A DNA stretch of 64,000 nt from Pseudobutyrivibrio ruminis AD2017 (GTDB lineage Bacteria > Bacillota > Clostridia > Lachnospirales > Lachnospiraceae). Positions 1-64,000 of the stretch are shown here, one piece after another (positions within the stretch are counted from its first letter, which is position 1; the number at the start of each line of letters is the position of its first letter). A model generated the notes under the pieces. The model saw nothing but the letters and a program-made list of their open reading frames with translations, was not told the DNA's origin and made no database searches. The position numbers and the translations under genes were made by a program. The stretch covers positions 310,001 through 374,000 of the forward strand of contig NZ_KE384162.1 in the NCBI RefSeq assembly GCF_000424305.1. Reading direction: 5' to 3'.

Positions 1-722
1 AACTGGATTGCCTGACAATCTTCTCCTGACTCAAGAGCATTGCCATCAGCAGCAAATTTGAAGTGAGGTTCGTAGTTTGAAGGAAGTGCTGTATCATAGC
101 CTAACTTCTTGATACCAATATCGATACCCTCTGAGTTTGTATAAAGTGTATGCTCAGACTTACCTGTACGATATGAAGCAGCTGAACCCTTCTTACCTTC
201 AAGTGTTAAAGCGTTAAGATTATCTACAAGATTCTTATCATCGATAAGCTCAAAAGCTGCTGGGTTTCCACCTGCATGCATGTAAATAGCATCATACTCA
301 CTTGCAAAGTAAACGTAATATGGACGTGAACTTCTTACATTACCAATTTGATCAAGACCTGTGTAATCATCGAAGAGTGCCATCATACGTGTGATGCCGC
401 CTTCAACTACACACTCATATATAACACCAGCATTTGCAATACCGTATTGTGGTAAGCAAGCCTTTGTGTTCTCAATCATAACCGCAACAGGACGCTGTCT
501 TCCGTATTTTGGGTCTACCCATTCACCTGAAAGATAGCTTCGAACTTTACCATCTTCAGAGGTCTGATCCCAAAATGCAACTGATGAATCAACAGGTGCT
601 TCCTGCTCTTCCATTGCTACATCAACTGTGGCATCAGACGAATCCTCCGTTTTTTTGCCGCAACCAACAAGTGACATAGCCATTGTCAGCACGAGTAATG
701 CGGATACCAATTGTTTTTTCAT
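1..722 (-). CDS. DUF3048 (YerB-like) lipoprotein, partial
   Basis: The C-terminus lies beyond the window's left edge; about 240 codons are visible. The N-terminus is a lipoprotein signal: MKKQ, a hydrophobic stretch, then a lipobox ending in Cys about 21 residues in (MSLVGC). An acidic, Ser/Asp-rich linker follows, then the DUF3048 fold with RPVAVMIEN near residue 75, ITRMMALF and IGNVRSSRPYY. The family is widespread in Firmicutes as a secreted, membrane-anchored protein of unknown function (YerB in Bacillus). The ATG has a good ribosome site (AGGAGAAA). It is the last visible gene of the rlmH-pdp-phoH-HD-ybeY run, 19 bases after ybeY. The family call is strong; the function is unknown. Confidence 0.85.
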   Translation of the reverse strand, partial: MKKQLVSALLVLTMAMSLVGCGKKTEDSSDATVDVAMEEQEAPVDSSVAFWDQTSEDGKVRSYLSGEWVDPKYGRQRPVAVMIENTKACLPQYGIANAGVIYECVVEGGITRMMALFDDYTGLDQIGNVRSSRPYYVYFASEYDAIYMHAGGNPAAFELIDDKNLVDNLNALTLEGKKGSAASYRTGKSEHTLYTNSEGIDIGIKKLGYDTALPSNYEPHFKFAADGNALESGEDCQAIQ

Positions 723-741
723 AGATTAGTTTCTCCTTTTT

Positions 742-1239
742 TTAATTTCGTGAAATATTAAGTATGTCTAATATTTCTCGTTGTTTTTGTTCCATAACTG
801 CAGCTTCAGCCTCAGTCATGTGATCAAACCCAAATAAATGTAACATACTATGGGCTATAAGAAAAGCATATTCTCGGAGTACCGAATGTCCGTATTCTTC
901 TGCTTGTTTGTAGATTCTAGGAACGTTTAGTACTATATCTCCAAGAATTACTTCTCCTGATTCAGGGTTAAATAAATCATCATTGTTTTCTATATCAGAA
1001 AAATCCCCAGGTGTGCTATATTCAATCATTGGGAATGAAAGCACATCTGTTGGTGAATCAATATTTCTAAATTCTTTGTTTATGGCATGAATGCCATCGT
1101 CGTCTGTTAGTGTAACGCTTAATTCTGCTTCAAAAGGAAATGAAAGATGATCAATAGCTGTGTTAATAACATCATTTGCTACCTTTTCATAATCAAAATC
1201 AAATCCCTCTTCACATTCACTTTCAATAAAAACTGTCAT
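742..1239 (-). CDS. ybeY: endoribonuclease YbeY (rRNA maturation factor)
   Basis: Zinc-dependent single-strand endoribonuclease of the UPF0054 family, acting in 16S rRNA 3'-end maturation and 70S quality control. At 165 residues it has the usual length. The zinc motif HSMLHLFGFDH near residues 130-140 supplies the three His ligands; the family's usual Gly after the first His is Ser here. The upstream DVLSFP block is also typical. The start overlaps the stop of the 7TM HD gene by 4 bases (ATGA type), so the two are probably translationally coupled. The order phoH-HD-ybeY is standard in Firmicutes. Confidence 0.95.
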   Translation of the reverse strand: MTVFIESECEEGFDFDYEKVANDVINTAIDHLSFPFEAELSVTLTDDDGIHAINKEFRNIDSPTDVLSFPMIEYSTPGDFSDIENNDDLFNPESGEVILGDIVLNVPRIYKQAEEYGHSVLREYAFLIAHSMLHLFGFDHMTEAEAAVMEQKQREILDILNISRN

Positions 1240-2429
1240 GCTAAAATATCCTCATTTGCTAATATTTCTCTAATAACAAGGAACTGGTTCATGGTAAGTC
1301 CTGAGTTATCATAAAAACCTTTTTGAGATAACTCATTAATTGTCTGGTATATAACCATATTTTGATTCCAAGAACTACTCATTGAATCAGCATCAAATAA
1401 TTCTACCTTTGTAACTACCGAATCAACCATATGAACTATTGCTGATTCCTTGGTACTTGGCAATGAAACAATACCACCATATTCCGATAAGATTTTAATC
1501 ACATCATTAGGAAAACAATGATTATTTGCTATTTTAATAGCATTATCTATCATAGGCTCGCCTTCGATTTTACCTAAGCGATAATAGAAGGCTGCGCAGG
1601 CAGCTAAGCTGTCATTAGCATTTATAGCCTTTGCACATTTTCTAGACAGATTAGAAATCCTTTTTGCATGCTGAAATTCAATAAAAGAAAACTTACGAAT
1701 TTCATTATACAAAGAATAATCAGGATCTAGATATCCTTCATAAGTTGTTACCTGCGCTTTTTCAACAAACAATCCAAGTAAAGGAAGTATACAAACTGTA
1801 ATCAGACAAGCAGCTACTCCAACTCCTAAGCCATATACTAAAACTGATAATGTCAGCTCTAGATAGTTAAAATAATAAAAAATAATGGAAATAAGTGTTG
1901 TTGTTGCAAACAATAAAACTAATGCATAAAGCTTTTGCAGATTCTCACTTCTTCTAAGAAAATTAACAATTACATTTCCAAATAGAACCATTGTAACATA
2001 GCAAAGAATCATATAAGCACCATAGTCAAAGCACAGTGAAGTTATGATAATCAAATACAAGCTAAATGCATATGATAAGCTATCATCAAAAACAGCACTT
2101 GCTATGATAGGAAGAACTATCATTGGTGCAAAAAAGCTAGGTGCAAATGCTGAGCATAAAATGGTTATTCCCCATTCTATAGCTATTACAAATGCAATCT
2201 TTCCATATGATATGTAATTATATTCAGGCAACTTATTCTCAAGTCGTCTTCGAATTATTAAAAGCAAAAACAAACAGAAAAAGCAAATATTAATTGCAAT
2301 CATACAAATGTATTTATCAATTAATACTGAAGCTAAAGAACTTAATAAAGTGTTTGCAGCTATAAAAATAATTCCAATTAAAACAGCATAACCAACTCTG
2401 ATTGAAGAAAATCTATCGGTCTGTCTCAT
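1236..2429 (-). CDS. 7TM HD-family (PgpH-like) protein with degenerate HD site
   Basis: Polytopic membrane protein of 397 residues matching the C-terminal half of PgpH-type proteins (7TM plus cytoplasmic HD domain), which degrade cyclic-di-AMP. About seven hydrophobic segments span residues 15-220, followed by an HD-like domain at about 230-390. The normal extracytoplasmic N-terminal domain is missing. Aligned by eye to the family, the metal-binding residues are lost: the HH pair is Q253-H254, the HD pair is Y283-R284, and the later HH pair is E316-Y317; only the late Asp (D336) remains. The neighbourhood phoH-HD-ybeY is the standard one, so this is the family ortholog. It is probably catalytically inactive, perhaps a sensor or binding protein; that role is inference. 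Confidence 0.8.
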   Translation of the reverse strand: MRQTDRFSSIRVGYAVLIGIIFIAANTLLSSLASVLIDKYICMIAINICFFCLFLLLIIRRRLENKLPEYNYISYGKIAFVIAIEWGITILCSAFAPSFFAPMIVLPIIASAVFDDSLSYAFSLYLIIITSLCFDYGAYMILCYVTMVLFGNVIVNFLRRSENLQKLYALVLLFATTTLISIIFYYFNYLELTLSVLVYGLGVGVAACLITVCILPLLGLFVEKAQVTTYEGYLDPDYSLYNEIRKFSFIEFQHAKRISNLSRKCAKAINANDSLAACAAFYYRLGKIEGEPMIDNAIKIANNHCFPNDVIKILSEYGGIVSLPSTKESAIVHMVDSVVTKVELFDADSMSSSWNQNMVIYQTINELSQKGFYDNSGLTMNQFLVIREILANEDILA

Positions 2430-2431
2430 TA

Positions 2432-3415
2432 TTATTTTGTCCTTTTTCTGCTTTCTAATTTTTTGTCGTGAACTTCATAAGCATTAACAATCTTCTGTAC
2501 TAAAGGATGTCTTACAACGTCTTTTGAATCCAAATTGCAGATTTTAATATCATCAATGTTTTTAAGAACACTCATGGCATCATCAAGTCCAGATTTAACA
2601 CCATTTGGTAAATCCTTTTGAGTCTTATCACCAGTAATTACAGCTTTAGAACCAAATCCAATTCGTGTTAAAAACATTTTCATCTGGGCTGGTGTTGTGT
2701 TTTGTGCTTCATCCAGTATGATGAACGCATTATCAAGAGTACGTCCTCTCATATAGGCAAGAGGAGCAACCTCTATTAAACCCTTTTCCATATTACGCTG
2801 AAAGCTTTCAGCACCCATAATTTGATATAAAGCATCATATAATGGTCTTAAATATGGATCTACCTTACTTTGTAAATCTCCTGGCAAGAAGCCAAGCTTT
2901 TCTCCTGCCTCTATAGCAGGTCTTGTAAGAATGATTCTTGATACTTCTTCGTTTTTAAAAGCTGTGATAGCCTTTGCCATGGCAAGATATGTTTTACCAG
3001 TACCTGCTGGTCCAACTCCGAAAACTATCATGTTATCAGAGATAGCATCTACATATTTCTTTTGTCCTAATGTTTTTGGTGCTACAGGCTTACCTGTTGT
3101 TGTATGACAGATAATTTCGCCTCTAGCTTCTGAAACATCATGCTTTTCAATCTTTTCCTGTTCAATCGACATAATGTAATTTACATCCTGTGTAGTAATA
3201 ATACTTCCCTTTTTAGAAAGGGATAAAAGCTCATCTATCACAATTATTCCATGTTCTACATGAGCTTTATCTCCTACGACCTTTATAGAATCATCTCTAG
3301 GTATAAAAGAGATATTCATGCCCTTTTCAATTGCCTTTATATTTTTATCAAACTGGCCAAAAATGTTATCTACATGGTCTGCAGGAATAGTTATAGTTAA
3401 AGAAAAATCACTCAT
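2432..3415 (-). CDS. phoH: PhoH-family ATPase
   Basis: Cytoplasmic P-loop protein of 327 residues. It has an N-terminal KH-like region (1-100), Walker A GPAGTGKT at 135-142, and Walker B with DEAQN at 235-239, the DEAQ signature of the PhoH/YlaK group linked to RNA metabolism. I start it at the ATG at 3415, one base after the stop of the upstream phosphorylase gene. An earlier TTG at 3433 would overlap that gene and fits the family N-terminus less well. It sits between pdp and the HD protein in one operon. The exact RNA substrate of the family is not settled. Confidence 0.92.
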   Translation of the reverse strand: MSDFSLTITIPADHVDNIFGQFDKNIKAIEKGMNISFIPRDDSIKVVGDKAHVEHGIIVIDELLSLSKKGSIITTQDVNYIMSIEQEKIEKHDVSEARGEIICHTTTGKPVAPKTLGQKKYVDAISDNMIVFGVGPAGTGKTYLAMAKAITAFKNEEVSRIILTRPAIEAGEKLGFLPGDLQSKVDPYLRPLYDALYQIMGAESFQRNMEKGLIEVAPLAYMRGRTLDNAFIILDEAQNTTPAQMKMFLTRIGFGSKAVITGDKTQKDLPNGVKSGLDDAMSVLKNIDDIKICNLDSKDVVRHPLVQKIVNAYEVHDKKLESRKRTK

Positions 3416-3416
3416 A

Positions 3417-4721
3417 TTATTCAACAATATCAATAATCAATTTCATGTGGTCACATTTTTCAGGGCTAACTACTGTTGCGCCTTTAATCATTTCAATAGC
3501 ATGCTTTGCTTTCGCTTCATCATTTGCATGAACATAGCAAATAGGCTCACCCTTCTTTACTTCATCGCCAACCTTCTTGTTAAGGACAATACCAACTGAC
3601 ATATCAATAACATCCTCGAAAGTTTCGCGGCCACCACCAAGTGACATTGAAGCAAGACCGAATGTCTCGGCCTTAAGTGCATGTACGTAACCATCAATTT
3701 CAGATTCTACTGGTATGACATATTTTGCAGGTTTGAAGTTCTTAATATCCTTTGCGTAAGAAACATCTCCACCCTGAGCACCAATAAACTGAATGAATTT
3801 CTCAAAAGCCTTTCCACTGGCAACAGCCTCTTCCATAAGCTTTCTTGCCTTAGCTTTATCAGTTTCGATTTCAGAGAATACGATCATCTGTGAGCCAAGC
3901 TCATAAACAACTTCCATTAAATCCTCTGGACCGTTTCCGTTTAATGCTTCGATAGCTTCGATAACCTCTAAATTATTTCCTACAGCAAATCCAAGTGGCT
4001 CATCCATGTTTGTAAGAACAGCTGCAATCTTTTTATCAGCACGCTTTCCAATGTCTACCATTGATTTAGCAAGCTCTAAAGCTGATTCTTTATTCTTCAT
4101 AAATGCACCGTCACCAACAGTTACATCAAGAACGATTGCATCTGTACCGGCAGCAAGCTTTTTAGACATGATAGAACCTGTGATAAGAGAAATCTCATCT
4201 ACAGTAGCTGTAACATCACGAAGAGCATAAAGCTTCTTATCCGCTGGTGCTAAGTTCTTAGACTGTCCTGTAACAGCAATCTTAATATCATTTACCTGTT
4301 TAACAAACTGCTCCTCTGAAAGGGCTCCGTTAAATCCTGGAAAAGCCTCAAGCTTATCAATAGTACCACCTGTATGGCCTAAACCTCTTCCGCTCATTTT
4401 AGCAACTGGAACACCAATTGAAGCGATGATTGGTCCAAGTACTAAAGTAACCTTATCACCTACACCGCCTGTAGAATGTTTATCAATTTTTACTCCATCG
4501 ATTGAAGAAAGATCAAGGATATCTCCAGAATCGCGCATAGCCATTGTAAGATCATAACGTTCTCTAACATCCATGCCCTTGAAATATATCGCCATTAAAA
4601 GCGCAGACATTTGGTAATCAGGGATTTCATCATGTGTATATCCATTAACAATATGATATATTTCCTCTGTTGTTAAAGCCTCCCCCATTTTCTTCTTTTC
4701 AATTAAATCGTACATTCTCAT
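3417..4721 (-). CDS. pdp: pyrimidine-nucleoside phosphorylase
   Basis: Splits uridine, thymidine or deoxyuridine with phosphate to the free base and (deoxy)ribose-1-phosphate in nucleoside salvage. At 434 residues it matches Pdp/DeoA. Visible motifs are KHSTGGVGDK (phosphate and K+ loop, about residue 80) and SGRGLGHTGGTIDKLE (family signature, about 110-125), plus a C-terminal barrel-sandwich region ending in an acidic helix. Bacillus-like Pdp is more likely than strict thymidine phosphorylase given the phylum, but specificity cannot be read from sequence alone. It lies between rlmH and phoH with short gaps. Confidence 0.93.
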   Translation of the reverse strand: MRMYDLIEKKKMGEALTTEEIYHIVNGYTHDEIPDYQMSALLMAIYFKGMDVRERYDLTMAMRDSGDILDLSSIDGVKIDKHSTGGVGDKVTLVLGPIIASIGVPVAKMSGRGLGHTGGTIDKLEAFPGFNGALSEEQFVKQVNDIKIAVTGQSKNLAPADKKLYALRDVTATVDEISLITGSIMSKKLAAGTDAIVLDVTVGDGAFMKNKESALELAKSMVDIGKRADKKIAAVLTNMDEPLGFAVGNNLEVIEAIEALNGNGPEDLMEVVYELGSQMIVFSEIETDKAKARKLMEEAVASGKAFEKFIQFIGAQGGDVSYAKDIKNFKPAKYVIPVESEIDGYVHALKAETFGLASMSLGGGRETFEDVIDMSVGIVLNKKVGDEVKKGEPICYVHANDEAKAKHAIEMIKGATVVSPEKCDHMKLIIDIVE

Positions 4722-4742
4722 ATGTAGTACACCCCTTTTTAA

Positions 4743-5222
4743 CTATTTGTGATATGGCTCATTATTCATAATTCGCATAGCTCTATAGATTTGTTCTAGA
4801 AGAATTACTCTCATTAGCTGATGCGGAAAAGTCATTTTGGAAAAAGATATGGAATCATTGCAACGTTTCATAACAGCATCAGATAGCCCTAAAGAACCGC
4901 CTATAACAAAGCAAATAGAACTATTTCCATTGATGCCAAGATTTTCAATGTATTTAGAAAAAGCAACTGAATCCTGTTGCTTTCCTTGAATTGCAAGGGC
5001 TATAGCATAATCTTTATCTTTGATATGCTTAAGTATTCTTTCTCCCTCTTTATCCTTAATAATATTTATCTCATTATCAGTAGAATTCTCAGATGTCTTT
5101 TCATCGTTTACTTCGACTACTTCGAGATTACAATATTTCGATAACCTTTTTGCGTATTCTGAAATTGCTTCCCTATAAAACTTTTCTTTAATTTTGCCAA
5201 CACATAGAATTTTAATATTCAT
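4743..5222 (-). CDS. rlmH: 23S rRNA pseudouridine-1915 N3-methyltransferase RlmH
   Basis: SAM-dependent methyltransferase of the SPOUT superfamily that methylates pseudouridine 1915 in helix 69 of 23S rRNA. At 159 residues it is full length. The N-terminus MNIKILCVGKIKE, the trefoil-knot SAM loop FVIGGSLGL, and the C-terminal RAMRIMNNEPYHK are the family's hallmarks. The start is fixed by homology, yet the 15 bases upstream contain no Shine-Dalgarno match, and a promoter-like pair ends almost on the ATG. It may therefore be translated from a leaderless transcript. It is the first gene of the rlmH-to-DUF3048 operon. Confidence 0.95.
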   Translation of the reverse strand: MNIKILCVGKIKEKFYREAISEYAKRLSKYCNLEVVEVNDEKTSENSTDNEINIIKDKEGERILKHIKDKDYAIALAIQGKQQDSVAFSKYIENLGINGNSSICFVIGGSLGLSDAVMKRCNDSISFSKMTFPHQLMRVILLEQIYRAMRIMNNEPYHK

Positions 5223-5229
5223 GTTTTAT

Positions 5230-5258
5230 ATTTTAGCCCATTTACTCGATTTAAACAA
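5230..5258 (-). promoter_or_regulatory. candidate promoter of rlmH operon
   Basis: On the minus strand TTGTTT (5258-5253), a 17-base spacer, then TAAAAT (5235-5230). It lies after the terminator of the upstream gene and before rlmH. The predicted start point falls at about 5223, next to the rlmH ATG at 5222. Confidence 0.45.
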
Positions 5259-5274
5259 CCGTTATAGCACATAA

Positions 5275-5306
5275 ATAAAAAGACACGCCTGCGGTGACGT
5301 GTCTTT
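5275..5306 (-). terminator. intrinsic terminator after the TPR gene
   Basis: A perfect 9-bp stem, AAAGACACG (5279-5287) with CGTGTCTTT (5298-5306), and a 10-base loop. It is followed on the minus strand by a T-rich run. The 105 bases between it and the TPR gene's stop also contain two small A/T-rich hairpins (5336-5350 and 5363-5384) with no clear role. Confidence 0.8.
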
Positions 5307-5412
5307 CAAAGGGAGAATAATGTTATGAAAAATGTATCTCTTATTGAGATGTATTAATGATACTAATTAATTATGTTTAATTAGAGTTTTAAATGTGAAA
5401 AATATGTTAATT

Positions 5413-6579
5413 TTATGGTTGGTAAATATAATTGCCGTGATATGTAGGACTTACATTTCCATCCTCATCAACAATTACAACAGATAAAACACTAGTGCCT
5501 TCTAGGATAGGAAATGGTTCAGTATACTGAATTCCATTAACTGAAGGCTTTGTACCATCCCAGGTGTAGTAAGCTCTACAGCCTTCAGGTACTTCTATAG
5601 ATATCATTACTTTTTCGTTATAAACACCATCTGTAGGTGTTACAACAGGTAGTCCTAACTGTTTATGTGTAACATTATATGTTACTGTAACTACTTCAGA
5701 ATATTCTCCCTGATTATTCTGTGCTACTGCTTTTACAACAGTTGTTCCTTCTGATATTTGAATAGGTTTATTGTATAGCTTACCTGATGTAATAGGATTT
5801 TTCTCGTTTAAAGTGTAGAAAATTTGGTAATCTCCGTTAACAGTTAATTGTAATAAGAAATCCTTATCATAGTCTCCTCCTTCATAACTGAAAGATGGAG
5901 GCAGCATGATGTATGTGCTAATTAACTCCTTTAAATCCTCATCAGTTGTGTTTTCGGCAAGCTGATAAATACTATCTTTATCATTCAATGCATCGTAACA
6001 GTTTAAAAGATAGGTATATATTTTTTTATTAGAAGAATCTTTTGATAAAGCTTCTTCTAAAAATAATTTACCATTTTCATAATCCTTTACCTGGTAATAC
6101 ATTCTTCCTAAACCATATATAACCTCAAAGGATTTATCATCAATCTCAAAAGCCTCTTCATAATAGCCCAAAGCTTTGGCATATTCTGCGTTGTTTTCAG
6201 CATCTACGGCCTTATTCATAATACTGTCGTATGAATGACTGCCAACATAAGGAACAATCATAAGTACGCCTAAAATTGCCACAACAAAAACCGCAATAGA
6301 AAGCAATGTTTTTATTTTTTTAGTAAAGATTTCCGGCTCATGACTTGGCTGAGGTTTAGAAGCTGTGTTGCTACTGGTATCTACTTCTATTTTTTCCACG
6401 GTATGGTAAACTCCAGTAGCAAACTTCTCTTCTTTACTTTTATTCTTATCTTCTACAACTTTAAATAACAGCTCTTCCTCAAGAACATTGTAATCTGGCA
6501 CAAGCTGAATAGACTCCCCACATTTTGGGCAGTACATTAAGCCATTTTCAATTTCAGCGCCACATTTTTTACAATTCAT
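5413..6579 (-). CDS. zinc-ribbon, TPR membrane protein with C-terminal beta repeats
   Basis: A 388-residue membrane-anchored protein. It has an N-terminal zinc ribbon with two CxxC knuckles (Cys 3, 6, 17, 20), a cytoplasmic linker, one transmembrane helix (about 90-112), and a TPR-like block (about 115-205). After that come two beta repeats of about 75 residues, at about 230-300 and 310-388, of the chitobiase/hexosaminidase C-terminal type (the pattern YTxxxxxP..sG..Y..PI.I.EGTT occurs twice). The topology suggests the ribbon is inside and the repeats outside. The substrate is unknown. The start is one base past the fhs stop, so the two are co-translated. Confidence 0.75.
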   Translation of the reverse strand: MNCKKCGAEIENGLMYCPKCGESIQLVPDYNVLEEELLFKVVEDKNKSKEEKFATGVYHTVEKIEVDTSSNTASKPQPSHEPEIFTKKIKTLLSIAVFVVAILGVLMIVPYVGSHSYDSIMNKAVDAENNAEYAKALGYYEEAFEIDDKSFEVIYGLGRMYYQVKDYENGKLFLEEALSKDSSNKKIYTYLLNCYDALNDKDSIYQLAENTTDEDLKELISTYIMLPPSFSYEGGDYDKDFLLQLTVNGDYQIFYTLNEKNPITSGKLYNKPIQISEGTTVVKAVAQNNQGEYSEVVTVTYNVTHKQLGLPVVTPTDGVYNEKVMISIEVPEGCRAYYTWDGTKPSVNGIQYTEPFPILEGTSVLSVVIVDEDGNVSPTYHGNYIYQP

Positions 6580-6580
6580 T

Positions 6581-8251
6581 TTAGAAAAGTCCTGTAATTA
6601 CTCCATCATCGGTAACATCAATATTATTTGCAGCAGGCTGCTTTGGTAAGCCTGGCATTGTCATAATACTTCCAGTAACTGCAACAACAAAACCTGCACC
6701 AGCAGAAGCATATACTTCACGAACATTTAATGTAAAGCCCTCAGGTCTGCCAAGCTTTGTGGCATCATCGGAAAGTGAATACTGAGTTTTTGCCATACAT
6801 ACTGGGAAATCTCCCATACCAAGCTCTGTAATCCTCTTAAGCTCTCTTTCTGCTGCTGGAGAATAAGATACATCCTTTGCTCCATAGATTTCTGTTGCAA
6901 CAGTATTAATTTTATCTTTAAGTGAAAGTTCGTTTTTGTATAAAGGCTCAAAATTGCTTTCTTTGTTTTCCAATACATTAAGAACCTTTTTAGCAAGCTC
7001 TACGCCGCCTTGGCCACCCTTTTCCCATACTTCAGAAATGGCAAACTCACATCCTCTTGATTCACAGAATTCCTTAACAAAATTAGTTTCTGCTTCTGAA
7101 TCAGTAATGAATGAGTTAAGTGTTACAACAACAGGCACCTTATACTTTTGAAGGTTCTCGATGTGCTTTTCAAGGTTAACAATACCCTTCTTTAAAGCAT
7201 CGAGATTTTCAGCAGTAAGGTCTGTCTTTGGCACACCGCCATTATATTTAAGTGCACGAATAGTTGCAACAAGTACAACTGCATCTGGCTTAAGTCCAGC
7301 CATACGGCACTTAATATCGAAAAATTTCTCAGCTCCAAGGTCTGCACCAAAACCTGCCTCAGTAATAGTAATATCTGCAAGCTTCATTGCTGCCTTTGTA
7401 GCTCTTACTGAGTTACAACCATGTGCGATATTTGCAAATGGTCCGCCATGTACGATAGCTGGTGTATGTTCAAGTGTCTGGATAAGGTTTGGCTTTAAAG
7501 CATCCTTAAGAAGCGCTGCCATAGCACCTGTAGCCTGCAAATCACCAGCTGTAACAGGCTTTCCATCAAAAGTATATGCAACGATAATTTTGCTAAGTCG
7601 ATTCTTTAAATCGTGCATATCATCAGCAAGACAAAGTATAGCCATTATTTCTGATGCTACTGTGATGACGAAGTGATCTTCTCTAACCATTCCGTCTGCC
7701 TTTGCCCCAAGACCAATAACAATATTTCTAAGGGCTCTGTCATTCATATCAAGACATCTTTTCCAAACCACCTGTCTAGGATCGATTCCAAGACTGTTAC
7801 CCTGCTGAATATGATTATCAAGCATTGCAGCAAGCAAATTGTTTGCTGATGTGATTGCGTGAAAATCACCTGTAAAATGAAGATTTAGATCTTCCATTGG
7901 TACTACCTGTGCGTAGCCGCCGCCTGCAGCTCCACCCTTAATACCAAAACAAGGTCCCAAAGAAGGCTCTCTTAATGCTAGGCAGGCTTTTTTACCAAGC
8001 ACGCCCATTGCTTCACCTAATCCAACAGATGTAGTAGTTTTTCCTTCACCTGCAGGAGTTGGATTAATAGCTGTAACAAGTACAAGCTTTCCATCCTTTT
8101 TAGATTCTAATTTAGCAAGCAATTCATCAGAAAGTTTAGCTTTATATTTTCCGTATAACTCTAAATCATCCTCAGTGATATCAAGTAATGCTGCAACATC
8201 CTTGATATGTGCCATTTTTGCTTCTTGTGCGATTTGAATGTCTGTCTTCAT
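6581..8251 (-). CDS. fhs: formate-tetrahydrofolate ligase
   Basis: ATP-dependent ligation of formate to tetrahydrofolate giving 10-formyl-THF, feeding one-carbon metabolism. The 556 residues match the family. Visible are the P-loop [15 protein letters not shown] near residue 65, [18 protein letters not shown], and the C-terminal [13 protein letters not shown] chose the ATG at 8251: the AAGGGAG ribosome site sits 8 bases before it, but only 2 bases before the alternative ATG at 8257. It follows ftsK by 13 bases. No other acetogenesis gene is visible, so a purine or formyl-Met supply role is as likely as an energy role. Confidence 0.96.
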
Positions 8252-8264
8252 GTGCATGACTCCC

Positions 8265-11003
8265 TTACTGTGCTTTTATTAGTTCTTCAAACTCCGATAT
8301 GGACATACGGATTTCTCTAGGCTTAGTACCCATTTCTGGTCCTACAACGCCAGCTTCCGCAAGCTGATCCATAATTCTTGCAGCTCTGTTAAATCCAATC
8401 CTAAAGTTTCTTTGTAGGTATCCAATAGAACCCTTCTGATTTTCTATAACAAGGCGTCCGGCTTCAATAAATAGCTGGTCTCTAGAATTATCTGGTTCTC
8501 CAGATATAGATACCGAACCATTGCCTGCCTCGGAGTTTTGAATTTGTGTTTCTATATCAGAATTATATTCTGCGCCATCGTTGTTATTCTTAAGGAAATC
8601 AACAACAGCGCTGACCTCTTCATCACTAACAAATGCACCCTGTACACGAATAGGCTTTGAAAGATTTTGTGGTGCGTAAAGCATATCACCATTACCAAGC
8701 AAATCTTCCGCTCCATTCATATCAAGGATAACTCGTGAATCATTACTAGATGAAACAGAAAATGCTATACGTGAAGGCACATTAGCCTTAATCAAACCTG
8801 TAATAACATTAACTGTAGGTTTCTGTGTTGCAATAATCAAATGAATTCCTGCCGCTCTGGCAAGCTGAGCAAGACGTACAATTGAATCTTCAACATCTGC
8901 GGCAGCAACCATCATAAGATCCGCCACCTCATCAAGAATAATAACAAGCTGTGACATGCGAACTCGCTTCTCTTCTGGAATTTCTTCAGGAAGAGCGTCG
9001 CTTTCAACCTTTTCATTAAAGCCTTCTATATTACGAACTCCAGCTGCAGCTAAAAGCTCGTATCTGTCAGTCATTTCCTTAACTGCCCAGTGAAGTGCAC
9101 CAGCCGCCTTTTTAGCGTCAGTAATAACTGGCAATAACAAATGTGGAATACCATTATATACAGAAAGCTCAACCATCTTAGGGTCAACCATTATCATCTT
9201 AACCTCATCTGGCTTAGCATGATATAAGATACTCATAATAATGGTATTAATACAAACTGATTTACCTGAGCCTGTGGCACCTGCAATAAGCAAGTGAGGC
9301 ATCTTTTCAATATTTCCAACAATAACCGAACCTGAAATATCCTTACCAACACAGAAGGAAATTTTAGATTTGGCTGATTTGAATTCTTTTGACGAAACCA
9401 GCTCCTTAAATCCAACCATTGATTTAACCTTATTAGGTACTTCAATACCAATGGCCGATTTACCAGGAATAGGTGCTTCAATTCTGACATCTGTTACAGC
9501 CATGTTAAGCTTAATATCATCGGATAGATTAACAACCTTTGAAACGCGTGTACCTTCTGCAATTTCAAGCTCGTACCTTGTAACAGATGGTCCTAATGTA
9601 ACTTCTGTAACATTTGCAGAAACTCCAAAGTTTCCAAGAGTTCTTTGAAGCTTTCCAGCCATCTCCTGAAGATATTCCTTTGAATCCCCACCATTTTTCT
9701 TTGTGTCATTAAGTAAAGTAAGTGGTGGATATTTATAAGGCTTATTTGTCTTCTTTTTATCAGCTTCAACCTGTGCTCTAAGTGATTCTGAAGAACTTTC
9801 TATTTCTTCCTTTGTAGATGCTGAAGGCTTAGGCTTTCTAGTAGCAGGCTGAGGCTCTACAGGTTGTGGTATAGGCTCTTCTACAGTAGAAACTGGAGGC
9901 TCAGGAGTATTAATAACCGGTGGTGCCGGTGTATTAATAACAGGAGCAGTATTTAACACTGGTTTAATTGGTTCTTCAATAACTGCCTCTTCAACAGGTG
10001 CATCTGATACGACATTCTTAAATGAATGCAAACTTTTAGATTTCTTGTCTCCAGAACGCAATCTGTGACGACTTGTAGTAGTAACCTCTACATTGCCCTC
10101 ACCTTCAGCCATGTTAAATTTGATTTCATTTACATCACCGGATGCTGTTAATTCGCTATAATCCGGAACAAGAGTTGTGTCGCTAGTAATTCCAGAACGT
10201 TTTCTATCTCTTCTGTTTCCCTCTTGTTGGTTCATCTGAAGCTGTTCTAAAGCTTTATCTTCATTGATTTTATCAAGAATTGCCTGTCTGTTTTCATTGT
10301 ATCTGACTTGATTTGCTTCTCGTTCTAATAACTGGCGTTCTCTTCTAGCTCTTCTTTTAGCAGCTGCTCTATCGGCATGATATCTGGAAGATTGCTGGAC
10401 CTTATCAAAAGCAAATCTTTCCATAATAATGATTACGCAAACAATCATAATGATAATATCAATAAGATATGCACCTAATAGTCCGAAGCTATCAAATATT
10501 CCATAAACAATAGCTCCACCTATTAAGCCACCGCCATAGTGCTTTTCTTTTGCAAATGCAAAAGCTTCAATTGGTGTTAATATTTCCTGACCATTTATAA
10601 TCAGCTCAACAAAAACACTGATAAATATTAATAAGACAGTGCCTGCAACGACTTTAGCCACTGCCACTTTATTTCCATAATTTGAAATGATAAAAAAAGC
10701 CGAAAAAGCTACCATGAAAGGTAGTACAAATTGGATAATACCAAAAACACCAAATAAGAAATTCGATACAGCATTACCTACCATGCCGCCGATTCCGAAA
10801 TTACTAATACATAAAAGAATGCATAGCACTAAAGACCCCCAAAGGACTATTTCCTTTGATGAATCTTCAAAAAATGGATCCTCAAATTCTACCTCTGTTG
10901 CCTTTGTTCTAGTGTTCTTATTATTTGTCGACTTTCTAGTTGTGTTTTGGGATTTTTTAGTATTTGATTTTCTTTTAGAATTATTCGTCCCTTTTTGTGC
11001 CAA
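8265..11003 (-). CDS. ftsK: DNA translocase FtsK/SpoIIIE
   Basis: Septal DNA pump that clears chromosome from the closing division site. About four membrane segments lie at roughly residues 55-195, then a basic/coiled part and a Pro/Glu-rich linker. The motor has Walker A GATGSGKS near 573-580 and Walker [11 protein letters not shown] near 683, and a C-terminal winged-helix gamma domain ([18 protein letters not shown]) reads orienting sequences. I start it at TTG 11003 (912 residues), with AGAGG 7 bases upstream. The longer frame from 11054 would run through the glgA terminator hairpin and adds a non-homologous leader. fhs follows directly. Confidence 0.93.
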
Positions 11004-11020
11004 AATATAACCTCTACATT

Positions 11021-11051
11021 CAAAAGAGAATAGTAAAACTATTCTCTTTTG
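11021..11051 (-). terminator. intrinsic terminator after glgA
   Basis: A perfect 14-bp stem with a 3-base loop: CAAAAGAGAATAGT (11021-11034) pairs with ACTATTCTCTTTTG (11038-11051). It lies 14 bases past the glgA stop and only 17 bases before the ftsK TTG. A weak promoter-like pair (TTGCAA 11054-11049, 16-base spacer, TATTCT 11032-11027) overlaps it and could serve ftsK. Confidence 0.8.
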
Positions 11052-11065
11052 CAAATTTATATTTT

Positions 11066-12514
11066 CTAACCAATCAAATAGTTATAAATATTTTCGTATT
11101 TTTCTTTTTGTACAGACCAAGAATAGTTCTTGCTCATACCGCGCTCAATAATTTTATTCCATTGAGCCTTCTTCTCAAAGTAAATATACTTACTGTAATT
11201 AACAGTATTAAGTAGCTCGTCACCATTATAATTAGCAAACGAGAAACCATCTCCTGTTTTCATGAATTCATTATACGCCTCAACAGTATCAGCTAATCCG
11301 CCTGTTTCACGTACGATAGGTACAGTACCATATCTAAATGAAATTAGCTGTGTTAAGCCACATGGCTCAAATCTTGAAGGCATTAAGAATGCATCAGCTG
11401 CAGCATAAAGCTTGTGTGCAAGATTATCGTCATAGCAAATATTAGCTGAAATCTTCTCAGGATATTTCCAAGCATAATGTCTAAACATATTTTCGTATTT
11501 AGATTCACCAGTACCGATAACAACAAGCTGAGTGAAATCGTCAACAATACCCTCTATGCAATAATTGATAAGATCAAGGCCCTTTTGATCAGTTAATCTG
11601 GAAATAAGACCAATCATATATTTCTTTGAATCAACCTCTAAGCCTAAATCTGCCTGTATTTTAGTTTTGTTAATCTTTTTATTCTTGCGGAATGTATTAA
11701 TATCAAAGTTTTTGTATATCTTTGAATCAGTAGCTGGATTATATACATTGTTATCAATACCATTTACAATACCCTGCATATCATAATGACGAGAACGAAG
11801 TAATCCGTCTAAGCCCTCACCGTAATATGGCATTTGGATTTCGTCGCAATATTTACCTGATACAGTTGTAATGTAATCAGCATATACAAGGCCACCTTTA
11901 AGCATGTTACCACATTTTTTGTACTCAAGCTTATCTGGTGTAAATAAATTCATTGAAAGACCTGAAATGCCTGCTACAGTCTTAATGTCCCACATTCCCT
12001 GGAACTTAAGATTATGAATTGTCATAACAGATTTCATTCCCCAGAAGAATTGATCTCCCTGGAAATCATTTTTTAAGTAAACTGGAATAAAACCTGTTTG
12101 CCAGTCATGGCAATGAATAAGATTAGGCTGAAAACCAATGAGTGGAAGCATTGATAATACTGCCTTATCAAAGAAGATGAACTTTTCAAGGTCCCATCTA
12201 TCCTCTGAATATGGATAGAAGCAATCGAAGTAATCATGGTTATCTATAAAATAGAATGTAACACCATCATATTCATACTGAAACACACCAACATATTTAG
12301 TACCAACTAGAGGTCCCATGTTCATTTGGAAACTAGTTAAAAACTGAAAATCCTTTTTGTATTTCTCAGGTATAAATGTATAGTAAGGCAAAACCACTCT
12401 AACATCGAAGTATTCCTTAGAAAACTCCTTTGGTAAAGCACCACAAACGTCTGCTAAACCACCTGTTTTAACAAATGGTACGCATTCGCTTGCCGCAAAT
12501 AGTATTTTATTCAT
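11066..12514 (-). CDS. glgA: glycogen synthase (ADP-glucose)
   Basis: GT5 glucosyltransferase that extends alpha-1,4-glucan from ADP-glucose. The 482 residues match GlgA. The ADP-glucose binding motif KTGGLADV is at residues 16-23, HCHDWQTG follows in the N-terminal Rossmann domain, and the C-terminal domain has the retaining-GT motif with the catalytic Glu (PSRFEPCGLTQL) and GGLADTV. It stands 45 bases after yebC and probably shares its promoter; no other glycogen gene is adjacent in this window. It implies glycogen storage. Confidence 0.95.
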   Translation of the reverse strand: MNKILFAASECVPFVKTGGLADVCGALPKEFSKEYFDVRVVLPYYTFIPEKYKKDFQFLTSFQMNMGPLVGTKYVGVFQYEYDGVTFYFIDNHDYFDCFYPYSEDRWDLEKFIFFDKAVLSMLPLIGFQPNLIHCHDWQTGFIPVYLKNDFQGDQFFWGMKSVMTIHNLKFQGMWDIKTVAGISGLSMNLFTPDKLEYKKCGNMLKGGLVYADYITTVSGKYCDEIQMPYYGEGLDGLLRSRHYDMQGIVNGIDNNVYNPATDSKIYKNFDINTFRKNKKINKTKIQADLGLEVDSKKYMIGLISRLTDQKGLDLINYCIEGIVDDFTQLVVIGTGESKYENMFRHYAWKYPEKISANICYDDNLAHKLYAAADAFLMPSRFEPCGLTQLISFRYGTVPIVRETGGLADTVEAYNEFMKTGDGFSFANYNGDELLNTVNYSKYIYFEKKAQWNKIIERGMSKNYSWSVQKEKYENIYNYLIG

Positions 12515-12559
12515 TAGTTATCAACCCCTCTTATTTTTTTGTCCCAATCCTAAAGCAAA

Positions 12560-13288
12560 TTATTCGTTCCAGTTATGATATACATTCTGAACATCATCAT
12601 CTTCATCAAGAAGATCAAGAATCTTATTGATTTTGTATAAATCCTGCTCGTCTGTAAGCTCAACATAAGTCTGAGGAATCATTGTAACTTCAGCGTCAGC
12701 CATAGGAATGTTCTCAGCTTCAAGAGCTTCTCTTACTGCAGAAAAATCATCAGGTGATGTGTAAATTTCGAAGCAATCCTCTTCTTCAGAGAAATCTTCT
12801 GCACCTGCATCAAGCGCCATCATCATTAAATCGTCTGCATCCATAGAACAATCTTCTTTAGAAATGATGATCTGACCCTTATTATCAAACATAAATGATA
12901 CACAACCTGGAGTACCAATGCTTCCGCCGCCCTTTGTGAAAGCGTTTCTTACATTAGCAGCTGTACGGTTACGGTTATCTGTAAGACAATCAACGATGAT
13001 TGCAGTACCGTTTGGACCATATCCTTCGTATGTAACGTTTTCGTAGTTAACTGCATCAATGTTACCAGCAGCCTTCTTAATACCATTTTCGATTGTGGCA
13101 TTAGGAACGTTATTAGCCTTTGCCTTAGCAATAACATCGCGGAGCTTTGAGTTATTATTTGGATCTGGACCGCCTTCCTTAACTGCTACAGCAATTTCAC
13201 GTCCAATTATTGTAAAAATCTTACCTTTTGCAGCATCATTCTTTTCTTTTTTGTGCTTAATATTAGCAAATTTTGAATGTCCTGACAT
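12560..13288 (-). CDS. yebC: YebC/PmpR-family regulator
   Basis: Cytoplasmic protein of 242 residues in the TACO1/YebC family, described both as DNA-binding regulators and as ribosome-associated factors that relieve stalling. The N-terminal signature [23 protein letters not shown], in two adjoining blocks, is diagnostic, and the acidic C-terminus ([15 protein letters not shown]) is typical. A consensus promoter lies just upstream. Which of the two functions applies cannot be decided from sequence. Confidence 0.93.
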
Positions 13289-13324
13289 AAAAAATATACC
13301 TCTTTTCTATTGTGAATCTAAGAA

Positions 13325-13353
13325 ATTATATCAAATTACAGTTTTTTATTCAA
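13325..13353 (-). promoter_or_regulatory. promoter of yebC-glgA
   Basis: TTGAAT (13353-13348), a 17-base spacer, then TATAAT (13330-13325) on the minus strand. The -35 overlaps the stop region of the CorC-like gene. The start codon of yebC lies about 35 bases downstream, with an AGAGGT ribosome site between. Confidence 0.75.
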
Positions 13354-14227
13354 CGTGCCTTTTCTTTCTGACGTAAACACCATCAATTACTTTATCTGTC
13401 ACGTTTTTGATATAAAAAACATAATTATCATCTTCAAGTGTGAAGGATTTTCCATCCTCAGGAATCTTGCCGTATAATGAAATCAAATAACCATTTAATG
13501 TTTCGTAATCCTCTGAAAACTTAGAGCCAAGTATATCTTCAACCTCTTCTAATGTTGTTGAACCATCCATTAGATAAGAATCTTCGTTTTTTATTTCTAT
13601 TGATGCTTCATCTTCATCATGCTCATCTTCAATGTTTCCAACGATTTCCTCAAGAATATCTTCCAAAGACAAAAGTCCTGAAACCTGGCCATATTCATCA
13701 ATAACAATGACCATATGTCGCTTTTTCGATTGCATTTTTGTAAATAAAGTATTTATTCCATGAGTTTCTGGAACAAATTCTGCAACAGACATAAGCTCAT
13801 GTAAATCTTTAACCTTAAGGTTATCAATATCCTTGTCGTAATACATTAAAATGTCTTTAATGTGCAAAATACCGATTATGTTATCTAACTCATCGATATA
13901 TACAGGATATCTGCTCATATTGTTTTCGTTAATAAAGTTGATTGCTTCTCTAAGAGTGTAATCACCATTTATAGCGACAATATTTTTCCTGTGAGTCATA
14001 ATATCTTTGGCATCTGTATCCGAAAACTCAAAAATATTTTGAATCATAGCTGCTTCCGAAGCTAAGATATTACCGTCCTCATGACCTTCATTTACAAGAG
14101 ATATTACATCCTCTTCAGTGACGTTCTCTTGTTTAGAGCGCCTGTACAATATAATAATGATTGCCAATTCAATTAAGGCAATAATACATAAAACTATTAA
14201 TAAATAGGGATTCGACCCGTCTTCCAT
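13346..14227 (-). CDS. CBS-domain CorC/HlyC-like membrane protein
   Basis: A 293-residue protein with one N-terminal membrane helix (about 8-30), a pair of CBS domains (about 75-195, with DIMTHRKNIVAI and VIDEYGQVSGLLSLEDILEEIVG), and a C-terminal CorC_HlyC domain (about 215-290). Relatives are called hemolysin-like or Mg/Co efflux proteins. This copy lacks the multi-helix CNNM transport domain, so it may only regulate a partner. I start at ATG 14227, 5 bases after GAAAGGAG; the in-frame TTG upstream overlaps that ribosome site. Confidence 0.85.
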   Translation of the reverse strand: MEDGSNPYLLIVLCIIALIELAIIIILYRRSKQENVTEEDVISLVNEGHEDGNILASEAAMIQNIFEFSDTDAKDIMTHRKNIVAINGDYTLREAINFINENNMSRYPVYIDELDNIIGILHIKDILMYYDKDIDNLKVKDLHELMSVAEFVPETHGINTLFTKMQSKKRHMVIVIDEYGQVSGLLSLEDILEEIVGNIEDEHDEDEASIEIKNEDSYLMDGSTTLEEVEDILGSKFSEDYETLNGYLISLYGKIPEDGKSFTLEDDNYVFYIKNVTDKVIDGVYVRKKRHVE

Positions 14228-14280
14228 AAAGACTCCTTTCAAGCTTTATCAGTTCCTCTAATATGATAACATACCTATAT

Positions 14281-14313
14281 AAAAAAGACTAAACATTATG
14301 GCGTTTAGTCTTT
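14281..14313 (-). terminator. intrinsic terminator of the rex operon
   Basis: An 11-bp perfect stem, AAAGACTAAAC (14284-14294) with GTTTAGTCTTT (14303-14313), an 8-base loop, and a T-run on the minus strand. It closes the rex / coiled-coil gene pair. Confidence 0.85.
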
Positions 14314-14335
14314 AAAAATTTAGTGAATTATAAGA

Positions 14336-15085
14336 TCAAGATTGTTCTTCTAAATCAACTTCTTTTGCAGCCTCTTCATCTTCCTTTGTTTCTTTAGCCA
14401 CTTCGTCTAAATCAATATCTTCTAAATCAACATTAGATAAATCATTGCTTTTTTCGGCTTCTTCTGTAGGTTCTTCCCTATCATTTGCACTACCAATATA
14501 GAAATCACCATTTTGCATATCAAACAAATTCAATACTTCCATTCCAAAGACATCATGCATGTAGGAATAGATTTCTTTATTGTTGATTTCACGATTGTGC
14601 TTTCTTATAACATTCTTCTTAAGCTTAACTCTAATATCCTTAATCCATTCAGTTATTTCTTCAGCCTCAGAAGAATTAGTTCTAAGCTTATCATAACAAT
14701 AATCCATTGATGCCAACATAAGTTGTTTGTTAACATCCTCTATTTGTTTTGGTAATTCCAAAAGCTCATCTTCATTAGTAGCAATTCGTTCTTTACATTC
14801 CTCAAGAAGTCTTTTATCATCGTCTAATTTCTTGGAAATCAAATCTGAAGTACTTTCCATATTAGACATGACTGAGGCCATAAGATTTTCCTTAACCTTC
14901 TTAAGGTCCTTAAGTTCTTGCTTAATTTCTGCTTCTCGCTTAATTAGCTCATTTTCTTTAGCTTCAAGCTCCTTGACAGAATCAGGCTTTCCACCTAAAG
15001 CAAAAAGTCTGTGCCATTTTTGATCCAAAATAAGAACTGGCACTTTAATATTTGCAATTGCAGAAGAAAAATCTTTTTCAGCCAT
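14336..15085 (-). CDS. conserved coiled-coil protein of unknown function
   Basis: I do not recognise a named domain. The 249 residues begin with a short globular part containing VPVLILDQKWHRLFAL (about 16-31). Then comes a charged heptad-like coiled coil (about 38-125), a mixed segment (130-195), and a very acidic tail (about 200-249). There is no signal peptide or membrane helix. It starts 8 bases after the rex stop, so it is made with the redox repressor. The acidic tail and coil suggest a scaffold or a partner of a basic protein or nucleic acid; that is inference. Confidence 0.6.
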   Translation of the reverse strand: MAEKDFSSAIANIKVPVLILDQKWHRLFALGGKPDSVKELEAKENELIKREAEIKQELKDLKKVKENLMASVMSNMESTSDLISKKLDDDKRLLEECKERIATNEDELLELPKQIEDVNKQLMLASMDYCYDKLRTNSSEAEEITEWIKDIRVKLKKNVIRKHNREINNKEIYSYMHDVFGMEVLNLFDMQNGDFYIGSANDREEPTEEAEKSNDLSNVDLEDIDLDEVAKETKEDEEAAKEVDLEEQS

Positions 15086-15093
15086 AAAGTCAC

Positions 15094-15723
15094 CTACTTT
15101 TTATGCTGTGTAATGTTGTATGAAAGCTGCATCAAACTATCTGAAAGATGTACGTTTTCAATGACAACATCTGGTATATCATCCAAATCAACGTGAGCAA
15201 AATTCCAGATGGCATGAACGCCAAGAGAAACTAATTTAAGCGCAGTACTCTTTGCATTCTGCTTAGGAAGTGTAAGCGCTGCAATCTCAACATTATTATT
15301 TTTCACAAATTCTGGTAATTCTTCCAGCATCTGCACTGGTAAATCTCTTACCATTTTGCCTTTAAGCTCAGGATTTACATCAAAAAGTCCTATGATTTTA
15401 AATCCTACACGCTCAAACTTAACGTAACCTGCTATGGCCTGACCAAGATTACCTGCACCTATAACAATTACATTATGAGTATCATTAACGCCCAAGATAT
15501 TTCCGATTTCATCATGGAGATACGCAACGTTATACCCATAGCCTTGCTGACCGAAGCCGCCAAAATTGTTAAGGTCCTGTCTAATCTGTGATGCGGTCAC
15601 ATGCATGCGTTTACTTAAATCATTTGATGAAATTCTTTCAACACCATCATCTAAAAGCTCACCTAAATATCTGTAATATCTTGGAAGTCTTCTGATAACT
15701 GCCTGTGATATCTGTTTATCCAA
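15094..15723 (-). CDS. rex: redox-sensing transcriptional repressor Rex
   Basis: Rex senses the NADH/NAD+ ratio and represses fermentation genes when NADH is low. At 209 residues it is full length. It has an N-terminal winged helix (SQAVIRRLPRYYRYL; ASQIRQDLNNFGGFGQQGYGY) and a Rossmann domain with VIGAGNLGQA near residue 90. The start is TTG at 15723, supported by AGGAGG 8 bases upstream and by homology. A TTGACA/TATAAT promoter lies upstream, overlapped by a Rex-box-like sequence, suggesting autoregulation. The coiled-coil gene follows in the same transcript. Confidence 0.96.
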   Translation of the reverse strand: MDKQISQAVIRRLPRYYRYLGELLDDGVERISSNDLSKRMHVTASQIRQDLNNFGGFGQQGYGYNVAYLHDEIGNILGVNDTHNVIVIGAGNLGQAIAGYVKFERVGFKIIGLFDVNPELKGKMVRDLPVQMLEELPEFVKNNNVEIAALTLPKQNAKSTALKLVSLGVHAIWNFAHVDLDDIPDVVIENVHLSDSLMQLSYNITQHKK

Positions 15724-15754
15724 ATCTAACGCCTCCTCATTGCACTGTACTTTA

Positions 15755-15794
15755 ATTATAAAATTCAGATAAAACTATGTCAAGATTTTAACAA
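15755..15794 (-). promoter_or_regulatory. rex promoter with candidate Rex operator
   Basis: Perfect consensus on the minus strand: TTGACA (15783-15778), a 17-base spacer, TATAAT (15760-15755). Overlapping the -35 is TTGTTAA-AATC-TTGACAT (15794-15777). Its left half equals the clostridial Rex half-site TTGTTAA; its right half matches TTAACAA at 5 of 7 bases. Confidence 0.7.
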
Positions 15795-15803
15795 GCACAT
15801 TAA

Positions 15804-17714
15804 TCAGTCCATATTTAATTCTTCCCATTTTTCATACAAGGATTCAAGCTTTTTATCAATATCTGCCTGCTTAGCTGAAAGCTCATTTAGCTTAGCAGAA
15901 TTAGTCATATTTTCAGGTTTTACAAATTCTTCTTCAATGCCAGCTTTTTGTGCTTCAAGCTTCTCAATTTCATCTTCTATTTTATTTATTTGATTTTGAA
16001 GTTTTCTTTTTTCTGCTTCTATTCTTTTTTGTTCTTTGTAATCTAATTTTGATGCTGTTTCAGTTGTTGATACACCAGATTCTTTAACATCATTAGTATT
16101 TCCAAACAATTGCTCTTTTTTAGCAATGTAATCATCATAGTTTCCAAGATATTTAGTAAATGTTCCATTTGAAAGCTCTAAAATAATATTAGCTGTTCTA
16201 TTTACAAAATATCTATCATGACTTACATATAAAAGCGTTCCATCATATTCGTTCAAAGCATCTTCTAGCTTCTCTTTTGAGTCCATATCCAAGTGGTTAG
16301 TTGGCTCATCAAGGATTAAGAAGTTAGACTTTGAAAGCATCAGTTTAGCCAAAGATACTCTACCACGCTCACCACCTGATAGTTCGCTGATTCTCTTGAA
16401 AACATCATCCTCAGTAAACATAAAGGCAGCCAAAGTATTTCTAACCTTTGTTTCAGTTAAAAATGGATAAGCGTCATGCAACTCGTCAAAAATAGTGTTA
16501 GATTCTGTTAAGCCCTGCTGTTCCTGGTCGTAGTAACCTACGGTAACATTGGCTCCAAATTTAATTTCTCCGGTCTCAAAGGAAGTTAATCCGTTTATGC
16601 ACTTTAGGATGGTAGTTTTACCTGTACCATTATCGCCTAAAATAGCAATTCTATCCCCTTTATGAACTTCAAAGGATAAATCTGTGAAGATGTTTTTATC
16701 ATCATATGATTTAGTAACATGTGAGAAATCTAAAACATCCTTACCACTTTCTTTTTCAATTTCAAGTGTAAGGCGCATTCCTGCAGAATCCTTATCTGGA
16801 GCATCCATAATCTCCATCTTATCTAAAAGCTTTTTACGACTCTCAGCACGCTTAATAGATTTTTCTCTATTAAAAGACTGAAGCTTATCAATAACCGCCT
16901 TCTGATGTTCTATTTCTTTTTGCTGTTTTTCGTAAGATCTTTCGTATGTAAGCTGATAAACTGCCTTTTGCTCAACATAGGCACTATAATTTCCGTTATA
17001 TACGTTAGTTTTTCCATAAGATAAATCAACCACGTGATCAACTATCTTATCAAGGAAATATCTATCATGGGCAACTATAATAACAGAACCTTTATAAGAT
17101 GATAAATACCCCTCAAGCCATACTATAGAATTAAGATCCAAATGGTTTATAGGCTCATCTAACAAAAGTAAATCTGGAGATGATGCTAAAAGTCTGCCTA
17201 GGCTGACACGAGTTTTTTGACCACCAGACAGCTCATTCATGCTCTTTTGTAAATCATCGCCTTCAAAGCCAAGTCCCTTTAAAATACCAATAGCCTCAGA
17301 ACGGAAGGTGTATCCCCCCTGCAAATCGAACTGATGCTGTAACTTATGATAATTATCCATAAAAGAAGCCATTTCAGATGAATCTACATCGCTCATAGCC
17401 TGCTCCATTTCAGATAATCGTTTTTCCATAGATAGAAGGTCTTCTCGTGCGTGTAGTACTGTATCAAGAATATTTGTCTTGAAGGTATCTTCTTGATACT
17501 GAGCTAAATATCCAAATGTAGCATCCTTTTTAAGAGTTACTTCACCTTCATCGGCAGGAAGTTCCCCTATTATTATCTTAAGTAAAGTAGATTTACCTGT
17601 ACCATTGTTTCCAACTATGGCAACTTTGGAACCTTCATCTACTGTAAATGTGGCATCTCTTATGATATTGTCTTCGCCAAAAGATTTATAAATATGTGAA
17701 ACATTAAGAAGCAT
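15804..17714 (-). CDS. ABC-F family ATPase (ribosome-associated)
   Basis: Two ABC domains in one chain with no membrane segment (636 residues), the ABC-F layout of translation factors that act at the ribosomal E site. Domain 1 has GNNGTGKST near residue 36, LSGGQ and DEPINHLD (Ile where Thr is usual). A charged P-site linker follows at about 240-310, then domain 2 with GDNGTGKTT, LSGGERGR and DEPTNHLD, and a C-terminal coiled coil (about 560-636). It resembles the Uup/YdiF type more than resistance proteins. The start is only 17 bases past the pnp terminator hairpin, so it probably depends on readthrough or an upstream promoter. Confidence 0.9.
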   Translation of the reverse strand: MLLNVSHIYKSFGEDNIIRDATFTVDEGSKVAIVGNNGTGKSTLLKIIIGELPADEGEVTLKKDATFGYLAQYQEDTFKTNILDTVLHAREDLLSMEKRLSEMEQAMSDVDSSEMASFMDNYHKLQHQFDLQGGYTFRSEAIGILKGLGFEGDDLQKSMNELSGGQKTRVSLGRLLASSPDLLLLDEPINHLDLNSIVWLEGYLSSYKGSVIIVAHDRYFLDKIVDHVVDLSYGKTNVYNGNYSAYVEQKAVYQLTYERSYEKQQKEIEHQKAVIDKLQSFNREKSIKRAESRKKLLDKMEIMDAPDKDSAGMRLTLEIEKESGKDVLDFSHVTKSYDDKNIFTDLSFEVHKGDRIAILGDNGTGKTTILKCINGLTSFETGEIKFGANVTVGYYDQEQQGLTESNTIFDELHDAYPFLTETKVRNTLAAFMFTEDDVFKRISELSGGERGRVSLAKLMLSKSNFLILDEPTNHLDMDSKEKLEDALNEYDGTLLYVSHDRYFVNRTANIILELSNGTFTKYLGNYDDYIAKKEQLFGNTNDVKESGVSTTETASKLDYKEQKRIEAEKRKLQNQINKIEDEIEKLEAQKAGIEEEFVKPENMTNSAKLNELSAKQADIDKKLESLYEKWEELNMD

Positions 17715-17724
17715 ATTTTTTACC

Positions 17725-17755
17725 TAAAAAATGCGCCTGACTTTTGCCAGGCGCA
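17725..17755 (-). terminator. intrinsic terminator after pnp
   Basis: G/C-rich 8-bp stem, TGCGCCTG (17732-17739) with CAGGCGCA (17748-17755), followed on the minus strand by a T6 tract. It stands 17 bases before the ABC-F start codon. Confidence 0.85.
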
Positions 17756-17770
17756 AAATGAATTCAAATT

Positions 17771-19852
<2,082 letters not shown>

Positions 19853-19889
19853 GGTTTTCTCCTTAATAATTTATTATTTAAGCATCAAC

Positions 19890-19958
19890 CCGAAACTACT
19901 GAAAATGAAGCGAGAAAAACAAACTACCATATTTTCGCTCCTAATTCAGTGGCTTCGG
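19890..19958 (-). promoter_or_regulatory. long stem-loop in the pnp leader
   Basis: CCGAAACTACTGAA (19890-19903) pairs with TTCAGTGGCTTCGG (19945-19958) at 12 of 14 positions, the other two allowing G-U type pairs in one strand. An inner stem AGCGA-AAAA with TTTTCGCT extends it. It lies between the rpsO terminator and pnp. Confidence 0.65.
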
Positions 19959-19984
19959 ATTTTGCTTTTAATCAAAGTTCAATA

Positions 19985-20015
19985 AGAAAATGAGCGGAGT
20001 AATTGTACTCCGCTC
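19985..20015 (-). terminator. intrinsic terminator after rpsO
   Basis: Perfect 10-bp stem GAGCGGAGTA (19992-20001) with TACTCCGCTC (20006-20015), loop of 4, T-rich on the minus-strand 3' side. Confidence 0.88.
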
Positions 20016-20022
20016 TTATAGA

Positions 20023-20289
20023 TTACTTTCTTAAGCCAAGACGCTCAATGATTGAACGATATCTCTCAATGTCTGTGTTCTTAAGGTAAGCAAGAAGGTT
20101 TCTTCTCTTACCAACCATCTTCATCATACCGCGACGTGAGTGGTGATCACCTGGGTTAGCCTTAAGGTGCTCTGTAAGCTCAGCGATACGTGCTGAAAGA
20201 ACTGCGATCTGAACCTCTGGAGAACCTGTGTCACCAGCTGTTCTAGCGTACTCATTGATAATTGCCTGTTTCTTTTCTTTTGTAATCAT
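20023..20289 (-). CDS. rpsO: 30S ribosomal protein S15
   Basis: Primary-binding protein of the 30S platform that contacts 16S rRNA helices 20-22. The 88 residues match the family exactly, with [15 protein letters not shown], the [20 protein letters not shown] block, and the C-terminal IERLGLRK. The ribosome site AGGAGG is clear. It has its own promoter about 90 bases upstream and a leader hairpin, and ends at a strong terminator before pnp. Confidence 0.98.
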
Positions 20290-20319
20290 TTGAATTACCT
20301 CCTATAAAATATGTATGCC

Positions 20320-20360
20320 GTAACTAAGGTGAAGGTCGGAGTGTCCAAAACCTGAGTTAC
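20320..20360 (-). promoter_or_regulatory. stem-loop in the rpsO leader
   Basis: GTAACTAAGGT (20320-20330) pairs with ACCTGAGTTAC (20350-20360) at 10 of 11 positions, with a 19-base loop. It ends 31 bases before the rpsO ATG, inside the predicted 5' UTR. S15 is known to repress its own mRNA through leader structures in several bacteria, so this is a candidate S15 site. Confidence 0.55.
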
Positions 20361-20380
20361 AGTAAAATTAGTACCGATAT

Positions 20381-20409
20381 ATAATATCACAGCGTGCAAA
20401 ATATGTAAA
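20381..20409 (-). promoter_or_regulatory. promoter of rpsO
   Basis: TTTACA (20409-20404), 17-base spacer, TATTAT (20386-20381) on the minus strand, in the gap after the DUF4340 gene. Confidence 0.7.
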
Positions 20410-20428
20410 CTACATAAAATTTAAACTG

Positions 20429-21049
20429 TCATTTAACGGCTATCAAATCCTCTATAGCATACTCGCTAACATTTTTAAGCTTGCCCTCATTTACATATAT
20501 CGTAGAAAAATCATAATTAAGGGCAAAATAAACATTTCCAGTAGATTCATCAACGTTTCCTAAGGAAATTAACGTTGTGTTGCCGTTAGCATCATTTATT
20601 GCATATTCCAAAGAATCCTGGCTAAGACCGTAGTCCTCTGGCTTGTCTGTAACAATTGAATCTACAAACTTAATGTCAGTAAGATAATTTAAAACCTTAT
20701 CAATTCTAGTAGAATTAATATTAAGTGTGATATCGTCAATATAAACCCAACCCTCATCTTTTCTTTCAAAATTCAAAAGAATGCCATGAGAATCTGTCAT
20801 TTTGAAGCTATATACCTCTTCTTTTGGTATGAGAAGTATGTTTTCGCCTTTATCATTTTTCTCACTTTCAGAATCAAGAAAATCAACATGACTACCCTCT
20901 TCCTTTGAAATAAAAGGAAATAAACCGCCAGAAGATTCATTATCTGAAGGCTTTTGAACTAAGGCAAATACTAAAAGCAAAACAAGTAAAACAACAGCCA
21001 CAATTATTAATATGATTTTACTATATTTGGAATTTATTATATTTTTCAT
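20429..21049 (-). CDS. DUF4340-type membrane-anchored protein
   Basis: A 206-residue protein with one N-terminal membrane helix (about 11-31), a Ser/Glu/Asp-rich linker, then a repeat-type extracytoplasmic domain (about 60-206). The pattern F.R.DEGWVYIDD...N...I......L..I matches DUF4340 proteins, which often accompany ABC-2 gliding-type transporters. No such transporter is present here. It starts 14 bases after purA, so it is expressed with it. The function is unknown, and the family call rests on pattern only. Confidence 0.6.
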   Translation of the reverse strand: MKNIINSKYSKIILIIVAVVLLVLLLVFALVQKPSDNESSGGLFPFISKEEGSHVDFLDSESEKNDKGENILLIPKEEVYSFKMTDSHGILLNFERKDEGWVYIDDITLNINSTRIDKVLNYLTDIKFVDSIVTDKPEDYGLSQDSLEYAINDANGNTTLISLGNVDESTGNVYFALNYDFSTIYVNEGKLKNVSEYAIEDLIAVK

Positions 21050-21063
21050 AACCCCTCGTTATA

Positions 21064-22338
21064 TTATCTATAAATAATATCTTCTCTACCAGGACCATTT
21101 GAAACCATTGTAATTGGGAAGCCGATTTCCTTCTCAATAAATTCAATGTAATTTCTACAGTTTTCTGGTAAGTCTTCGTACTTTTTAATTCCTCTGATAT
21201 CGCATTTCCATCCTGGAAGTGTCTTAAGCACTGGCTTTGCCTTTTCAAGCTTAGATGTAACAGGGAAGTCTGTTGTAACCTCACCATCGATTTCATAACC
21301 GATGCACACTGGAATCTCATCAAGATAACCAAGTACATCAACTACTGTAAACGCTACATCTGTTGTACCCTGCATTCTACAACCGTACTTAGAAGCAACG
21401 CAGTCAAACCATCCCATACGACGTGGACGACCTGTTGTAGCACCGAACTCACCACCGTCACCACCGCGACGTCTAAGCTCATCTGCTTCATCTCCGAAGA
21501 TTTCAGAAACAAATGCACCTGCTCCAACTGCTGATGAGTATGCCTTACATACTGTAACAACCTGCTTTAGCTCCTGTGCTGGGATACCAGCTCCAATACA
21601 TCCGTATGGTGCAAGCGTTGATGAAGATGTAACCATAGGATAAATTCCGTGATCTGGGTCCTTAAGAGTTCCAAGCTGACCCTCAAGAAGGATTGTCTTG
21701 TTTTCTTTGATTGCTTTCCATAGGTATGCTGATGTATCACATACATAAGGTGCAATCATATCTCTATATTCGTGAAGTGTATTAAGTAATTCTTCTGGTG
21801 TAAGAAGTGGCTTGTGATATAAATGCTCAAGAAGAACATTCTTCTGATCACATGTGCGAACTACCTTTTCCTTAAGGAGCTCATCATCAAAAAGTTCCTG
21901 AACCTGATAACCAATTTTAGCATACTTATCAGAGTAAAATGGTGCAATACCACTCTTTGTTGAACCAAATGAAGCTTTACCTAAACGTTCTTCCTCATAT
22001 TGATCAAAAAGGATATGATATGGCATAACAATCTGAGCTCTATCAGACACAAGTATGTGTGGAGCTGGAACCCCTTTCTCCTCTATAGATTTAATCTCGT
22101 TAATGAGAACAGGGATGTTAAGTGCAACACCGTTTCCAATAATACTTGTTGTATGATTATAAAAAACTCCTGAAGGTAATGTGTGAAGTGCGAATTTACC
22201 ATAGTTGTTTACGATAGTGTGTCCTGCATTAGCACCTCCTTGAAATCGTACTATGATGTCTGCGTCAGCTGCCATCATGTCAGTAATCTTACCTTTGCCT
22301 TCGTCGCCCCAATTAGCGCCTACAACTGCTTTAACCAT
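21064..22338 (-). CDS. purA: adenylosuccinate synthetase
   Basis: GTP-dependent conversion of IMP and aspartate to adenylosuccinate, the first committed step to AMP. The 424 residues contain the N-terminal GTP loop GANWGDEGKGKI (residues 7-18), RFQGGANAGHTIV (catalytic His), SGVFYN, and the later TTGRPRRMGWFD block. It follows degV by 23 bases and precedes the DUF4340 gene. I saw no purine-riboswitch-like element in front of it; it is probably transcribed with degV. Confidence 0.97.
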   Translation of the reverse strand: MVKAVVGANWGDEGKGKITDMMAADADIIVRFQGGANAGHTIVNNYGKFALHTLPSGVFYNHTTSIIGNGVALNIPVLINEIKSIEEKGVPAPHILVSDRAQIVMPYHILFDQYEEERLGKASFGSTKSGIAPFYSDKYAKIGYQVQELFDDELLKEKVVRTCDQKNVLLEHLYHKPLLTPEELLNTLHEYRDMIAPYVCDTSAYLWKAIKENKTILLEGQLGTLKDPDHGIYPMVTSSSTLAPYGCIGAGIPAQELKQVVTVCKAYSSAVGAGAFVSEIFGDEADELRRRGGDGGEFGATTGRPRRMGWFDCVASKYGCRMQGTTDVAFTVVDVLGYLDEIPVCIGYEIDGEVTTDFPVTSKLEKAKPVLKTLPGWKCDIRGIKKYEDLPENCRNYIEFIEKEIGFPITMVSNGPGREDIIYR

Positions 22339-22361
22339 AACAATCCTCCTAAAAACAATAT

Positions 22362-23234
22362 TTAATTTATATCAATCAATTTCTTAGTCACTGTACAAGC
22401 TAAAGCGCCTGGTCCAATGTGACATGAAACTGAAAGTGATAACGGATCAATCCAGATTTCTTTACCTGGGAACTCTGCTAAAAGCTCTTCTCTGAACTTT
22501 TCTGCTGCTTCCTGGTTCTGTGTATGTGCGATTGAGATGATCACATCATCCAGATTATCTGTATGAAGAACATTTTGCATATCCTTCTTTAAAGCATCTA
22601 TCATAATAGATTTTGCCTGCTTCATTGTGCGGGCCATTGCATATTTATCTAGCTTTTCTCCGTAGATTGAAAGAACTGGCTTAATCTTAAGTAGTGAGCC
22701 GATAGCTGCAACTGCAGGTGTAAGACGACCACCCTTCTTAAGATATTCAAGTGTATCAACTGTAATGTAGATAGTTGATGCTGCCTTGATTTCCATTAAA
22801 GCATCACGGATTTCCTCTGCTGTCTTTCCCATATCAGCAAGCTTTTTAGCCTCTAAGGCTGAAAGCTTCTGGGTAACAGAAATACGCTGGTTGTCTACAA
22901 CTACAACCTTGCCATCATAGTCCTCTGAAAGCATCTGTGCTGTAGCACACGATGAAGAAAGGCCTGAAGACATAGGAATGTATACAACCTGATCGTAGTC
23001 CTCTAAAAGCTTATCCCATAAATCTATAAGATTACCTGTGATTGGCATTGAAGTAGTGATTTCTCCACCCTGAGTAAGCTTTTCATAAAACTGCTCCTGA
23101 GTTAAATCGATATCCTCGTAATATAATTGTTCGTTAATATAAAATGGCATTGGAATAACATAGACGCCAAGCTCCTTAGCTTCTGCCTGTGTAATGCCAC
23201 TGTTACTATCTGTAAGTATAGCTACTTTGCTCAT
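22362..23234 (-). CDS. DegV-family fatty acid-binding protein
   Basis: Cytoplasmic two-domain DegV protein of 290 residues. The family binds a long-chain fatty acid and feeds fatty acid kinase (FakA-FakB) phospholipid synthesis. Visible blocks: ILTDSNSGIT near the N-terminus, GEITTSMPITG (T-S-x-P lipid-head motif), YIPMSSGLSSSCATAQ, and HIGPGALACTV at the C-terminus. It follows the groEL terminator by 26 bases with an AGAGGTGAT ribosome site. The fatty-acid role comes from the family and is not proven here. Confidence 0.9.
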   Translation of the reverse strand: MSKVAILTDSNSGITQAEAKELGVYVIPMPFYINEQLYYEDIDLTQEQFYEKLTQGGEITTSMPITGNLIDLWDKLLEDYDQVVYIPMSSGLSSSCATAQMLSEDYDGKVVVVDNQRISVTQKLSALEAKKLADMGKTAEEIRDALMEIKAASTIYITVDTLEYLKKGGRLTPAVAAIGSLLKIKPVLSIYGEKLDKYAMARTMKQAKSIMIDALKKDMQNVLHTDNLDDVIISIAHTQNQEAAEKFREELLAEFPGKEIWIDPLSLSVSCHIGPGALACTVTKKLIDIN

Positions 23235-23254
23235 ATATCACCTCTAATTAAAAT

Positions 23255-23292
23255 AAAAAACACCGCTGATTATTTTAACATAATCAGCGGTG
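23255..23292 (-). terminator. intrinsic terminator after groEL
   Basis: Perfect 12-bp stem CACCGCTGATTA (23261-23272) with TAATCAGCGGTG (23281-23292) and a T6 tract on the minus strand. It ends 26 bases before the degV start codon. Confidence 0.9.
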
Positions 23293-23316
23293 AAAAGGAA
23301 CCTTAATTAATGAAAA

Positions 23317-24981
<1,665 letters not shown>

Positions 24982-24998
24982 TCAAGATTAATCAAAAA

Positions 24999-25283
24999 TT
25001 ATTCTACTACTGCAAGAATATCATTCTGACGAACAATGATATATTCTTCGCCTTCAAGCTTTACTTCTGTACCAGCATATTTAGAATAAATAACCTTCTG
25101 GCCTTCTTTTACCTGCATTGTGATTTCTTTACCATCTACAACCCCGCCAGGACCAACTGCGATTACCATAGCTTCCTGTGGTTTCTCCTGTGCAGCTGAA
25201 GCTAAAATAATACCAGACTTTGTAGTCTCTTCTGCTTCACACTGTTTTAATACAACTCTGTCAGTTAATGGAACTAATTTCAT
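24999..25283 (-). CDS. groES: co-chaperonin GroES
   Basis: Heptameric lid of the GroEL chamber. The 94 residues match the family: N-terminal LVPLTDRVV, the mobile loop with the SGIIL motif, and the C-terminal EYIIVRQNDILAVVE. The start has an AGGAGG ribosome site. It is the first gene of the groES-groEL operon, behind a promoter and a perfect CIRCE operator. Confidence 0.97.
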   Translation of the reverse strand: MKLVPLTDRVVLKQCEAEETTKSGIILASAAQEKPQEAMVIAVGPGGVVDGKEITMQVKEGQKVIYSKYAGTEVKLEGEEYIIVRQNDILAVVE

Positions 25284-25322
25284 TTTATATTACCTCCTAA
25301 ATTATATTATCAATTTTATTTA

Positions 25323-25349
25323 TTAGCACTCACTATCATCGAGTGCTAA
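25323..25349 (-). promoter_or_regulatory. CIRCE element (HrcA operator)
   Basis: Perfect inverted repeat TTAGCACTC (25323-25331), 9-base spacer, GAGTGCTAA (25341-25349). It lies between the groES promoter and its start codon and indicates heat-shock repression by HrcA, whose gene is outside the window. Confidence 0.97.
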
Positions 25350-25360
25350 CTACATGATGT

Positions 25361-25389
25361 ATAATAGGATTCTACGGGAATAGTTGCAA
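25361..25389 (-). promoter_or_regulatory. promoter of groES-groEL
   Basis: TTGCAA (25389-25384), 17-base spacer, TATTAT (25366-25361) on the minus strand, just upstream of CIRCE. The whole promoter lies within the 5' arm (plus-strand sense) of a long inverted repeat. Confidence 0.75.
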
Positions 25390-25424
25390 GTAAAAATCTT
25401 GCAGCTATTTCTATAGAATCCTAT
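25364..25424. repeat. 27-position inverted repeat over the groES promoter
   Basis: ATAGGATTCTA (25364-25374) pairs perfectly with TAGAATCCTAT (25414-25424). Inward, positions 25376-25390 pair with 25398-25412, allowing three G-U pairs, leaving one mismatch and a 7-base loop. There is no T-run on the minus-strand side, so it is not a standard terminator for the lipase-like gene. Confidence 0.7.
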
Positions 25425-25444
25425 CAAATACTCTCGTTTTCTCT

Positions 25445-26590
25445 TTATTTCTCTTTTTTTCTCATTATTAGACTTTTTGGCAGTATTGAAAGCACGGAAT
25501 TCTTAAGACTATCTCCGCCTGCAGACACCAGCTTCATGAATACATCCATTACAAGTGCCTGCTTATCAGGCTCAAGGGTTTGAATTTCCTTTGTGATAGC
25601 CGCAACAGATTTAACCTTGCTAGATGTAATCTGGGAAAGCTTTGTGGCGCCAGATGATTCCAAGGATGAGAAAAATATATCTCCAAATGCTGCCCTTGTT
25701 TCATAATCAACTGAAAGGGCCCAATTTGTAATAATTTCATCAATCACTTCAGAAGATGAAGCCACCTTGTCTCTGTATTCAAAACCGCTTTTTGTAACAA
25801 GCCATGACATAGGGTCATGCTGATTTATTCCCTTTGAATCACTTCCAACAACCAAGGTCTTTGATTTGGTATAAAGTAGTAAACCAATCATGGATTCCTC
25901 AGGAATAAATTTATGTACCTTTTTTACATTATGCTTATATTCCGGCCTTTTAAGAAGCTCAGGAATAAAGCCTGGGCCGTCAAAATTATAAACATCGATA
26001 ATGCTATCCTTTATATGTGGCTTTGAAAAAGCACTGCCATAAACGGCAAAATTACCGCCCTTTGAATGACCGCCTATTCTAATAGGCTTCATAGTTCTGG
26101 CCAGATTAGTGTTAAGATATTCCACTGCTTTAAGCTGACCTCCGGTGCCCTCAGAAAAGCACATGTTAAAGTCTTCCTTCCAGCCAACTAATGTGTCGTC
26201 TGTACCTCTAAAGGCAACAAAAATAGTGCCATCTGGCAAATAAAAGGTACAAACAGAAAACTGACTTTGATTATCTGAATCAACTTCATTAGTAAAACCA
26301 CAAAGCTTGGTACCGCCAAATCGACCTGAATGAACCATTTCTTTAAGTAAAAATGGCGCAAGTCTGGTCAATGTTTTTTTATTAATAAACTCTTCATCAG
26401 AGTACTTTTCAAATAATTTTGTTGTCACATCTTCTATGGAAATCTTTTCCTTTAATCCTGGACCAGGCACTAAACCATCAAAAGGTGAATACACCAGTTC
26501 ACAAAGAACCAGTGCATCCACCTCGTTAAATGGTGCTATATCAAAGGGGACATCCCCTCTCCATTTTAAGTAATCAACAATGTTAGCCAT
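25445..26590 (-). CDS. DUF2974 (Mbeg1-like) alpha/beta hydrolase
   Basis: A 381-residue lipase-like protein. The N-terminus VDYLKWRGDVPFDIAPFNEVDALVL is characteristic of DUF2974 proteins common in Firmicutes. AFRGTDDT (about residue 130) and the nucleophile elbow GHSKGG (about 170) give the catalytic Ser; the DPMSW and later His region may complete the triad. There is no signal peptide, so it acts in the cytoplasm or leaves by a non-classical route. It is the last gene of the parC-HAD-CPBP-DUF308 run, 5 bases after the DUF308 gene. The substrate is unknown. Confidence 0.8.
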   Translation of the reverse strand: MANIVDYLKWRGDVPFDIAPFNEVDALVLCELVYSPFDGLVPGPGLKEKISIEDVTTKLFEKYSDEEFINKKTLTRLAPFLLKEMVHSGRFGGTKLCGFTNEVDSDNQSQFSVCTFYLPDGTIFVAFRGTDDTLVGWKEDFNMCFSEGTGGQLKAVEYLNTNLARTMKPIRIGGHSKGGNFAVYGSAFSKPHIKDSIIDVYNFDGPGFIPELLKRPEYKHNVKKVHKFIPEESMIGLLLYTKSKTLVVGSDSKGINQHDPMSWLVTKSGFEYRDKVASSSEVIDEIITNWALSVDYETRAAFGDIFFSSLESSGATKLSQITSSKVKSVAAITKEIQTLEPDKQALVMDVFMKLVSAGGDSLKNSVLSILPKSLIMRKKEK

Positions 26591-26595
26591 ATAAT

Positions 26596-27333
26596 TTATT
26601 CCTCAAATAAATCATCGGAGCCCTCAGCTGGAGCCTTTACCTCTTCCTCTTTAAACTCAACTGCTGGTTCATCCTCGAAGATTGAATCATCTGTATTTTT
26701 GCCAGCAAACACTGGAGATTCCTCCATATTTCGCTTGTAAATTCTATTTGAATCCTTCTTGTGGTCATTTAGACCTATAACCATAAGTAAAAGTGAGAAT
26801 AATGAAAATGCTCCAACAACAATCAAATATATGAACGAAATCATATCTCCTGCAAATATCTTTGTTGGTGTAAGTAAAATGTAAATGCTACCAGCGATTG
26901 TAGCAATTCCAAGAAGCAGGCTTAAGAACCATGAACCTCTTTGAATATGGAAAAGTGCAAATGACTGCTGAAGCATAACTGCACCAAAAACTACGCCTAT
27001 AAGGCAAACTAATGCATCGATAAATGTAGAAACAACATCAGCATTTATGATGAATACAGCTCCAATAATTACAAGAATAACCCCCATTGTAAAGCCATAG
27101 CTGGTAATTCGGATATATTCATGATTAAAGAAGTATTTAATCATGTAATACATACCAAAGCAAATAAATAAAATACCAAGACCTAAAATTGAAAATGAAT
27201 ATACCATCTTTGCTATAAAAGCTGCATCAAAAACTATAAGACAGATACCAACAGCTAAAAAAGCAAGCGCTCCTATTATATTGGCTACAAGTCCTGCCTT
27301 AGAATCCTTAATTTCCTCTTTGTTTGAAGCCAT
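26596..27333 (-). CDS. DUF308 (HdeD-like) multi-helix membrane protein
   Basis: A 245-residue polytopic protein with six predicted helices in three pairs (about 15-75, 80-120, 130-195), each pair resembling the DUF308 repeat. An acidic cytoplasmic tail (about 205-245) follows. The function is unknown; E. coli HdeD of this family is linked to acid resistance. The preceding gene is a CPBP protease-like membrane protein and the next is a hydrolase. Confidence 0.75.
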   Translation of the reverse strand: MASNKEEIKDSKAGLVANIIGALAFLAVGICLIVFDAAFIAKMVYSFSILGLGILFICFGMYYMIKYFFNHEYIRITSYGFTMGVILVIIGAVFIINADVVSTFIDALVCLIGVVFGAVMLQQSFALFHIQRGSWFLSLLLGIATIAGSIYILLTPTKIFAGDMISFIYLIVVGAFSLFSLLLMVIGLNDHKKDSNRIYKRNMEESPVFAGKNTDDSIFEDEPAVEFKEEEVKAPAEGSDDLFEE

Positions 27334-27352
27334 AATCTCCTCCTTGATAATT

Positions 27353-27994
27353 CTAGCTAAAAATAATTACGATTAGATTGATAAGACAATGGGCGATGAT
27401 GCATAAAGACAATCGCTTCGTCTTAACATACATAACCCCTAATCCAATGCCTACAACCAAAGCATATATAAATTGTACTATATTATTGTGTAGAATTCCA
27501 AAAAAAATAGATGAAAATAGAACTGAGGGAATTAATCCATACCAAAGATATAGCTGTCCAGTAATAACTCCTCTAAGTAAAAGCTCCTCTAAAATAGGTA
27601 TAACTAAGCAGTTACATAATAGCTTTATAATTATATTGCCGTCAGATAAGGTGTTTTCTGCACGTTTAAACCCATCTGAAACCTGAGCTATGCCAATCTG
27701 GGTAAGAAGCACATTAAGTGCTATTCCAAGGCAGACTACGCCGATAACCCAAAGACAATAATTAAATAGCTGTTTTTTATTGGTAAGCTTTTCAGGAATA
27801 AGCTTTGGAACAGATTGATAGATTATAAACATCGGTATAATGCAAACAATGCCTGCTATAAGCAGACATGTAAGCTTGCCGAATTTATCTCCTATCATAT
27901 CAATTAAAAGAGCAACTCCTAACTGATAGACGATAAAATAAACCAGCAATGGATATATAATTTGTACAATGCGATTTGTTCTAATTTGCTTCAA
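27353..27994 (-). CDS. CPBP (Abi) family intramembrane metalloprotease
   Basis: A 213-residue membrane protein with the three CPBP motifs: EELLLRG (EExxxR, about residue 140), FFGILHNN (FxxxH, about 167), and HCLIN near the C-terminus (HxxxN). These residues would build a zinc or glutamate-type active site within the membrane. Relatives process prenylated or signal peptides, or give bacteriocin self-immunity; no bacteriocin gene is seen nearby. It overlaps the HAD gene by 14 bases. Confidence 0.85.
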   Translation of the reverse strand: MKQIRTNRIVQIIYPLLVYFIVYQLGVALLIDMIGDKFGKLTCLLIAGIVCIIPMFIIYQSVPKLIPEKLTNKKQLFNYCLWVIGVVCLGIALNVLLTQIGIAQVSDGFKRAENTLSDGNIIIKLLCNCLVIPILEELLLRGVITGQLYLWYGLIPSVLFSSIFFGILHNNIVQFIYALVVGIGLGVMYVKTKRLSLCIIAHCLINLIVIIFS

Positions 27995-28634
27995 TGTAAT
28001 CTAGTACCTCGCCTGGATAATCTAGGATTACAGATGCTCCTGCATCCTCTAAATCCCATCGGCTGCCAAAGCCCCAGGTAATTCCAATACAGGAAATACC
28101 TGATTGCTTAGCGCCTTCTACATCATATTTAGTATCACCAATAAGAACTGTCTCTTCACGCTTATGCCATGGAGCTCTTTCAAAACAAAGCTCGATAACC
28201 TGTGTTTTAGTATCGATTTTGGCATCAAGAGTCGCCCCACAAATATCTGTGAAATAATGGTCGATTCCAAGCTTTTTAAGTAGCTTTCTTGCAGTAGGCT
28301 CAGGCTTAGAAGTGCAAACGAAAAGACAGTAGCCTCGCTTAACTAAATCTGCAAGGATTTCTTCTATGCCTGCATAAACCTTTGCATTAAACATTCCATT
28401 TTCATCATCGTAAAACTTTCTGTAGGTTGCAACAGCATCATGAAAGTCTTCATCCTTAATATGTAAAATATTAGGGAAGGAATATGTAAATGGTGGTCCT
28501 ACGCATTTGCGAAGTGTTGCATAATCTGGAATATCATATCCATATTTTGTAAGTGCAATTTTAAGTCCTTCAATGATTCCAGGTGCAGAATCAACTAGTG
28601 TTCCATCTAAATCAAAATAAACATTCTTTATCAT
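27981..28634 (-). CDS. HAD hydrolase, phosphoglycolate phosphatase-like
   Basis: A 217-residue HAD phosphatase of subclass I with an alpha-helical cap. Motif I is DLDGTLVDS (residues 8-16, nucleophile and acid Asp), motif II is VCTSKP, and motif IV is IGDTKYDVEGA. It resembles PGP/5'-nucleotidase-type enzymes that clean up phosphoglycolate or nucleotides. It overlaps parC by 4 bases (ATGA) and the CPBP gene by 14 bases, so it is translated in a coupled operon. Confidence 0.85.
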   Translation of the reverse strand: MIKNVYFDLDGTLVDSAPGIIEGLKIALTKYGYDIPDYATLRKCVGPPFTYSFPNILHIKDEDFHDAVATYRKFYDDENGMFNAKVYAGIEEILADLVKRGYCLFVCTSKPEPTARKLLKKLGIDHYFTDICGATLDAKIDTKTQVIELCFERAPWHKREETVLIGDTKYDVEGAKQSGISCIGITWGFGSRWDLEDAGASVILDYPGEVLDYIEAN

Positions 28635-30871
28635 TTCTTAACGCCCTTTGTATCTCGTGATGCCACATGTAATCTGCCAATCGCTACAGTTTTGTCCTTA
28701 ACCTTAACGTCGATGTTTTCGCCTTCTTCAAGAACATAAATGTCAGTAAGCTCGTCACCCTTGGCAAGCTTCATTCCACGAACACCCACAGCGGTCTTTT
28801 TCTTTTCAGGAACTGTATCTCCATCGATACGAAGGAACATATCCTTCTTTGACTGCATAACTACACTATTTCCAGGATTAAGAACCTTTACACAGATAAC
28901 TTCATCCTTATCAGCAAGCTTTGTAGCAGCAATAACCTTTCTTGAAACCTCAAATTCAGAACCATCAACAACCTTAATCATTGCAGTTTTAGTACCAAAT
29001 AACAGCTTCTTAGAAACAATCTTTTCCATTGAGTCTGCAAAAATCAGATTCTCTTTAGTAAGGTCAAGCTTAGAACCCTTTTCTGCAGTATCAATAGGCT
29101 GACCCTTATCTCTAAATTTACCAAATGGAAGGCTTAGAACCTTAATAGTGTGCATTTCACCGCTTCCTGTAAACATACACAGCTTATCAGTATTCTTACA
29201 AAGAACAATCTTTTTAGATTCTGCCTCTGCTGCTTCTTTGTTGCGCTCGAAGGTTGGCATGTCAACTACTCTTGCGTATGCAAATCTGTCGATAAGAACT
29301 GCTACATCGATAACCTCAATTGGCTTTTCTTCAACAACAGCTTCCTCAACATTATCAATAACTGTATGTCTTTCAGTTGCATATTCCTTTTTGATAGCCT
29401 GAAGGTCTTTAATGATAACCTTTGCCATCTCTCCACGACTTTCAAGGATTTTGGTATAGTCTGCGATTTTTTGCATAGTTTCAGCATACTCGCCTCTAAG
29501 TGCTTCAATCTCTAAACCAATTAATCTGTGAAGACGCATATCAAGAATGGCCTGTGCCTGACGCTCTGTAAACTTAAGTAAAGCTGCATCCTTTCTAGAC
29601 TGCTCTGACTTAAATTTGATACCTTCTGTGATACCTTCAACAAGACAAGCCTTAGCCTGCTTAACATCCTTAGAACCACGAAGAATTTCGATAATCAAAT
29701 CGATAACATCACAGGCTTTAATTAAACCTTCCTGGATTTCCTTCTTTTCGCGCTCCTTACCAAGAAGATGAGTATACTTTCTTGTGCAAAGCTCATACTG
29801 GAAGTTAACATGATGTCTGATGATTGGAACAATACCAAGTGTTTCTGGCTTGCCGTCTGCAACAGCAAGCATATTAACACCAAATGTATCCTCTAAACGA
29901 GTCTTTTTGTATAGAAGATTAAGGACATTGTTTGCATCAGCTCCCTTACGAAGCTCGATAATAATACGCATTCCGTCCTTAGATGACTGGTTTGAAATAT
30001 CTGTAATATCGTTAGTCTTCTTTGTCTCAACAAGTGAGTAAACGTCATTTAAGAACTTTCCGATATTGGCACCAATCATAGTGTAAGGAATTTCTGTAAT
30101 AACAATCTGTTCCTTACCACCCTTAATCTTTTCGATTTCAGCCTTACCACGGATTTTGATTTTACCAACACCTGTAGAATAAATCTCAAGCAAATCATCC
30201 TTATTTGTGATGATACCACCTGTTGGGAAATCAGGACCAGGAATAATCTTAAGCATCTGGGCAGTATTGATGTCAGGATCCTTCATGTAGGCTATAACGC
30301 CATCAATAACCTCTCCAAGATTGTGCTGAGGGATAGATGTAACCATACCTACAGCAATACCATCAGAACCATTAATTAAGATATTTGGAACACGAACAGG
30401 AAGTACCTCTGGCTCCTTTTCTGTTTCGTCATAGTTAGGGACGAAATCAACAACATTCTTATCAAGGTCACCAAGATAAACCTCCTGTGCCACCTTGGCA
30501 AGACGAGCCTCAGTGTAACGCATAGCAGCGGCTCCATCACCTTCGATTGAACCAAAGTTACCATGACCATCCACTAAAGGAAGGCTCTTCTTAAAATCCT
30601 GGCTCATAACTACAAGTGCTTCGTAAATAGAGCTATCACCATGTGGATGATATTTACCCATGGTATCACCCACGATACGAGCACTCTTCTTGTATGGCTT
30701 ATTATAATCAACCTTTAACTCGTACATATCGTAAAGTGTACGACGCTGTACCGGCTTAAGACCATCTCTAACATCAGGTACTGCACGAGCAAGGATAACT
30801 GACATAGAATAATCTATGAAGGATTTCTGCATTATCTCAGAATATTCTGTTCTTATAATTTCACTAGGCAT
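28631..30871 (-). CDS. parC: topoisomerase IV subunit A (ParC-type)
   Basis: Breakage-reunion subunit of a type IIA topoisomerase that decatenates daughter chromosomes. The 746 residues include GKYHPHGDSSIYEA (the quinolone region, with the susceptible-type Ser) and the catalytic Tyr in AAMRYTEARL. C-terminal beta-pinwheel repeats include VGVRGMKLAKGDE. The canonical GyrA box (QRRGGKG) is absent, with GKFRDKGQ in its place, and the chain is short, so I prefer ParC over GyrA. Its ATG overlaps the parE stop by 8 bases. Confidence 0.88.
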   Translation of the reverse strand: MPSEIIRTEYSEIMQKSFIDYSMSVILARAVPDVRDGLKPVQRRTLYDMYELKVDYNKPYKKSARIVGDTMGKYHPHGDSSIYEALVVMSQDFKKSLPLVDGHGNFGSIEGDGAAAMRYTEARLAKVAQEVYLGDLDKNVVDFVPNYDETEKEPEVLPVRVPNILINGSDGIAVGMVTSIPQHNLGEVIDGVIAYMKDPDINTAQMLKIIPGPDFPTGGIITNKDDLLEIYSTGVGKIKIRGKAEIEKIKGGKEQIVITEIPYTMIGANIGKFLNDVYSLVETKKTNDITDISNQSSKDGMRIIIELRKGADANNVLNLLYKKTRLEDTFGVNMLAVADGKPETLGIVPIIRHHVNFQYELCTRKYTHLLGKEREKKEIQEGLIKACDVIDLIIEILRGSKDVKQAKACLVEGITEGIKFKSEQSRKDAALLKFTERQAQAILDMRLHRLIGLEIEALRGEYAETMQKIADYTKILESRGEMAKVIIKDLQAIKKEYATERHTVIDNVEEAVVEEKPIEVIDVAVLIDRFAYARVVDMPTFERNKEAAEAESKKIVLCKNTDKLCMFTGSGEMHTIKVLSLPFGKFRDKGQPIDTAEKGSKLDLTKENLIFADSMEKIVSKKLLFGTKTAMIKVVDGSEFEVSRKVIAATKLADKDEVICVKVLNPGNSVVMQSKKDMFLRIDGDTVPEKKKTAVGVRGMKLAKGDELTDIYVLEEGENIDVKVKDKTVAIGRLHVASRDTKGVKK

Positions 30872-32789
30872 CTATTTCAGCCTCCTTTGCATGCTTATAA
30901 ATAAAGTCTTTACGAGGAGCAACATCACTACCCATAAGAAGCTCTGTTACCTCTGAAGCCATAAGGGCATCCTCGATTTCAACTAATTTAAGCTTTCTTC
31001 TTTCTGGATCAAGAGTTGTTTCCCAAAGCTGATCCTTATCCATCTCACCAAGACCTTTGTATCGTTGAAGTGTGAAGGATTTTCCATTCATTTTTCTTCT
31101 ATATTTTTCAAGAGCTACATCGTCATATAGATATTCCTCCTCACCCTTTGCAGGAATAGCTTTATAAAGAGGAGGCATAGCAATATAAACATGTCCTTCC
31201 TTAATAAGCTCAGGCATGAATCTATAGAAGAATGTTAAAAGCAATGTACAGATGTGAGCACCATCCACATCGGCATCGGCCATGATTACGATTTTGTCAT
31301 AGCGAAGCTTTGAAATATCAAAATCATTTCCGTAGCCTTCTGAAAAGCCACATCCGAATGCATTAATAAGTGTTTTAATTTCTGCGTTTGCAAGAACCTT
31401 GTCCATTGAAGCCTTTTCAACGTTAAGAATCTTACCACGGATAGGCATGATTGCCTGATACATACGGTTTCTAGCCATTTTTGCAGAACCGCCAGCGGAA
31501 TCTCCCTCTACTATGAATATTTCACATTTGCTTGAATCTCTAGATTCGCAGTTAGCAAGCTTACCATTTTGATCAAATGAGAACTTCTGCTTTGTAAGAA
31601 GATTTGTTTTAGCTTTTTCTTCTGATTTACGAATCTTTGCAGATTTTTCTGCGCAGGAAATAATAGCCTTGAGTGTTTCAAGGTTTCTATCGAAGTAAAG
31701 AATAAACTCATCCTGACAAACCTTCTGAGTAGCCTTTGATGCATCTGGGTTATCAAGCTTTGTCTTAGTCTGTCCTTCAAAACGAGGATCAGGATGCTTG
31801 ATGCTGACAATAGCTGTAATACCGTTTCTTACATCGGCACCTGTGAAGTTAGCGTCCTTGTCCTTAAGGATACCAAGCTCTCTGGCATAATTGTTAATGA
31901 CTGTAGTAAGAACAGTCTTGAAACCAGTAATATGAGTACCACCCTCTGAGTTGTATATATTATTACAGAAACCAAGGATGTTTTCTTTAAATTCGTTGCA
32001 ATATTGGAATGCTACCTCAACCTCAATTCCATCAGCGCTTCCATTGAAATAAATAACATCATGAAGCGCTTCTGCAGTCTTATTGATTTCCTTAACAAAG
32101 CCTTTGATACCATCTGGCTCGTGGAAGGTCTCATAATCTGGCTCTTCCTGACGTAAATCTGCATAATAAATAGTGAGGCCTGGATTAAGATATGCTGTCT
32201 CATGAAGACGGCTCTTAATATCGTCCTCCTTAAAATATGTCTTTTCAAAGATTTCTGGATCTGGTAAGAAGTTAATCTTTGTACCATGCTTTGTTGTCTT
32301 TGAAATCTTTGGAAGAAGTCCATCTACCAGCTTCTCAACTGGAACACCTCTTTCATATCGATCGTGATGAACGTAACCGTCACGTGAAATATCAACTGTC
32401 ATGTATGTACTAAGTGCATTAACAACAGATGAACCTACACCGTGAAGACCACCACTTGTTTTATATACACTGTCATCAAACTTACCACCAGCGTGAAGTG
32501 TAGAAAAAACAAGACGTGCAGCAGGAACTCCCTTTGCATGTAAACCAACAGGAATACCACGTCCATTATCTTCTACTGTACAGCTGCCATCCTTTTCTAG
32601 TGTGACATAAATTGTATCGCATTCGCCGGCTAAATGTTCATCAACAGAGTTATCTACGATTTCGTATATAAGATGATTCAAACCCTTCCTAGATGTGGAA
32701 CCAATATACATACCTGGACGTTTTCTAACGGCCTCAAGCCCCTCTAAAACGGATATGCTACTTTCATCATAAGTAACCTTTTTTGCCAT
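30864..32789 (-). CDS. parE: topoisomerase IV subunit B (ParE-type)
   Basis: ATPase subunit partner of the adjacent A subunit. The 641 residues carry the GHKL ATPase (EIVDNSVDEHLAG, DNGRGIPV, GGLHGVG), the transducer, the TOPRIM motif EGDSAGGSA with DADVDGAH, and QRYKGLGEMD. I start at ATG 32789 (MAKKVTY), 8 bases after AAAGAGAG; the in-frame TTG 18 bases upstream overlaps that site. GyrB is so similar that the ParE call depends mainly on the ParC-like partner. Confidence 0.87.
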   Translation of the reverse strand: MAKKVTYDESSISVLEGLEAVRKRPGMYIGSTSRKGLNHLIYEIVDNSVDEHLAGECDTIYVTLEKDGSCTVEDNGRGIPVGLHAKGVPAARLVFSTLHAGGKFDDSVYKTSGGLHGVGSSVVNALSTYMTVDISRDGYVHHDRYERGVPVEKLVDGLLPKISKTTKHGTKINFLPDPEIFEKTYFKEDDIKSRLHETAYLNPGLTIYYADLRQEEPDYETFHEPDGIKGFVKEINKTAEALHDVIYFNGSADGIEVEVAFQYCNEFKENILGFCNNIYNSEGGTHITGFKTVLTTVINNYARELGILKDKDANFTGADVRNGITAIVSIKHPDPRFEGQTKTKLDNPDASKATQKVCQDEFILYFDRNLETLKAIISCAEKSAKIRKSEEKAKTNLLTKQKFSFDQNGKLANCESRDSSKCEIFIVEGDSAGGSAKMARNRMYQAIMPIRGKILNVEKASMDKVLANAEIKTLINAFGCGFSEGYGNDFDISKLRYDKIVIMADADVDGAHICTLLLTFFYRFMPELIKEGHVYIAMPPLYKAIPAKGEEEYLYDDVALEKYRRKMNGKSFTLQRYKGLGEMDKDQLWETTLDPERRKLKLVEIEDALMASEVTELLMGSDVAPRKDFIYKHAKEAEIDA

Positions 32790-32816
32790 AAACTTACTCT
32801 CTTTCAAATTTTTTAT

Positions 32817-32853
32817 AAAAAACAGCTAAAGGCGTCTGGAAAAACCAGGCGCC
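32817..32853 (-). terminator. intrinsic terminator after dut
   Basis: GGCGTCTGG (32831-32839) with CCAGGCGCC (32845-32853), 9 positions with one mismatch, 5-base loop. On the minus strand TTTAGCTG then a T-run follows. It stands 41 bases before parE. Confidence 0.8.
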
Positions 32854-32864
32854 AATAAAAAGCT

Positions 32865-33302
32865 TTAGTGTTTTCCTGTAGAACCAAATCCACCAGCTCC
32901 TCTGACTGTATCAGAAAGCTCTGAAACCTCGTTAAAGCTAACAGATAAAAATGGAACTACCACAAGCTGAGCAATTTTCTCAGCAGGTGTCACAACTCTT
33001 TGAACCTCTCCATCATTATGAAGAGCTACTTTTATTTCTCCCCTGTAGTCTGCATCTACAACACCTACACAGTTGGCAGGTCTAAGTCCTTCCTTTGCTG
33101 AAAGACCACTTCTTGCAAAAATGCCTCCGAAATATCCCTCTGGGATTTCCATTGCAAGACCAGTTCCAATCATTTTGGTCTCGTGAGGCTCTATAGTAAC
33201 ATCCTCTGTAACATCTGCAAACAAATCATACCCTGCAGCAAATGCTGAGCCTCTATCTGGAAGCTTAGCAGAGTCTGTTAAACGCTTAATATTAATTTCC
33301 AT
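32865..33302 (-). CDS. dut: dUTP diphosphatase
   Basis: Trimeric dUTPase converting dUTP to dUMP and pyrophosphate, keeping uracil out of DNA. The 145 residues show the five motifs: AGYDLFAD (I), FARSGLSAKEG (II), GVVDADYRGEIKV (III), KIAQLVV (IV), and the C-terminal P-loop-like RGAGGFGSTGKH (V). It follows nrdG by 20 bases, so reduction of nucleotides and dUTP removal are transcribed together from the nrdD promoter. Confidence 0.97.
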   Translation of the reverse strand: MEINIKRLTDSAKLPDRGSAFAAGYDLFADVTEDVTIEPHETKMIGTGLAMEIPEGYFGGIFARSGLSAKEGLRPANCVGVVDADYRGEIKVALHNDGEVQRVVTPAEKIAQLVVVPFLSVSFNEVSELSDTVRGAGGFGSTGKH

Positions 33303-33322
33303 TATTTAATTCTCCCTATATA

Positions 33323-33814
33323 TTAATCACATGCAAGCACAATCTGGCCTAACTTAAGTGTCTGAGGTACATCAATAACTCGCTGATTAATGCTGCCTCT
33401 CCATTTTGCCTGCAAATCTATCTTATCAATTTCAAATTCTCCGTCAACTAAAACATCCAAATAATTTATTATTTCTAGTTCTTTGACTTGCTCAAAAGTA
33501 AAGCCTGTGTAGAGCCAGACGGTCTTCCCGGGAAACCTCTCCCTAATCTCCCGGGCAAGCTCCGTCACTTCCTGTCTATTGCCAGGAAACAGTGGGTCAC
33601 CACCACTAAATGTTATACCTGATATATAGTCGCGAGATAATGACTCGTACAACTCTTCCTTTGCTGCATCGTCGAATTTGATGCCACCGTCAGGATCCCA
33701 AGTCTGAGGATTCTGACATTCCTTACAATGATGATCGCAGCCTGATACCCAAAGTACTACGCGCAAGCCATCACCATTGAGCATATCGTCTTTCGTAATA
33801 TTATGGTAATTCAT
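33323..33814 (-). CDS. nrdG: anaerobic ribonucleotide reductase activase
   Basis: Radical-SAM enzyme that installs the glycyl radical on NrdD. The 163 residues have the CX3CX2C cluster motif CDHHCKEC (about residues 25-32) and ITFSGGDPLF, the GGD SAM-binding motif. I start at ATG 33814, 10 bases after AGGGAGAG; a longer frame to 33841 would enter the intergenic stem-loop. It lies 69 bases after nrdD, an unusually large gap for this pair, filled by that stem-loop. Confidence 0.95.
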   Translation of the reverse strand: MNYHNITKDDMLNGDGLRVVLWVSGCDHHCKECQNPQTWDPDGGIKFDDAAKEELYESLSRDYISGITFSGGDPLFPGNRQEVTELAREIRERFPGKTVWLYTGFTFEQVKELEIINYLDVLVDGEFEIDKIDLQAKWRGSINQRVIDVPQTLKLGQIVLACD

Positions 33815-33837
33815 TATGTCTATTCTCTCCCTAGTCC

Positions 33838-33873
33838 GCAATTTATTACGTTAGCTTGTTAACTATAAATTGC
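33838..33873 (-). promoter_or_regulatory. stem-loop with TTAC/TA internal loop before nrdG
   Basis: GCAATTTA (33838-33845) pairs with TAAATTGC (33866-33873), the internal loop is TTAC (33846-33849) opposite TA (33864-33865), and the inner stem is GTTA with TAAC. The plus-strand 5' flank CTAGTCC next to the stem is shared with the element before der. It ends 24 bases from the nrdG ATG. Confidence 0.6.
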
Positions 33874-33883
33874 TCTTCTATAT

Positions 33884-36007
33884 TTACATTGATTTGCGGT
33901 CGGCGATTTCGGCCATTTTGGCTTCGTTTAGACGGGTGTCGCCCTTTACACGTGAATAAGATAAATATCCATTCATGCGGTCAATCTTTGTAAGATTCTT
34001 GCTGCCGCATACTGGACAAACATCCATTTCAAGCTCTTCATGTCCGCAATCGTCACAGTATGAAAGCGAAAGGTTAACGCCTTCATAAAATCCCTTATCC
34101 ATGGCACGACGAACTAAAGTCTTAACAGCTTCGCGGTTGTAGTTGATTGGATAACGAACATATTGGATTTTACCACCGTTTGAAAGCTCCCAGAAGCGTC
34201 CCTCTAAATCCTGCTTCTGGATTGGTGTAATATCCTCTGTAACATGGCAATGGAATGAATTAGATACATAAGGTCTATCCGATACATTCTCTACAAGGCC
34301 ATACTTATTTCTAAACTGTTTAATCTGTAAACCGCAAAGATTTTCAGCTGGTGTACCGTAGATAGCATAAAGATTGCCATCCTCTTCCTTAAACTGATTA
34401 ACCTTTTCGTTTATATGCTTAAGAACCTCCAGCGCGAATTCTCCATCTTCAACTAAAGATTTGCCATTGTATAGCTCCTGAAGCTCATTAAATGCAGTAA
34501 TTCCAAAGGAAGCTGTAGCTGCCTTAAGAAGTGGCTTAATCTTATCGTGGAAACCAAGATGACCACCATAGAAGCCGCCCTCGCAATATGCAAGTGGGTT
34601 TGTAGATGCACGCATCTCACCAAGGTATGCATAGGTACGAATGTGAAGCTTTCTAATCATCTCCAGATAGTAATCAAGCACCTCGTAGAAATCTCTTGAT
34701 TCCTGACGAGCTTTTGCAAGAATCATTGGAAGATGAAGTGATACTGCACCAATATTGAAACGTCCAATAAATACAGGCTCATCATTTTCATCAGCTGGCT
34801 TCATGCCGCCTCTTTCATACCATGGCGAAAGGAAGGCACGACATCCCATTGGAGAAATAACCTTGCCGTATTTTTTGTACATGCTGGCAATATAGCCTTC
34901 TCCTGTAAGTGAAAGCCAATCAGGATACATAGTCTTTCTAGAGCAATCAATACCTGCTTCAAAAACATCCTCAAGCTCTTTTCCTGGACCATGAAGATTT
35001 TCATCATAAAGGAAAACAACCTTTGGGAAAAGAACTGGCTTTTTGAAGCCTGGCTTACCCTGTCCGATTGAACGAACCTTAAGGCATGCCTTAGATGCCA
35101 TCTTTGCAAAAACGCTAGTTCCAAGTCCGATTGTAACTGTGATAAATGGATAATCACCACGGGAAGATGCAACTGTATTGAACTTGTATTCCCATCCCTG
35201 GAAGCCCTGTTCCATCTCACGCTGAACCTCAGCCATAGATACTTCTTCGGCCTTCTTCTCATCTATACCAAGTGATAAATATTTTTCGAGATATTTGTCG
35301 TATGATTTCTGAGCATATTTCTCAAGAATCTGATCTGCCTGTGGAATAGTGAAGCCACCGTACTGCTGGCTGGCAGCAGAAAGAACGATATCACCGATAA
35401 CATCAAATGCTACATCAAGGCTCTTTGGCTCGTTGTAGAATATGTTACCCATTTCAAAGCCGCCCTCAAGTACAGATTTAACATCAAACAAGCAGCAGTT
35501 CATGGTATCACGTCTGGCGTTCATATCATGAATGTAAATATATCCATCACGGATAGCCTGAATTTCTTCTGTTGTAAGGAAAAACTTTTTATAAAGCTCA
35601 CGGTTTAATTCGTTAAAAATAAGCGAGCGCTTTGTAGATACAAGAGCTGAATCTGTATTAGAATTCTCCTTATCACCGATGTACATGATATTCTGAGACT
35701 TCTTGTAAACATCATCAAGCATCTGGACGAAATCCTGCTTATAGTTACGATAGTCCCTATAAGATTTCGCAACAGCTGGATTAACACGCTCCAAAGCTCC
35801 TTCAACAATGTTGTGCATTTGTGCAATTTCAATTTTCTCAAGGCCAAGTTCCTCTACCCTTTCCTCAACAAATTGACAAATAAACTGCTCCTGCTCAGGT
35901 GTAAATTTAACTAGTACTCGGGTAGCTGATTTGCCAACTGCCTCAACAACCTTTTGTACGTTAAATGGCTCTAATGCTCCATCCTTTTTAACTACAAATC
36001 TTTCCAT
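33884..36007 (-). CDS. nrdD: class III (anaerobic) ribonucleoside-triphosphate reductase
   Basis: Oxygen-sensitive glycyl-radical enzyme making dNTPs. The 707 residues have an N-terminal ATP-cone (about 1-95, VVKKDGALEPFNVQKVV), the barrel with RRDTMNCCLFD, a four-Cys zinc site (CDDCG and CPVCG), and the C-terminal radical loop NGYL with the radical Gly near residue 680. I use ATG 36007 after CGGAGG. NrdR-like boxes and a promoter lie upstream. It supports an obligately anaerobic host, though aerobic classes could exist elsewhere. Confidence 0.97.
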   Translation of the reverse strand: MERFVVKKDGALEPFNVQKVVEAVGKSATRVLVKFTPEQEQFICQFVEERVEELGLEKIEIAQMHNIVEGALERVNPAVAKSYRDYRNYKQDFVQMLDDVYKKSQNIMYIGDKENSNTDSALVSTKRSLIFNELNRELYKKFFLTTEEIQAIRDGYIYIHDMNARRDTMNCCLFDVKSVLEGGFEMGNIFYNEPKSLDVAFDVIGDIVLSAASQQYGGFTIPQADQILEKYAQKSYDKYLEKYLSLGIDEKKAEEVSMAEVQREMEQGFQGWEYKFNTVASSRGDYPFITVTIGLGTSVFAKMASKACLKVRSIGQGKPGFKKPVLFPKVVFLYDENLHGPGKELEDVFEAGIDCSRKTMYPDWLSLTGEGYIASMYKKYGKVISPMGCRAFLSPWYERGGMKPADENDEPVFIGRFNIGAVSLHLPMILAKARQESRDFYEVLDYYLEMIRKLHIRTYAYLGEMRASTNPLAYCEGGFYGGHLGFHDKIKPLLKAATASFGITAFNELQELYNGKSLVEDGEFALEVLKHINEKVNQFKEEDGNLYAIYGTPAENLCGLQIKQFRNKYGLVENVSDRPYVSNSFHCHVTEDITPIQKQDLEGRFWELSNGGKIQYVRYPINYNREAVKTLVRRAMDKGFYEGVNLSLSYCDDCGHEELEMDVCPVCGSKNLTKIDRMNGYLSYSRVKGDTRLNEAKMAEIADRKSM

Positions 36008-36029
36008 CACAACCTCCGGGTTTTATCAA

Positions 36030-36045
36030 AAAATAACGTTATTTT
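36030..36045. repeat. perfect 16-bp palindrome in the nrdD leader
   Basis: AAAATAACGTTATTTT, self-complementary, 22 bases from the nrdD ATG. Possibly a protein-binding site or a small hairpin; no known box was recognised. Confidence 0.4.
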
Positions 36046-36057
36046 GGGTTAATATTC

Positions 36058-36139
36058 TGTCAATATCTAGTCTAATCAAAATAAAAAACTACTAGATATT
36101 GTGTTGATAGATTTATACTACCACCACATTATCTAGTAG
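36058..36139 (-). promoter_or_regulatory. three NrdR-box-like sites upstream of nrdD
   Basis: Sites at 36058-36073, 36089-36104 and 36124-36139 match the core CwAtATaTwG at 9, 9 and 8 of 10 positions. The centres of the first two are 31 bp apart, the classic NrdR tandem spacing; the third is 35 bp further and lies in the promoter spacer. This predicts repression by NrdR when dATP is plentiful. Confidence 0.75.
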
Positions 36140-36143
36140 TCAA
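36115..36143 (-). promoter_or_regulatory. promoter of nrdD-nrdG-dut
   Basis: TTGACT (36143-36138), 17-base spacer, TAGTAT (36120-36115) on the minus strand. The third NrdR box occupies the spacer. Confidence 0.65.
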
Positions 36144-36187
36144 TAGGTTCACAAACCACTAAATAAAGTTTAACAATTCAGACACAT

Positions 36188-37195
36188 TTACCACTCTAAT
36201 TCACTAGTCTCATCTTTTTTAGAACGTGTCATAAGCTCATAGCCCGCAGCCTTAACATCCATGCCATCAAATAATACTGCATTAACAATTTCTACAATTG
36301 GCATTTCAATATTATATTTATCAGCAAGCTTTTTAGCTGCCTTTGCAGAATAAACTCCTTCAACAACCATTGCAACCTTTTCCATAGCTTCATCTTTGGA
36401 CATGCCCTGTCCTATATAAAAGCCTGCCATTCTGTTACGTGAATGCATAGATGAGCAGGTAACAATAAGGTCGCCTACACCTGTAAGACCTGATAATGTC
36501 TCTGCCTGGCCTCCCATAGCAACTGCAAGTTCAGAAATCTCTTTGATACCACGGGTAATGAGCGCGGCTTTAGCATTATCTCCAAAACCAAGGCCATCTG
36601 ACATACCAGCAGCAAGTGCTATTACATTCTTAAGTGCTGCACCAACCTCAATTCCCTTAACATCAGGTGATGAATATACTCTGAAATATTTGTTCATAAA
36701 AAGGTTCTGAACAAATAGTGCTGTCTGTCTATCTTTAGAGCCTGCCACAACTAAAGTAGGCTTGAATACAACTACCTCTTCTGCATGGCTTGGACCTGAT
36801 AGAACACATATCTTCTTATCAGCTCCGAGTACATCTTCTAATATCTCTGTTTGAGTATATAAGGTATCCTCTTCAATACCCTTTGTTACAGTAATAAAAA
36901 TCTGATTTGAATTAACAAAATCTTTAACCTTTTCTGCAGTCTCTCTTGTAGCCTTTGAAGGAACTGAGAACAAAATAACATCTGCTGATTTAGCAGCAGA
37001 TTCGATGTCGGCAGTAAACTCCATAGACTCTGGAAGCTTTACGCCCTTTATTTTATCACTGGTATGGGTATCGTTCATCTGGTCTACCTGTGACTGACGA
37101 TGTGACCATACCTTTACCTCATGACCATTCTTATTAAGCATAACAGCCAGGGCAATGCCCCAGCTACCTGCACCAAGTACACTAATTCTTGCCAT
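36188..37195 (-). CDS. gpsA: glycerol-3-phosphate dehydrogenase [NAD(P)+]
   Basis: Reduces dihydroxyacetone phosphate to sn-glycerol-3-phosphate, the backbone for phospholipids. The 335 residues contain GAGSWGIALA (dinucleotide loop, residues 8-17), the catalytic Lys in AALKNVIALAAG, and the LSGLTGVGDLIVTC motif. plsY, which acylates the product, lies just upstream, so two successive steps of phospholipid synthesis are adjacent. No clear terminator separates it from the nrdD promoter region. Confidence 0.97.
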   Translation of the reverse strand: MARISVLGAGSWGIALAVMLNKNGHEVKVWSHRQSQVDQMNDTHTSDKIKGVKLPESMEFTADIESAAKSADVILFSVPSKATRETAEKVKDFVNSNQIFITVTKGIEEDTLYTQTEILEDVLGADKKICVLSGPSHAEEVVVFKPTLVVAGSKDRQTALFVQNLFMNKYFRVYSSPDVKGIEVGAALKNVIALAAGMSDGLGFGDNAKAALITRGIKEISELAVAMGGQAETLSGLTGVGDLIVTCSSMHSRNRMAGFYIGQGMSKDEAMEKVAMVVEGVYSAKAAKKLADKYNIEMPIVEIVNAVLFDGMDVKAAGYELMTRSKKDETSELEW

Positions 37196-37224
37196 AAATT
37201 ACCTCTAGTCTTTATAAAAATTAC

Positions 37225-37304
37225 GCTGGTTACGGCAACAATCTCTATATTACTACGTCGCGAGATTTGCTCCTTTAGTAATATAGAGATTGTTACCTAC
37301 CAGC
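37225..37304 (-). promoter_or_regulatory. long stem-loop with TTAC/TA internal loop before gpsA
   Basis: Outer stem GCTGG (37225-37229) with CCAGC (37300-37304), internal loop TTAC (37230-37233) opposite TA (37298-37299), two G-C pairs, one mismatch, then a perfect 19-bp stem (37237-37255 with 37276-37294) and a 20-base loop. It ends 30 bases before gpsA. Confidence 0.75.
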
Positions 37305-37315
37305 TGCCCGTTATT

Positions 37316-37975
37316 TTACGCTCTTGTCTCCGGATGAAATGAAAATTTATTTTCGTTTCCTGCTAAAAGACGACCGATGTTCGCATGATGAAGCGCAATT
37401 GAAAGTGCTGATACTATACAGCAAATAATTACAACTTCTTTAAGCTGTCCACCTGGGTACTTTTCAGATAAAAGTCCAAGGCATGCTGCAACGATTATTT
37501 CAATTGCAAACGAAAGCTCACCTATAATAGAACCAAGTGATACATATCTTGTTAAAGCAACAAGACCAATAAATACAACTGCAGGAATAGGAATTCCCAT
37601 TGGGAAAAGTGCAATAATAAAGCCTAAAGTAGATGCAACACCCTTGCCACCCTTAAAATGTAAATAACAAGGAAAATCGTGTCCAAGTACACAGCCCAAA
37701 CCTGCATATACCATATAAATGTTTACGTTTTCTACGAATCTTCCAAATGTAAGCCAAACAAAAAATACAGCTACAACACATTTAAAGCAATCCCATGCAA
37801 GTGTAATAAGACCTGCAGGAACACCTAAGTTTCTCATGGTGTTAGTAGAACCTAAGTTACCACTACCAACCTTTGTCAAATCGATGTTCTTTGATTTACC
37901 GATGAAATATCCCATCAGAACCATTCCAAAACAATACCCAATAATAAGTGCTAAAATTCTCCCCACTACAGCCAT
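37316..37975 (-). CDS. plsY: glycerol-3-phosphate acyltransferase PlsY
   Basis: Membrane enzyme that acylates the sn-1 position of glycerol-3-phosphate from acyl-phosphate. The 219 residues have about five to seven helices and the PlsY motifs VGSGNLGSTNTMRNLG (about 36-51), GHDFPCYLHFKGGKGVAST (about 100-118), and a late Asn/His region. The ATG shares its A with the der stop (TAATG), so translation is coupled. Confidence 0.95.
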   Translation of the reverse strand: MAVVGRILALIIGYCFGMVLMGYFIGKSKNIDLTKVGSGNLGSTNTMRNLGVPAGLITLAWDCFKCVVAVFFVWLTFGRFVENVNIYMVYAGLGCVLGHDFPCYLHFKGGKGVASTLGFIIALFPMGIPIPAVVFIGLVALTRYVSLGSIIGELSFAIEIIVAACLGLLSEKYPGGQLKEVVIICCIVSALSIALHHANIGRLLAGNENKFSFHPETRA

Positions 37976-39300
37976 TATTCATTTTCCTTTCTTTCTCTAA
38001 TTATAAATTTTAAAGATGTACCTTCAAAACCAAAGGCATCTCTAATTCTATTTTCAAGATAACGAACGTATGAAAAATGCATTAAGTATTTTTCGTTAAC
38101 GAAAATTACAAAAGTAGGTGGCTTAACTGCAACCTGAGTTGTGTAGAATATCTTAAGTCTCTTACCCTTATCTGTAGGTGGCTGCTGAAGTGCAACTGCC
38201 TCAGATACGATTTCATTTAGGACACCAGTTGCAACACGCATAGAGTTGTTCTCAATAACAGCATCGATAGTCTCGTAAATCTTACCAAGACGTTGACCAC
38301 TCTTAACAGAAATAAATAAAATTGTTGCATAAGGCATAAATGAAAGAATCTGGCGAATCTTTGTTTCATGCTCCTTCATAGTCTTATCATTCTTTTCAAT
38401 GGCATCCCATTTGTTTACACAAATAATTATACCCTTTCCACGTTCGTGAGCAATACCGGCAATCTTTGCATCCTGCTCTGTTACTCCTTCAGTGGCATCT
38501 ATCATAATGATAACAACATCTGCTTTTTCAACAGAAGCTACAGCTCTAACGATTGAATAACGCTCTAAGTCCTCTTTGATTTTGCTCTTACGACGAAGTC
38601 CTGCAGTATCAATGAAGATATAGTCCTTGTGATTATAGCGAACCTTTGTATCTACCGCATCACGAGTAGTACCAGCGATATCAGAAACGATAACTCGGTC
38701 CTCACCACAAAGCTTGTTAATAAGAGATGACTTTCCTACATTAGGCTTACCGATAACGGCAATCTTTGGAGTATCATCCTCTTCCTCAGCACCTGTAGGC
38801 TCTGGGAAATAGCTACATACAACATCAAGCATATCACCAAAACCAAGACGTGAAGATGCGGAAATAGCAATTGGGTCACCAATTCCCAGATTATAGAACT
38901 CATAAACATCTGCCATATCTCTTTCAAAGCTATCTACCTTGTTAACAACAAGTACTACAGGCTTATGGCTGCGTCTAAGCATATCTGCAACCTTTGAATC
39001 ACTATCCTGTAATCCCTGCTTAACATCCACAAGGAAAATAATAACATCTGCAGTATCGATGGCAATCTGAGCCTGTTCTCTCATCTGGGACAAAATGATG
39101 TCCTTTGAATCTGGTTCAATACCACCTGTATCAATCATGGTAAAATCATAGTTAAGCCATGAAATATCTGCATAAATTCTATCTCTTGTGACACCTGGTG
39201 TGTCTTTTACAATTGAAATACGCTCTCCAGCAAGTGCATTAAAAAGCGTAGATTTTCCAACATTTGGGCGGCCAACAATAGCCACAACTGGTCTTGCCAT
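37975..39300 (-). CDS. der: ribosome biogenesis GTPase Der
   Basis: Essential GTPase with two tandem G domains, acting in 50S assembly. The 441 residues show G1 motifs GRPNVGKST (about 9) and GKPNVGKSS (about 183), DTGG / DTAG switch motifs, NKVD / NKWD, and a C-terminal KH-like domain (about 350-435). Der-plsY-gpsA is a common Firmicutes order. Two long stem-loops occupy the 234 bases between the DUF512 gene and this start. Confidence 0.97.
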
Positions 39301-39325
39301 ATCTTACCTCTTTCTTTCCTAGTCC

Positions 39326-39414
39326 GTAATCAGTTACGTTCACAAGCATTATAATTCTCCGTTCAGCAGAACGCTTCTCTTGAGAATCATAATAGCTTGT
39401 GAACTACTGATTAC
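39326..39414 (-). promoter_or_regulatory. long stem-loop with TTAC/TA internal loop before der
   Basis: Outer stem GTAATCAG (39326-39333) with CTGATTAC (39407-39414), internal loop TTAC opposite TA, inner stem GTTCACAAGC (39338-39347) with GCTTGTGAAC (39395-39404), and further pairing to ATTCTC/GAGAAT, with a small apical hairpin CGTTC/GAACG. It ends 26 bases before der. Confidence 0.75.
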
Positions 39415-39433
39415 TCATCTATAAACTGTAGAA

Positions 39434-39519
39434 CAAAATCTAGTTAACAATGTATTTCAATTCTGAAGGAGACATCAGTCGACATAAGAATTCGGAATCA
39501 TTGTTAACGTGAGATTTTG
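39434..39519. promoter_or_regulatory. second long stem-loop upstream of der, inverted type
   Basis: CAAAATCT (39434-39441) with AGATTTTG (39512-39519); GTTAACAATG (39443-39452) with CATTGTTAAC (39499-39508); then two 5-bp stems, 39454-39458 and 39459-39463. The outer internal loop can be read as TA opposite GTGA, which resembles the other elements' loop on the opposite strand. It starts 15 bases past the DUF512 stop. Confidence 0.65.
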
Positions 39520-39534
39520 AACACAGCGTAAATT

Positions 39535-40854
39535 TTATCGTCCGATTATCGCGTATACGAAGTCGCGACCGTCTGATTGTACTATACGTGTTTTAACTTG
39601 TAAAGTTTCCTCAAGCTCAGAAAGGGTAATATCATCAAGAAATACTTCTTCACCGCTTCTAAGCATTGTGCAGGATAAAAGAAGATTATCTCCCAAGTTT
39701 TTATCCTTAAGCTGTTTTATTAAATCCTGTCCAGTGATTAGTCCAGAAACTGTAATTTCTTCTCCGAAGAATTCATTTGTGATTGGAACAACATCAACAG
39801 TGACTTTATTAAACTTTTCAGTAATAATATCTGCTAGCTGTCTCATGAAAGGAGCTGCAAGCTTTCCTGTTGCAATAGTAACATGACGTTTTCTCATGAA
39901 AAGCGGCTTTTTGATGTCCTCTAAAGCGTCCAAAACCTCTTCATGCAAAAGGCGAAGCATTCCAACACCATTTTCAAGCTGGATAAAACCATCATATCTA
40001 TCGGCTTCTGGAAGTGGTCTACCTGCTAAGATATACCATTCGTCAGATGCCTGAACAAAATGATTGCCGACACGTTGCATAGCAACGTCCTGCCAATGCT
40101 CAATCTGATCAATAACTTTTCCTGCTTCTTCAGCTGTATATGTTCTAAGTGGAAACAAACCATCTCTAAATTTAGTTATTCCAACTGGAACTACTGACAT
40201 AGAGCCCATTACAGGAGCAAACTGAAGCAAATCAGATATAGTTCTATCTAATTCTTCACCGTCATTTAATCCAGGACATGCAACAACCTGGGCATTCATA
40301 GGAATCTCTGCTTCATAAAGCTTACGAATCTTATCTAAAATATCACCTGCAAATCTGTTGTGCAAAAGCTTTACTCTAAGCTCTGGATTAGTAGCATGAA
40401 CAGAAATATTGATAGGCCCAAGCTTGTAGGCAATAATTCTATCTAAATCAGCCATCTTCATATTTGTGAGAGTTACATAATTACCCTGCAAAAATGAAAG
40501 TCTGGTGTCATCATCCTTGAAATACAGTGTATCTCTCATGCCAGGTGGCATTTGATCGATGAAACAAAAGGCACATTTATTTGAGCATGATTTGTAATCA
40601 TCCATAAGACCATTACAGAACATTACTCCTAAATCCTCTCCCTCTTCCTTTTCAACAAAAACTGACGAAGTAGTGCCATCCTCATGCAACAGCTCAACAG
40701 TGATATTTGCATCATCCGAATAATAATGATAATCAAAAATATCAACTAAAGTAACATCATTTATTTTTGTAATTATATCGCCAGGAAAAAGGCCTGCTCT
40801 TTCAGCTGGGCTGCCTTCCATAACACTGGCTATTTTATGACTTGAATTTAACAT
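39535..40854 (-). CDS. DUF512 PDZ / radical-SAM-like protein
   Basis: A 439-residue cytoplasmic protein with an N-terminal PDZ-like domain (about 1-75, GSPAERAGLFPGDIITKIN). Next comes a Cys-rich cluster, CSNKCAFCFIDQMPPGMR (about 93-110), of the radical-SAM type with CxxxCxxC spacing. A barrel follows with VTLTNM, SVHATNPELR and ACPGLNDG, then the DUF512 C-terminal domain. The family is common in anaerobic Firmicutes beside der; its substrate is not known. It overlaps yraN by 7 bases. The usual name in databases is a putative Fe-S/DUF512 protein. Confidence 0.88.
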   Translation of the reverse strand: MLNSSHKIASVMEGSPAERAGLFPGDIITKINDVTLVDIFDYHYYSDDANITVELLHEDGTTSSVFVEKEEGEDLGVMFCNGLMDDYKSCSNKCAFCFIDQMPPGMRDTLYFKDDDTRLSFLQGNYVTLTNMKMADLDRIIAYKLGPINISVHATNPELRVKLLHNRFAGDILDKIRKLYEAEIPMNAQVVACPGLNDGEELDRTISDLLQFAPVMGSMSVVPVGITKFRDGLFPLRTYTAEEAGKVIDQIEHWQDVAMQRVGNHFVQASDEWYILAGRPLPEADRYDGFIQLENGVGMLRLLHEEVLDALEDIKKPLFMRKRHVTIATGKLAAPFMRQLADIITEKFNKVTVDVVPITNEFFGEEITVSGLITGQDLIKQLKDKNLGDNLLLSCTMLRSGEEVFLDDITLSELEETLQVKTRIVQSDGRDFVYAIIGR

Positions 40855-41207
40855 ACTGGTATATATTCAAAAGCATTCTTAAGATGCTTTAATTGTCCTT
40901 CCTCTATAACAACAACATCAAACCTAACATTAGTAGAACCACCATAGTGATTACTATACAAGTAATAATCAGCAACACGGCTGATTTTTCTCATTTTATT
41001 GAAATTAACAGCTTCAAAGCCGGAGCCTTTATTTCTGGAGCTTCGATATTTAACCTCAACAAAAACCAGATATTCATCATCCTTTGCAATGATATCTACC
41101 TCACCCATTTTACAATAAAAATTTGTTTTTAATATAGTCATTCCATTGGATTTCAAAAAATCTGCGGCAAGCTGTTCAAAATCATTACCTTGTCTTCTAT
41201 TATTCAA
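40848..41207 (-). CDS. yraN: YraN family (UPF0102) endonuclease-like protein
   Basis: A 119-residue protein with a Holliday-junction-resolvase/restriction fold. Catalytic-type residues: Glu in the N-terminal helix (GNDFEQLAADFL), GEVDIIA (about residue 35) and FVEVKYR (about 49-55), the D..EVK core. The function is unproven in bacteria; the family often follows rnhB. It starts 13 bases after the FlhB-like gene. Confidence 0.92.
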   Translation of the reverse strand: MNNRRQGNDFEQLAADFLKSNGMTILKTNFYCKMGEVDIIAKDDEYLVFVEVKYRSSRNKGSGFEAVNFNKMRKISRVADYYLYSNHYGGSTNVRFDVVVIEEGQLKHLKNAFEYIPVC

Positions 41208-41220
41208 ATAAACCTCTATT

Positions 41221-41508
41221 CTAACCTAACTTTGCTTTAATCTTTTCCATGTCATTAACAAAAACTAAGATTTCAGCAACAACTTCATATAATTCAGGTG
41301 GAATGGCGTCACCTATATTAAGCTTGCTAAGGGTTTGAGCAAGCTCATTATCCTCATAGAAAGGTACATCCGCTTTTTTTGCTTCCTCTATGATTTGTTC
41401 TGCCACATAGCCCTTGCCTGAGGCCAGGATTCTAGGCGCAGAATCACCTGCTTCATAGGAAAGAGCAACTGCAGTTTTATTTTTATCAAAAGCTTTTTCC
41501 TCTGCCAT
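41221..41508 (-). CDS. FlhB C-terminal-domain homolog
   Basis: A 95-residue protein resembling only the cytoplasmic C-terminal part of FlhB/YscU secretion switches. It has AVALSYEAGDSAPRILASGKG near the N-terminus, where full FlhB has the autocleavage NPTH before a related AVAL strand, then the helix AEQIIEEAKKADVPFYED. It lacks the membrane domain and the NPTH. Bacillus ylqH beside rnhB is the same kind of gene. It probably interacts with the FliK-like protein encoded 8 bases upstream. Confidence 0.85.
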   Translation of the reverse strand: MAEEKAFDKNKTAVALSYEAGDSAPRILASGKGYVAEQIIEEAKKADVPFYEDNELAQTLSKLNIGDAIPPELYEVVAEILVFVNDMEKIKAKLG

Positions 41509-41516
41509 AATTCACC

Positions 41517-43397
41517 TCATGCTCGCATATCAAAGCTGTATCTGTGAACGATTCCCTCTGTTTTATCATTAACATCCACGGGAACCTCCCCAAGGAAATC
41601 CTCTACAAAGCTTGTCTTTGGTTCACCACAAACCACCTCTGAAGAAACATTAAAGCCCTTTTTAGCAAGACGCTCAGTTAAAATATCAAGATTATCCTCG
41701 ATAAGCTTCATAGACTGTTCGCTTGCCAAATTCCATTTGCAGCCAACATTTGCTTCCTTAAGGCTAATAAACACATCTGTAGGTCCAAGATATTCCATAT
41801 CAAAATGAAGAAATGCTGTGATTTCTTCACCTGCTTCATAGGAGCTTTTCTTGTTCTGCCTTACATAAAGCATACTGTCAGTATTCTGATTATACATCTT
41901 AAGTGGAATCTGCACAAAATTATACATTTCGTTAGCAGAATTCATAAAGTTTATATTTTGTTTTATTTCATTTGTTTGATTCTTAATAGAATCAGAAGCC
42001 TTATTATTAAAGCTTGATACCAATCTCTCCAAAGCTTCTGTCTGCTTTAAAACTCTTTCGTAAAGCTTTGATATTTCCCCAGGCTTTGTAACATCCTTGG
42101 GCTCAAGGGCAAAGCTGTTTGAAATTATATTCTTAAGAAGTCCTCTATATAAAGGATTCTTCACAATATCATTAAGTGTTTCCTTTGGAATATCAGGATG
42201 ATTATTTAGATAATCACTAATTTCTCTAAACAGCTGATTCACATCTGCATCAGCCTTAAGTGTACCATTTTCTGCAAAAACAAGATTATTGTCTTTTGGA
42301 AAATCTGGAAGATTATTAAGAAGCGTATTAAATGATAGTACCTGCTTTTCACTGGCAATATTATTTAATGTATTGGCTCCCGTTTCAAATTCAGCTACTG
42401 CTTTTTCGTTTATAATCTGTTGATTAGCCTCTGTTTTAGTATTTACTGATATATTTTCTTCTAATGTATTTGTAATTTCTATATTATTGGCCTGGGTTGC
42501 AGGATTTGGTACCTTAGGATCATTTAAAGCACTAAGCCCATCTGCTAATTTATCATTAGTAATAAGAATATCTTCTTGTAAAGCATCCTTAGATAATGTA
42601 TTTACCTCAGACTGCTGATTAGGATTAACCTGAGTTTCTGGATTTACAGCTTGTCCTTCAGCATTTACAGCAGAAACCGTCTCCTGACCTACACCTACAT
42701 TAACATTTTCATCAGCAATAAAAATTTCTTTAATGCTATTGTTGATGCTTATCACATCTGATACAGATAGCTCATCGGATGCCATCAACTCAGGCAACAT
42801 ATCAGAAATAACTTCAAAATTATTTGAAAGCACTGCTCTATCGCTGGCATAATTTTGGAACATATTAACATTTTCGGGCGTTAGAGCCATTTCATGCTTT
42901 GCCATAGTAACAAGTGTGGTAATATCAACCCCAGGATTATTAATCATGGCGCGATTCATCGCTGCAAGATTCTCTGGACTAATAGACATAGAATTTTGCA
43001 TCATTGAATTAACCATATTAATAGTGCGCTCACTTGCGGCAAGATTAGCCATATCCAGAGCTTTTAAAAGTGTGGGATTAGCCTCTAGACCTGTTAAAGA
43101 AACAGGACGAATTTGTACGAGATTACCATCATTGCTTTTTACTTCAAAAAACACAGACTGACCAGGCGTAATGCTGACACCAGAATCAAGTCTTGCAGTC
43201 ATAGTCTGACCATTTGCAAGGCCGATAGTTACCTTACCATTTTCCACAGAATTAACAGAACCCTCAAAGACCTCGCCTTCCTTAAAGGTGTCCGTAATGC
43301 TGCCAGTCAGCGACTTACTCTGACTCATCTTTGTCCTATCAGCAGCCTGATTTACATAATTTGAGTTGTAGGGATTCAGTCCTGTGTTAATGTTCAT
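41517..43397 (-). CDS. FliK-like hook-length-control-type protein
   Basis: A 626-residue cytoplasmic protein. An N-terminal beta domain (about 35-105, GEVFEGSVNSVENGKVTIGLANGQ) is followed by a long Asn/Glu/Ala-rich low-complexity middle (about 110-440) and a C-terminal folded domain (about 500-626; MLYVRQNKK..., FDMEYLGPTDVFISL) that resembles the FliK C-terminal domain. The middle looks like a ruler or tether. It is paired with the FlhB-C-like gene, the partner of FliK in flagellar export, but no flagellar operon is here. The assignment is by pattern and context, as with Bacillus ylqG. Confidence 0.7.
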   Translation of the reverse strand: MNINTGLNPYNSNYVNQAADRTKMSQSKSLTGSITDTFKEGEVFEGSVNSVENGKVTIGLANGQTMTARLDSGVSITPGQSVFFEVKSNDGNLVQIRPVSLTGLEANPTLLKALDMANLAASERTINMVNSMMQNSMSISPENLAAMNRAMINNPGVDITTLVTMAKHEMALTPENVNMFQNYASDRAVLSNNFEVISDMLPELMASDELSVSDVISINNSIKEIFIADENVNVGVGQETVSAVNAEGQAVNPETQVNPNQQSEVNTLSKDALQEDILITNDKLADGLSALNDPKVPNPATQANNIEITNTLEENISVNTKTEANQQIINEKAVAEFETGANTLNNIASEKQVLSFNTLLNNLPDFPKDNNLVFAENGTLKADADVNQLFREISDYLNNHPDIPKETLNDIVKNPLYRGLLKNIISNSFALEPKDVTKPGEISKLYERVLKQTEALERLVSSFNNKASDSIKNQTNEIKQNINFMNSANEMYNFVQIPLKMYNQNTDSMLYVRQNKKSSYEAGEEITAFLHFDMEYLGPTDVFISLKEANVGCKWNLASEQSMKLIEDNLDILTERLAKKGFNVSSEVVCGEPKTSFVEDFLGEVPVDVNDKTEGIVHRYSFDMRA

Positions 43398-43407
43398 ATG
43401 TCACCTA

Positions 43408-44178
43408 TTAAAAATCAACAAAATTCCCAATAAAGGAACGTCTATGAATTGGGCAAGGGCCATATTCCTTAAGCGCTGCAATATGCTCTGCACTTCCGTA
43501 GCCCTTGTTTGATGCAAAATGATACATAGGATACATCTTATCGTATTCTACCATCATTCTATCTCTTGTAACCTTGGCAATAATGCTGGCGGCGCCAATA
43601 GATATTGATTTTGCATCACCTTTAATAATTGGAACCTGTTTAATATTTACACCAGGAATTGTAACCGCATCATTAAGTAGAATCTCTGGTTCTACTGTAG
43701 ACTCTGCAATAGCCTGTCGCATAGCTTCGTATGTAGCCTGAAGAATGTTAATTTCATCAATACGCTTTTCTGAAACTACGCCTATACCTACAGAAACAGC
43801 TTCCTTCATGATAATATCATAAAGCTCGTCACGCTTTGCAGCAGATAGCTTTTTAGAATCGTTAATATAAAGGATGCTACAATCCTTTGGTAAAACAACG
43901 CACGCTGTAACAACAGGGCCTGCAAGTGGACCTCTACCAACTTCATCTATTCCACCGATATAGCTTACAGTATCCCAATACTGGTTTTCATATTCCTTAA
44001 GCTTTTCGATTCGTTCCTTTTCAATTCTAAGCTTTTCCATTCTCTTTTGGGCAACACCAATGATTTTGGAAACGCCAGGTCTTCCATCAGAAATATACTC
44101 CTCGATAAAATCTGGAAGGCCTTCTATAGGAACCTCTTTATATTCTTTTTGTATTTCAGTAATCTTCTTCTCGCTCAT
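43408..44178 (-). CDS. rnhB: ribonuclease HII
   Basis: Removes misincorporated ribonucleotides and RNA from RNA-DNA hybrids. The 256 residues carry an N-terminal helical extension (1-70) and the active-site motif GGIDEVGRGPLAGPVV (Asp-Glu pair, near residue 77), followed by NDSKKLS, the DAVTIPG and KGDAKSISIGAASIIAKVTRD motifs, and YDKMYPMYHFASNKGYG. The ATG is one base past the lepB stop. It is part of the conserved rplS-lepB-rbgA-rnhB block. Confidence 0.96.
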   Translation of the reverse strand: MSEKKITEIQKEYKEVPIEGLPDFIEEYISDGRPGVSKIIGVAQKRMEKLRIEKERIEKLKEYENQYWDTVSYIGGIDEVGRGPLAGPVVTACVVLPKDCSILYINDSKKLSAAKRDELYDIIMKEAVSVGIGVVSEKRIDEINILQATYEAMRQAIAESTVEPEILLNDAVTIPGVNIKQVPIIKGDAKSISIGAASIIAKVTRDRMMVEYDKMYPMYHFASNKGYGSAEHIAALKEYGPCPIHRRSFIGNFVDF

Positions 44179-44179
44179 T

Positions 44180-44863
44180 TTATTCTATGTTATCAACTAG
44201 TCCAAATTCATTAAATGGATAAACTCTTACCCAAGCTTTTCCAACAATATCGCTTCCATGAATGTTTCCAACCTGTTCAAATCTGGAATCAGTACTATTG
44301 TTTCTGTTATCACCTAAAACAAAATATTCATCTGGTCCAAGTAGAATATCACTTGCCGCTAAACCAGAATTAAGAATAGTTTCTGTTCCATAAGTTTCAT
44401 CCAAAGGCTCACCATTGATATAAATTGTTCCATCACTATCAATGTTAACTACCTCGCCAGGAAGTCCAATAATACGTTTAATGTAATATGTGTCTTCTTC
44501 GTACTGATAAGGGAATACAACTACATCATATCTTTCAGGATTATGGAATCTGTAGCTAAGCTTGTCAACAATAAGATTGTCACCATCTGATAATGTATCT
44601 TCCATTGAGGAACCACTAACAACTGTTCTTTGTCCAACAAAATGTGTAATGAGAAATACTATAGCAAAACAAACTAGCACATTAATAATTACGCTAACAA
44701 CTTCTTTGCCCAAGGATTCTTTAGTGATGTTATCGTCATCATCCTTCTTAGCTTTAGCTTCATCAAAATCTGATAAATCCTCTACATCCTTCATGTTCTG
44801 TCTTGCCTTTTCAATGTCTCTTTTAATCTGCTGTTCTTCTTCGTTAAAGTCAATTACTTTCAT
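44180..44863 (-). CDS. lepB: type I signal peptidase (second copy)
   Basis: A 227-residue enzyme that removes signal peptides outside the membrane. It has a long charged cytoplasmic N-terminus (1-52), one membrane helix (about 55-75), the catalytic Ser in SGSSMEDTL (about 84-92), the catalytic Lys in YIKRIIGLPGE, and LGDNRNNSTDSR. It differs clearly from the paralog on the other side of rbgA. Both catalytic residues are present, so it should be active. Confidence 0.95.
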   Translation of the reverse strand: MKVIDFNEEEQQIKRDIEKARQNMKDVEDLSDFDEAKAKKDDDDNITKESLGKEVVSVIINVLVCFAIVFLITHFVGQRTVVSGSSMEDTLSDGDNLIVDKLSYRFHNPERYDVVVFPYQYEEDTYYIKRIIGLPGEVVNIDSDGTIYINGEPLDETYGTETILNSGLAASDILLGPDEYFVLGDNRNNSTDSRFEQVGNIHGSDIVGKAWVRVYPFNEFGLVDNIE

Positions 44864-44866
44864 GAT

Positions 44867-45706
44867 TTATGGCCTTTCGAGTGATATTTTTCCTAAACTT
44901 CCGCTTCTAAATTCATCTATTAGTACAAAACAAGCTTTATCAAAATCTAACTCAGAACCTTTTTTGACAAAATTTCGTTTTTCAGCAATGCCTGTTATTA
45001 TTTCATGATTTACTTTATCTTCATCTACATCATATCTGGCCTTTAAAACACCTGGATATTCCGATTTAAGAAAATCAGTAAGCTCAAGAGCTAATTCTCT
45101 TGTTTCGATAATGGCATCGTTAATAGAGCCAATAAATGCAAGATGTAGACCTACTATTTTGTCCTCAAACTTTGGCCAAAGGATACCTGGTGTATCTAAA
45201 AGCTCAACAGATTTGTTAAGCTTAATCCATTGCTTTCCTTTGGTTACGCCTGGCTTGTTACCAGTTTTAGCAACTGATTTACCAGCGAAAGAATTGATAA
45301 ATGTAGATTTACCAACATTAGGTATTCCAACTACCATTGCTCTGACAGGACGATTTTTGATACCGCGCTTTCTGTCTTTTTCAAATTTGGCTGCACACAC
45401 CTCATCTAAAGTAGCCTGTACACCCTTCATATTTTTTCTATCTCTAGAATCAAGCTCTACCGCGTAATATCCTTTGGATTTGTAATACTCAATCCATTTT
45501 TGGTTGGCAGCTCTATCAGATAAATCTGATTTGTTAAGTAAAACAAGTCTAAGCTTTCCATTTGCAAGAGAATTGATATCAGGGTTTGTGCTGGATACCG
45601 GGCATCTAGCATCTATTACCTCAATAATCAAATCTATAAGCTTTATATCCTCCTGCATCTGACGCTTTGCCTTGGTCATATGTCCTGGATACCATTGAAA
45701 TTCCAT
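44867..45706 (-). CDS. rbgA: ribosome biogenesis GTPase RbgA (YlqF)
   Basis: Circularly permuted GTPase acting late in 50S assembly. The 279 residues begin with the conserved EFQWYPGHMTKAKRQM. The G4 motif NKSD (about 60) precedes G1 GIPNVGKST (about 125-133) and G3 DTPG, which is the permuted order. The C-terminal helical domain follows. I start at ATG 45706 after AGAGGTG; an upstream in-frame GTG overlaps that site. It sits between two lepB copies. Confidence 0.96.
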   Translation of the reverse strand: MEFQWYPGHMTKAKRQMQEDIKLIDLIIEVIDARCPVSSTNPDINSLANGKLRLVLLNKSDLSDRAANQKWIEYYKSKGYYAVELDSRDRKNMKGVQATLDEVCAAKFEKDRKRGIKNRPVRAMVVGIPNVGKSTFINSFAGKSVAKTGNKPGVTKGKQWIKLNKSVELLDTPGILWPKFEDKIVGLHLAFIGSINDAIIETRELALELTDFLKSEYPGVLKARYDVDEDKVNHEIITGIAEKRNFVKKGSELDFDKACFVLIDEFRSGSLGKISLERP

Positions 45707-45722
45707 AAGCACCTCTTAATCG

Positions 45723-46322
45723 TTATTTAAAAGGAAAGTCTAACCAAACCTTTCCTAGTATATCTTCTCCTGAAACGAAGCCAACGCTTTCGTATCTGGA
45801 ATCTTCTGAAGAATTGCGATTATCTCCAAGCACAAAATACTGGTCATCCAATAATGTAATTGGTGAAGCTGCAATTCCTGGGTTATCTATTCTTTCCACC
45901 TCAAGATTTTCTTTGTATAGTTCGTCATTAAGGTAGATTCTTCCATTACTAATATAAATAGTATCACCTGGAATACCAATAACTCGCTTAACACTGTAGC
46001 TAGCGTTAACATTAGATTTAGGCTTAAAAGCAATAACATCTCCTGTTTTAGGTTCAGCGAACTTGTATGCAATAGTGTTTACAAGTAATATATCGGATGT
46101 TTCGTAGGTGGGTTCCATAGATGCATTAGAACATTCTACTTGTTTTCCAAAAGCAAGTACAACGCCAAATGCCAGCAAGACAACTGCTGCTATCTCTGCA
46201 GCGAATATAAGAACATATCGAACTTTATCAAAATTGATTTTTCTACGTCTTCTATTAAAATTAAGCCCGCTATTTCTACGGCGAAACAAGCTACTAAAAA
46301 AACTGCTAATTGATGTAATCAT
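45723..46322 (-). CDS. lepB: type I signal peptidase (first copy)
   Basis: A 199-residue signal peptidase with a very basic N-terminus (RRRNS, RRRRK), one membrane helix (about 36-58), the catalytic Ser in NASMEPT (about 67-73), the Lys in SVKRVIGIPGD (about 112-122), and LGDNRNSSEDSR. It is the typical rplS-linked copy. A weak promoter (TTGCAA, then TATAGA 18 bases on) lies between the rplS terminator and this gene. Confidence 0.95.
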   Translation of the reverse strand: MITSISSFFSSLFRRRNSGLNFNRRRRKINFDKVRYVLIFAAEIAAVVLLAFGVVLAFGKQVECSNASMEPTYETSDILLVNTIAYKFAEPKTGDVIAFKPKSNVNASYSVKRVIGIPGDTIYISNGRIYLNDELYKENLEVERIDNPGIAASPITLLDDQYFVLGDNRNSSEDSRYESVGFVSGEDILGKVWLDFPFK

Positions 46323-46369
46323 ACTAAGTTTCCTACTTTTATTCTATAGTATAAATATACCGCACTTTG

Positions 46370-46409
46370 CAATAAAAATAAAGAACAGTCGCAAAACCTG
46401 CGACTGTTC
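46370..46409 (-). terminator. intrinsic terminator after rplS
   Basis: Perfect 11-bp stem GAACAGTCGCA (46383-46393) with TGCGACTGTTC (46399-46409), loop of 5, T-rich run on the minus strand. It separates rplS from the lepB-rbgA run. Confidence 0.9.
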
Positions 46410-46421
46410 GAACTTTCGAGA

Positions 46422-46772
46422 CTAGATTCTCTCTTTAACCTTTGCCTTCTTACCTGTGAGCTCTCTGAGGTAGAATAGCTTAGCTCTACGAACTTTACCT
46501 TTTCTAACTACTTCGATCTTCTCAACGTTAGGGCTGTGAAGTGGCCAAGTCTTTTCAACACCAACACCGTTTGATGACTTACGAACTGTGAATGTCTCAC
46601 GGTTGCTTCCGCCCTGTCTCTTAATAACTGTACCCTCAAATACCTGAGTACGTGTACGGTTACCTTCAACGATACGGCCGTAAACCTTAACTGTGTCGCC
46701 TACTGCGAACTCTTCAACTTCGCTCTTAAGCTCAGCTGCTTCGATGTTTCTAATAATCTCGTTTGCGTTCAT
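46422..46772 (-). CDS. rplS: 50S ribosomal protein L19
   Basis: Protein at the 30S-50S interface. The 116 residues match the family: NEIIRNIEA at the start, [44 protein letters not shown], and [11 protein letters not shown] at the end. I start at ATG 46772, 7 bases after AGGAGG; the longer open frame to 46832 encodes a leader with no homology. The 106 bases before it (46773-46878) are the leader; L19 leaders are autoregulatory in Bacillus, but I could not align one here. Confidence 0.97.
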
Positions 46773-46878
46773 TTTAAATCCTCCTAAACTGGCGACGTTC
46801 TTGATATTCCCTATTGAATAACAGCGGACCATCTCTTCTTTAGCAACTCATTAATAATAGCATGATTGTTTACTAATT

Positions 46879-47577
46879 TCAACAATCATTTTCAAGAAAT
46901 TTTGCGTATAAATCAGGTCTTCTTTCCTTTGTACGTTCGATTGATTGCTCATGTCTCCATGCATCTACCTTAGCGTGATCACCTGATAATAAAATAGGTG
47001 GAACCTTACGTCCATTCCATGTTTCAGGTCTAGAATACTGAGGATATTCAAGTAGATTGTTTTCGAGTGATTCATCCTCACCTGAATCTGAATTAGTAAG
47101 AACTCCTGGAACCATTCTTGATATAGCATCAATCATAACAAGAGATGGAAGCTCCCCACCAGTAAGCACATAATCGCCAATAGAATAATACTCATCAACG
47201 ATTTCCTCTAAAACTCGCTCATCAATACCTTCGTAATGGCCGCAAAGCAGGCAAATATCTTCTTCTAATGCAAGAGTTTTTGCTGCTGGCTGAGTAAAAA
47301 GCTGTCCCTGAGGTGTAAGATAAATACACTTAACGTGATGGCTTGCTTTTTCACAAACTGCCTGGTATGCATCATATATAGGCTGAGCCTGCATAACCAT
47401 GCCTGCTCCACCTCCATAAGGATAATCGTCTACCTTTTTGTGCTTATCTAATGTGTAATCCCTAATATTAATGGCCTCGAAAGAAATGCAGCCTGCGTTT
47501 TTAGCTCTGCCAAGAATACTTGTGTTAAGTACTCCTTCAATCATCTCTGGAAATAATGTTAGTATATAAAACTTCAT
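46879..47577 (-). CDS. trmD: tRNA (guanine-N1)-methyltransferase TrmD
   Basis: Methylates G37 next to the anticodon to prevent frameshifting. The 232 residues show FYILTLFPEMIEGVL, the trefoil-knot SAM motif LCGHYEGIDERV, and SIGDYVLTGGELP. The stop codon lies in the loop region of a 9-bp hairpin (46862-46870 with 46881-46889). It starts 4 bases after the rimM stop. Confidence 0.97.
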   Translation of the reverse strand: MKFYILTLFPEMIEGVLNTSILGRAKNAGCISFEAINIRDYTLDKHKKVDDYPYGGGAGMVMQAQPIYDAYQAVCEKASHHVKCIYLTPQGQLFTQPAAKTLALEEDICLLCGHYEGIDERVLEEIVDEYYSIGDYVLTGGELPSLVMIDAISRMVPGVLTNSDSGEDESLENNLLEYPQYSRPETWNGRKVPPILLSGDHAKVDAWRHEQSIERTKERRPDLYAKFLENDC

Positions 47578-47581
47578 AAAT

Positions 47582-48103
47582 CTATTCTCCTAACAATCCA
47601 TCCAAAAGATGAATAATCATTTTATTGTTTTCCATATCTACAGCTTTGATACAGTCTTTGATTGCAGGAACAAGAACTGATGAGCCATTTGTCATTTCGA
47701 TTTCATACACATCATTTGCACCTGTCTGCAGTACATCTGTAATCTCACCAAATTCTGTATTCTCATCTGTATCAAGATAAACCTTTACACCGATTAAATC
47801 TGCAATAAAGTATTCATCCTCTTTAAGCTCAACACGGTTTTCCTTTGTAACATAAAGACCACGTCCCTTATATTTTTCGATATCGTTAATATTGTCGATT
47901 CCCTTAAATTTAAGAATAACGATATTCTTCTGCTGACGAACGTTCTGAACCTCAAGCTCGATATAACCGTCCTTGCCTCCGTCCAAAAGTAAATGCTTCA
48001 TGTTTTTAAAACGTGAAATATCGTCAGTTAAAGGAAAAACCTTTACCTCACCCTTAATACCATGAGTCTGTGTAATTGCTCCAACCTGATATAAATCTTC
48101 CAA
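47582..48103 (-). CDS. rimM: 16S rRNA processing protein RimM
   Basis: Assembly factor for the 30S head. The 173 residues comprise an N-terminal barrel (YQVGAITQTHGIKGEVKV) and a C-terminal PRC-barrel (VYEIEMTNGSSVLVPAIKDCIKAVDMENNKMIIHLLDGLL). I start at TTG 48103, supported by AAGGAG 7 bases before it and by homology. The longer open frame to 48169 translates the stop-proximal part of the upstream gene. Confidence 0.95.
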   Translation of the reverse strand: MEDLYQVGAITQTHGIKGEVKVFPLTDDISRFKNMKHLLLDGGKDGYIELEVQNVRQQKNIVILKFKGIDNINDIEKYKGRGLYVTKENRVELKEDEYFIADLIGVKVYLDTDENTEFGEITDVLQTGANDVYEIEMTNGSSVLVPAIKDCIKAVDMENNKMIIHLLDGLLGE

Positions 48104-48116
48104 ATATAAACTCCTT

Positions 48117-48506
48117 CTAATGGGTAACCATTGTAAAAATAATGTAAATGACAAAGAGAACAAAAACAATGAGTGTTTCTATATATACTGTTTTTCTTTT
48201 CTTTAAAAGTATCTCTTCTGTCTTGTCAATCTCAGCCTGAATGTGAGATGGTATGACATACTCAGTAATATACTCTGAAAGTCCCTCTTTTGTCAAAACA
48301 TCTTTTGAAAATGACCAATCAGCGGCAGGCACATACAAAGTAGTTGCATCAGATATTGTATTTTCACTTACTACAATGAATTCTCCTTCATTTACTTCTA
48401 TATACACTTCAAGTCCCTCATTGCTGAGAGACTTGTAAGCCTTAAGAAGTAAATCTGAGTTTTCACAAGAAAATATTTTTCTTAAAAAATCAAATTTATC
48501 TTTCAT
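48117..48506 (-). CDS. small C-terminally anchored membrane protein, unknown
   Basis: A 129-residue protein with no named family I recognise. The soluble N-terminal part (1-100) contains LLKAYKSLSNEGLEVYIEV, faintly like putative signal-transducing DUF2007 proteins, and YVPAADWSFSKDVL. A single membrane helix (about 107-126) ends the chain, so the body faces the cytoplasm or is tail-anchored. It lies 17 bases after oppF and 13 before rimM and joins the transport and ribosome genes in one transcript. Confidence 0.55.
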   Translation of the reverse strand: MKDKFDFLRKIFSCENSDLLLKAYKSLSNEGLEVYIEVNEGEFIVVSENTISDATTLYVPAADWSFSKDVLTKEGLSEYITEYVIPSHIQAEIDKTEEILLKKRKTVYIETLIVFVLFVIYIIFTMVTH

Positions 48507-48523
48507 ATTTAAATTTCCTAATT

Positions 48524-49507
48524 TTATTTGTCATCATATAAGTGACATCTTACAACATGGCCGTTACCCATATCCTTTGCTTCTGGAGCAACTTCCTTAC
48601 AAATGCCCATGCACTCTGAACATCTTGTATGGAACTTACATCCCTTAGGTGGGTTAGCTGGTGATGGGATATCACCCTCGAGAGGAACTCTGTCCTTCTT
48701 GTAATCAGGGTCTGGCATTGGAATAGCTGAGAACAATGCCTTTGTATAAGGATGAAGAGGATTTGCGAAAATATCCTCTGTCTTACCTGTCTCAACAAGA
48801 CCACCAAGGTACATAACACCAACAGTATCAGAGATATGCTCTACTACTGAAAGGTCATGTGAAATGAAGAGGTATGTAAGACCTCTATCCTTCTGAAGCT
48901 TGCGAAGAAGGTTGATAATCTGCGCCTGAATAGAAACATCAAGAGCAGATACAGGCTCATCGCAAACAATGAAGTCAGGATTAAGAGCAAGTGCACGAGC
49001 GATACATACACGCTGTCTCTGTCCACCTGAGAACTCATGAGGATATCTATCCTTGTGATGCTCCTGAAGACCACACTCAGCCATTACCTTAGAAATGTAC
49101 TCGTCGTACTCTTCCTTTGGAACTAAGCCATGCTCTCTAACAGCCTCTCCAATAATTTCACCAATTGGAAGACGTGGTGAAAGTGATGAATATGGATCCT
49201 GGAATACGATTTGCATCTTTGTACGAAGGTCCCTAAGCTCCTTCTTAGAATAATCGTATACTTCCTTACCATTAAATATTACATCACCATCTGTCTTTTC
49301 AATAAGACGAAGGATTGTACGTCCTGTTGTAGACTTACCACAACCTGACTCACCTACAAGACCCATTGTTGTGCCTCTTTCGATTTTGAAAGAGACATCA
49401 TCAACAGCCTTAACCTCTCCAGTTACACCACCGAAGAAGCCACCCTTAATAGGGAAATATTTCTTAAGGTGATTGACTTCTAGAATATAATCTTTCTCGT
49501 TACTCAT
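48524..49507 (-). CDS. oppF: oligopeptide ABC transporter ATPase OppF
   Basis: Second ATPase of a Dpp/Opp peptide importer, energising the OppBC channel. The 327 residues contain Walker A GESGCGKST (about 51), LSPRLP, the signature SGGQRQRV (about 160), Walker B IVCDEPVSALD, the H-loop SHD, and the C-terminal oligopeptide/Fe-S type Cys motif GCKFHTRCSECMGIC. I start at ATG 49507, overlapping the oppD stop by 8 bases, 9 bases after AGGAGG. Confidence 0.95.
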   Translation of the reverse strand: MSNEKDYILEVNHLKKYFPIKGGFFGGVTGEVKAVDDVSFKIERGTTMGLVGESGCGKSTTGRTILRLIEKTDGDVIFNGKEVYDYSKKELRDLRTKMQIVFQDPYSSLSPRLPIGEIIGEAVREHGLVPKEEYDEYISKVMAECGLQEHHKDRYPHEFSGGQRQRVCIARALALNPDFIVCDEPVSALDVSIQAQIINLLRKLQKDRGLTYLFISHDLSVVEHISDTVGVMYLGGLVETGKTEDIFANPLHPYTKALFSAIPMPDPDYKKDRVPLEGDIPSPANPPKGCKFHTRCSECMGICKEVAPEAKDMGNGHVVRCHLYDDK

Positions 49508-50645
49508 GTCTTTCACCCTCCTCTTTACATCTGTAGCATCTTACCATATGTGTGTCTGAAACATAATATTCCTCTGGAAATTCGCCGTTACAGCATTCCA
49601 TACACATATCACATCTATCTTTGAAGTAACAATAATTTGGCATATTTACTGGGTTTGGAACAGAACCAGGGATTGAGTAAAGCTCATCAACCTTCTGTCC
49701 AACTACAGGCTTAGACTTCATAAGACCGATTGTATATGGATGTCTTGGGTCCTTGAAGATTTCCTGTGCAGTACCCTTTTCTACTACACGGCCAGCGTAC
49801 ATAACAACAACATAATCAGCCATCTCAGCAACAACACCAAGGTCGTGTGTGATAAGCATGATTGAACTGTTGATTCTGTCCTTAAGGTCACGAAGAAGGT
49901 CAAGAATCTGTGCCTGGATAGTAACATCAAGAGCTGTTGTAGGCTCATCAGCTACGATAAGCTTTGGCTCACAAGCTAAGGCCATAGCGATACATACACG
50001 CTGTCTCATACCACCTGAAAGCTCATGTGGATACATGCTGTAAACGCCTTCCTTATTAGCAATACCAACCATACCAAGCATTTCAATTGTACGTGCCTTG
50101 ATATCCTCGTCGCTCATTTCTGGACGGTGAAGCTTGATAACCTCATCAATCTGAGCACCGATTCTAAATACAGGGTTAAGTGCTGTCATTGGCTCCTGGA
50201 AGATCATTGACATCTTCTCGCCACGCATGCTTCGCATAACTGAATCTGGAGCATTAACAACATTAATTACTCTATTTCCGTCATTGAATCTGATTTCACC
50301 AGAAACTGTCTGTCCCTGTGGACGCTGAACAAGCTGAAGCATTGAAAGTGAAGTAACTGACTTACCACAGCCAGATTCACCAACGATACCAACAGTTTTT
50401 CCCTGTGGTACGTTGAATGAAACACCGTCAACAGCCTTAACTGTTCCGATATCTGTGAAGAAGTATGTATGAACATCATCAAATTCAACACAGTTCTCAG
50501 GATTTTTCATCTGAGTTACATATTCTTCTTCTGGAATATGCTTTCTATTTCTCTTTGCCTCGAATTCCTTTGTAATCTTGCGATTTTCCTTCGCAATTCT
50601 ACGAGATTCCTTGGCACTAATATAATTTACATTCTTTTTTGCCAT
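49500..50645 (-). CDS. oppD: oligopeptide ABC transporter ATPase OppD
   Basis: First ATPase of the peptide importer. The 381 residues have an unusual 50-residue, strongly basic N-terminal extension (KESRRIAKENRKITKEFEAK) before the ABC domain. Walker A GESGCGKSV lies near 97, followed by FQEPMTALNP, signature SGGMRQRV, Walker B IVADEPTTALD and THD. The C-terminus has the four-Cys motif (CYFKDRCDMCMECC). It precedes oppF with overlap and follows oppC by 9 bases. Confidence 0.95.
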   Translation of the reverse strand: MAKKNVNYISAKESRRIAKENRKITKEFEAKRNRKHIPEEEYVTQMKNPENCVEFDDVHTYFFTDIGTVKAVDGVSFNVPQGKTVGIVGESGCGKSVTSLSMLQLVQRPQGQTVSGEIRFNDGNRVINVVNAPDSVMRSMRGEKMSMIFQEPMTALNPVFRIGAQIDEVIKLHRPEMSDEDIKARTIEMLGMVGIANKEGVYSMYPHELSGGMRQRVCIAMALACEPKLIVADEPTTALDVTIQAQILDLLRDLKDRINSSIMLITHDLGVVAEMADYVVVMYAGRVVEKGTAQEIFKDPRHPYTIGLMKSKPVVGQKVDELYSIPGSVPNPVNMPNYCYFKDRCDMCMECCNGEFPEEYYVSDTHMVRCYRCKEEGERHE

Positions 50646-50654
50646 TTCACACCT

Positions 50655-52202
50655 CTATCTCTTCATCTTTGGATCAAAGGCGTCACGAAGTCCGTCTCCG
50701 ATAAAGTTAAATGCAAGTACTGTAAGAAGGATTAAGAATCCAGCTGGAATCCATACGAACCAGTAGTTAGTCATAACGTATGAATCTGTAACAGCATTGA
50801 TGATATTACCCCAAGATGCTGCAGGATACTTAACTCCAAGTCCTAAATATGAAAGTGTAGACTCTGCAAGGATAACCTCACCTACACCCATAGATGCAAA
50901 TACTACAAGCTGTGGAATAACATTAGGAATTAAGTGCTTAAAGATTCTTCTTCTAATGCTAATACCACAAGCTTCACAAGCAGTCATAAATTCCTGCTCA
51001 CGAAGAGATAAAATCTGTCCACGTACTATACGAGCCAAGCTAACCCAACCGATAACACCCATGATAATACATAGGTAGAAAATACGAATACCGGCGTCTA
51101 CCTTGTAGAAATCCATGATTGAACCAATAATAAGGTAAAGTGGCATTGTTGGGATACAATAGATAATATCTACAAATCTCATAAGAAGGTTATCTACCCA
51201 GCCTCCAAAGAAGCCTGCTGTACCACCGACGATAATACCAAGTAAAAGCTCTATAGCTACTACTACGAAACCGATAAGAAGGGAAATACGACCACCATAC
51301 ATAAGTCTTGCAAGTAAGTCCATACCATTTCCATCTGTACCAACTAAATGTTTTGCAGAAGGTGACTCAAACTGGTTAATAACGCTTGTAGACTTATATT
51401 TTGTAATAAGATACTGACCGTTCTTGTTAGAAACCTGATATTCTTCCTCACCATCTTCGCCTGCAAATTTAAACTCTGAAGAACCATTGTTAATAGCTTC
51501 TACAATAGCTTCTCTGAAATCAACTGTAAGAGTAACACCACTTTCAACTGCATTCATGCTATAGCCGCTGATATATGCTACTTCACTACCATCAGCCGCT
51601 GTAACTAATGCACCATTTCCATGCTCATCTACAGTGTATCTTTCATCGTCAGCTGCAAACATTGTCTCATCTGTTGCAAGAGCCTTAATAAGATTTACAT
51701 TGAATGTACCTGAAAGCTTCTTAGATGAATCAACTGGTGTAACCTGAAGCTTTGCTGCAACAGCAAGTGTCTCAGCTCCACCTACCTTTTTAATTTCAAA
51801 TGAATTCTCATCAAGCTCTACAAGAGAAAACTGCGAACCATCTCTTGTTTCAACAACATCCTGCTTTTTTGTAAGAGCAAGGATAAGCTTTGCCCCAATA
51901 TCTGAAGGAAGCTCTACGCCATCAGCTGCAAAAACCTGGTAATCAGTGATAAGAGTTGCACCAGCATAGTCCTTCTTCATTTCTTCAGTAGTATAGAATA
52001 CCTGACTCTGAGAATATGGAATAATAACTCCGCCTAAGAAAGCGAATAAAAACATACAAATTATAATTACAAGACCTGCAATAGCAAGCTTATTTCTAAA
52101 GAAACGCTTTGCTACCATCATTCCAGGAGAAAGTACCTGGACACGGTTAGCATCATCTAAAGCAAGCTCTTCTTCATTTTCAATATTTCTTACGTCTGCC
52201 AC
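50655..52202 (-). CDS. oppC: oligopeptide ABC transporter permease OppC, enlarged
   Basis: Channel subunit; 515 residues against about 300 for usual OppC. TM1 (about 42-65) is followed by a hydrophilic insertion of roughly 200 residues (about 70-290) outside the membrane. The standard five-helix core (about 300-510) then follows, with the EAA-type loop EACGISIRRRIFKHLIPNVI. The N-terminal pre-TM peptide RFFRNKLAIAGL is typical. The insertion carries several hydrophobic strands and VTP/VDG stretches, as in an extracellular beta domain. Its role is inferred as contact with the enlarged OppA. Confidence 0.9.
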   Translation of the reverse strand: MADVRNIENEEELALDDANRVQVLSPGMMVAKRFFRNKLAIAGLVIIICMFLFAFLGGVIIPYSQSQVFYTTEEMKKDYAGATLITDYQVFAADGVELPSDIGAKLILALTKKQDVVETRDGSQFSLVELDENSFEIKKVGGAETLAVAAKLQVTPVDSSKKLSGTFNVNLIKALATDETMFAADDERYTVDEHGNGALVTAADGSEVAYISGYSMNAVESGVTLTVDFREAIVEAINNGSSEFKFAGEDGEEEYQVSNKNGQYLITKYKSTSVINQFESPSAKHLVGTDGNGMDLLARLMYGGRISLLIGFVVVAIELLLGIIVGGTAGFFGGWVDNLLMRFVDIIYCIPTMPLYLIIGSIMDFYKVDAGIRIFYLCIIMGVIGWVSLARIVRGQILSLREQEFMTACEACGISIRRRIFKHLIPNVIPQLVVFASMGVGEVILAESTLSYLGLGVKYPAASWGNIINAVTDSYVMTNYWFVWIPAGFLILLTVLAFNFIGDGLRDAFDPKMKR

Positions 52203-52215
52203 GATATCTCTCCTT

Positions 52216-53202
52216 TTAATTTACTCTAACTCTAGGATCTACTACAGCATAAAGAATATCTGCAATAAGGTTTCCTAAAAGAATTAAAACTGCAAAGAAC
52301 AGCATATAGAACATTACAAATGGGATATCTCCCTGTACGATGCACTGATATGATGTATAGCCGATTCCTGGAATCTGGAACAGTGTTTCTGTAATAAGAG
52401 CACCACCAAATAATCCTGGAAGTGATGAACCAAGTAATGTAACGATTGGAATCAAGATATTTCTGAAAGCATGATAATTTACTACTCTCTTTTCAGAAAG
52501 ACCCTTTGCTCTAGCAGTACGAATGTAATCTGCGCTTAAAACTTCAAGCATGTTAGTACGTGTGTAACGCATTAAGTAACCAACAGATACAATAGTAAGA
52601 GTAATTACAGGAAGAACCATGTGATATGCCATATCAAGAATCTTGCCGCCTACAGAAAGATTCAAATAGTTACGACCTACAATACCGTACAAATCAAAAA
52701 TTCCAAGCTTAACTGAGAAAATGTATTTCAAAATTGTAGCAAAGAAGAAGCTAGGTAATGAAATACCAATAAGTGCAAATACGACTACAGAATAATCTAC
52801 TGCACTATACTGCTTTCTTGCAGCAACAACACCAAGAGGAATAGCGATAACTATCTCAAGGATGAAAGATGCAAGACCAAGTGCAAATGAATACCAAATA
52901 ACGCTTGAGAACTTCTCAAGTACTGGCATATTAAAGTACCAGCTGTCGCCGAAATCAAAGCGGATAGCCTTAGCCAACCATTTAAAGTAGCCCGGAACGA
53001 TGCCAACGTCCAAGCCGTATGCAGCATTGAGCTGATCAATCCATTCCTGATAGCTCTTTGCACCAGGTTTCTGTGATAGCTGCATTGCTTTCTGTTCTAC
53101 GAATGAAGTAGGCATTGCACGCATGATGCAATAGATAATCATAGAAACAAAAAACAATATTACTATCGATAATAATAGTCTTTTGATTACAAATTTTTTC
53201 AT
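52216..53202 (-). CDS. oppB: oligopeptide ABC transporter permease OppB
   Basis: Channel partner of OppC. The 328 residues have about six helices, an N-terminal FVIKRLLLSIVILFFVS, a periplasmic loop with Tyr/Gly residues, and the EAA loop RTARAKGLSEKRVVNYHAFRN (in two parts) near 230. It is of normal length. It is separated from oppA by 188 bases containing a terminator-like hairpin and a long stem-loop. Confidence 0.95.
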   Translation of the reverse strand: MKKFVIKRLLLSIVILFFVSMIIYCIMRAMPTSFVEQKAMQLSQKPGAKSYQEWIDQLNAAYGLDVGIVPGYFKWLAKAIRFDFGDSWYFNMPVLEKFSSVIWYSFALGLASFILEIVIAIPLGVVAARKQYSAVDYSVVVFALIGISLPSFFFATILKYIFSVKLGIFDLYGIVGRNYLNLSVGGKILDMAYHMVLPVITLTIVSVGYLMRYTRTNMLEVLSADYIRTARAKGLSEKRVVNYHAFRNILIPIVTLLGSSLPGLFGGALITETLFQIPGIGYTSYQCIVQGDIPFVMFYMLFFAVLILLGNLIADILYAVVDPRVRVN

Positions 53203-53235
53203 TATTGTAATTCCTTTCTTTATTTTTAGACCCCA

Positions 53236-53325
53236 ATAAAGGTATTTTATGATAGGACAAAAAAACGTTTATAGAAAACGCCCTCAAACTCTCCAAAACT
53301 CCATCCCATCATAAAATACCTTTAT
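53236..53325 (-). promoter_or_regulatory. 18-bp perfect stem-loop upstream of oppB
   Basis: ATAAAGGTATTTTATGAT (53236-53253) pairs perfectly with ATCATAAAATACCTTTAT (53308-53325). The 54-base loop holds a small hairpin CGTTT (53266-53270) / AAACG (53276-53280). It ends 33 bases before the oppB ATG. Confidence 0.75.
53268..53296 (-). promoter_or_regulatory. candidate promoter inside the loop before oppB
   Basis: TTGGAG (53296-53291), 17-base spacer, TATAAA (53273-53268). It lies in the loop of the long stem and could supply oppBCDF separately from oppA. Confidence 0.35.
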
Positions 53326-53329
53326 CATA

Positions 53330-53362
53330 AAAATGTCTTCTTGGGGCCTAAGCCCCAAGAAG
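53330..53362 (-). terminator. terminator-like hairpin between oppA and oppB
   Basis: Perfect 11-bp stem CTTCTTGGGGC (53337-53347) with GCCCCAAGAAG (53352-53362), 4-base loop, T5 on the minus strand after a short gap. Partial termination here would make more OppA than the permease and ATPase subunits. Confidence 0.8.
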
Positions 53363-53390
53363 CAACTTAATCAATATCCAGTATTGATAA

Positions 53391-55652
53391 TTATCTCATC
53401 TGAAGATTAGCAAGATCATCAAAGATGTCATAGAAAGGTGTTGCATCCTTTACTATAGTATCTGTGTTAACACGCTGTGTTGCGTATGTTACACAATTCT
53501 GTCTCTGGTAAATAGGAATCTCAACAGCGTAATCTACGATAAAGTCAAGACACTCCTTGTAAGTAGCCTTTCTGTAAGCCTGGTCAGCAGATGCTCTAGC
53601 ATCCTCAATAAGCTTATCAAGCTCTTCAGAATAAATAGCATACTGGTAAGCTGAACCACCCTTGCTGTGGTATACCTGATACATATCAGGATCAGCTGTA
53701 GCACCCCAAGCTGCACACCAGATTTCAGCCTTCTGAGCTGAAAGTGTATCCCAAAGTACTGAAGAATCTGAAAGATCGTTAATAGTAAGCTCAAAGCCAA
53801 TCTTAGCAAATGCCTCAGAAGCTGCTGTAAGGATACCAAATGATGGATGATCACCAGAACCCATACCAGGAATCATAGCTTCGTAAGAAAGCTTAGCACC
53901 AGCAGGAGCAGCTGTAAGCTTGCCATCCTCAACTGTGTAACCAGCTGCCTCGAAGTAGCCAAGAGCTGCCTGAAGAGCTGCATCATACTTCTCATCATCG
54001 CTCATACCATCTGAGTAGATTTCGTTGCCATCAACATCCTTAGAGAATGCGATTTCGTAATCTGGATCAGACTTCTGTGGAGCTGCCCATGAAGAGTTTG
54101 AAATTGGGTAGTTAATAACCTCTGCTGCCTCTCCATAGTAAGAATCAATAACTACATCACGGTATGCTGCGATAACTGTTGCGATAGCCTTACGTAAATC
54201 CTTTGACTGCTCGCTTGAAGGATCGTTACCAACCTTTACGTTAAGTGAGCACATACCAATGTAACCATAACCAAGGTAATCTGTAAGCTGAGTTGTGATT
54301 GTATCACCAACTAAGTCGTTCTCAGAGTTTTCAGAAGAAATCTGCTCTGATGTTGCCTTAGAGAATGAAGGCTCAGCGATATCTGCTGTACCCTGAACAA
54401 GTGCAGGAACCTTATCAGCTTCCTGTGTCTCCTTAAACTGAATCTCAGATACGCCAGGAGCACCAAGGTAGAAGTTCTCATTTGCCTCTAAGTAAGCAAC
54501 CTTGTTTGAGTATTCCTTAAATGTGAAAGGACCAGCGCCAAGTGGCTTTGTTGTCTTTTCTCTGATTGATGAAAGATCATTCTTAGGGAAACCAAACTTG
54601 TTATTATCGTAATCATACTGTGCCTTGTCACCATAGTAATGCATTGGAGCGATTGGAAGTGCAAGCTTCTCAATTGCTGGAGCAGAGAACTCTGTAAGTG
54701 TAAGTGTCATTGAGTAATCACCAGTCTTAACAATACCAGAAATGTGGTCTGCAGACTCGCCAGTCTCAACACCAGTTGTAGACATTGTAAGAACATCTGC
54801 TGGGAATGAATCAGCGATTGTTACACTAGCAGCTTCCTTATCCATTGCTGAGAAGTTCCATCCGTACTGCTCACCGATTGCCATGAAGAAGTCTTCTGTA
54901 GTAGCGCCATCTGGAAGTTCAAATCCCCAAGCAGCAGCAGCTGTCTTAACATCATCTTTATCAGCAGCTGCACCAGCTTCTACCATGTAATCTACGATAG
55001 ACTGTGTAAATGCTGCACCTTCGTTAGCGCATGCATCCCAGAAAGCCTTCTGCTGCTCTTCTGTCCAATTAGTAAAGTCTGTATTGTCTTTACCAGCAGC
55101 AGCGATAAGTGATGAAAGTGTTGAAACACCACTTCTATATTCTTCCATACCCTCTACAGGAAGTGAAGAGAATGTACCTGGTCCATCATAAGTTGGATCA
55201 GAGTATGCGTACATTGTAAAGATTAAGTCATCAATAGTAAGTGGCTCACCATCTGAGAACTTAATGTCATCTCTAAGTGTAATATCATAAGTAACTGTTC
55301 CATCTTCATTCTCTGTAATGTCAATCTTTGATGGTGTGTAGTAAGTGTACTCTGTACCGTTGTAATCTTCTTTGTAACCATCAATACCATCAAGAATGTA
55401 CTGACCACCTCTTGTAGTTCTTGTTAATGAAATATTAACAAGCTTCTCCTCGATGTAACTATCTGGAACAGACTCAGCAAAAAATGGGCTGAACTTCTGG
55501 CTCATTGCGTCCCATGCAATAACAAGTGGAGTATCTGAGCCTTTTGAATCTCCACCCTTTGAAGCGCTGTCGCCACCCTTTGAACCACAGCCTACCATCG
55601 AAAGTGCCATAGCAGCTGCAAGAACAAGGGAAACTACCTTTTTCTTCTTCAT
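53391..55652 (-). CDS. oppA: oligopeptide-binding lipoprotein OppA, enlarged
   Basis: Extracellular solute-binding lipoprotein (SBP_bac_5 family) of the peptide importer; 753 residues against about 550 for many relatives. I start at ATG 55652 after AGGAGG. The signal peptide MKKKKVVSLVLAAAMALSM ends at the lipobox VGC. The binding core shows DDIKFSDGEPLTIDDLIFTMY (in two parts), PLGAGPFTFKEY and ATADPDMYQVYHS. An extra region of about 110 residues follows the first lobe (about residues 140-250), rich in Ala, Asp and Glu. Confidence 0.95.
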   Translation of the reverse strand: MKKKKVVSLVLAAAMALSMVGCGSKGGDSASKGGDSKGSDTPLVIAWDAMSQKFSPFFAESVPDSYIEEKLVNISLTRTTRGGQYILDGIDGYKEDYNGTEYTYYTPSKIDITENEDGTVTYDITLRDDIKFSDGEPLTIDDLIFTMYAYSDPTYDGPGTFSSLPVEGMEEYRSGVSTLSSLIAAAGKDNTDFTNWTEEQQKAFWDACANEGAAFTQSIVDYMVEAGAAADKDDVKTAAAAWGFELPDGATTEDFFMAIGEQYGWNFSAMDKEAASVTIADSFPADVLTMSTTGVETGESADHISGIVKTGDYSMTLTLTEFSAPAIEKLALPIAPMHYYGDKAQYDYDNNKFGFPKNDLSSIREKTTKPLGAGPFTFKEYSNKVAYLEANENFYLGAPGVSEIQFKETQEADKVPALVQGTADIAEPSFSKATSEQISSENSENDLVGDTITTQLTDYLGYGYIGMCSLNVKVGNDPSSEQSKDLRKAIATVIAAYRDVVIDSYYGEAAEVINYPISNSSWAAPQKSDPDYEIAFSKDVDGNEIYSDGMSDDEKYDAALQAALGYFEAAGYTVEDGKLTAAPAGAKLSYEAMIPGMGSGDHPSFGILTAASEAFAKIGFELTINDLSDSSVLWDTLSAQKAEIWCAAWGATADPDMYQVYHSKGGSAYQYAIYSEELDKLIEDARASADQAYRKATYKECLDFIVDYAVEIPIYQRQNCVTYATQRVNTDTIVKDATPFYDIFDDLANLQMR

Positions 55653-55936
55653 AAGTAATCCTCCTGAATTATATTTATCTACATCTCTTCCCGAGAATGC
55701 AAACCCCTGTAAGTAAAACACAGATTTAAAAAGCATTATTATTCATAAAAATGCTTTTACGTAAAAACCTCTATTAAGAAAAGAAATTATTGGAATAATG
55801 TTGAACAATAAAAAATGAATCTTAATACATTAAGACGCCTTAATGTTAGCATTAAAAATTTCTCCCTTAAAAACATCTGTATCTCCCTGACAGACATCCC
55901 GTATACAAAACCCCATATCTTGTATAAAGTAGGTTT
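55653..55936 (-). promoter_or_regulatory. long structured leader of the opp operon
   Basis: From the predicted start point (about 55930) to the oppA ATG there are about 278 bases without a convincing gene. It has repeated TTAATG/CATTAA hairpins around 55820-55860 and a 9-bp stem, AAAAGCATT (55729-55737) with AATGCTTTT (55750-55758), whose minus-strand 3' side is T-rich. The adjoining palindrome TTTTACGTAAAA (55755-55766) overlaps its upper arm, so the two cannot both pair. An attenuator is possible. Confidence 0.45.
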
Positions 55937-55965
55937 ATTATAGTAAAAAAATTTCTAATATTCAA
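55937..55965 (-). promoter_or_regulatory. promoter of the opp operon
   Basis: TTGAAT (55965-55960), 17-base spacer, TATAAT (55942-55937) on the minus strand. The 160 bases upstream of it, to the khpA terminator, are A/T-rich with no other structure I can name. Confidence 0.75.
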
Positions 55966-56129
55966 CTTTTGTATATTTATGCATTTACAATTTATATTTA
56001 GTAATATTTATATAAAAATAGCGGTTTTTCGACGCATTTTATTCATTTAAACGCCTATCACCTTAAAGTGGTAAAGGATTGTATCCATAAAAAAACAATA
56101 TTAAATGTTGATTATATAATTTGTCAGAA

Positions 56130-56165
56130 TATAAAAAAAGGAGCCTGAATAAATCAGACTCCTTT
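56130..56165 (-). terminator. intrinsic terminator after khpA
   Basis: AAAGGAG (56137-56143) with CTCCTTT (56159-56165) and CTGA (56145-56148) with TCAG (56154-56157), 5-base loop, and a T7 tract on the minus strand. It separates the ffh-rpsP-khpA run from opp. Confidence 0.92.
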
Positions 56166-56169
56166 GTCT

Positions 56170-56406
56170 TTAATTTACATCAATTATATCAACAATAACT
56201 TTCTTGTCAATCTTTGAAGCTGCAGCCTTAACAACTGCACGAATAGCCTTGGCGATACGGCCCTGCTTTCCAATAACCTTGCCCATATCAGAAGGAGCAA
56301 CGCGAAGCTCTACAACGATAGACTTAGCGTCCTCTTTCTCTGTAACTACAACTTCATCAGGATTGTCTACAAGTGACTTCGCAATTACTTCAACTAATTC
56401 TTTCAT
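56170..56406 (-). CDS. khpA: KH-domain RNA-binding protein KhpA
   Basis: Small RNA-binding protein of 78 residues, a single KH domain with the GKVIGKQGRIAKAIRAVV loop (about 43-60). In Firmicutes it pairs with KhpB to bind mRNAs of division and cell-wall genes. It begins at ATG 56406 after AAAAGGA. It normally lies between rpsP and rimM; here a terminator and the opp operon follow instead. Confidence 0.93.
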   Translation of the reverse strand: MKELVEVIAKSLVDNPDEVVVTEKEDAKSIVVELRVAPSDMGKVIGKQGRIAKAIRAVVKAAASKIDKKVIVDIIDVN

Positions 56407-56435
56407 CACTATTATCCTTTTCCTTTCGAGTTATC

Positions 56436-56678
56436 TTATTGAACGCCTGCCTGCTTGAAAAGTCTTGCAACTGTCTCTGTTGGCTTTGCACCGTTAGCAA
56501 TCCACTTCTTAGCTGCCTCAGCGTCAACTGTAACCTCAGCTGGCTCCTGGTTAGGATCGTATGTACCGATCTCATCGATGTTTCTACCATCACGAGGTGC
56601 TCTTGCATCTGCTACTACGATTCTGTAGATTGGTCTCTTCTTCTGACCCATTCTCTTTAATCTAATCTTTACTGCCAT
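56436..56678 (-). CDS. rpsP: 30S ribosomal protein S16
   Basis: Early-binding 30S protein. The 80 residues match the family: [32 protein letters not shown] in adjoining parts, IGTYDPNQ, and a [13 protein letters not shown]-terminal block. It follows ffh by 41 bases with an AGGAGG site. Confidence 0.98.
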
Positions 56679-56719
56679 TTTAATTTCCTCCTAAATAATA
56701 ATACTTTAAATGGTCTTTG

Positions 56720-58060
56720 TTAAAATGGGAAACGCATACCACGTCTGCCTTTACCCATCATATTTGGCATCTGCTTCATCATTTTCTTCGATTGCTCGAA
56801 CTGTTTAACAAAGCGGTTTACCTCTGCTATATCTAAACCAGCTCCAGCAGCAATTCTGTGCTTTCTGCTAGGATTTAGTAATTTGGGATTCTCACGCTCA
56901 GCAGGTGTCATCGATAAGATGATTGCTTCAATGTGAGCAAGCTTTTTATCATCAACAGCTCCTTCTATCTGAGCCATCTGACTAGCATTAATACCTGGCA
57001 TCATACCAAGTATAGATGTAAGTCCTCCAAGCTTTTTCATCTGCTCCATTGATGTGAGGTAATCGTTGAAATCGAATGAAGCTTTCTTTACCTTTTTAGA
57101 AAGTGCAAGTGCTGCATCCTTATCGATTTCTGCCTCTGCCTTTTCAATGAGGGATAATACATCTCCCATTCCAAGGATTCGGCTAGCCATTCTATCTGGA
57201 TGGAACTGCTCTAAATCTGAAAGCTTTTCACCCATACCAGCGTAAAGAATAGGCTTTCCTGTGACAGCCTTAATAGAAAGTGCTGCACCACCACGAGTAT
57301 CACCATCAAGCTTTGTGATGATAACACCGTCAATGCCAATCTTTTCGTCGAATGTAGATGAAACATTAACAGCATCCTGACCAGTCATGGCATCAACTAC
57401 CAAAATGGTATTGAGAATATCGATGTTTTTCTTGATAGACTCAAGCTCGTTCATCATATCCTCATCTATATGAAGACGACCAGCTGTATCGAAAATAACT
57501 ACATCAAAGCCGTTCTTCTTAGCATAATCCATAGCTTCCTTAGCTATCTTAACAGGTTTTTCCTTATCTCCTAAGGAGAAAACCTCAACCTCCTGCTTCT
57601 TTCCGTTGATCTGGAGCTGTTCAATAGCAGCTGGACGATAAACGTCACAAGCAACAAGAAGTGGTTTCTTACCACGCTGCTTTACCTTACCAGCAAGCTT
57701 TGCTGTGGTAGTTGTTTTACCGGCACCCTGAAGACCAACCATCATAATAGTAGTGATGGCACCGCCAGTACCGAAAGTAATATCTGTAACGTCAGAGCCC
57801 ATAAGATTAACAAGCTCTTCGTTAACAATCTTTATAACCATCTGTCCAGGGTTAAGACCATTCATTACATCAGAACCAATGGCGCGCTCTGTGACAGTAT
57901 TTGTAAACTGTTTTACAACTTTGAAATTAACATCAGCTTCTAGAAGAGCCATTTTAACTTCCTTAAGTGCAGCTTTAACATCTGCCTCGGAAAGTCTACC
58001 TTTGCTCTTAAGGCTTTTAAAAACCCCTTGAAGCTTCTCTGAAAGAGAATCGAATGCCAT
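56720..58060 (-). CDS. ffh: signal recognition particle protein Ffh
   Basis: SRP54 GTPase that binds signal sequences and SRP RNA and docks with FtsY. The 446 residues have an N domain (1-85), G domain with GLQGAGKTTTTAKLAG (about 107-122), DTAGR, TKLDGDTRGG, and a Met-rich M domain (about 320-446) ending in KMMKQMPNMMGKGRRGMRFPF in two parts. It starts 3 bases after ylxM. Confidence 0.97.
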   Translation of the reverse strand: MAFDSLSEKLQGVFKSLKSKGRLSEADVKAALKEVKMALLEADVNFKVVKQFTNTVTERAIGSDVMNGLNPGQMVIKIVNEELVNLMGSDVTDITFGTGGAITTIMMVGLQGAGKTTTTAKLAGKVKQRGKKPLLVACDVYRPAAIEQLQINGKKQEVEVFSLGDKEKPVKIAKEAMDYAKKNGFDVVIFDTAGRLHIDEDMMNELESIKKNIDILNTILVVDAMTGQDAVNVSSTFDEKIGIDGVIITKLDGDTRGGAALSIKAVTGKPILYAGMGEKLSDLEQFHPDRMASRILGMGDVLSLIEKAEAEIDKDAALALSKKVKKASFDFNDYLTSMEQMKKLGGLTSILGMMPGINASQMAQIEGAVDDKKLAHIEAIILSMTPAERENPKLLNPSRKHRIAAGAGLDIAEVNRFVKQFEQSKKMMKQMPNMMGKGRRGMRFPF

Positions 58061-58063
58061 ATA

Positions 58064-58399
58064 TTATAATTCCTCTAATATCATACTAGAAATACGGGAA
58101 ATTTCAGTCAAAGTATTTTCATTAACATCTCCCGCTGTCAATTCGTTAATGCGAACTACATCTTTTCTGATGTTCATAAACTTATCAACAAGATGAAGCC
58201 TGTTTTCATAATCTGATAAAAGCTTGTCGCATCTTTTTAAAATGTCGTGTACTGCCTGTCTGGAAATAGAAAGGCTGTCAGCAATCTCTGAAAGAGATAA
58301 ATCTTCATTGATGCTCATTTCATATACAGTGCGCTGATGTTCTGTTAAAAGCTCACCATAGAAATCATATAAATATCCTGATTTAATCTTATCTTCCAT
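58064..58399 (-). CDS. ylxM: YlxM-family SRP operon regulator
   Basis: A 111-residue DNA/RNA-binding-like helix-turn-helix protein (sigma-70 region 4 type) with LLTEHQRTVYEMSINEDLSLSEIADSL in parts and SRQAVHDILKR. YlxM works with Ffh and SRP in Gram-positives. It is co-transcribed with ffh, and a promoter overlapping the previous terminator precedes it. Confidence 0.93.
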   Translation of the reverse strand: MEDKIKSGYLYDFYGELLTEHQRTVYEMSINEDLSLSEIADSLSISRQAVHDILKRCDKLLSDYENRLHLVDKFMNIRKDVVRINELTAGDVNENTLTEISRISSMILEEL

Positions 58400-58423
58400 T
58401 GCTCTCCTCTTACGACCTCATAT

Positions 58424-58452
58424 AATATACTATAATTAAGAAAAGGTGTCAA
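58424..58452 (-). promoter_or_regulatory. promoter of ylxM-ffh embedded in ilvA terminator
   Basis: TTGACA (58452-58447) lies in the descending arm of the terminator stem; after 17 bases comes TATATT (58429-58424). The two elements overlap by design or chance. Confidence 0.7.
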
Positions 58453-58473
58453 GCGTTTTTACTTGACACCTTT
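58442..58473 (-). terminator. intrinsic terminator after ilvA
   Basis: Perfect 12-bp stem AAAGGTGTCAAG (58442-58453) with CTTGACACCTTT (58462-58473) and an 8-base loop containing T5; minus-strand 3' side TTCTTAATT. Confidence 0.85.
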
Positions 58474-58518
58474 CCCTCATCCGCCCCTTCGGGGCACCTT
58501 CCCCCAGAGGGGGAAGGC
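58474..58518. repeat. G/C-rich double-palindrome repeat
   Basis: Two adjacent hairpins: GCCCCTTCGGGGC (58483-58495), and CCTTCCCCC (58497-58505) with GGGGGAAGG (58509-58517). Very G/C-rich in an A/T-rich setting, next to CTCATCC. It resembles REP-like palindromic repeats that I recall from gut Clostridia genomes; no other copy lies in this window. Confidence 0.6.
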
Positions 58519-58520
58519 TA

Positions 58521-59732
58521 TTATAGTGAAGTTCTTACTATTTTTGGTCTGTAGCCTGCTTTGTCTAAGGCTTTTATGATCTGTTCCTTGTGGTCGGTGC
58601 CGAAAGCTTCAAGTGTAATGCGAAGCTCAACAGCTGCGGAACGATTGGTTGTAACAAACTGATTATGCTCAAGCTTGATAACATTTCCCTGCTCATCAGC
58701 AATAACCTGAGATACCTTTGCAAGCATACCTGGTTTATCTGGAAGTAAAACAGATACAGTAAATATTCTGTCTCTAAAGATAAGTCCCTGCTGTACAACA
58801 GATGACATTGTAATAACGTCCATATTGCCACCTGATAAAACAGAAACAACCTTTTTATCTTTAACACCTAAGTGATTCAAAGCAGCAACTGTAAGAAGTC
58901 CAGAATTTTCTACTACCATTTTATGGTTTTCTACCATATCAAGGAATGCAACAATAAGCTCATCATCATCTACTGTAATGATTTCATCGATGTTTTCCTG
59001 TAAGTATGGGAAGATATTGCTTCCTGGAGTTTTAACTGCTGTACCATCTGCAATAGTATTAACTGTTTTAAGAGTTGTAACCTGTCCCTTTTCAAAGGAA
59101 GCCTTAAGTGATGCAGCGCCGCTAGGCTCAACACCAATAACCTTAATCTTAGGATTAAGAAGCTTTGCAAGAGTAGAAACTCCTGTAGCAAGTCCACCAC
59201 CACCGATAGGAACTAAGATATATTCTACAAGTGGAAGCTCTTTAAAGATTTCCATTGCAATAGTGCCCTGACCTGTAGCAACAGCTAAATCATCAAATGG
59301 ATGAATAAATGTATATCCATTTTCTTCAGCTAACTTATAAGCATATTCACATGCTTCATCATAAACATCACCATGAAGAACTACATCGGCGCCATAGCCC
59401 TTTGTACGGTTTACCTTAATAAGAGGTGTTGTAGTAGGCATAACAATAGTTGCCTTTACTCCGTATTTGCTGGCTGCATAAGCAACCCCCTGTGCATGGT
59501 TTCCAGCAGATGCTGTAATAAGTCCCTTAGCACGTTCCTCATCTGACAATGTGCTAATTTTGTAATATGCACCTCTAAGCTTGTAAGCACCAGTAAGCTG
59601 CATATTCTCTGGTTTCAAATAAACTGTGTTACCGCATTTCTCACTAAAATAGTCGCTGTACACAAGCTTTGTTTCCTTTGTCACCTCTGTGACGATTTTT
59701 GCTGCCTCTTCAAATTTGTCCAATGTAAGCAT
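58521..59732 (-). CDS. ilvA: threonine ammonia-lyase
   Basis: PLP enzyme converting threonine to 2-oxobutanoate and ammonia. The 403 residues include the PLP-Lys motif GAYKLRGAY (about 49-57), SAGNHAQG, GGGGLATG, and a single C-terminal ACT domain (about 325-400, VLLPDKPGMLAKVSQVI). The single ACT and short length point to the catabolic (TdcB-like) or early IlvA type. I start at ATG 59732, 8 bases after AGGGAG. It is unusual between ftsY and ylxM. Confidence 0.92.
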   Translation of the reverse strand: MLTLDKFEEAAKIVTEVTKETKLVYSDYFSEKCGNTVYLKPENMQLTGAYKLRGAYYKISTLSDEERAKGLITASAGNHAQGVAYAASKYGVKATIVMPTTTPLIKVNRTKGYGADVVLHGDVYDEACEYAYKLAEENGYTFIHPFDDLAVATGQGTIAMEIFKELPLVEYILVPIGGGGLATGVSTLAKLLNPKIKVIGVEPSGAASLKASFEKGQVTTLKTVNTIADGTAVKTPGSNIFPYLQENIDEIITVDDDELIVAFLDMVENHKMVVENSGLLTVAALNHLGVKDKKVVSVLSGGNMDVITMSSVVQQGLIFRDRIFTVSVLLPDKPGMLAKVSQVIADEQGNVIKLEHNQFVTTNRSAAVELRITLEAFGTDHKEQIIKALDKAGYRPKIVRTSL

Positions 59733-59757
59733 AATCAAGTCTCCCTTTTTGTAAGCC

Positions 59758-60687
59758 TTAGCCTTCAGCGTAGAATAATGCGTCTACGAATTCATCTGCG
59801 TTGAATTTCTCTAAGTCGTCAATAGTTTCACCAACACCAATGTATTTTACTGGCAATTTTAACTCAGATTGTATTGCAATTGCAATACCTCCTTTTGCAG
59901 TTCCATCTAATTTTGTAAGAACAATACCAGAAATATCAGTAACCTCAGAAAATTCCTTTGCCTGAACTAAAGCATTTTGGCCTGTTGTACCATCTAAAAC
60001 AATAAGTGTTTCGCGGTAGGCCTCTGGAAACTCTTTTGAAATTGTATTATTAATCTTAGAAAGCTCATTCATAAGATTCTTTTTGTTATGAAGTCGACCT
60101 GCTGTATCTACTAAAAGTACATCACAATCTCTAGCCTTAGCAGCATGAACAGCATCATACACAACAGCCGCTGGATCAGAGCCCTCTGGGCCACCAACAA
60201 ATTCAACACCTGCTCTGTCAGCCCATTCCTTAAGCTGATCAGATGCTGCAGCTCTAAATGTATCAGCTCCGGCTACCATAACCTTTTTACCATTTGCTTT
60301 GAGCTTGCCGGCAAGCTTACCTATTGTAGTAGTCTTGCCAACACCATTAACTCCAATAACAAGCACAACTGATGTCTTTTTCTCAAAATCAAAAGCTGTT
60401 TCCCCAAGAGCCATCTGTTCTTTAATCTCGTTGATAAGAAATTCCTTACATTCAGATGGTTCCTTAATATGTTCCTTTTTAACAGCATCTCTTAAATCAT
60501 CAAGAATCTTTTCTGTTGTGCGCACACCAATATCGCCCATAATAAGAACCTCTTCAAGCTCTTCATAAAAATCGTCATCGATATTGGTAAATCCATTGAA
60601 AATATAATCCATGGATTTTATAAAATTGTCCCTTGTCTTTGTCAGCCCTTTTATAAGACGCTGCCAAAAGCTAATTTTTTCTGCCAT
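59758..60687 (-). CDS. ftsY: signal recognition particle receptor FtsY
   Basis: Membrane-associated SRP receptor GTPase. The 309 residues have a short N domain (1-90, no long acidic A domain), G domain GVNGVGKTTTIGKLAG (about 112-127), DTAGRLH, and TKLDGTAKGG, with GVGETIDDL and FNADEFVDALF at the end. It starts 2 bases after the smc stop; the pair smc-ftsY is standard. Confidence 0.97.
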   Translation of the reverse strand: MAEKISFWQRLIKGLTKTRDNFIKSMDYIFNGFTNIDDDFYEELEEVLIMGDIGVRTTEKILDDLRDAVKKEHIKEPSECKEFLINEIKEQMALGETAFDFEKKTSVVLVIGVNGVGKTTTIGKLAGKLKANGKKVMVAGADTFRAAASDQLKEWADRAGVEFVGGPEGSDPAAVVYDAVHAAKARDCDVLLVDTAGRLHNKKNLMNELSKINNTISKEFPEAYRETLIVLDGTTGQNALVQAKEFSEVTDISGIVLTKLDGTAKGGIAIAIQSELKLPVKYIGVGETIDDLEKFNADEFVDALFYAEG

Positions 60688-60689
60688 AA

Positions 60690-63600
60690 TTAATCATCCA
60701 ACTGTGACTCAATAAGATTTACAGAAACAAGAGCAGATACACCCTTCTCCTGCATTGTGATACCAAACAATCTATCAGCTGCGTTCATAGTACCACGTCT
60801 ATGAGTAATAACAATAAACTGTGTGTTCTTTGTAAGCTTGTGTAAGTAACCTGCAAATCTATCTACGTTTGCATCATCTAAAGCCGCCTCAATCTCGTCA
60901 AGAAGACAGAATGGTGAAGGCTTAAGATTCTGGATTGCAAATAATAGTGCAATAGCTGTAAGTGATTTCTCACCACCGGACATCTGCATCATATTGATAA
61001 GCTTCTTTCCTGGTGGCTGTGCGTTAATGATAATACCTGTCTCAAGCAAGTCTTCCTCATCAACAAGGGCGAGGGAACCATGTCCACCACCAAACAGCTC
61101 CTTAAAGGCCTTATCAAATTCTCTTTGGATATCCTTAAATCCTTCAGCGAACTGCTTTCTCATTCCTTCATCAAGCTCATCGATGATACGAACAAGAGAA
61201 GCCTCAGCCTCAACCAAATCGTCATGCTGTCCCTTAAGGAAGTTGTATCTTTCAGATAGTTCCTTAAATTCCTCAATAGCATTAACGTTAACGTTGCCCA
61301 TCGAACGGATTGCATTTTTGATTTTAGCTGCATCCTTTTTCATCTGATCTAAATCGTTGTACTCAGGATCCTTAAGCTCTTCTGCAGAATGATATGTTAA
61401 TTCGTATTCATTCCACATGTAGTTATTCTGACTAGAAATTGCATCAGCAATCTTTTCATGCTGAGAATCTAATCGGTAGATTTCCTTGTCCAAATCAGAG
61501 ATTCTATCCGAAATCTCCTGACGCTGTTCAAAGAAGTTCTTATGAGAGTTGTTTAACTCTTCACGCTTAGCAGTTGCCTCTTTGATTTCTTCCTCAAGCT
61601 GTCCAAAGGAATCATCTGATGCAGCAATCGTAGCCTTAATCTCTTCGATTCTTTGCTTTTTATTTTCTGTTTCTTCTTTTGTAGAAGCAGCATTTTCTTT
61701 GATAGAAGCAATATCTCCATCGCACTTTTCAATTTCTGAAAGTACACGATCGATATTCTGCTGAACAAAATCTACCTTCTGTCTAGCGTTAGCTTCTTCA
61801 ATCTGAACCTCAGACATTGTTCTGTTAACAGATGTCTCCATGTAGGTCTTTTCATCAACTTCATCAGAAAGCTTTTGGATTTCAGCCTTAAGTTCAGCTT
61901 CTCTATCCTCAGATTCTTTCTTTTCGAATTCGATTTCCTTCTTGCCAGAAGCGATTTCAGTAAGCTGTGACTCTAATTCTTCGCTTTCCTTTGATAATCC
62001 TTCGTAAGCAGTTAAGCTTTCCTTCTTTTGTTCGTTAGCTCTATCAAGACCAAGCTTTGCAGTATTAAGAGCAATAGCTGCAGCGTTAAGCTTTGTAGTG
62101 TTTTCTTCTCTGTCTGCCTCAAGCAATGATGCAGCAGTTTCGATTTCACCAGCTCTGTTCTTAAGCTCTTCCATCTCAGTAGATATTGTATCAAGCTTCT
62201 TTTCTAGCTCTTCGATTTCTCTGTTTCTACCAAGAAGATTAGATTTGTTCTTGAAGTGACCACCAGTCATAGAACCACCTGGGGCCAAATATTCGCCATC
62301 AACAGTAACAATATGAATACTGTAATTATTCTTCTTTGCAAGTGCTATAGCTGCATCGATGTTATCTGTAACAACAACACGTCCTAAAAGATAAGCAACA
62401 ACACCTTCAAATTTGCTATCACAGCTAACAAGCTCTGAAGCAAGACCTAGAACACCCTTTTCCTTTAGAACCTCAGTCTTTTTGAAATTACCTCTACCAT
62501 CTACAGATGTAAGAGGAAGGAATGTGGCACGGCCAAGCTTGTTTTCCTTAAGAAAGGCAATAAGCTTTTTAGCACTTGCTTCATCAGCTGTAACAATATT
62601 TTGAATGTTACCGCCAAGTGCTGTTTCGATGGCCATTTCATATTTCTTTTCTACATGGATTAAGTCAGAAACAACGCCCTCGATACCATCGATTTTGCCT
62701 TTCTGCTCCATAATCTTTCTTGTAGAATTACCATAACCTTCATAGCGCTCTGCAATATTCTTTACAGATTCAAGTCTTGTCTGAACGCGAGCTAATTCAT
62801 CCTTTTTAGCCTGAAGCTTTTCAGTATTTTCTCTGCCCTTATTCTTCCATTCAACAGCCTTTGCTGAAAATTCCTTATCCTTATCCTGAAGTGAAAGAAG
62901 CTCTTCCTGTGCCTTCTTAAAATCTTCTTCAGCTAAAGTAACAGCTACATCTAAATCTTCTTCTCTTGTTTTTCTCTCAAGGAGTCGCTGGTTAAGCTTT
63001 GCCTTACGGATATTAGTCTGCTCAAGCATTGTCTCAAGACGCTGTTCCTTAGACTTAATGGATGCTCTGTTGTTAAGCAATTCCATAATAGCTTTGTTAT
63101 CGGCTTCGATTTTTTCGTTATTAGTATTAATTGCAGCCTGTAACTCGCTATAATTATTCTTAACAGCTGTAAGTCTTTCTACTGCCTCTTCTAAAGTCTT
63201 ATCTAACTCTTCCTTTTCCTTCTTAAATTCATCTAATTGAGACTGTTTCTCGGCTTTTTCAGCTTCGATTTCAGAAACTCTGGCAGCTAAGCTTTCGTCT
63301 GTTGCATTAGCAGAACGAATCTGCTCCTCTAAAAGAAGGATTTCGTTTTCAAGCTTTCCTTTAAGAAGTGTTGAATCAGATTGATTCTTTTTTAAGGTTT
63401 CGATTTGCTCATCTAAGCCAGAAATCTGTTCTTCTAAGGAATCATATTTGGTACGAATTTCTTCCTGAGCAATCTTGCTTTCTTCCATATTAGCTTTAGC
63501 AAGATTAGTGTTCTTCTCAACCTCGTTTAAGGCAGCTGTAAGTCTATCTACCTCTAACATGAAGGAATTAACATCAATTCGCTTTAATTCCTCTTTATAT

Positions 63601-64000
63601 TTTAAATACTGCTTTGCATCCTCTGACTGCTTTTCAAGTGGTCCAATTCTTCGTTCCTGTTCTGAAAGGATGTCGTTAACACGAACAAGGTTTTCTCTTT
63701 CGCTCTCAAGCTTCTTAACAGATGCTGCCTTACGCTTTTTATATTTAACAATACCTACAGCTTCATCAAAAAGCTCACGTCTATCCTCTGGCTTACCAGA
63801 TAAAATCTTTTCAATCTGGCCCTGTCCGATGATAGAATAGCCTTCTTTACCGACACCAGTATCATAGAAAAGCTCAGAAACATCCTTTAATCTACAAGGT
63901 GTTCCATTTAAAAGATATTCGCTTTCGCCTGAACGATATACTCGTCTGGCGATAGTAACCTCTTCATAATCTACCGGAAGAACATGGTCAGAATTGTCCA
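60690..64000 (-). CDS. smc: chromosome segregation protein SMC, 5' end outside window
   Basis: Condensin subunit that organises and segregates chromosomes. About 1,103 codons are visible; the frame stays open to the right edge, and the N-terminal Walker A part is outside. At the edge it reads the SMC blocks VGKEGYSIIGQGQIE and PEDRRELFDEAVGI, followed by a long coiled coil, a hinge at about 62150-62750, a second coil, and the ABC signature MSGGEKSLTAIALLF with Walker B CLLDEIEAALDD. A Met at 63560 is internal, not the start. Confidence 0.97.
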   Translation of the reverse strand, partial: DNSDHVLPVDYEEVTIARRVYRSGESEYLLNGTPCRLKDVSELFYDTGVGKEGYSIIGQGQIEKILSGKPEDRRELFDEAVGIVKYKKRKAASVKKLESERENLVRVNDILSEQERRIGPLEKQSEDAKQYLKYKEELKRIDVNSFMLEVDRLTAALNEVEKNTNLAKANMEESKIAQEEIRTKYDSLEEQISGLDEQIETLKKNQSDSTLLKGKLENEILLLEEQIRSANATDESLAARVSEIEAEKAEKQSQLDEFKKEKEELDKTLEEAVERLTAVKNNYSELQAAINTNNEKIEADNKAIMELLNNRASIKSKEQRLETMLEQTNIRKAKLNQRLLERKTREEDLDVAVTLAEEDFKKAQEELLSLQDKDKEFSAKAVEWKNKGRENTEKLQAKKDELARVQTRLESVKNIAERYEGYGNSTRKIMEQKGKIDGIEGVVSDLIHVEKKYEMAIETALGGNIQNIVTADEASAKKLIAFLKENKLGRATFLPLTSVDGRGNFKKTEVLKEKGVLGLASELVSCDSKFEGVVAYLLGRVVVTDNIDAAIALAKKNNYSIHIVTVDGEYLAPGGSMTGGHFKNKSNLLGRNREIEELEKKLDTISTEMEELKNRAGEIETAASLLEADREENTTKLNAAAIALNTAKLGLDRANEQKKESLTAYEGLSKESEELESQLTEIASGKKEIEFEKKESEDREAELKAEIQKLSDEVDEKTYMETSVNRTMSEVQIEEANARQKVDFVQQNIDRVLSEIEKCDGDIASIKENAASTKEETENKKQRIEEIKATIAASDDSFGQLEEEIKEATAKREELNNSHKNFFEQRQEISDRISDLDKEIYRLDSQHEKIADAISSQNNYMWNEYELTYHSAEELKDPEYNDLDQMKKDAAKIKNAIRSMGNVNVNAIEEFKELSERYNFLKGQHDDLVEAEASLVRIIDELDEGMRKQFAEGFKDIQREFDKAFKELFGGGHGSLALVDEEDLLETGIIINAQPPGKKLINMMQMSGGEKSLTAIALLFAIQNLKPSPFCLLDEIEAALDDANVDRFAGYLHKLTKNTQFIVITHRRGTMNAADRLFGITMQEKGVSALVSVNLIESQLDD

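Follow-up and report, generated by a model that had tools for sequence, protein, structure and literature searches.

A covarying palindromic repeat dispersed through Pseudobutyrivibrio, with copies upstream of nrdG, gpsA and der

Results

Stem-loops of the nrdG-der region

The window analysed here is a 64,000-nt stretch of the genome of Pseudobutyrivibrio ruminis AD2017 (GCF_000424305.1; NZ_KE384162.1, positions 310,001-374,000). It carries nrdG, gpsA, der and two ORFs that we take to be nrdD and plsY, accompanied by four hairpin elements, c1 to c4 (Table 1). The name nrdG comes from the original prediction and agrees with the gene order.

Table 1. Elements and genes of the studied region (window coordinates)
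Feature	Position	Strand	Remarks
c1, upstream of nrdG	33838..33873	-	A/GUA loop between a 9-bp basal and a 4-bp inner stem; internal deletion; R1 11.1 bits
c1 3' linker GGACTAG, class i	33831..33837	-	
c1 5' linker TATAGAAGA, class i	33874..33882	-	
c2, plsY-gpsA gap	37225..37304, core 37229-37300	-	R1 58.8 bits
c3, upstream of der	39326..39414, core 39333-39407	-	R1 94.5 bits; BLAST family
c4, antisense, paired with c3	39434..39519, core 39440-39513	+	stem scan; R1 52.5 bits
nrdG	33323..33814, ATG at 33814 read from sequence	-	Fer4_12 and Radical_SAM matches on 33323-33817
ORF called nrdD, 708 aa	33884..36010	-	ORF only; presumably nrdD
gpsA	36188..37195	-	NAD_Gly3P_dh N and C domains
ORF called plsY, 219 aa	37316..37975	-	ORF only; presumably plsY
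der (EngA)	37975..39300	-	MMR_HSR1 matches in two stretches; KH_dom-like of EngA

The three intergenic stem-loops originally predicted, c1, c2 and c3, are all present where they had been placed and fold on the mRNA strand, with fold z-scores of -2.09, -7.80 and -6.80, respectively. We scanned the window for a perfect outer stem of at least 5 bp, an A/GTR internal loop and a perfect inner stem of at least 4 bp, with a total of 13 bp, and identified three structures (c1, c3 and, on the plus strand, 39434-39519), versus none in each of 50 dinucleotide shuffles. The scan missed c2 because position 3 of its inner stem is a G-U pair. The plus-strand structure is a fourth copy, c4, which lies antisense beside c3 and had been overlooked.

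The asymmetric internal loop, described as TTAC facing TA, is indeed shared, but the genes at the hairpins lie on the minus strand, and read as mRNA it is a 1x3 loop with A opposite GUA (closing U-A pair counted). The claim of a longer inner stem fails for c1, in which the inner stem is shorter than the outer one. Compared with Pseudobutyrivibrio sp. OR37, where this site (L285) holds the complete element on an identical basal stem, c1 has lost its tip; covariance model R1 by itself gives c1 an E of only 3.2. As predicted, only the nrdG and der copies have flanking sequence in common, and the gpsA copy carries a linker class other than class i. The distance from stem to start codon, given as 24-30 nt, is 23 nt for nrdG, 29 nt for gpsA and 25 nt for der.

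Architecture and conserved fold

The unit spans approximately 95-100 bp and consists of a short linker, a variable basal stem (mostly 4 bp), a core hairpin of about 75 bp (72-78 bp across the 59 places in the AD2017 genome), the opposite arm of the basal stem and a second short linker. Linker classes, like the terminator class and the filled or empty states described below, were assigned by reading. Among 49 copies of the operon class, each of the four basal-stem pairs can form in 47, with four Watson-Crick types per position, compared to a maximum of 32 to 40, depending on position, under 2000 shuffles. In the core, 94.2% of cells are paired, against 71.4% in shuffled and 32.9-51.5% in slid controls, and 24 of 28 pairs have changes on both sides. 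The expected covariation was thus found both in the core and in the basal stem, which varies while its pairing is kept.

The unpaired loop positions persist across copies. The single A was found in 57/57 aligned own copies, the GTA opposite it in 54/57, and an inner loop of GA facing GA in 53/57 on each side, a bulged T being less constant (35/57). The 5' foot of the core reads GTAG in 46 of these copies, CTAG and ATAG in three each, GTAA and TCAG in two each, and CCAG in one; all but one of the bases in GTAG are paired. An alignment designated A3 holds 48 chosen loci, with two places entered twice and one row from a reverse-strand match; C2:308395 and c2 are missing from it, since only chosen loci were aligned. 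G-U outnumber A-C oppositions by 44 to 7 in 40 sense copies, and by 5 to 0 on the own strand of four antisense copies; the latter fits selection on the strand of the element, not on mRNA. A short AUG-to-UAG frame seen in many class i copies was dropped as a candidate feature, because stem lengths of 3, 5 or 6 bp disrupt it.

Copy number and taxonomic range

Searching for further copies with R1, we identified 59 places in the AD2017 genome, 56 of them beyond c2, c3 and c4, and matches in 28 of 29 Pseudobutyrivibrio genomes, AD2017 included; these copy numbers are lower bounds, because 150 candidates were scored per genome. Copies and covariation together uphold both halves of the earlier description, as a selected RNA structure or a structured repeat family. 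No R1 matches were found in 297 other genera, where 16 candidates were scored per genome and sensitivity was low, and none of 55 der loci from other genera contained the element. Among the genomes searched, the repeat appears to be found only in Pseudobutyrivibrio, with this low sensitivity outside the genus.

No Rfam family matched the window at gathering scores, and a search of 33780-39560 at E up to 5 returned one chance-level match, away from the element. One representative copy with its flanks had no match in plasmid and phage collections. In the literature, judged by titles, we found no work on palindromic repeats of Pseudobutyrivibrio and nothing that brings REP, GTAG and hairpin repeats together with Butyrivibrio, and Pseudobutyrivibrio was named nowhere among the matches listed for RNA motifs and riboswitches.

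Position relative to genes

The element usually follows the stop codon of one gene of an operon and precedes the Shine-Dalgarno sequence of the next. Using gene layouts from a simple ORF picker, we placed 42 of the 59 own copies in sense orientation between co-directional genes, 4 antisense, 13 between convergent genes and 0 between divergent genes, the last as a raw count, unscaled by this genome's share of divergent gene pairs. The excess of sense over antisense (42 versus 4) has a binomial p of 5e-9, nested copies being counted singly. Three of the 13 convergent copies (C3:256728, C3:211700, C1:687939) have linkers of the operon class and could be sense copies, as could a few in genome G003 (such as L397, L410 and L412).

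The sense bias is weaker outside AD2017. The top 30 of 66 copies in G003 comprised 13 sense, 5 antisense, 11 convergent and 1 divergent, and 35 readable loci of 42 in relatives comprised 20, 4, 10 and 1, respectively, the other 7 having been left out with no recognisable core. In G003, copies keep to one strand over long blocks of the chromosome, so a fork bias could account for some of the sense bias. We noted three close inverted pairs among the 59 own places (c3/c4, C7:73354/73508 and C3:273279/273396).

The downstream genes encode 40 distinct proteins of mixed kinds. Pfam searches of ten of them gave an MMR_HSR1 GTPase, SmpB, DeoC, PyrI, PCRF, an ArsR-type HTH, GpsA, a radical-SAM/4Fe-4S protein, Der and HPr. 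This diversity makes the ligand-binding role, one of those originally proposed, unlikely.

Gain, loss and reversal at orthologous sites

Across the genus, an orthologous site could hold the element, lack it, carry it reversed or bear a scar, and tandem and nested arrangements also occurred. The gpsA site is filled in 13 and empty in 11 of 24 readable loci of 26 (AD2017 plus 25 others), and the der site lacks the element in 13 of 27 readable loci, 2 of 29 not being matched by the anchor script; with so many sites lacking it, no single copy seems essential. Seven of 21 gdhA loci lacked an anchor. For four further sites we read 40 fetched regions, giving with the own copies 21 for cysE, 10 for the cmk-like gene, 8 for PRD and 5 for AraC, which do not cover every species. 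From a further set of 96 matches, 80 were fetched.

At the empty deoC sites of G023 and G024 and at C4:74526 in G024, the stop codon overlaps the Shine-Dalgarno sequence and there is no hairpin. In G013, the unit and its linkers stand in the opposite orientation at smpB and der. Filled and empty pairs, read by eye, revealed no consistent target-site duplication, though C4:72021 has a possible GCCA. At deoC in G005, G007 and G010, and at era in G005, G010 and G023, the same gaps hold a different palindromic repeat. Taken together, the sequence comparisons show that the repeat is dispersed, that its structure is kept with covariation, that it favours the sense strand, and that copies are gained, lost, reversed and nested.

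Terminator capping and nested arrays

Ten own copies, five per strand, cap terminator-like stems between convergent genes, with the cores exactly at the apex of stems of unrelated sequence. At the PRD site, one and the same stem lacks the core in G010 and bears it in G005 and G013. At the prfB site, copies are nested in arrays with basal stems matched at each level, and tandem 5' halves of the element are also present. We did not meet terminator capping or nested arrays in the available parts of descriptions of related repeats, though they may be in print.

These observations would be explained if the element inserted by structure and not by sequence, as a folded single strand placed at the tip of any existing hairpin, be it a terminator or an own copy. 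We regard this as rather doubtful. Against tip insertion, G023 and G024 lack both stem and core at the AraC site, a loss could explain the core-less PRD stem of G010, and no hairpin stands at empty sites of the operon class. For that class we also abandoned the broader idea that every variable outer stem began as a target hairpin already in place, because empty sites there have no hairpin and the linkers travel with the unit.

Discussion

Rather than a switch dedicated to particular genes, the element appears to be a new relative of the palindromic repeats known from bacteria. We favour, by a modest preference, a mobile structured repeat of the ERIC/REP/NEMIS kind that spread as DNA and whose sense-strand fold was selected, probably acting in mRNA decay or processing. 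Having spread through the genome as DNA, the repeat would sit where transcripts should carry it, in stop-to-Shine-Dalgarno gaps or capping terminators. We infer that in the mRNA the long hairpin would govern processing or stability between cistrons, either as a target for a double-strand RNase or as a barrier to exonucleases. The decay of neighbouring cistrons might then be uncoupled, as has been reported for ERIC and NEMIS, and copies harmless to expression would be kept.

The repeat could instead be purely selfish DNA, its folded single strand read by a transposition or recombination enzyme, with gaps and terminators merely tolerating insertion; this is possible, if on balance unlikely. The turnover of copies, their nesting, and the occurrence of both orientations and of head-to-head pairs agree with such an origin, as do the second palindromic repeat in the same gaps of relatives, the even strand split of the terminator copies, and the G-U excess that extends to antisense copies. 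The strong sense bias between genes in AD2017 argues against it, as does the lack of a consistent target-site duplication at the pairs read by eye, and basal stems differ between copies yet still pair, although selfish DNA copied recently would have no need of this.

The search for an autonomous partner covered the Y1, RVT_1, IS110 and integron integrase families, and the AD2017 genome supports none of them (RAYT included) as a resident mobiliser, which also weighs against selfish DNA. It has no Y1 (Y1_Tnp, RAYT) or RVT_1 match and only broken pieces of IS110. Y1 was found in 10 of 29 genus genomes, and 10 of the 18 Y1 places had no R1 match better than E 0.057. Integron attC sites resemble the element, in that their fold is conserved above sequence and asymmetric unpaired bases set their orientation. 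However, no integron integrase exceeded the TIGR02249 cut-off in 29 genomes (weaker matches occurred in 29/29 and in 14/14 controls), the element is not in cassette arrays, and by eye its ends bear no R'/R'' boxes.

We consider it very unlikely that the repeat is a self-correcting palindrome, in which template switching at hairpins keeps and expands complementary arms with no selection on RNA. Tip deletions (c1; G024 at the PRD site), a gdhA loss in G013 that fits deletion between short repeats, the tandem 5' halves and the nested arrays would all suit this process. Yet it should erase the A/GUA and GA/GA loops, which persist, and it predicts neither an excess of G-U over A-C nor a sense bias. 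A metabolite- or protein-responsive, riboswitch-like regulator of nrdG, gpsA and der would suit the position directly upstream of the ribosome site, but is extremely improbable, given that no Rfam family reaches its gathering score in the window, that the downstream proteins are mixed, that many relatives have the same genes and no element, and that ten copies cap terminator-like stems where genes converge.

The favoured mobile, putatively transcribed repeat may be compared with known families. Filled and empty species pairs at der, deoC and gpsA make mRNA action versus mere tolerance testable by natural comparison. GTAG-tagged REPs and BIMEs (Di Nocera et al. 2013, PMC3733652) share the GTAG foot, the high copy number, extragenic location between unidirectional and convergent genes, and perhaps the inverted pairing of some copies. 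They differ in having units of 20-40 bp (PMC3733652), against a core of 72-78 bp here, where GTAG is mostly paired, the basal stem is variable, terminators are capped, copies nest and the genome has no Y1_Tnp match. As REP members are reported predominantly from Proteobacteria (PMC3733652), our results add to this kind a genus-wide structured repeat family in Lachnospiraceae.

ERIC/IRU elements of enterobacteria (127 bp, with 7-bp TIRs) are likewise long intercistronic hairpins, reported to be co-transcribed with an orientation-dependent effect on mRNA stability (PMC2229807). Target-site duplication is reported for ERIC (PMC2229807), whereas none was consistent at the sites read here; the comparison of sequences was made via Rfam. 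NEMIS/Correia elements are MITE-like hairpins in mRNA and reported RNase III substrates in Neisseria, with a 24-bp TIR and a reported TSD (PMC2229807, PMC2649163); the present repeat may likewise be MITE-like and, judged by its position, carried in mRNA, but showed no consistent TSD at the sites read. Its position and sense bias nonetheless seem to fit transcript placement of the ERIC/NEMIS type. Finally, a survey of structured stem-loop repeats in 40 genomes, with two Clostridium species among the Firmicutes listed, described families that are, like ours, repeated, mostly intergenic and of a common predicted RNA fold (PMC2267715).

Distribution of the repeat family

The original prediction described three intergenic stem-loops in the window as showing the pattern of a selected RNA structure or of a structured repeat family. 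All three were found at their sites, folding as claimed, with an inner stem of only 4 bp in the nrdG copy. The combination of a perfect outer stem, an A/GTR internal loop and a perfect inner stem occurred three times in the window, and in none of 50 dinucleotide shuffles. The flanking genes lie on the minus strand, and the hairpins were therefore taken as mRNA. One of the three occurrences is a new, fourth copy, c4.

Copies of the repeat in the window
Copy	Position	Strand	Location
c1	33838-33873	-	nrdG
c2	37225-37304	-	plsY-gpsA
c3	39326-39414	-	der
c4	39434-39519	+	adjoins the der copy, antisense to it; new

The window, G000:C1:310001-374000, belongs to a draft genome of 2.91 Mb, placed in Pseudobutyrivibrio by the protein-based neighbours of der (identity up to 99%). 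A BLAST search of this genome with the der copy gave 15 matches with E < 0.01, itself counted, and in 10 of the 14 others the match ends fell within 3 bases of query positions 24 and 98; because the ends cluster there, the outer stem lies outside the shared sequence. R1, a covariance model made from the aligned cores (hairpins of about 75 nt), matched at least 59 places in the same genome (E <= 1e-4), and 28 of the 29 Pseudobutyrivibrio genomes, this one included, contained matches, bearing out the proposed repeat family. When 299 genomes representing 298 genera in the bacterial family were searched, R1 matched only the two that belong to this genus, in a search that scored 16 candidates per genome and that weak relatives may escape. 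The 25 named Pseudobutyrivibrio der loci yielded 37 rows, four being reverse strands of the same places, and no R1 match was found in 55 der loci from other genera.

Fold and covariation

Among the 57 aligned copies of AD2017, the 1x3 loop of the core has an unpaired A in all and GTA opposite in 54. The core comprises a 10-bp stem whose centre is conserved and then an AT-rich stem, the two separated by a T in 35 of the 57, and an inner loop of GA opposite GA (53/57 on each side) beneath a 3-bp tip stem. Each of the four pairs of the variable basal stem is formed in 47 of the 49 operon-class copies, with all four Watson-Crick types at every position; A faces G at the following position in 31 of the 49.

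Over 58 distinct rows, 94.2% of core cells were paired, against 71.4% when shuffled, and 24 of 28 core pairs had changed on both sides. As these rows share kinship and alignment to the model, slid controls also count, and these gave 32.9-51.5% paired. G-U exceeded A-C by 44:7 in sense copies, as expected with folding of the element strand, a test weakened by the tolerance of G-U in the model that picks the matches and by the stability of G.T in DNA. The four antisense copies gave 5:0 on their own strand.

In copies with the linkers of the nrdG and der class (for example 39326-39418, minus strand), the 5' linker and a 4-bp stem often read AUG-AGN-NNG-UAG, a three-codon frame that closes on the UAG of the core and is broken by stems of 3, 5 or 6 bp.

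Tandem or nested copies were found near prfB-type and pyrI genes, with nested arrays upstream of the prfB-type gene (L372, L370, L073). The prfB arrays of G005 and G010 fold concentrically; that of AD2017 does so in a shorter stretch and not wholly in a longer one. Basal stems in the G005 array alternate between GCAA/TTGC and GCCT/AGGC, with three matching levels and an eroded 5' arm in the fourth.

Position relative to genes

Of the 59 copies in AD2017, 42 are sense between co-directional genes, four antisense, 13 between convergent genes and none between divergent genes, and three of the antisense copies stand head-to-head with a sense copy. Ten copies, five per strand, cap terminator-like stems between convergent genes; these stems measure 9-18 bp in nine cases, and the tenth has a mismatch beside the core. 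The best 30 of at least 66 copies in G003 included 13 sense, 5 antisense, 11 convergent and 1 divergent; in 29 of these 30, the basal stem reached at least 4 bp. Loci from relatives, 35 of 42 being readable, gave 20, 4, 10 and 1, respectively. The sense bias is genuine in AD2017 and not absolute, in counts that do not tell fork direction from gene direction. Copy strand on contig C1 of G003 tracks long chromosome blocks, being mostly plus from about 1.3 to 1.83 Mb and mostly minus elsewhere.

Filled, empty and reversed sites

Of the 29 der sites, 27 could be read. The c3 and c4 block was found in five genomes, in a further one (G005) with c4 truncated, and in another (G013) entirely reversed; a single element occurs in five genomes (oppositely oriented in G021), a remnant in G011, a remnant with another unit in G008, and no element in 13. 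Of 24 readable plsY-gpsA sites, 13 carry the element and 11 lack it; its basal stem varies at this one site and still pairs (GCTG/CAGC; in L227 and L231 GCTA/TAGC). In the empty form at deoC and at C4:74526, the stop codon overlaps the Shine-Dalgarno sequence.

At smpB, the unit with its linkers is reversed in G013 and has a different basal stem, and only an apparent scar is left in G023. The same cysE terminator stem carries the core forward in AD2017 and reversed in G013; other stems carry it in G015, G006 and G028, and 16 of the 21 regions shown have no clear core. The stem at a PRD-type site lacks the core in G010 and bears it in G005 and G013, and both are missing at an AraC site in G023 and G024. 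The gdhA pattern in G013 fits deletion between short direct repeats. Elements in G013 are opposite to the AD2017 orientation at three sites: der (L126), smpB (L369) and cysE (L186).

Proposed spread and retention

Most likely, the family spread as DNA, as comparisons of sites and copies among genomes suggest, and its copies would have been retained as an mRNA hairpin affecting intercistronic processing or stability. Retention in this form is suggested by position, sense bias and covariation, and by the parallel with the ERIC and NEMIS elements that PMC2229807 describes. A ligand switch is disfavoured by the mixed kinds of downstream genes.

Searches for candidate mobilisers in AD2017 found no Y1_Tnp and no RVT_1, and nothing passed the cut-off for an integron integrase. 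For IS110, the cut-off was passed only by two adjacent fragments of one transposase gene of this type (G000:C3:173193-173638), one with internal stops; one further match fell below it.

According to PMC3733652, GTAG-tagged REPs occupy gaps between unidirectional as well as convergent genes and frequently form inverted pairs. The Pseudobutyrivibrio repeat resembles them in gene-gap placement, with three close inverted pairs among the 59 places in AD2017, but differs in size and in showing no RAYT (Y1_Tnp) partner in AD2017, and for these two reasons we do not class it as a REP.

A second, GC-rich palindromic repeat (GCCTTCCCC... GATGAGGG) was observed in relatives. It fills these same gaps between a stop codon and the Shine-Dalgarno sequence, and the terminator regions too, at deoC (L335, L326, L325), era (L359, L373, L351) and cysE (L183-L185).
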